Source: a virus. From it: 23,883 nucleotides of DNA. Both the position numbers and the translations under genes were made by a program. The stretch covers positions 1 through 23,883 of the IMG/VR virus record IMGVR_UViG_3300018410_000049; one strand, 5' to 3'. Of the stretch, positions 1 through 23,883 are shown in pieces. Numbering within the stretch: the first letter of the stretch is position 1; each line of letters starts with the position of its first letter. Below the pieces are notes generated by a model. It made no database searches. It saw only the letters and a program-made list of their open reading frames with translations, and was not told the origin of the DNA.

Positions 1-24
1 CATGAATTAGATTTTTATAAACAC

Positions 25-798
25 ATGGATGCAACATACGTGCTACATGTGCCAGAATTTACAGAAAGGAAGGTCATAACATCCGATAGATTATCAGAAC
101 AAAAAATTAAATCAGGAAAAACACTATTAGATACTGTTACTTGGTGGAATGGATTTTATGGGGAAAACCATATAGATCCTTTGATTCATATACCTGATTT
201 TACATATCATTATTGTTGGTTAACTAACCCTGATCCATTTCAAAAATTTGGCAAAAAAGAAGATGAAGTAATTGACATTATGTCAGTTGAACAGATGCAG
301 AACTTTATTATAACCTCATCTCAGGCTGAAAGCAATATAGCTATGGGACATGTTGATATCCTAAAAGATATTGTAAAGAAAGGTCATAGAGCTGCGCTTA
401 TAATGGAAGATGATATTACCTTTGGTGCTGGAGCAATGTGGTTATTAGAATCTATGTTTGAAGAACAATTACCACACGATTGGGATTTAGTGTATTTAGG
501 CGGACAACCATGTGATTGGGGATTTGAATCAGAATCTTATTCAAGAGATTTAGATAGAGTCTATAATGGTGTATATTGGATGTCAGGTTATATAATAAGT
601 CAGTCAGGTGCCCGCAAATTACTAGATAATTTACCTGTAATTGGGCCAGTTGACGTATGGATTAATCACCACCTTAGAGATATGAAAGTTTATACAACAT
701 TTAAGCCGTATATTGGTCAAGATAAAACACTTGATAGTTATAATCGTTATTCATTTGCAGATGCTATTCTAAAAGAGAATAATAACAAAGATATATAA
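25..798 (+). CDS. GT25-family glycosyltransferase (LPS-biosynthesis type), possibly 5'-partial
   Basis: Probable glycosyltransferase of family 25, which transfers a sugar from a nucleotide-sugar donor, typically to lipopolysaccharide or another surface glycan. Visible motifs follow the family order. The N-terminus TYVLHVPEFTERK resembles the usual 'Y-V-hydrophobic-L-P-x-x-x-x-R' start. Next comes NIAMGHVDILKDI, then the acidic ALIMEDDITF (EDD at residues 128-130), DWDLVYLGG at 152-160, GYIISQSGARKLL at about 188-200, and an acidic PVDVW near 208-212. The 257 aa length fits the family. The frame stays open to the first base of the window, so the true start could lie upstream; ATG at 25 is used because the GT25 fold normally begins within a few residues of this point. 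Target unknown: host surface glycan or a virion protein are both possible. Confidence 0.82.
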   Translation: MDATYVLHVPEFTERKVITSDRLSEQKIKSGKTLLDTVTWWNGFYGENHIDPLIHIPDFTYHYCWLTNPDPFQKFGKKEDEVIDIMSVEQMQNFIITSSQAESNIAMGHVDILKDIVKKGHRAALIMEDDITFGAGAMWLLESMFEEQLPHDWDLVYLGGQPCDWGFESESYSRDLDRVYNGVYWMSGYIISQSGARKLLDNLPVIGPVDVWINHHLRDMKVYTTFKPYIGQDKTLDSYNRYSFADAILKENNNKDI

Positions 799-817
799 AT
801 AAAAATAATATAATAAT

Positions 818-1342
818 ATGAGCAAAAAAATATTATCATTTGAAGAATACGCTGCTAGTAAAAATTTAGATAGCGCTGAAGAAATCACAGAATCATGTGA
901 CGCGTGCGGCGAAGATCCATGTGTTTGTGAATCTGAAGAGGTTGAAGACACAGAAGAGGTTGAAGACACAGAAGAGGTTGAAGACACAGAAGAGGTTGAA
1001 GACACAGAAGAGGTTGAAGACACAGAAGAGGTTGAAGACGAAGATGAGGATGAGCAAACATTAGAGTCATGTTCTGAACAATTAAAGAAATGTTATGAAT
1101 ATGCTATTAAAGAAGCGTGTGATTATGACAAAGATGATTATCCAGATCATACACTAGAAGGTTACCTTAAAGAAAACGCTGCATTAGTTGCTTCATTGTC
1201 TGCGTCTGCATTAGAACAAGCACATGCTGAGCTTAAAGACGACGAACTTACCATTGAGGTATACGAGTCCTGTTTAAACGCTATGAAAGAATCATACAAT
1301 AAAAAGATTGACGAGTTAAAAGAGACTTGGTCATCAAATTAA
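818..1342 (+). CDS. acidic repeat protein with Cys cluster, unknown function
   Basis: I do not recognise this 174 aa protein. It begins MSKKILSFEEYAAS, loosely like the N-termini of the three following genes but without a clear protease site. A cysteine cluster CxxCx4CxC (C27, C30, C35, C37) could bind a metal. Five exact EEVEDT hexapeptides and a sixth degenerate one follow (residues 40-75), giving a strongly negative, probably disordered segment. The C-terminal 95 residues are helical in character with further Cys residues (SCSEQLKKCYEYAIKEAC). The start at 818 has an A/T-rich leader and no Shine-Dalgarno. The negative stretch could mimic DNA or bind a basic partner, but that is speculation. 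Confidence 0.72.
   Translation: MSKKILSFEEYAASKNLDSAEEITESCDACGEDPCVCESEEVEDTEEVEDTEEVEDTEEVEDTEEVEDTEEVEDEDEDEQTLESCSEQLKKCYEYAIKEACDYDKDDYPDHTLEGYLKENAALVASLSASALEQAHAELKDDELTIEVYESCLNAMKESYNKKIDELKETWSSN
935..1039 (+). repeat. in-frame 18-bp tandem repeat (5 exact copies plus a partial sixth)
   Basis: The unit gaagaggttgaagacaca is repeated without a single difference at 935-952, 953-970, 971-988, 989-1006 and 1007-1024, followed by 15 matching bases at 1025-1039. It encodes EEVEDT. Exact identity suggests recent expansion by slippage or unequal recombination. Copy number probably varies between related phages. Confidence 0.95.
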
Positions 1343-1355
1343 AAATTAAATAAAT

Positions 1356-1796
1356 ATGAAACATATAAAACTATTTGAAGCTTTCGTAAACGAAGCAACC
1401 GTAGATGCTCAAGGATTTGAAGACGAATTTGCATCAGTAATCTTTAGTGTTGAAGAACGCATGGGTAAAAAACTTAATAATAAGCAAATTATGCAAATTA
1501 TAGTAGTAGCATTTGAAGAGGTTTGTAAACTAAATAAATTTAAAGAAGTTTCTCACTTATTACCTACAGCTCTTATAAAAGTAGGCGTTGAGTTTGACCC
1601 AGGGTTTAAACGCGGAGGTGCTACGGCTGAAGCGCGTGGTTTTGCAAAAGCTATGTACGGTGCTACAGGCGGTACTTGGCAAGGTACTATGGAGTGTTTT
1701 AAAGCATTATACACTACTATGGCAAATGTACAAGATAGAAAGGCAAAATTAATAGGAAGTCATCTTACTAGTTGGTTTAATGCTAGTCAAAACTAA
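1356..1796 (+). CDS. candidate internal (ejected) head protein with capsid-targeting sequence
   Basis: The 146 aa product starts MKHIKLFEAFVNEA. In phage T4, internal proteins such as IPIII start MKTYQEFIAEA; that short peptide targets them into the prohead, and the prohead protease cuts after (I/L)-x-E before A or G. Here VNE|A at residues 11-14 gives the same layout, so cleavage after E13 is predicted. The rest is not recognised, but it is paralogous to the next gene: the stretch FEDEFASVIFSVEE aligns with FADMFAETMADIEE, and TMECF near the C-terminus aligns with MVECF. Inference: a protein packaged in the capsid and injected with the DNA. The mature function is unknown. Confidence 0.72.
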   Translation: MKHIKLFEAFVNEATVDAQGFEDEFASVIFSVEERMGKKLNNKQIMQIIVVAFEEVCKLNKFKEVSHLLPTALIKVGVEFDPGFKRGGATAEARGFAKAMYGATGGTWQGTMECFKALYTTMANVQDRKAKLIGSHLTSWFNASQN

Positions 1797-1815
1797 ATTA
1801 AAAACAATTATAAAA

Positions 1816-2235
1816 ATGAAACACATTAAATTATTTGAATCTTTCGTAAACGAAGCTAAAAACCCAAATCCAGTAATGTTCGCGGACATGTTTGCTGAAA
1901 CTATGGCAGATATTGAAGAATCTGGACAAGAGTTATCTAACGAAAACTTATTGTACATGTTAGAAAGAGCATTTAAAGTTGTTGCTGAACAAAATAATCT
2001 TCGCGAAAGAGGTAGCGCTTTAGAATGGGCCTTTATACGCGAAAAAATTAAAACAGATACTCAATACATGGGTAAAGATTTGTATCAAGATGCAAATATC
2101 TTTGGCGAAGCAGCATATGCTGAAACAGCATTTCACTATGATGGTATGGTAGAATGCTTTGTTTATGTTCTTAAAGAATTCGGACTACTTAAGCCATCTC
2201 AATGGAAAAAGGTTAAAAAGAGATTAGAGGCTTAA
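1816..2235 (+). CDS. candidate internal (ejected) head protein, paralogue of the preceding gene
   Basis: The start is set at ATG 1816 because the product then begins MKHIKLFESFVNEA, matching its neighbour, and the ATG follows the upstream stop. A longer in-frame start at 1780 would lie inside the previous gene and add 12 unrelated residues. Length is 139 aa. The predicted prohead-protease site is VNE|A after E13. The body shares a pattern with the 1356 gene product, including a helical segment ending in AF(K/E)xV and a C-terminal MVECF. The DNA of the first 40 coding bases is also close between the two genes. Function of the mature protein unknown. Confidence 0.72.
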   Translation: MKHIKLFESFVNEAKNPNPVMFADMFAETMADIEESGQELSNENLLYMLERAFKVVAEQNNLRERGSALEWAFIREKIKTDTQYMGKDLYQDANIFGEAAYAETAFHYDGMVECFVYVLKEFGLLKPSQWKKVKKRLEA

Positions 2236-2253
2236 TAAAATAATACTATTAAA

Positions 2254-2679
2254 ATGAAACATGTAAAACTATATGAAGAGTTCATCAATGAAGGCCTAAA
2301 AGCAGGTAGAGATGAGCCAATTGCAAAAGCTATCATTGCATACAGATATGCCGTAGAAGGCAGCGATCACGCAGACGAACTTAGATCAATGGGCTTGAAT
2401 CCCGAGAGATCTGATTCAAATCCAGAACAACAAGAATATCTTTCAGGTTGGGGTAAAGATGCAGTTAGAGCGCTTTCAGGTGCTAGAAGAATTCCTAGTA
2501 AATACATGACTGGTACTGTAATTACTTTAGCAGCAGATAACGGTAATTCATACTACTTTGACGGTGGTGATTTAGTAGAAGGTGATAAAACTATTATTAG
2601 AAATGCTTTGAAATTAACTTGGACTCAACTTATTGACGAATTAATCAAGCTAAAAGTTATTGAAGAGCCTAAATACTAA
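2254..2679 (+). CDS. candidate internal (ejected) head protein with capsid-targeting sequence
   Basis: The 141 aa product begins MKHVKLYEEFINEG. The INE|G at residues 11-14 is an exact match to the T4 prohead-protease consensus (I/L)-x-E|(A/G), with predicted cleavage after E13. The remainder is unrelated to the two preceding paralogues as far as I can see. It has a helical N-terminal half, then a segment around TGTVITLAADNGNSYYFDGG that looks like beta strands, and an acidic/basic C-terminus ending IEEPKY. It is the last gene before a strong terminator, so these three genes probably share one transcript. The mature function is unknown. Confidence 0.72.
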   Translation: MKHVKLYEEFINEGLKAGRDEPIAKAIIAYRYAVEGSDHADELRSMGLNPERSDSNPEQQEYLSGWGKDAVRALSGARRIPSKYMTGTVITLAADNGNSYYFDGGDLVEGDKTIIRNALKLTWTQLIDELIKLKVIEEPKY

Positions 2680-2711
2680 TTGAGTTTAAGTATCATCGAA
2701 TTAAACTTTTT

Positions 2712-2744
2712 AAAAGGTCTGTGTATAATGCATGGACCTTTTTT
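2712..2744 (+). terminator. rho-independent terminator
   Basis: AAAAGGTC at 2712-2719 pairs with GACCTTTT at 2735-2742. The stem may extend inwards through GTGT/GCAT with G-U pairs, leaving a small ATAAT loop, and the 3' arm runs into six T residues (2739-2744). It lies between the internal-protein genes and the dCMP deaminase, whose ATG is only 18 bases further on. Confidence 0.85.
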
Positions 2745-2762
2745 ATTTAATAGACTTTAAAT

Positions 2763-3284
2763 ATGCCTAGAATACCAGTAGAAATTATTTATATGCAAAT
2801 AGCATATCAAACAGCTAAACTTAGTTATGCTCAGCGCCGCCGTGTTGGTTGTATTATTGTTAAAGATGAACAAATTGTTTCATTTGGTTATAATGGCACT
2901 CCACATGGATTTAATAATGAGTGTGAAGAAACTTTAGTTGAAACTCAAAATTATGAGAACCCCGATCATGCTTTACATTTAGTAGAAGAACACGGATATG
3001 TATGCGAGAATGGATGCTGTACTAAAGAGACTCAAACTACAAAACGAGAGGTTCTACATGCAGAATCGAATGCTATTACAAAATTAGCAAAATCTACGAT
3101 GACATCTATTGATGCAGACCTATATACTACTACGGCTCCATGTTTTGATTGTGCTAAATTAATTATTCAAGCAGGTATTAAACAAGTATATTATTCAGAA
3201 GATTATAGAGATATGAGTGGCGTTGAATTATTAGAAAGGGCAGGAATCATCACAAAACAAGTTATATGTTGGAACGCGGATTAG
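2763..3284 (+). CDS. deoxycytidylate (dCMP) deaminase
   Basis: Zinc-dependent deaminase converting dCMP to dUMP, feeding thymidylate synthesis during phage DNA replication. The 173 aa length is close to T4 dCMP deaminase. Visible motifs are VGCIIVKDEQIVSFGYNG (residues 28-45, substrate side), the catalytic HAE at 99-101 (H99 zinc ligand, E101 proton shuttle), and PCFDC at 126-130 (two more zinc-ligand cysteines). An insertion at about 60-95 carries a CENGCC cluster, where family members often hold a second, structural zinc. The gene follows the terminator closely and overlaps the helicase gene by 19 bases, so the two are translationally linked. Confidence 0.95.
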   Translation: MPRIPVEIIYMQIAYQTAKLSYAQRRRVGCIIVKDEQIVSFGYNGTPHGFNNECEETLVETQNYENPDHALHLVEEHGYVCENGCCTKETQTTKREVLHAESNAITKLAKSTMTSIDADLYTTTAPCFDCAKLIIQAGIKQVYYSEDYRDMSGVELLERAGIITKQVICWNAD

Positions 3285-4996
3285 ATCAAATTATCGATAG
3301 CGCATTAGAAAAGAATACATTCGGAAAGGATTTTAAATTTAGAAAGGGCCAAAGAGAGATTATCACTAAAATATGTGAAACATATCTCAATGATCCTGAC
3401 TCTACATTAGTTATAGATGCACCGACTGGTGCTGGTAAGTCACTGATTGCGATGTGGTCTGCTCATATCCTAAAAGAGTTAGGTAATAGAGGTTATATGG
3501 TTACTAGTGACCTGAGTCTCCAGGATCAATATGAGACTGACTTCTATAAGTACGGTTTGAGATGGCCGTCAATTAAAGGTGTCGATAATTATGAGTGTTC
3601 TGTCAATGGTTTACCATTTTCATTGGGTGATTGTAAACTTAAGGGCATGGGTTATGAACAAGCTGAGAAATTAAGTTGTTATAATTCATGTGAATATCTT
3701 CAAAACAGAAGAAGAGCAATTGATCAACCCATTTCACTTCTTAATTATTCATTTTGGCTGATTCAGCGAAACTACGTTGAAGCCAAAATGCAACAGGAAG
3801 AACGCACAGTTCCTTTTGAAAAAAGAGATTTTGTCTTCTTTGACGAAGCACATCGAATAGATGATATTGTACAAAGTCATTTTAGCCCAAGAATAGAACA
3901 TTCGCTAGTTGAGAAAATGGTAACTCTAAATAGATTTGCTAGTAAAAATGGATTTCAAGAAGCTAGTTATACTAAAAATAAAATACAATCATTGGTTAAC
4001 CATATGATGAGTGGTGATAAACACGATGTATTTAGTGCGATGAGTGAATTTGAAAGAATTCTTCATGGTTTTGGTAAGGTTAGACAAGCAGCCAATAAAA
4101 CTGCTAAAAAAAGATTTGGTGTTTCAGGTGTGCCTAAAAATTGGCAAACAGCATTTGGTCACTTTGACAGACTTAAAGACGTTCACTGTAAAGTAGAAGA
4201 TTATCTTAGTTTGATTAAAGAAGTTGGAGTTGATAAGATGGTATTAGATCAAAATGAACATGAAGCGAAATTCATGTGTGTTGAAGAAAGTCTAATGATT
4301 AACAAATATCTACATGAAAAGGCTGGATTCAAAGTTTTTATGAGTGCTACTATAGGTGATCCTCGAGCATTTGTTAGGATAATGGGAATTAAGAATGCTA
4401 AATTTATTAGAATGGATAATGCATTTAATTATGATAAATCGCCAGTAGTATTTGTTAATCGCCATAAGCTTTCATTTAGAGAACGAGATGAGAGTTTACC
4501 AAAGGTAGTAGAAATATTAGATCAAATTATAGATAAACACAAAGGTCAGCGAGGAGTCATTCACACTGGTTCATATGCATTCACTAATTATATCAAGCAA
4601 AACAGTAAACATACATTTAGATTGATGGATTATGAAAACAGTAAAGAAAAATCAGATATGTTAGAACTTTTTAAAAAGAAAGATGGAGCAGTATTAATGG
4701 GTCCATCTCTCTTAGAGGGTTTAGATTTAAAAGACGATACAAGTCGATTCCAAATATTCTTTAAGGTACCATATCCTTCATTAGGCGATCCATTAATTAA
4801 AGCTAAAATGAAAACATCAAATGAGTGGTATGATTGGAAAACAGGGATTAGTGTTATGCAAGGTGTTGGTAGATCAGTTAGAAGTAAAGATGATTGGGCT
4901 GTAACATATGTGCTGGATGCATGTTTTAGAAGTTTGATAAATAAACCAGGGTTTTTCCCTCCAAGTTTTATGGAAAGAGTCAAAACTATAAAATAA
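3266..4996 (+). CDS. DinG/XPD-type superfamily 2 DNA helicase with candidate Fe-S cluster
   Basis: ATP-dependent helicase of 576 aa, probably 5'-3', acting in phage DNA replication or repair. The Walker A motif APTGAGKS is at residues 52-59. Four cysteines between motifs Ia and II (C111, C123, C138, C142) sit where XPD/DinG helicases hold a 4Fe-4S cluster. DEAH is at 193-196 within FVFFDEAHRIDD. A SAT-type motif occurs in VFMSATIGD, and the arginine-finger motif VI QGVGRSVRS is at about 532-540. The N-terminus has a Q-motif-like FRKGQREI. The start at 3266 lies inside the deaminase gene (19-base overlap); no better start precedes the Q-motif. Confidence 0.9.
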   Translation: MLERGLDQIIDSALEKNTFGKDFKFRKGQREIITKICETYLNDPDSTLVIDAPTGAGKSLIAMWSAHILKELGNRGYMVTSDLSLQDQYETDFYKYGLRWPSIKGVDNYECSVNGLPFSLGDCKLKGMGYEQAEKLSCYNSCEYLQNRRRAIDQPISLLNYSFWLIQRNYVEAKMQQEERTVPFEKRDFVFFDEAHRIDDIVQSHFSPRIEHSLVEKMVTLNRFASKNGFQEASYTKNKIQSLVNHMMSGDKHDVFSAMSEFERILHGFGKVRQAANKTAKKRFGVSGVPKNWQTAFGHFDRLKDVHCKVEDYLSLIKEVGVDKMVLDQNEHEAKFMCVEESLMINKYLHEKAGFKVFMSATIGDPRAFVRIMGIKNAKFIRMDNAFNYDKSPVVFVNRHKLSFRERDESLPKVVEILDQIIDKHKGQRGVIHTGSYAFTNYIKQNSKHTFRLMDYENSKEKSDMLELFKKKDGAVLMGPSLLEGLDLKDDTSRFQIFFKVPYPSLGDPLIKAKMKTSNEWYDWKTGISVMQGVGRSVRSKDDWAVTYVLDACFRSLINKPGFFPPSFMERVKTIK

Positions 4997-5007
4997 AATA
5001 CACTATT

Positions 5008-5889
5008 ATGAAAAGATTTTTAAATAGATTTAGTACTGCTGATAAAATAACTATACTGCTAAAGGTTTTAGCTGTGGGTACATTAGCTTTACTTATGAGT
5101 AGTTGTGCTTCTTTAGATTTTAGAATTGCTACATTAAATTACGCTGCACAAAGACAGTCGTTGAATGTATCTAGTCCAACTGAGGTAAAAACGTTCACAA
5201 GCAGCTTTGACACATTTAAAAATTTAGATCCTCAAGATTTAGGACTTTCATTTGGTGGAAATTGGGTTCACTGTCGAATTCATGGTTTTCATGATTTAAA
5301 CAATTGGACAGATTTTACTTATAATCCATATTGGTGTAGACCTAGTGCTGGTTTTATGAGAGCGTCTTTATATAACTGGAACTGGGGAGGTTACAATTAT
5401 TGGAATAATCAAATATGGGGATATACTCCACATAGATGGTCGCCTTTTGGATATGACAGATGGGGATATAATAACTGGATGGGTAATGTTTATTATGGTA
5501 ATGGATGGAACAACTATTATGGATGGAACAATACATACGTGCCATATTATTGGAGAAGATCTAATATAAATGGTAGAAGAGGTAATGTTTCACCTAGAGT
5601 GCGATCAACTAGAACCAACACACCAACTAGAGTTATTAGAACTAGGCCTACAAGAACTCGAACACTGCCGAATAATGTTAGACCAACTAGAACACGTACA
5701 ATACAAAATGATATTAGACCGGTTAGAACACCTATCAGAAGATCTGATGTAAGACCACCTATGAGAACTGTCACACCACCGATCAATAATACACCTAATA
5801 ATATTAGACCTGTTAGAACAAATACTAGGACGACTACTCAACCTAGAAGATCTAAACCAACAAATGTAAAGAAAGACAATTTAAAATAA
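5008..5889 (+). CDS. predicted lipoprotein with Trp/Tyr/Asn-rich core and Arg/Thr-rich tail
   Basis: 293 aa. A basic N-terminus, a hydrophobic segment (about residues 13-31) and LMSSC with Cys at 33 form a lipoprotein signal peptide, so export and lipidation at the host envelope are predicted. Residues about 85-185 are extremely rich in W, Y, N and G. The C-terminal 100 residues are rich in R, T and P with a loose repeat (NNVRPTRTRT, NDIRPVRTPI, SDVRPPMRTV, NNIRPVRTNT). I recognise no enzyme domain. It may have been acquired from a host. A phage lipoprotein made during infection could block superinfection or coat the surface; this is inference only. It begins 12 bases after the helicase gene. 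Confidence 0.8.
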   Translation: MKRFLNRFSTADKITILLKVLAVGTLALLMSSCASLDFRIATLNYAAQRQSLNVSSPTEVKTFTSSFDTFKNLDPQDLGLSFGGNWVHCRIHGFHDLNNWTDFTYNPYWCRPSAGFMRASLYNWNWGGYNYWNNQIWGYTPHRWSPFGYDRWGYNNWMGNVYYGNGWNNYYGWNNTYVPYYWRRSNINGRRGNVSPRVRSTRTNTPTRVIRTRPTRTRTLPNNVRPTRTRTIQNDIRPVRTPIRRSDVRPPMRTVTPPINNTPNNIRPVRTNTRTTTQPRRSKPTNVKKDNLK

Positions 5890-5895
5890 AAAAAC

Positions 5896-6126
5896 ATGGG
5901 ATTTAACAAATTATTTTTACCTGAACTACACACACTTAAACAGCAATTAGAAGAATTAGGAGAAACTAATTTTGGAAAATATTGGTTAAGACGCTTACAA
6001 AAGTCTGATGCAACCATTGGATCGATTGAGTCGAATGACTTTATTAAACCTTTTGTAGATTTTGCATATAACAATAGCAAACTAATATTTGTAAAAAATG
6101 AAATGGATACAGATATTAAAAAATAA
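5896..6126 (+). CDS. small hypothetical protein
   Basis: 76 aa, not recognised. The product is mostly helical, beginning MGFNKLFLPELHTLKQQLEELG, with no Cys and no membrane segment. Its start is 6 bases after the lipoprotein stop, and it ends 4 bases before the next gene's ATG, consistent with an operon. The A-rich leader matches the other genes of the window. Confidence 0.65.
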   Translation: MGFNKLFLPELHTLKQQLEELGETNFGKYWLRRLQKSDATIGSIESNDFIKPFVDFAYNNSKLIFVKNEMDTDIKK

Positions 6127-6130
6127 ATTT

Positions 6131-6763
6131 ATGTCAACACAATCAAATACTAATAATCAGCAATTTTATGTTTGGATTAAATCAGAAAGAATTGGCCAAA
6201 TTGTAGAGGTTGCAGAAACACAAGACGATTCATCTTGGATTAAATTTACAGATGGTACTAAATGTAATTCTAAACTAGCCGGCGAATTTTTATTACCAGC
6301 TTCGAGTGAAGATCAGGCTAATATGATCGCGAAAGATTTTGGAGGAATTACAACTTATATTGATCCTACTGACGCAACACCAGTTAGACCACGAAGAGAT
6401 GTGGAACCTACTGATGCAACTCCTGTTAGGCCTCGAAGAGATGTAGAACCTGTACAAGAAATTAATGTAATGATGGAAATGCTCAAGAAGATGAGCACTA
6501 AGAATAAAGCAGATTTACCTATTAAAGTAAATCTACCTTCTAAAGAGGTCTATTCTTTACTTAAAGATCAGATGGATATTACAAAGAAAGATCTAAATTC
6601 ACAAATTGCAGCGCTCGTAGAAAATCAGATAGATAATTTAAGAGACGAACTAAAAGAACAAATAGAAACATTTATTAATAATTATTATAATGGCAGAACA
6701 AACACAACCAACAGAACAAGTGGAAGCTCAAGCTCAACAGAATCAGGAAATTCCAACGCGTAG
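6131..6763 (+). CDS. hypothetical protein with duplicated 14-residue segment and C-terminal coiled coil
   Basis: 210 aa, not recognised. ATG at 6131 is preferred over an in-frame ATG at 6098, which lies inside the previous gene. Residues about 10-60 (FYVWIKSERIGQIVEVAETQ, then WIKFTDGTKC) look like a small beta domain. Residues 79-106 are two identical copies of PTDATPVRPRRDVE. Residues about 110-185 are probably helical or coiled coil (long KEVYSLLKDQ and LRDELKEQIETF stretches). The last 25 residues are a Ser/Thr/Asn-rich tail, which overlaps the next gene by 74 bases in another frame. The composition suits a structural or assembly protein, but there is no direct evidence. Confidence 0.68.
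   Translation: MSTQSNTNNQQFYVWIKSERIGQIVEVAETQDDSSWIKFTDGTKCNSKLAGEFLLPASSEDQANMIAKDFGGITTYIDPTDATPVRPRRDVEPTDATPVRPRRDVEPVQEINVMMEMLKKMSTKNKADLPIKVNLPSKEVYSLLKDQMDITKKDLNSQIAALVENQIDNLRDELKEQIETFINNYYNGRTNTTNRTSGSSSSTESGNSNA
6365..6448 (+). repeat. 42-bp in-frame direct duplication with only synonymous differences
   Basis: The copies lie at 6365-6406 and 6407-6448. Each encodes PTDATPVRPRRDVE. They differ at six third-codon positions, and no difference changes an amino acid. This is an old duplication held constant at protein level, unlike the exact 18-bp repeats elsewhere in the window. Confidence 0.9.
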
Positions 6764-7115
6764 AGAGCGTAGACGTAGACTAAAACAACAAGGTGTATTA
6801 AGATATCTTAGTAAGAAGAGTTTTTTAGATCCTATTCGTGCGAATTTTAGAGCAGAAAACATTAAGACTGGTTTTAAGATTCAAGAAATTAGACTTAAAC
6901 AATTACAAGAAGAGTGGGAAGAAGCATTCATGACTAGATTAGAGTCTATGAAAGAAACTTGGTATGAAATGGGATATAACTCTGAAGAAATCGGTTGGTT
7001 AGAAGAGGCCGCTGCAATTAGTTTTGCTAATGTCAAAGAAACACGCCGCGAAGATAGAAAAGAAGCACAACAATTAATGAAACGTGCTAAAGAATCATTG
7101 TTAACAAGACAATAG
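6690..7115 (+). CDS. hypothetical charged helical protein
   Basis: 141 aa, not recognised. It starts inside the end of the previous gene (74-base overlap, different frame). The N-terminal 22 residues are Gln/Glu/Thr-rich and probably disordered, followed by a strongly basic patch RRERRRRLKQQ (residues 24-34) and long charged helices (KIQEIRLKQLQEEWEEAF and later RREDRKEAQQLMKRAKESL). No other ATG occurs before residue 80, which supports this start. The basic patch could contact DNA or an acidic partner. Confidence 0.68.
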   Translation: MAEQTQPTEQVEAQAQQNQEIPTRRERRRRLKQQGVLRYLSKKSFLDPIRANFRAENIKTGFKIQEIRLKQLQEEWEEAFMTRLESMKETWYEMGYNSEEIGWLEEAAAISFANVKETRREDRKEAQQLMKRAKESLLTRQ

Positions 7116-7118
7116 ATT

Positions 7119-7442
7119 ATGTTGAGTATTGGAATCGAGCCAGCAGATAATGGCGTCATTAAAACACTACTAGATGATAACGTCAATGGTGGTGGAGAAC
7201 AATTTGAGGCTAGACAGGTTTATGAATTCGAAGGACCTATGAAAAGATCTAATCAAATTAAATTTATTAAAGATTTAATATTTGATTTAGGTATTGACAC
7301 TGGAACAGAATTAGATCCTGATTATCTTCAAATATTTGCCGGATGGGGCAGAAAATACAAAGGTTCCGAAAAGGAAATAAAAAATAAAATCCAAATTTTA
7401 CAAAAAGAAATTGAAAGATTAGGATCTATGTTGGAAGAATGA
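7119..7442 (+). CDS. hypothetical protein
   Basis: 107 aa, not recognised. It starts 3 bases after the preceding stop. The N-terminal half carries GIEPADNGVIKTLLDDN and a YEFEGPMKRSNQ segment; the C-terminus is a charged helix (EKEIKNKIQILQKEIERLGS) with coiled-coil spacing. It overlaps the next gene by an ATGA junction, indicating coupled translation. Confidence 0.65.
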   Translation: MLSIGIEPADNGVIKTLLDDNVNGGGEQFEARQVYEFEGPMKRSNQIKFIKDLIFDLGIDTGTELDPDYLQIFAGWGRKYKGSEKEIKNKIQILQKEIERLGSMLEE

Positions 7443-7840
7443 ATTTAAAAGTCGAAGGCGTTTGGTGTAAAACTAGAACAGAGTTTGATAAATTATCTAA
7501 AACAGGTGATTACGATCTGTCTGTATCTTATTATGACATTTTTAATAGATTAATTAAAAGTGATCCTAATAACACCGAGCCCTCTGACATAATTATTTCT
7601 ATTTATATTAGGAAAACAATTCAAAAAACTCTAAGAGATCTGGGCGAAGATAGTGATGCTAAGATTCTTTATATGTTTAAATCCCTGAGTGCAGATACTG
7701 TTAATGGATTTAGAGAATTTATAAATACTATGGTCGATGAAGAATGTGAATTAGATCTATTGGTTGTCAATAGGTGTGATTTTCCAAAAACAGGTGTTCT
7801 TAGCAAATTCGATAATGTTAGGTTTATAGATAATGATTAA
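7439..7840 (+). CDS. hypothetical protein
   Basis: 133 aa, not recognised. It is soluble and mixed alpha/beta by appearance, with a core around ILYMFKSLSADTVNGFREFI and a hydrophobic strand LDLLVVNRCDF. The start shares an ATGA overlap with the upstream gene, and its end overlaps the next gene by 8 bases. The tight coupling suggests a conserved unit with its neighbours. Confidence 0.65.
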   Translation: MNLKVEGVWCKTRTEFDKLSKTGDYDLSVSYYDIFNRLIKSDPNNTEPSDIIISIYIRKTIQKTLRDLGEDSDAKILYMFKSLSADTVNGFREFINTMVDEECELDLLVVNRCDFPKTGVLSKFDNVRFIDND

Positions 7841-8432
7841 ACATAAATTATTTGCAAAGGGTGATCAAATCCATGCGTTAATTTCAACAACGCAACAACC
7901 TAACTTATTAATACCGGTTAGGGCTACTATATATGATGTCAAATTCGATGACATCAATCCACAATATCAAATTAGGATCAAAAAATTCTACGATCCTGTT
8001 TATTTTTTAAAGAAAAACTTATTTGGTGGGAGATTTATAAAAAACTTTGAAGGAAAAGACACTAAGATAAATCTAAAAAGAGCACTGTATTCTACTGTTG
8101 AAGATATTGAAAATAATATATTTAACGGTGACAAATGGAAGCAATATTTAATTGTAGTTGATTCTGTTTTTTGTACAAGAACTCGAGCTGAACAGGAATC
8201 CCTTTTTAATAAAATTCAAACATTTCATATTGAAATGAAGATTAAAGAACTTTATGAATTAGTGAATAGGTCAGTATATAGAAACGGTGAATTCTATTGG
8301 CACACGAAGGGTGAATATATAAAATCCTTACAGAAATTCTTAGGAAATAAATATCCCAAAGATTCTAAATGGGTAGATGAATTGTTATATAGACCTGATA
8401 CTGACGAAATGGACAACGCAGAATGGGTTTAA
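7833..8432 (+). CDS. hypothetical protein, last gene before the tail cluster
   Basis: 199 aa, not recognised. The N-terminal part (ALISTTQQPNLLIPVRATIYDVKFD) looks beta-rich; the middle is charged and Lys-rich, with YFLKKNLFGGRFIKNF. The C-terminal half is helical and ends in acidic DTDEMDNAEWV. It overlaps the previous gene by 8 bases and is followed by a 51-base spacer that separates this block from the baseplate genes. Confidence 0.65.
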   Translation: MIKHKLFAKGDQIHALISTTQQPNLLIPVRATIYDVKFDDINPQYQIRIKKFYDPVYFLKKNLFGGRFIKNFEGKDTKINLKRALYSTVEDIENNIFNGDKWKQYLIVVDSVFCTRTRAEQESLFNKIQTFHIEMKIKELYELVNRSVYRNGEFYWHTKGEYIKSLQKFLGNKYPKDSKWVDELLYRPDTDEMDNAEWV

Positions 8433-8435
8433 TAT

Positions 8436-8461
8436 AATATCCTACCATATTAGGTAGATAT
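8436..8461 (+). other. small RNA hairpin candidate upstream of the tail cluster
   Basis: CTACC at 8442-8446 pairs with GGTAG at 8453-8457 around an ATATTA loop. A further A/T stem is possible if C8441 is bulged out. There is no following T run, so it is not a standard terminator. It may be a processing site or a promoter-linked element. Confidence 0.4.
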
Positions 8462-8470
8462 ATATAAAAA
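8457..8470 (+). promoter_or_regulatory. candidate late promoter, GATATATAT motif copy 1
   Basis: GATATATATAAAAA lies in the 51-base spacer directly before the first tail gene (ATG 8484). The core GATATATAT recurs in the spacers at 16725 and 18069, always 19-28 bases before an ATG. T4-type late promoters are also a single A/T-rich -10 element, so a late promoter is plausible. No transcription data are visible. Confidence 0.45.
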
Positions 8471-8483
8471 AGAATATCCATAT

Positions 8484-10319
8484 ATGGCGATTACTGACGA
8501 CGCACATTTTATTTTTAAGAAGGTACTTAATATTGCTGATAAAACCACAGGTTTAGATGTTACGCAATATTTTTATGAGGATACAAGGACTGGAAAAGAA
8601 GTAAAAACCAGTTCACCTAAACCAGGTTCTCTTAATAATGCCCCTCCAGAACCAATTGATACGGCTGGAACAGGTAAAAATACACTAGATTTAAATAATA
8701 CAACCGCTAATTTTGGTGAAGATTCTCTATATCCAACTAATGGTGTAGATTCTAGAAGTTACGCAGTTAGAACATCTATTAGCGGAGATGACGGTAAAAT
8801 TACGTATGAAGATAAAGGAGATACAGTTACCTTAGGTAAAGCACCTCGAAGTTTATTTAATAATTGGACATTACATAGATATGATAATAGAGTAGGAGTA
8901 GTTGCGCGAGATAGTACAAGTGCTATAGGAGGTAAAGATTATAATAAACCTGTTATGAGCGCGTTGGGTGAGAACAAGATACTTAATCCAACTGCTAGAA
9001 ATATAGTTGAATACGCTAGTAGTACTGGTGGAGAAAGCTTTGCATACAGTTATAGCGATTTTATTCAAATGGAACATTATGGTCAAATATCCAACGATTA
9101 TTTAATTACGCTTAGGCGTTTTGCTTATCCCGTTGGCGATGATTTATTAAGTCCAAAAATGATGGGTACTAAACCCGAACCTATTAATGCAGATGCTCCT
9201 GATTTGGCTAGAGCTGTTACATGGTTATCTCCGGCATTAGGCAATGATTTAAAAGAGATACTTAAATTTAAGGCTGGTTTTAAATGGACTGAAGCTAAAT
9301 CAGAAATACAGGACGCACAATCTAGACAAAGCGATAGAGGTAAATTAGGGGATGCAATAGATAACAGTAAATATGGTTCAGCTATTGAATCTGGTTTAAA
9401 TGGTTTTACTGCGGCTCAAGCTAAGAAACTTAAAAATGTAGGTAATGTAGATCATACTAAAGAAACATATCCCAATAAGGTTTTTGGACCTCTTAACATC
9501 ATTGATCAAGTTTTAACCAGAGACAAAGGTTTAACTTTTGATCAAGAATTTAAATTATCATTTCACTATGATTTAAAAGCATTTCCTGGAACTAGTCCAA
9601 AGGTTGCATTTATGGATACACTGTCTAACGTATTAGCACTTACGTATAACAACGCACCGTTTTGGGGAGGTGCTACCAGATTCAGTGGTAGTGGTAAAAC
9701 TGGAAAACCATTTGGTGATACATCTCTTTTGGAAAAAGGTGATTATGCAGGTTATATTGGTTCTATCGCCGATACTCTAGCGGGTATGGGAGGTAACTTC
9801 ATGGATCAACTTAAGAAGACTGCAAGTAATGTTGCAAATGGAGAAGGTATTAATAAAATTTTAGGTGATTCTAGTATATTAGAAAATATTGTTGGAGGTG
9901 GTTTAATGAAAATGTTGGGCGGTCCTTCCGGTGGTGATGTTATTAAAGCATTTTTAACAGGTGATCCAACCGGTCAGTGGCATTTAACCATAGGAAATCC
10001 AATGAACCCAATAATGGTTTGTGGAAACTTAGCATTACAAGATTCTGAATTTAGCTTTGAAGGTCCTTTAGGTTTTGAAGGGTTTCCTACTAAAATGAAA
10101 GTTGATATAACACTTAAACCCGGTAGACCTAGAGATAAAACAGAAATAGAATCTATGTTTAATGCGGGTAGAGGTAGAATGTATTTACAACCTGAATGGG
10201 GTGATGGAGAAAATATAGATATAGATGCAATGCTTAATGTAGATGCATATGGCCAAAATGGTAAAAATATCTCAAATAAAGCATATATGAGTAGACTTTC
10301 TGATATGTCTGCTGGATAA
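8484..10319 (+). CDS. virion structural protein, probable tail-tube/baseplate junction protein
   Basis: 611 aa. No catalytic motif is visible. The N-terminal 120 residues are Thr/Asn/Gly-rich and of low complexity. A large central region contains LITLRRFAYPVGDDL and WLSPALGND, followed by LTFDQEFKLSFHYDL. A Gly-rich helical stretch precedes a C-terminal domain with WHLTIGNPMNPIMVCGNL, LGFEGFPTKMKVDITLKPG and FNAGRGRMYL. Its place as first gene before the LysM-like and hub genes, and the beta-rich C-terminal domain, suggest a T4 gp48/gp54-type tube-initiator role. That assignment rests on position and general appearance, so it is tentative. Confidence 0.6.
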   Translation: MAITDDAHFIFKKVLNIADKTTGLDVTQYFYEDTRTGKEVKTSSPKPGSLNNAPPEPIDTAGTGKNTLDLNNTTANFGEDSLYPTNGVDSRSYAVRTSISGDDGKITYEDKGDTVTLGKAPRSLFNNWTLHRYDNRVGVVARDSTSAIGGKDYNKPVMSALGENKILNPTARNIVEYASSTGGESFAYSYSDFIQMEHYGQISNDYLITLRRFAYPVGDDLLSPKMMGTKPEPINADAPDLARAVTWLSPALGNDLKEILKFKAGFKWTEAKSEIQDAQSRQSDRGKLGDAIDNSKYGSAIESGLNGFTAAQAKKLKNVGNVDHTKETYPNKVFGPLNIIDQVLTRDKGLTFDQEFKLSFHYDLKAFPGTSPKVAFMDTLSNVLALTYNNAPFWGGATRFSGSGKTGKPFGDTSLLEKGDYAGYIGSIADTLAGMGGNFMDQLKKTASNVANGEGINKILGDSSILENIVGGGLMKMLGGPSGGDVIKAFLTGDPTGQWHLTIGNPMNPIMVCGNLALQDSEFSFEGPLGFEGFPTKMKVDITLKPGRPRDKTEIESMFNAGRGRMYLQPEWGDGENIDIDAMLNVDAYGQNGKNISNKAYMSRLSDMSAG

Positions 10320-10333
10320 AATAATACTAATAT

Positions 10334-11272
10334 ATGGAATTTAAAGTATTCAAATCTAAAAAACTCAACGGTGATAAGAATAAACTATTCTTAGCGCAAC
10401 CTACTATGATGTTTAAAAGTTTGAGTCCTAGCGAGTCATACATGATCGCTAAACACATTGTTAAAGATGATGATGTTGTTAGACCGGATAGAGTTGCAGT
10501 AGAACATTATGGTACTACTGACGGTTTAGATATTATTTTAAAATTCAATGGTATATCTGATCCGTTCTCTCTTAGTCCTGGAGAAACTCTTTGGATACCT
10601 ATAGACACTATAGCCTATTATAAATTGGAATCTCCTAAGGCATTCGAGGACAATCCTATTAAGAATCAATTTATAGATACTAAGCGCTTAAGTAAAACTG
10701 ATCAAAGAAGATTAGAAGCTCTTAAGAAAAAATATAATAAAGAGGCTTTACTTCCACCTAATGTTATTCCTTTAGGCAAAAAGACCTATCAATTTGATGG
10801 TACAAATGTTAGATTGGGTATGCATGTACAAACAGACGACGTGGTTAATTCTATATTATCTGATATACGAGAAGGAGAACTTTCTACAAATACGATCGAT
10901 TTAAATGATGAAGATGTATTAGTTATAAACACGTCTGATAATTTAAATAGTACTTCTAATGGTAATGGAACCACTAATGGTGACAATAATTCTAATGGTG
11001 ATGGCACTTCTAATGGTGATGGCACTTCTAATGGATCGAACATCTCATTGTATGAAGATGCCCTTATCAAAAATAGCGGTAATTATATAAAATCAAGTGG
11101 AAGCGGTGCTGGATCAATAGGCGGTGCTGGCTTAAATGGAAGTGGTTCTGGTAAATCAGATAAAGCCGATATATTAGGTGGAAATATACCTGACGGTTCG
11201 GGACCTATATCTACAGGAAATAATACTTCTGGAGGAGGAACTGACAGTTCGGATTCACCTTGTTCTAAATAA
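10334..11272 (+). CDS. LysM-like baseplate protein (gp53 type) with low-complexity Gly/Ser/Asn tail
   Basis: 312 aa. Residues about 48-90 (VVRPDRVAVEHYGTTDGLDI, then FNGISDPFSLSPGETLWIPI) match the LysM-like pattern 'RPD-x-hydrophobic-A-x-x-Y-G ... N-x-I-x-D-P ... G-x-x-L-x-I-P', found in gp53-type baseplate components of contractile tails and injection systems. Residues about 110-185 are helical and charged. From about 200 to the end the protein is almost wholly Asn/Gly/Ser/Thr/Asp and includes a short tandem repeat. It sits between the tube-like protein and the hub, a position typical for gp53/Pvc7-like proteins. The role of the long flexible tail is unknown. Confidence 0.75.
   Translation: MEFKVFKSKKLNGDKNKLFLAQPTMMFKSLSPSESYMIAKHIVKDDDVVRPDRVAVEHYGTTDGLDIILKFNGISDPFSLSPGETLWIPIDTIAYYKLESPKAFEDNPIKNQFIDTKRLSKTDQRRLEALKKKYNKEALLPPNVIPLGKKTYQFDGTNVRLGMHVQTDDVVNSILSDIREGELSTNTIDLNDEDVLVINTSDNLNSTSNGNGTTNGDNNSNGDGTSNGDGTSNGSNISLYEDALIKNSGNYIKSSGSGAGSIGGAGLNGSGSGKSDKADILGGNIPDGSGPISTGNNTSGGGTDSSDSPCSK
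10991..11034 (+). repeat. in-frame 18-bp tandem repeat (two exact copies plus partial)
   Basis: The unit tctaatggtgatggcact lies at 10991-11008 and 11009-11026, with a further partial match of 8 bases at 11027-11034. Degenerate copies of the SNGxGT pattern precede it from about 10955. It encodes the SNGDGT tail repeat of the LysM-like protein. Confidence 0.85.
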
Positions 11273-11278
11273 TAAAAT

Positions 11279-12820
11279 ATGGAATTATCTAACAATATAT
11301 TAGCGGTAGTAGAGCCTAGTATTAGGCCTATGGAAATAAAAATCGATGCTCTTGCGGAAGAAGAGGGAGATGACGCTGAATTTAAGCAGACCACTGTTAT
11401 AGCTACTCTTAAGCCGATGGTTCTAGTTAATGGATATCAATTTTCCCCTGGAGATATAGAATTTTTTGAACTTAATTTAACTCAAGTTTTACCGACATGT
11501 AAATTAACGCTAAGAGACAGTGCAGGTAAATTTGCCGTTGGTAGTTATCCGAGAGATGGTGATTATTTTACTATATTAATTAATTCGAAAAATCAAGAAA
11601 CGTTTAAATCTATTCATATGGATTTTGATATAAGTTCATCTTCTGCACCTAAAGAAGGTAATATAGAACCTGCTACATTTAGTATGAGTGGATTTTGTAA
11701 AGTGCCTAGAATATATGCTGAAGATTGTGTTAGTCTTGAAGCTGGAGATTCTTTAGAACATATGGAAATAATAGCTAGAGATTTAGGTATTGGATTAGCA
11801 ACTAATATAGATGCAGCTGATGATAAGCAAGCTAGAATTATGGCCTTTACTCCATATTTAGATTTTATAAAATCGATAGTAAAGGAAAGTTATATTGGTG
11901 AAGAATCATTTCAAAAATTCTGGATAGATTCATATTATTATATGAATTATGTGGATGTTAATGCATTATTTAATTCTCCTAATCCACCCATTGAAGAGTT
12001 TGCTGAATCACTGGCATCTGCTGCCGAGTCAATGACGCCTGATGTTGAATCTGCAAAAAATGCTGAAGAAGGTGGAACTGGTAATGATATAGAAGTACCT
12101 CTATTGTTGACAAATCATATAATGTTTATGGGTAATAATGCTTTTATTGAATCTCATAGAATTATAAATAATTCAAATACTATTAGTACTACGGCTGGTT
12201 ATGCTAGGGAAATTACAATTTATGATGACAACGGCGAAGATAAAAAACAAGAGTTTAGAATTGAACCTTTAGGTGGAAATGATTTAAAGGAATTAGAAGA
12301 ACCATTGAGGGGTAATAGGAATGATGATAGACACACTTCTCAGATAAAATACAAATATATCGGTAGACAAAACGCGGGTGAAGATGGTTTAGGTAATGTT
12401 CATCCTAATGCTGCATTTGCGCAATTGCATAATAAACAAAATGAAATGGAAACTCAAAAAATGAAATTGGAAGTTACTCTAAATTCATTTAACCCTTCTT
12501 TATATAAGTATCAAAAAGTACCCGTATTAATGTATTTAATGGATTCACAAGCGATAGAGCAAAATGAAAGAATTAAAGGAGATAAACAAGAATTAGGCAT
12601 GGATAGTGATGAACCATTCGGTTTAGGTGAAGATACTGAAAGCATTACTGATGAAGGTAAAAGAAGTCCTTCACAAGCACTTGATACTTTTTTGTCAGGT
12701 TATTATTTAATAGAGAATATTGTATATAGAACTGAAGATGGAGAGACTAAGCAAACTATAACTTTATTAAGAAGAGAGTGGCCAACGAGGACTGAGAATT
12801 TAATCAATCCACCTTCATAA
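11279..12820 (+). CDS. baseplate hub protein (gp27-like)
   Basis: 513 aa. The organisation is typical of gp27/late-control-D hubs. Residues about 40-130 form a beta domain (LVNGYQFSPGDIEFFELNLT and LPTCKLTLRDSAGKF). A segment SLEAGDSLEHMEIIARDLGI precedes TPYLDFIKSIVKESYIGEE and DSYYYMNYVDVNALF, the pattern found in hubs where the second barrel begins. The C-terminus ends with YYLIENIVYRTEDGETKQTI and LLRREWP, again typical. An acidic, low-complexity insertion lies near residues 240-265. It should form the trimer that holds the spike encoded by 14286-14996. The start lies 6 bases after the LysM-like gene. Confidence 0.78.
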   Translation: MELSNNILAVVEPSIRPMEIKIDALAEEEGDDAEFKQTTVIATLKPMVLVNGYQFSPGDIEFFELNLTQVLPTCKLTLRDSAGKFAVGSYPRDGDYFTILINSKNQETFKSIHMDFDISSSSAPKEGNIEPATFSMSGFCKVPRIYAEDCVSLEAGDSLEHMEIIARDLGIGLATNIDAADDKQARIMAFTPYLDFIKSIVKESYIGEESFQKFWIDSYYYMNYVDVNALFNSPNPPIEEFAESLASAAESMTPDVESAKNAEEGGTGNDIEVPLLLTNHIMFMGNNAFIESHRIINNSNTISTTAGYAREITIYDDNGEDKKQEFRIEPLGGNDLKELEEPLRGNRNDDRHTSQIKYKYIGRQNAGEDGLGNVHPNAAFAQLHNKQNEMETQKMKLEVTLNSFNPSLYKYQKVPVLMYLMDSQAIEQNERIKGDKQELGMDSDEPFGLGEDTESITDEGKRSPSQALDTFLSGYYLIENIVYRTEDGETKQTITLLRREWPTRTENLINPPS

Positions 12821-12864
12821 GACATTAAGTTTTGTGTTAGTAAAGAAAATAGAATATATAACAT

Positions 12865-14286
12865 ATGTCAGATTTTAAACATATTAATGAATTTAGAAAG
12901 GGTACTAGGTTAAGAATGATCAGTGAAGATCCAACTTATCTTAGTTTCTTTATTATGTTTGACAGTGTAGATCCTGAACATTCTCCACTATTATCTGGTA
13001 GAGCAGAAGCTTATTTGAAAAAATTTGTAGATCCAGTGACCGGTACAAACTATGCTGGAAATTTAGCTGCGTTTAAAAAAGTTTTAATGAAAATCAATAA
13101 AGATATGCCATGGTTTTGGCAAAAAATATCTGGATTGGAGTTAACACAGACATATGGTAAAATGCAAGAGCCATGGCACGGTGCAGAAAATCCTAAAATA
13201 GACATTGAGTGTTTAGAGGAAAATGTAGAATTAACTGCAATAAGTCTTATGATGCTATATAGAAAGGCTGTTTATGACTATCAAAGATATGTTGAAGTTT
13301 TACCAAAAAATCTAAGATATTTTAGAGTGTGGATTGTAATGTCAGAAGTTAGAACATTCCAACAAAATACTGCAGCCAGGGATTTAAATTTATACGGGAC
13401 GACGATGCCAGATAATAAAGCAGGGTCAGATATTGAACTTATTCCTAGGGCAAAGAGTAGTGAAACTGATATTTCTAGAAAATCTAGTAAATTTGACAAT
13501 AAGTTGGTTGAGAATTATAATGCTGAATCAAAACCTCACATGATGTTTGAATTAGATTTCTGTGAGTGGATAACAGATTCTATAGCTGATATGTTTGCTG
13601 ATGCATCTAAAATGCCGGAATTAAAAAAACCTAAAATTTCATTTTCATGGCAACATGCGCACATATCTGGTTCTAAATTTGGACCTAATATTACAGAGGA
13701 TGAAAAAGTAGATCTTATACCAAAAAAACCAGAAGACGGTTTATATCCAAATACACCATTTAATCCATTAGCAAACGCACAGAATGCTATTAGCGATAAA
13801 GTGAATGGTTTGGCAAGTTCTCTAGTAAATAGATTTAATAACTTAAAAAATAGTTTACCGGGACAAGGTAATAATCCATTAGGTAGAGTTTATCCGGAAG
13901 GATTGACAGGCGCGGCGGCAACAATTGCTAATGCGGGTATGGATAAAGTAAAATCACTTTTATTAGATAATGTTCATGGAGCTGGCACAGGTTTGGGTTC
14001 TTTAGGAGATATAAATTCTGCATTAGAAACTGGTAGTATTAACGGTATTGCTAATTTAGCAGGACAACTGTTCAAGACAAAATCTAAAAAACCAGCAAAA
14101 GGTAATATTACTCCTGAAAAAATATATGAACCTGGTGTAGACAGTAGCCCAGATGATAAATTAAATGATAGGGTTTATGATCCTATTCAACAAACTACTG
14201 ATCAACCTATAAGTCCTAGTAGAATATATGATCCGGGAGTAGACAGTACACCCGATAACAATATTAACGATAACGTACACTCATAA
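12865..14286 (+). CDS. virion structural protein, probable baseplate/tube protein
   Basis: 473 aa, not confidently assigned. The first 280 residues contain YLSFFIMFDSVDPEHSPLLS, PWFWQKISGLE, a long stretch of hydrophobic helices and strands (LRYFRVWIVMSEVRTFQQN), and MMFELDFCEW followed by ISFSWQHAHISG. This looks like a beta-rich tube-like domain, and tube-initiator proteins are expected next to the hub. The C-terminal 190 residues are low complexity with a duplicated element, IYEPGVDSSPDDKLND and IYDPGVDSTPDNNIND. It ends in a TAATG junction with the spike gene, so translation is coupled. Confidence 0.6.
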   Translation: MSDFKHINEFRKGTRLRMISEDPTYLSFFIMFDSVDPEHSPLLSGRAEAYLKKFVDPVTGTNYAGNLAAFKKVLMKINKDMPWFWQKISGLELTQTYGKMQEPWHGAENPKIDIECLEENVELTAISLMMLYRKAVYDYQRYVEVLPKNLRYFRVWIVMSEVRTFQQNTAARDLNLYGTTMPDNKAGSDIELIPRAKSSETDISRKSSKFDNKLVENYNAESKPHMMFELDFCEWITDSIADMFADASKMPELKKPKISFSWQHAHISGSKFGPNITEDEKVDLIPKKPEDGLYPNTPFNPLANAQNAISDKVNGLASSLVNRFNNLKNSLPGQGNNPLGRVYPEGLTGAAATIANAGMDKVKSLLLDNVHGAGTGLGSLGDINSALETGSINGIANLAGQLFKTKSKKPAKGNITPEKIYEPGVDSSPDDKLNDRVYDPIQQTTDQPISPSRIYDPGVDSTPDNNINDNVHS

Positions 14287-14996
14287 TGGATGAATTATTT
14301 CTAGACAATCTCAGAGATTCACACTGGTTGGGAGAAGTAGTTGTAAACGAAGATCCTCTCTTAAGCGGTAGATGTAAGATTAAAGTTTATGGTAAATTTG
14401 ATAAACTAACTGATGATGCTATTCCATGGGCAACCCCAATGAATAGAGATCAAGTGGGTTCGCATGCTGTGCCTAGAGTTGGTGATATTGTTGCCGTTAG
14501 ATTTGATAATGGTAATATTTACCATCCAGAATATTGGTTTCAAGTTGATCAAAACACAGATCTTAAAACAGATATTTTAGAAGCGTCTGACGCACCGCAT
14601 GACGTCATAAGTTTAGTCTATGATGCCGAAAGAAATTTAAGAATATATCACTCACCAGAAGATGGCTTAGTTATTACAAGAGGTGAAGGAGCTAAAGAAA
14701 GACCAATGATTCAAATTGATGAAGAAGGTTTTATTAAAATTAGCACAGATGCTAAAATGTTTTTAGATTGTGGTGATATATTTGTTTCTAATACAGGTGA
14801 ACCCGGAGCAGACGAAACAGAACCAGCAGTAAGAGGTCAATCTTTACAAGATTGGCTACAAATGTGGTTAGACGATTATAACGCACATATTCACCCAACC
14901 GGTGTTGGGCCATCTGGACCACCTATGCCACCTACACCTGCAACTGTAGGAAAATTATCTAGTACTCATATTAATTATCAACAAAAGAATAAATAA
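14286..14996 (+). CDS. baseplate spike protein, OB-fold gp5/gpV type, no lysozyme domain
   Basis: 236 aa. Residues about 14-86 form the OB-fold (WLGEVVVNEDPLLSGRCKIK, IPWATPM, VPRVGDIVAVRFDNGN, HPEYWF) that caps contractile-tail spikes. A short beta region follows (about 108-165), which would be the trimeric stem. The C-terminus has HIHPTGVGPSGPPMPPT (201-217), a motif seen at the end of many spike proteins. T4 gp5 is 575 aa and carries a lysozyme domain; no such insertion fits here, so any cell-wall-cutting activity must come from another protein. It overlaps the upstream gene by one base. Confidence 0.85.
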   Translation: MDELFLDNLRDSHWLGEVVVNEDPLLSGRCKIKVYGKFDKLTDDAIPWATPMNRDQVGSHAVPRVGDIVAVRFDNGNIYHPEYWFQVDQNTDLKTDILEASDAPHDVISLVYDAERNLRIYHSPEDGLVITRGEGAKERPMIQIDEEGFIKISTDAKMFLDCGDIFVSNTGEPGADETEPAVRGQSLQDWLQMWLDDYNAHIHPTGVGPSGPPMPPTPATVGKLSSTHINYQQKNK

Positions 14997-14998
14997 AC

Positions 14999-16714
14999 AT
15001 GCCTGCACTTTGGCCAACATTCATACCAGCATTAGCGTCTGATATAGCAGGTCAGTCATTCACTAAACCGGGTGGAGCTATGGTTTCTTATGAGCTCCCA
15101 AAAGTTGGAACTGATCAAGTTCCTATTTTTCCACCATCTAAAGAGTTGATAGAGTCTGTTAAGCCTGGAAATCCTGTTAATGCAAATTTAACAACTGATC
15201 CTACTTCAATGATTAATGCTATAAATTTATCACCATTAAGCGGAAGATATGATTTTGGTGTAAGAGTCGCTGAAAGATATTTAGAAGCTACTAAAAGTTT
15301 AGCACAAACTCCATTCGGTGCAGTTCATACTAATAATCCTGCTGCCGAATTTATTTTAAAACAAGGTTATGGTTTAGTTTTTGAAAGACTATTAAAAGAA
15401 GGTGATATACCTTTATTGGATCAAAAGGATGAGAACGGTAATGTCATAGAACAAGGTAAAGAATCTCATCCAGATTATGCTGATTTTTGTCCCGGGCCTA
15501 TCGAACCGCCAGATCCTGTCGAGGAACAAAAAAAACTAGATAAAAAGTTTGATAAATTTGTAGATGAGAAGAAGAACGATTCATATTGGGATTTATATAA
15601 GTTTAGATTTTTTGAATTTCCATGTTTAAGTGGCAACGAGACACAAGTTGAATTAGAGAATTTATTTGCGGCTAGATTAATAGAACAATATAAAACATCT
15701 AATGATAAAGATGAATTCAAACTATGGGCAGAATGTTTGGGTTCTAAAAAATATAAAGATAGCACTCTAGCAATAAGCGGTAAACCATATCCTAATATTA
15801 GTACACAAACTAGAGCTGATATAACAGCAGCCGGTTATAACTGGCAATCTTTAGCAGATAATGTGAGTGATTTATTTATAGCTGGTATAGAAGGCAATGG
15901 ACCTACGTTAGAGTGTCCATTAAATGAATGGAAAATTCAAGTAGCATATGATTTTGATCATGATCCTCCTGAAAATCCAAGTAAAAGACCTAAGATATTA
16001 ACATCTAATGTAGTGGCTACTTTTAGCTGGTATCCTGGTTTAAGACAGGGTTCTTTTTCTTATCTCTATGGATCTGCTGTTTCTGCACCTAAGTGGATAA
16101 AAACTCCAAATTGGATTGAAACTGTATATGAAAAAGGTGAATGGAAAAATCATTGGAGAAAAGTACCTGAAGATAAAATAAGACAAGCTTCTAGAGCGTC
16201 TGATCCGGGCGAAGAACTTTTAAAAATAGATCCAAAATTAGGGGGTACTTTATTTAAGTTTCAAATGAAAGAAGCCTTAGATGCAAAAAAGGTAGCCGAT
16301 GAATGTGAAGCTATTGAACCAAGCTCTAATATTAATTATAATTGGCCAGGTGGCGATCCATATGAAGAAATGGCAGCCGTTACTATTGCTTACTGGTATG
16401 CATGTTTAGTAAAACCTTTTGCACCAACTCCATCCGCTTTACCTGCGTTAATTCCTCCGCCATTAACAGGTATCTACATACCGCTATATTATGGCAGTAA
16501 AAAAAGATTAGCTAATAATTTAAGGAAGGCTTGGAATACTGGTAAAACATTTAGTGTATTACCTGCCCCAATGCCACCTGCACTTGCGGTTTCTACTGCG
16601 GTCGCTGCAGCATATGCTTTGCATTTATTGGAATTTAAATTACTTTATTTAGGAGGTATACCTACACCAGTGGGTCCAGTACCTATGGTTGGTTTTGTAC
16701 CTGTGGTATTCTAA
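14999..16714 (+). CDS. large unknown protein with Pro-rich, hydrophobic C-terminus
   Basis: 571 aa, not recognised. It starts MPALWPTFIPALASDIAGQSFTKPG split by a short hydrophobic N-terminal stretch; no cleavable signal is obvious. Residues about 160-190 are an acidic/lysine-rich linker. The middle is Trp-rich (YNWQSLADNV, FSWYPGLRQGSF, WIKTPNWIETVY). From about residue 470 it is rich in Pro and hydrophobic residues, with an Ala-rich segment LAVSTAVAAAYALHLLEF at about 529-546 and a final VGPVPMVGFVPVVF. Its place right after the spike suggests a hub or tip component, or a membrane-interacting protein, but this is inference from position. Confidence 0.6.
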   Translation: MPALWPTFIPALASDIAGQSFTKPGGAMVSYELPKVGTDQVPIFPPSKELIESVKPGNPVNANLTTDPTSMINAINLSPLSGRYDFGVRVAERYLEATKSLAQTPFGAVHTNNPAAEFILKQGYGLVFERLLKEGDIPLLDQKDENGNVIEQGKESHPDYADFCPGPIEPPDPVEEQKKLDKKFDKFVDEKKNDSYWDLYKFRFFEFPCLSGNETQVELENLFAARLIEQYKTSNDKDEFKLWAECLGSKKYKDSTLAISGKPYPNISTQTRADITAAGYNWQSLADNVSDLFIAGIEGNGPTLECPLNEWKIQVAYDFDHDPPENPSKRPKILTSNVVATFSWYPGLRQGSFSYLYGSAVSAPKWIKTPNWIETVYEKGEWKNHWRKVPEDKIRQASRASDPGEELLKIDPKLGGTLFKFQMKEALDAKKVADECEAIEPSSNINYNWPGGDPYEEMAAVTIAYWYACLVKPFAPTPSALPALIPPPLTGIYIPLYYGSKKRLANNLRKAWNTGKTFSVLPAPMPPALAVSTAVAAAYALHLLEFKLLYLGGIPTPVGPVPMVGFVPVVF

Positions 16715-16724
16715 TAATTAATTA

Positions 16725-16733
16725 GATATATAT
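16725..16733 (+). promoter_or_regulatory. candidate late promoter, GATATATAT motif copy 2
   Basis: GATATATAT lies in the 46-base spacer between the 571 aa gene and the S1-like gene, 28 bases before ATG 16761. It is preceded by TAATTAATTA, a short palindrome. The match to the spacers at 8457 and 18069 is the main support. Confidence 0.4.
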
Positions 16734-16760
16734 TATGTTACACCTTTAATATAAAAATAA

Positions 16761-18050
16761 ATGAACAACGAAAAAAACAAAAGAGTTAGAATTGGCGAAG
16801 TTAAAGTCGAGGAAACTAAAATCGAAGAAGTAAACAATCAAGTTGAAAATTCACAAGAAGATTTACAGGATGTCACCGAATCCTATTACGATGAAAATGG
16901 TGAATTTATGTGGGACGCATATGAAGCTAGTTGCCCATCTAAAACAAGAAAACCCAATCCACATATCAGAACTCTAAGAGGAGATAAAGTTTTTTCTAGA
17001 GAAGATTACGCACAAGATTTTTATGACTTACTAACGGAATTTGACAGTAAATACGGTCAATTAGTTACTAAACTAAATGTAGGTGAAATTCATGAAGGTA
17101 AAATTTACGGAGTAAGTTCTGAATTTATTAGCGTTGATATTGGTTATAGAGAATTAATATACGTTAAATATGATAAAGAACCTGCTGATATACAAGCATT
17201 AAAACCAGGTGATGAAACATCTGTTTTAATTACTCAACTTGCTAAAAACTCACATATATTAGGATCAATTCACGGAGGTGTTAAACATCGCGTATTCATG
17301 GATCTTAGAGAAGGTGTAGAAACAGGTGGAACCGCATGGGTGGGTACTGTAACGCATATGATTGAAAATGGAGGTTACATGGTAATGATTCAAGGTATTG
17401 AGTGTTTTATGCCAGGATCACTTGCTGGAATTAATAAACTGCATGATTTTTCATCCATCATTGGTAAAGAACTATATGTTGTGCCAGTTAGTTTCTCACC
17501 AGAAAGAGGCACATTGGTAGTTTCTCATAGAAAATATTTACAAGCGTTAATTCCTAATGAAATATCGTCATTAAAAGAAACACAAGGCGAAACTCTTACC
17601 GGAAATGTAACAGGAACTGCAAAATATGGTGTTTTTGTAGAGTTTAATAAATGTCTAACCGGTATGATTCATAATAATGACTTAGACGAAGAAACTTTAG
17701 CTAAATTTAAAGCTAGAGAAATTAAACCAGGTGATCAAATATCTTTTATGGTAAAAGATATCATAAGTAATACAAAAATTACGTTAACACAGAAAGCAAA
17801 TATCGTAGTAAATCCATGGAGCGATATCACATCAAGATACACCATTCCTTCTGTAATAGAAGCTACTGTTAAGACTAAAAAAGACTATGGTCTATTCATT
17901 ACAATAGAAGAGGGCGTTACTGGACTGTTACATGTAAGCGAATTAAGTGAAGAAGTTATGAGTGTATTTAAGGCCGGTGATAAGATCACTGTTCAAATTA
18001 CAAGAATCGATGTTGATTCAATGAAAGTCTTTTTAAAGATGCCTCAATAA
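16761..18050 (+). CDS. S1-like RNA-binding protein with four S1/OB repeats
   Basis: 429 aa. A charged N-terminal extension (about 1-105) precedes four S1-type OB domains at about 107-169, 188-256, 277-343 and 363-428. The clearest are the third (LTGNVTGTAKYGVFVEFNKC ... GMIHNNDL ... GDQISFMV) and fourth (VIEATVKTKKDYGLFITIEE ... GLLHVSELSEEVMSVFKAGD), with the classic 'G-x-V ... YG-x-F-x-x ... G-x-x-H-x-S-x-L ... G-D' pattern. This is the arrangement of a shortened ribosomal protein S1, whose usual bacterial form has six repeats. It probably binds mRNA and may assist ribosomes on phage transcripts. It sits between spike and gp25 genes with its own 46-base leader. Confidence 0.85.
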   Translation: MNNEKNKRVRIGEVKVEETKIEEVNNQVENSQEDLQDVTESYYDENGEFMWDAYEASCPSKTRKPNPHIRTLRGDKVFSREDYAQDFYDLLTEFDSKYGQLVTKLNVGEIHEGKIYGVSSEFISVDIGYRELIYVKYDKEPADIQALKPGDETSVLITQLAKNSHILGSIHGGVKHRVFMDLREGVETGGTAWVGTVTHMIENGGYMVMIQGIECFMPGSLAGINKLHDFSSIIGKELYVVPVSFSPERGTLVVSHRKYLQALIPNEISSLKETQGETLTGNVTGTAKYGVFVEFNKCLTGMIHNNDLDEETLAKFKAREIKPGDQISFMVKDIISNTKITLTQKANIVVNPWSDITSRYTIPSVIEATVKTKKDYGLFITIEEGVTGLLHVSELSEEVMSVFKAGDKITVQITRIDVDSMKVFLKMPQ

Positions 18051-18068
18051 CTATTGCAACGAGAGTGT

Positions 18069-18077
18069 GATATATAT
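18069..18077 (+). promoter_or_regulatory. candidate late promoter, GATATATAT motif copy 3
   Basis: GATATATAT lies in the 52-base spacer before the amidoligase gene (ATG 18103). A TTG at 18054-18056 lies 16 bases upstream of TATATTG at 18073-18079. That resembles the Bacteroidota TTG/TAnnTTTG promoter, one T short, so either a host-type or a phage late promoter is possible. Confidence 0.4.
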
Positions 18078-18102
18078 TGAAACGATAATATCATAATCTA
18101 AT

Positions 18103-19410
18103 ATGCAAAAATTAAATATAGATTCTTCAAGGGAATCAATTTTGAATGCAGCACTTATGGGTGTTGAATTTGAATTCTATTCTAATATCGATCTAGAAGC
18201 TACCAAAAAATCTTTGGCTCAGCTTCTAGATCGTAAGATTAGGTTGGAAGACAAAGCTCATTCGGATTTCCAACCATCTGCAGAAGAATTTAAAATAGAA
18301 CCAGATATGTCGGGTGGAAAAGGTCTAATGGAACTAGTTACAGGACCTATTCCGTATAGAAATGCTAGAATAGTTGTAAACAAAGTTTTAGATTGGATAT
18401 CTAAAAACGGATACACTAACGATAGAGCATCAATTCATGTTAATTTATCATTCGATAAAAAATTCTTAGAAGATAAAGATCTTATTTCTAGAATGAACGT
18501 TCTTAAGTTTATTTTAGAATTTGATGAAAAACAAGTTTATAAATTCTTTCCTAATAGAGAAAATTCCGCATACGCAAAGAGTGTTAAATGGGTAATGCCA
18601 AAATGGGAAGCATTTCATTTTGACGCAAATCAAATTGCATCTAATAATTTTAAATTTGCCGATACTAAATACTATGGAATAAACTTTTCAAAGAAGGAAA
18701 AGAATTATTTAGAATTCAGATACTTAGGAGGTCAAAATTATGAAAAGAAAGTTGATAATATACTTTATTTAACTGAGAGTTTTTTAATGCAAATGTGGCA
18801 TTCTTGTAATGATCCTAGATTTACAGCTGAAAATAAAATAGAACTTCAGAGAATTTTAAATAAAAATAAACCTATTTCAGAGGCACTTAAAAATTATACT
18901 AATGTCAATAAACATTGGCCTAATATAGAAATATTAGTAGATTTACAAAGTAATCCTACTATTATTAATGTACACTGGGAAAGATTTAAACATAGAGTTG
19001 TTGATTTATTGGTCAATGGTTCTATGGAAGCAGGAATTATAAACTACGATTCAGATTATGGTGCAGTTCAAGTGAAAGATGGAAAGTTTCCAACGGTTTA
19101 TTTACTAGAAAATTTTGAATTTATAGACTGTGAATTAACAGGTAATATAACTAACTGTAGTTTTTATAATTGTGAAGTTAGTGGTTCTGCCGTTATGATG
19201 TGCAGTCTATATAAAGGTACTAAAGTAAAGGAGTCTAAAGTAGAATCATGTTATACACATGGAAGTTGTGAATTAACCAACTGTTATGTTGCCGGAAGAG
19301 ACACTATGTTTAAAGGTAAAATGATAGGTGGAATATTTAGAGAGGGCTTTAGAAGTAAAGACGCTAGATTTGAAGAAACTGAAATAGTAGTAAGTAAAAA
19401 AATAAACTAA
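18103..19410 (+). CDS. amidoligase-family enzyme fused to a Cys-rich beta-helix-like domain
   Basis: 435 aa. Residues about 15-235 match the amidoligase type 2 (COOH-NH2 ligase, glutamine-synthetase-like) pattern. It has GVEFEF (20-25, E-x-E), KIEPDMS (64-70), MELVTGP (76-82), SIHVNL (110-115, the His strand), YGIN (191-194) and LEFRYLGG (203-210). Such enzymes use ATP to form amide bonds between peptides or amino acids. Residues about 335-430 are short strands of repeated pattern with seven cysteines (343, 352, 357, 367, 383, 389, 394), resembling a pentapeptide or right-handed beta-helix with a Cys ladder. The substrate is unknown: peptidoglycan peptides, a host protein or a virion protein. 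The start at 18103 follows a 52-base spacer. Confidence 0.78.
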   Translation: MQKLNIDSSRESILNAALMGVEFEFYSNIDLEATKKSLAQLLDRKIRLEDKAHSDFQPSAEEFKIEPDMSGGKGLMELVTGPIPYRNARIVVNKVLDWISKNGYTNDRASIHVNLSFDKKFLEDKDLISRMNVLKFILEFDEKQVYKFFPNRENSAYAKSVKWVMPKWEAFHFDANQIASNNFKFADTKYYGINFSKKEKNYLEFRYLGGQNYEKKVDNILYLTESFLMQMWHSCNDPRFTAENKIELQRILNKNKPISEALKNYTNVNKHWPNIEILVDLQSNPTIINVHWERFKHRVVDLLVNGSMEAGIINYDSDYGAVQVKDGKFPTVYLLENFEFIDCELTGNITNCSFYNCEVSGSAVMMCSLYKGTKVKESKVESCYTHGSCELTNCYVAGRDTMFKGKMIGGIFREGFRSKDARFEETEIVVSKKIN

Positions 19411-19414
19411 TATA

Positions 19415-20257
19415 ATGAGTGAAATTAGAAGCGGGTCTAATAACGACTTGACAACCGGAAGACAATTTGATGCAAACTGTTTGAACGCATTTCTAGATGA
19501 ATTAGGTGACGATATCACAGGAGCATGTATGGTTCCTATTAATTTACCACAAAAAGAAATTATTAATATAATTAAGAGAGCTAAAAAATGGTTTTATAAA
19601 AAATATGAATATTCTGTAAAAGAGAATTTATACCATATTCCAAATAGCGTATTTAGTAGTGATTATTTTAAATCTCACAGAACTCTTAATTTACCAGGAC
19701 CAAGTTTAGATGGCGGAGGTGGAGTATTTTCTGTTTATGGATTATATGACCTAATGTCTGGTTTCCATGGTCAAGGAGGTGGATTAGATCTTAGATTCCA
19801 GTCTGGTGGTGACTTCTCAATGGAGAGAATGTTGTTTAGAGGTATGTATGAAGGTTCTGGAATGGCTGAGGCTGCAGAAGAATTGCAATACTATGTATTG
19901 AATGCTTCAATGGCAGATTTGTCTAGACAGATCCTAGAGAACCCCATTTCTTATGCATATTCCAGTTTAACTGGTGAACTTAAGTTTTTAGGAGATACAC
20001 CAAAGGGTGATGTTATTCTGGAGATTTACGAAACTATTCCTGATTGCGCGTTATATGAAGATGAGATTTTCTTTAGATATGTTAGCGCTAAAATTAAACA
20101 ATCTATCGGTACTAAACTTGGAATCTTTAAGTTTGCTTTACCCGGTAATGTCGATTTTGATTATGATGCTATTAAGTCGATGGGAGATGATGAACTTAGT
20201 ATTATAGAAGAAGAGATTAAGGGAGACGAAGGTGTAGATTGGATGATGCATTCGTAA
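19415..20257 (+). CDS. virion structural protein, unknown role
   Basis: 280 aa, not recognised with confidence. The N-terminus is Asn/Asp-rich, followed by a helix IINIIKRAKKWFYKKYEYS. A Gly-rich central stretch (LDGGGGVFSVYGLYDLMSGF, about 97-116) comes before long helices (AEAAEELQYYVLNASMADLS). The C-terminal region is mixed, with KGDVILEIYETIPDC, a basic AKIKQSIGTKLG and an acidic end. It starts 4 bases after the amidoligase and precedes gp25, so it is probably a baseplate or neck component. The similarity to known neck proteins is only general. Confidence 0.62.
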   Translation: MSEIRSGSNNDLTTGRQFDANCLNAFLDELGDDITGACMVPINLPQKEIINIIKRAKKWFYKKYEYSVKENLYHIPNSVFSSDYFKSHRTLNLPGPSLDGGGGVFSVYGLYDLMSGFHGQGGGLDLRFQSGGDFSMERMLFRGMYEGSGMAEAAEELQYYVLNASMADLSRQILENPISYAYSSLTGELKFLGDTPKGDVILEIYETIPDCALYEDEIFFRYVSAKIKQSIGTKLGIFKFALPGNVDFDYDAIKSMGDDELSIIEEEIKGDEGVDWMMHS

Positions 20258-20278
20258 ATAAACAAGATAAATATATAA

Positions 20279-20635
20279 ATGGAATTATACATAAAATATC
20301 CGACTGATCCTAATTACGATCCGTATCAAGTTCAAACTAATAGTGAAATAGAAATGTTGATTACACAAATTCAAACACTTTTATTTACTAATACGGGTGA
20401 AGTGATGGGTAGTTATAGATTTGGTTGTGATTTAGAAAAACTTATATATGATTTCAACGCAAGTGCATATAATGTGAAATCTATTATAATTGAACAAATA
20501 AATCAATATTGTCCATTAGCTGAAAAATTCAATATAGATGTTAATGTTGAGTTTTTAAAGGGTAAAGTTAGAGATATTGGTTTAATCGATATTACAATAG
20601 ATAGTAGATATGCTATAAAAATAAGCATGCTATAA
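20279..20635 (+). CDS. baseplate wedge protein gp25-like
   Basis: 118 aa, close to T4 gp25 (132 aa). NSEIEMLITQIQTLLFTNTG and then GEVMGSYRFGCDLEKLIYDF (about 40-59) match the GPW/gp25 family core 'L..ll.t..GE......FG..l..l'. It is a conserved wedge/sheath-initiator component of contractile tails. The next gene is gp6-like, the usual order in phages and injection systems. The start is 21 bases after the preceding stop. Confidence 0.9.
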   Translation: MELYIKYPTDPNYDPYQVQTNSEIEMLITQIQTLLFTNTGEVMGSYRFGCDLEKLIYDFNASAYNVKSIIIEQINQYCPLAEKFNIDVNVEFLKGKVRDIGLIDITIDSRYAIKISML

Positions 20636-20651
20636 AAAAGTATACAAAAAA

Positions 20652-22481
20652 ATGGCAGAATTAAAATTTTTAAATACAATTAGAACAAGTGCTAGTCAAA
20701 TAAATAATGACGCTAGAACTTATATTTCTAGAGTGTATAAAAGAGCAAACAACTTATTTACAGTTGCTTCTCCTTTCGCACAGATACTGAGCGTCTTATC
20801 TGAGATGGTAGAATTAGTTATGTTCTATATAGAAGATTCTGTCGTTGAACAAAACATATACACTGCACAACAACCTGAATCTATTTATGGTATGTCTAGA
20901 TTAACCGGTCATGACGCAACTAGAGGTTTTGCAGCGACTGGTGAGATTGATTTTAGGTGGAAACCAGGTGCAGATATGGCTAAAATTGCAGGTAGCACAT
21001 TAAATATAGACGGTAGAGCTAAACTTAAATTTGACATAAATGGTTTAACTTACACTCTATTAAATTCTGTAGATAAATTTAAACTAGAAAAAACAAATTT
21101 TAATTCATTTAGAACTTCTATAATTCAAGGTGAATTTGAATCTCAAACATTAACTGCAACTGGTGAAAAACTACAGTCTTATAATGTCAATACTAGTGGT
21201 CTGACTGATCATAGTAAAATTAGTGTAAGCGTAAATGGTGAGTTATGGACTAAACATAATTCTTTATATGATATTAATTATGAAGAAAAAGCATATCTAG
21301 TTAAAACAGGTATTAGTGGAGGTTTAGATATTTATTTTGGAAATGGTAGTTTTGGTGCTATACCACCAGCAGGCGCTTCAATAGTTGTTGAATATGTAAA
21401 ACACAATGGTTTAAATGGTAATTTAGATGATTCACCTGATTTAACTATCAAGTGGGACGCTGTTGGTTCCGATTCATTGGGAACTGAACATGATCTAAAT
21501 GAATTTTTAGATGTTACTATTACATCTTCACCTAAAATGGGGAGTGATAGAGAATCTACTCAATTTACTAAAATAATGACACCATTAGCTAGTAAATCAT
21601 TTGTCCTAGCTACACCCGATAATTATGAATACTTTTTATCTAGATATAATATGTTCTCATATATAGATGCATATAATACTACAGATGATCAATATTTAGA
21701 TGACGATAATGTTATTTATATTTTTGCTATTCCAGATGCTAAGAAAAAATTAGCAAAAAATCAAGATTATTTTAGCATGCCTGAACAAGAAATGTTTTTA
21801 GATCAAGGTGAGTATGATGCTATGCATAAAGTATTAGAAGATAGCGGTCAACAAATGGTTACAACTGAAGTTGTTTTCGTTAAACCACAAGTTAGACACT
21901 ATAGTATGGATATTAATATTAGATACTTTGAGGGTTACACTAAAGAAGAAATATACAATAGTGTTAGATCCAAAGTTTCAGAATATTTATTAAATATTAC
22001 TCGAAGAGATAAATTACCTAAATCTGATATTATTTATATCTTAGAAGAAATAGAAGGTATAGATGCTGTTAATATTAGATTTATTTCAGAAACTGAAGAA
22101 ACCGCTAGAAGACAAGGTTATTACGAATCTGTTAATATCAGTGTAGTACTTCAAGAACCTGTCACACTAGAAACTATAGGAAACGGTAAACAAAAATATG
22201 TTTTCTTTAAGAAAATAGAAGATGTTAAACTAGTAACAGTAGATGAATCTACTCAAATACCTGATCACGTGAGAGGTTTAGATCAGTGGGGAGATATTAT
22301 CATGGAGAAAGAAGAAGTTGCTGTATTTAGAGGTGGATGGTTAGACAGAGATGGTGATTTAATAGAAGATGATGTGCTAATGAATGCAGAAGCGGCCGTT
22401 AGTATTAACTTTGAAGCAGATCCTGTGCCTAAAACAATTTACACTAGGGTTCAAGCTGGAAATAGAAGAGCACTTAAGTAA
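20652..22481 (+). CDS. baseplate wedge protein gp6-like (J family)
   Basis: 609 aa, near the size of T4 gp6. The N-terminal helices (about 1-75) include LSEMVELVMFYIEDSVVEQN. The family signature FGNGSFGAIPPAG is at 229-241. The C-terminal wedge domain has VRHYSMDINIRYFEGYTKEE at about 414-433 and a following helix, then LPKSDIIYILEEIEGIDAVN. It should dimerise to form the inner wedge ring together with gp25 and the gp7-like protein downstream. It ends in a TAATG overlap with the next gene. Confidence 0.9.
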   Translation: MAELKFLNTIRTSASQINNDARTYISRVYKRANNLFTVASPFAQILSVLSEMVELVMFYIEDSVVEQNIYTAQQPESIYGMSRLTGHDATRGFAATGEIDFRWKPGADMAKIAGSTLNIDGRAKLKFDINGLTYTLLNSVDKFKLEKTNFNSFRTSIIQGEFESQTLTATGEKLQSYNVNTSGLTDHSKISVSVNGELWTKHNSLYDINYEEKAYLVKTGISGGLDIYFGNGSFGAIPPAGASIVVEYVKHNGLNGNLDDSPDLTIKWDAVGSDSLGTEHDLNEFLDVTITSSPKMGSDRESTQFTKIMTPLASKSFVLATPDNYEYFLSRYNMFSYIDAYNTTDDQYLDDDNVIYIFAIPDAKKKLAKNQDYFSMPEQEMFLDQGEYDAMHKVLEDSGQQMVTTEVVFVKPQVRHYSMDINIRYFEGYTKEEIYNSVRSKVSEYLLNITRRDKLPKSDIIYILEEIEGIDAVNIRFISETEETARRQGYYESVNISVVLQEPVTLETIGNGKQKYVFFKKIEDVKLVTVDESTQIPDHVRGLDQWGDIIMEKEEVAVFRGGWLDRDGDLIEDDVLMNAEAAVSINFEADPVPKTIYTRVQAGNRRALK

Positions 22482-22762
22482 TGGGATTATTCGACAACTT
22501 ATTAGGATATAGAAGACGTAAGAGATATGATTTTGTAAAATCTAGAAAGGATTCTAGGTTAAACGCAGGTTATAAGTATGAAGAATTACCACCCGGAGAA
22601 TTTATAGGTAGATCTCTTTCTGGACACATTCAAAGAAACGAGACTATCCAGCATTTTCTAATATTTATGGATGATACTATTAAATATTTATTGAAGGGTA
22701 CCAGATACCTTAACAATTATAAAAATTATACCGTCAAAGAAGACGATAACGAAACGAGATAA
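22481..22762 (+). CDS. small hypothetical baseplate-cluster protein
   Basis: 93 aa, not recognised. Begins MGLFDNLLGYRRRKRYDFVKSR, with a basic patch (YRRRKRYDFVKSRK), then ELPPGEFIGRSLSGHI and a helical region ending in acidic KEDDNETR. It is linked by TAATG junctions to gp6 upstream and to the gp7-like gene downstream, so it probably acts as a wedge accessory. No homology is visible by eye. Confidence 0.65.
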   Translation: MGLFDNLLGYRRRKRYDFVKSRKDSRLNAGYKYEELPPGEFIGRSLSGHIQRNETIQHFLIFMDDTIKYLLKGTRYLNNYKNYTVKEDDNETR

Positions 22763-23883
22763 TGTACAACAATTTAAGATTTTTTAGAGGATTAGAATAC
22801 GATCTCAATTTTGAAAAGGATGATTTTGACGTATATACTGGAACTATTCATTTACCAGAAGTTTCTGCAGGTCTATACGAAACAGTTAATCTTTTTATAT
22901 TAGAAGAATGTGTATATAGAGGTGACAGTATAGTTAATTTTCCTATATCTGATTCTGTGGACAAAGATAGTCTTATTTTTGAATGGGAAGAGGTTGATAA
23001 ATTTAATAGTAAATCTATTATATTATATGACATAGATCATTCTGGTAATTTACCAGTCATTAGTGAATTAAAATCACAATCGATAGAGTTAATTGATTAT
23101 AGCTCAGTAGATTCAATCATTGATGATGTTAAACACCTTAATACAATTAATAATTCTGCTATTCAAATAAATATAGCGTTAAATTCTACACAGTCTGGTC
23201 AACACACTAGAATATTAAATATTTATAGTAGTGTGGATGGTAGTAAAACACTAATAGCTCAAATAGAAATATATGGTGAAGTAGTTACTGAGGACGAAAG
23301 ACTTAAAGTGTTATTACAAAACTTCGGCGCAGCATTAGATGAAGCTGACTTTATGTTATTTAAAGATCACGATATTAGTGAAATGTCGCCTGACTATAAA
23401 TTACTAAATAGAAAAAGAAAAGAGCTTTTATTAGAGTTACACAATATTAAACCATTTGTCGGTACATATAAAGCTATATTAAATGCAATCGATTTCTTTG
23501 GATATAATAAATTAACTCTAAAAGAGTATTGGTTAAATGTAGACAGTGGAGTAAAAAACTTTGGTAAACTATTTGCAATACCTGTTGCTAATTCTTCTAC
23601 AAGAGGCGAAATGACTAGAAAGAAACTTAAATTTAAGTTGCCTTCTAGTACAATGAAAAAAACAAGTAAGTTTAGTTTAGTATATAGATTAAATGAACCT
23701 AACGGGACATATGATCAATGGGATATACCTAACGTAACTGAAACATTTGATTATACACCCGAAGAGGTTTTAATTAAATTATATGGACTTAAGGCTAAAT
23801 TACAAAAAGAATATTTACCATTACAATCTAAAATAATAGATATCACAGCTGAAGGTGATTATTTTACACAAAGAAATATAAAC
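22762..23883 (+). CDS. gp7/tail-protein-I-like baseplate wedge protein, 3'-partial
   Basis: ATG at 22762 overlaps the previous stop by one base (TAATG), and the frame stays open for 374 codons to the end of the window without a stop, so the gene is cut by the right edge. The product begins MYNNLRFFRGLEYDLNFEKD. Around residues 230-265 it has KELLLELHNIKPFVGTYKAI then LNAIDFFGYNKLTLKEYW, a pattern common to gp7/tail-protein-I-like wedge proteins. Its position directly after gp25 and gp6 agrees. The last visible residues are YFTQRNIN. Confidence 0.78.
   Translation, partial: MYNNLRFFRGLEYDLNFEKDDFDVYTGTIHLPEVSAGLYETVNLFILEECVYRGDSIVNFPISDSVDKDSLIFEWEEVDKFNSKSIILYDIDHSGNLPVISELKSQSIELIDYSSVDSIIDDVKHLNTINNSAIQINIALNSTQSGQHTRILNIYSSVDGSKTLIAQIEIYGEVVTEDERLKVLLQNFGAALDEADFMLFKDHDISEMSPDYKLLNRKRKELLLELHNIKPFVGTYKAILNAIDFFGYNKLTLKEYWLNVDSGVKNFGKLFAIPVANSSTRGEMTRKKLKFKLPSSTMKKTSKFSLVYRLNEPNGTYDQWDIPNVTETFDYTPEEVLIKLYGLKAKLQKEYLPLQSKIIDITAEGDYFTQRNIN

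Follow-up and report, generated by a model that had tools for sequence, protein, structure and literature searches.

A 13-residue N-terminal tag shared by three tandem genes of an uncultured virus resembles the capsid-targeting sequences of T4 internal proteins

The window studied here, a viral DNA fragment of 23,883 bases analysed at its full length, carries three genes in tandem on the plus strand, for which open reading frames and translations confirmed a shared leading peptide: gene 1 (1356..1796, 146 aa), gene 2 (1816..2235, 139 aa) and gene 3 (2254..2679, 141 aa). This peptide, hereafter the tag, spans the first 13 residues and reads MKHIKLFEAFVNE in gene 1 (1356–1394), MKHIKLFESFVNE in gene 2 (1816–1854) and MKHVKLYEEFINE in gene 3 (2254–2292), with the products starting MKHIKLFEAFVNEA, MKHIKLFESFVNEA and MKHVKLYEEFINEG, respectively. 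The reading frame of gene 2 is open from 1780, with the tag beginning only at the ATG at 1816. The original prediction of three tandem genes with a common N-terminus thus held, the open reading frames and N-termini being as it had described. With a slash marking the predicted cut after E13, the next residue is A in gene 1 (MKHIKLFEAFVNE/A), A in gene 2 (MKHIKLFESFVNE/A) and G in gene 3 (MKHVKLYEEFINE/G), and the predicted mature proteins would start with ATVDAQGFEDEF from A14 in gene 1, with AKNPNPVMF from residue 14 in gene 2, and with GLKAGRDEP from G14 in gene 3.

Beyond the tag, genes 1 and 2 have paralogous bodies (30–34% identity), to which that of gene 3 is unrelated, giving the window two unrelated tagged bodies. 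Homologs of gene 3 were found at seven other loci, with M1, K2, L6, E8, F10, N12 and E13 as the invariant tag columns. Structure prediction gave an all-helical protein for gene 1, and in the AlphaFold models of genes 1 and 3 the mature part was confident, whereas the tag residues were below pLDDT 50, with a short helix at residues 3–11. All three products are single small domains. Searches of Pfam and PHROG assigned genes 1–3 to no functional family and gave no known inhibitor family among their matches, so that none of the three could be counted as a member of an anti-defence family, and genes 1 and 3 had no fold match in the PDB at E <= 0.001. A match of gene 1 to Colicin_immun was discounted, being weak (E 0.008), below the cut-off and running across the tag.

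Upstream of gene 1, also on the plus strand, lies a gene for an acidic protein (818..1342; product MSKKILSFEEYAASKN..., starting MSKKILSFEEYAASK) with a degenerate tag, in which the F-x-x-Y core is present and the L/I-x-E is absent from its usual place. In the relatives described below this gene is a conserved neighbour of the cassette, and some orthologs have a clearer tag, as with MASIKKFEEFVSE in G022; we regard its product as a likely fourth, core-like member of the tagged set. For such an acidic, possibly head-targeted product, a role as core protein or as DNA mimic can be envisaged, neither being more than a possibility. Tandem 18-base units (GAAGAGGTTGAAGACACA, EEVEDT) were also seen within this protein, at 935–1040 of the window, with a run length that differs among orthologs.

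The stretch from the acidic gene to the dCMP deaminase gene constitutes a variable slot (1343..2762, plus strand), in which relatives have from 0 to 3 tagged genes, and not the same ones. In the relative L380 the dCMP deaminase and helicase are 99% identical to those of the window and gene 3 is present (87%), with genes 1 and 2 missing. Gain and loss at the slot among close relatives is thereby shown, as is characteristic of the variable cassettes of T4-type internal proteins; dispensability of the genes can be inferred at most. The dCMP deaminase gene (2763..3284, plus strand) forms the conserved right flank and a glycosyltransferase family 25 gene (25..798, plus strand) the left flank in some relatives, both being untagged and mentioned for context only. 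Genes in the rest of the fragment, among them those for the dCMP deaminase, a helicase and the baseplate, are untagged. The fragment also encodes, at 5008–5889, a 293-aa protein whose start is lipoprotein-like, whose middle is rich in aromatic residues and glycine, and whose tail is repetitive and rich in arginine and threonine; no match to it was found in Pfam or PHROG.

Using the baseplate wedge protein of the window as query, we found 36 annotated phage records, of which the best was LR756500.1 (462 kb, 40% identity), with further matches in other huge phages, Prevotella Lak phages, Tenacibaculum pT24 and others. The same protein led to 80 IMG/VR loci, some of them 98–100% identical, and large stretches taken from many relatives made up the comparison set. 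No annotated phage near-identical to the window was found in the phage collection. Several of the relatives infect Bacteroidota, and members of this group are therefore the likely hosts, as judged by kinship only. The tag marks an uncultured jumbo-phage clade akin to Bacteroidota phages. A contig assigned to the MAG of an uncultured Bacteroidetes (L401; CAIWBA010000291.1, 254 kb) contains tagged genes together with a gp23-type capsid gene; it is likely a phage contig, and could conceivably point to the host.

A search for the same N-terminus elsewhere, which the original prediction had called for, gave no matches beyond genes 1–3 when a degenerate DNA pattern of the tag was used on the whole window record, and many in the relatives. 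A strict DNA pattern, encoding MK[HY][IV]KLFExF[IVM]xE, found the tag in viral contigs at 119 stretches or more, and only once in a collection of genomes from about 85,000 bacterial and archaeal species. That sole match lies on a contig that also codes for a gp23-type capsid protein and is thus probably of phage origin, having been binned with a bacterium. Among the relatives' loci gathered by then, 141 distinct proteins matched the strict pattern. With a tag profile, genes 1–3 scored 38–40 bits and 28 of 913,415 internal protein windows scored above 8 bits, the profile having been partly trained on genes 1–3 and the tags of relatives, so that this is a measure of contrast and no blind test. 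Profile matches above 8 bits, some of them weak, numbered 22, 22, 27, 21 and 13 in the five largest IMG/VR relatives, and the profile scan found zero in the cultured relative pT24, which has an S77 protease. Over all loci, 425 tagged open reading frames formed 175 clusters by body similarity, 109 of which were single (an earlier set had 261 in 130 clusters). The tag and its spread over unrelated proteins are thus shown, with one peptide standing on several unrelated proteins per phage, as judged from the two bodies of the window and the many clusters of the relatives.

To see where conservation ends, we took starts of the form M[KR][HYK][IVL] regardless of their later positions, and found conservation at positions 5 to 13 with background level from position 14 onward, so that the predicted cut coincides with the end of the conserved unit. 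The residue following E13 was, family-wide, often A, S, K, E or G. The 141 tags derived from 122 distinct 39-mers, in which synonymous sites vary and the protein is kept. The codons CAC (His), CTA (Leu) and GTA (Val) were commoner in the tags of these 141 proteins than in the genomes, a skew that might be due to cassette exchange or to early-codon effects.

For entry of T4 IPIII into the head, its first ten residues are enough; residues 4 and 7 of the T4 CTS govern targeting and residues 8 and 10 processing, and gp21 cleaves after L/I-x-E (PMC9026906). An Asp at position 10 blocks the cut in T4. Alignment on the F-x-x-F core places T4 positions 4, 7, 8 and 10 at tag positions 7, 10, 11 and 13, and the tag thus has both an N-terminal aromatic-x-x-F targeting core and an L/I/V-x-E site. 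The statement in the original prediction that T4 internal proteins start MKTYQEFIAEA held only in part, as this is true of IPII and IPIII only, with IPI starting MKTFKEFTSTTTPVSTITEA and having the F-x-x-F core and the cleavage site set apart. Its rule of cleavage before A or G was also only partly borne out, S, K and E being further residues seen after E13 in the family.

The gp21-type protease that had likewise been proposed as a search target was missing from the 23.9-kb fragment, as was a capsid gene, and was found in relatives. Neither did we find any near-identical longer record with a protease or capsid gene, and the closest longer records to the window gave no capsid gene. Since the window record has neither gene, inference about protease and capsid rests on the relatives. 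There, an S77 prohead protease was found in 5 of 20 records, then in 12 of 13 records, and also in LR756500.1 and pT24; one relative having it carries a baseplate protein 83% identical to that of the window. A gp23 capsid gene was present in 8/8 relatives' records. The gene order shown for relatives, being portal, acidic tagged gene, S77 protease and capsid, parallels the T4 order 20-67-68-21-22-23, the portal having been named by position and length without a family match. In G002, G004, G009, G028 and G030 this acidic gene at the gp67 position bears the tag, with a looser version in G001, G003, G022 and G025. In G003 and G022, insertions separate the F-x-x-[FY] core from the cleavage site, with VQE/DA or LQE/DA still exactly before the conserved DA[LI]xAGExS body. 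No gp67-position gene was found between portal and protease in LR756500.1. The protease open reading frame of the relatives is long, about 600–730 aa, from which a protease–scaffold fusion may be inferred as a possibility. A second, short S77-like open reading frame (about 132–135 aa) was seen beside the main protease in G022 (57359–57613), G023, G024 and LR756500.1 (154951–155127).

Multidomain proteins, either tagged or with an FxxF start, were present in relatives, and domains found directly after a full tag in one phage recur inside larger proteins of another. The internal copies are preceded by a linker ES[VLIF]x[NT]E and then mostly A, G or S, as exemplified by MKNVKLFEDFLNE/AKILTRDEMMST versus IKPDFNESLVNE/AKNLTREELVKI. 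An [ILVFM]-x-E lay <=3 residues from the boundary in 84 of 113 distinct events, as compared with 16.9 on average, and never more than 27, when positions were drawn at random 200 times from the same proteins, and exact [ILVFM][NTS]E occurred 26 times at domain boundaries versus 0.6 at random positions; the 113 events are not phylogenetically independent. Two or more linkers were found in 28 open reading frames without a full tag (0 in the reversed-sequence control), many of which open with a short F-x-x-F form such as MNFQDFLNEG or MKKFNEFLSEG. Linker density in proteins of at least 250 aa was 0.84 per thousand residues for tagged versus 0.12 for untagged proteins. The plain motif [ILV].NE[AGS] was not enriched inside tagged proteins (1.08-fold), and the claim of cleavage therefore rests on the boundary and linker tests. 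The boundary sites themselves are shown; because domains that follow the tag follow ES[VLI]x[NT]E elsewhere, cleavage after the E is supported and cleavable strings of cargo are suggested. A small zinc-ribbon-like module (CDNCGW...CHKC) was moreover noted between tag and next domain at L187:4485 and L278:1845, with an [IA]NES site after the module.

With regards to recognisable cargo, Tad3 (PF25185, above cut-off) was found in relatives in five open reading frames, four of them tagged and the fifth untagged, with the domain coming after a second site (SINE/G). Acb1-like 2H proteins (PF23474, around cut-off) were tagged in 9 of 10 inspected open reading frames, with 7 of 14 matching records above the cut-off; that these tagged 2H proteins are Acb1 is weakly supported and only possible. 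The presence of the tag on Tad3 and Acb1-like proteins is thus shown, neither being found in the window itself. Other tagged cargo included GNAT, cytidylyltransferase-like, Zeta-toxin-like kinase, NUDIX, PNK phosphatase, metallopeptidase and leucine-rich repeat proteins, and the majority of tagged proteins had no match to anything. PADLOC matches of tagged proteins were weak and scattered, and were set aside.

We consider it very likely that genes 1–3 encode capsid-targeted, protease-trimmed and injected cargo of the T4 type. That their products are packaged, cut and injected, and what they do, is inferred, there being no virion proteomics. The tag would act as the capsid-targeting sequences of T4 internal proteins do, in that F7 (Y7 in gene 3) and F10, as counterparts of T4 Y4 and F7, would dock on the prohead core. 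The S77 prohead protease of the clade would then cut after E13, in [IVL]-x-E, and the mature protein would stay in the head beside the packaged DNA, to be injected with the DNA at infection for immediate action on the host, most likely versus its defences. Each phage would have about 13–27 tagged genes, gained and lost as cassettes, and larger proteins would consist of small domains joined by ES[VLI]x[NT]E sites and separated by the same protease inside the head. As for the original prediction, its claim of capsid targeting with prohead-protease trimming is strongly supported by the comparison with relatives and T4, because of the gp21 (S77) and gp23 genes, the tagged core gene, the residue match with T4 and the sites at domain boundaries; presence in virions and the cut at E13 stay inferred. 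Its suggestion of anti-defence function is supported for the tagged class, by Tad3 and the Acb1-like proteins, and not for genes 1–3 themselves.

Could the tagged proteins instead be helpers of the prohead core or scaffold, cleaved and with a role in assembly without any delivery of effectors? This is in line with the tag being found on the acidic gp67-position protein adjoining the protease, and T4 IPIII is known to influence the rate of head assembly (PMC9026906). We nonetheless find it unlikely, for the cargo is very diverse and patchy, with 109 of its 175 clusters single, includes enzymes (GNAT, NUDIX, cytidylyltransferase-like, PNK phosphatase and Zeta-toxin-like kinase) and tagged homologs of anti-defence proteins, and varies among close relatives.

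We hold two further explanations to be very unlikely. One is that the N-terminus stays uncleaved and directs the proteins to another target, such as the host membrane, a replication compartment or another phage assembly; the short helix at residues 3–11 could be another signal and cleavage is only inferred, but conservation ends at E13, the L/I/V-x-E is kept at domain starts despite changes in spacing and turns up again within multidomain proteins where the remainder of the tag is missing, and a gene adjoining the prohead protease is tagged. The other is that the 39 bases form a DNA or RNA element, either a recombination site or a translation signal, with the peptide as a by-product. Tag codons are indeed somewhat skewed, with CAC, CTA and GTA above genome usage, and tagged genes act as exchangeable cassettes; against this stand the synonymous variation among the 39-mers with the protein constant, and the keeping of the protein-level site in internal linkers within other DNA context.

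Returning to the T4-type reading, the likeness to IPI–IPIII lies in a short N-terminal peptide common to otherwise unrelated small proteins, an aromatic-x-x-F core followed by L/I-x-E, the variable cassettes and, in relatives of the window, the S77 protease, gp23 and portal in the same gene order. All three T4 internal proteins inhibit GmrSD (type IV) restriction enzymes, and at least ten internal proteins are reported across T4-related phages (PMC12373910). The clade tag, MKHIKLFEQFVNE, however differs in sequence from that of T4, and the largest relatives have 13–27 tagged open reading frames as compared with three internal proteins in T4. The clade is also unlike T4 in having the tag directly on the gp67-position core gene, in its multidomain strings with internal short sites and in a host group that by kinship is Bacteroidota. 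These strings come closest in concept to polyvalent proteins (Iyer et al. 2017, PMC5512222), phage-encoded products that likewise unite several domains in mixed arrangements, with GNAT in both, and for which packaging and injection have been proposed; genes 1–3, as single domains, do not qualify as such. Separation in the clade would differ in that the prohead protease would act at ES[VLI]x[NT]E sites following a targeting tag; the clade strings yielded no embedded autoprotease, though few of their domains were recognised. Giant phages of the phiKZ/SPN3US kind share trimming by a Glu-specific prohead protease of many head proteins, some of them ejected, but the cleavage motif of phiKZ is S/A-x-E and the N-terminal propeptides of SPN3US have 20–254 residues, versus one 13-residue tag on many unrelated proteins here (PMC10052503, PMC9026906). 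The Tad3 (Thoeris inhibitor) and Acb1 (anti-CBASS 2H phosphoesterase) families are known ones, of which the copies in relatives carry the capsid tag.

A bolder reading, towards which we lean by a narrow margin, is that of a general cargo-loading system, in which the 13-residue address and the cleavable linkers deliver effectors by the dozen at infection, before phage gene expression, with one exchangeable for another and with Thoeris and CBASS inhibitors among them. An architecture of cleavable strings was not found in the open-access literature searched, and a 2026 jumbo-phage review leaves capsid targeting and prohead protease unmentioned, which is weak evidence of novelty confined to open-access literature. 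If the reading is true, the tag would serve as a sequence-level index of proteins delivered before any phage gene expression, most of which are of unknown function and would be good anti-defence or takeover candidates. The T4 internal-protein principle would also be extended, at larger scale, to large environmental phages, and the Thoeris and CBASS antagonists would be predicted to arrive with the DNA, making the timing of counter-defence testable.

Leucine-rich repeats were, finally, met with in two groups of tagged open reading frames. In the 462-kb huge phage LR756500.1, a variant tag, MKYIKEYEEFILEA, stands on about 20 open reading frames including leucine-rich repeat proteins (for example L146:11706-14282). 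In G021 (IMGVR_UViG_3300025030_000041), about 15 tagged paralogs (AKDIFIPRRLKERWDDLL...) are dispersed in one genome (for example L318:1503-2393), at least one of which has leucine-rich repeats.
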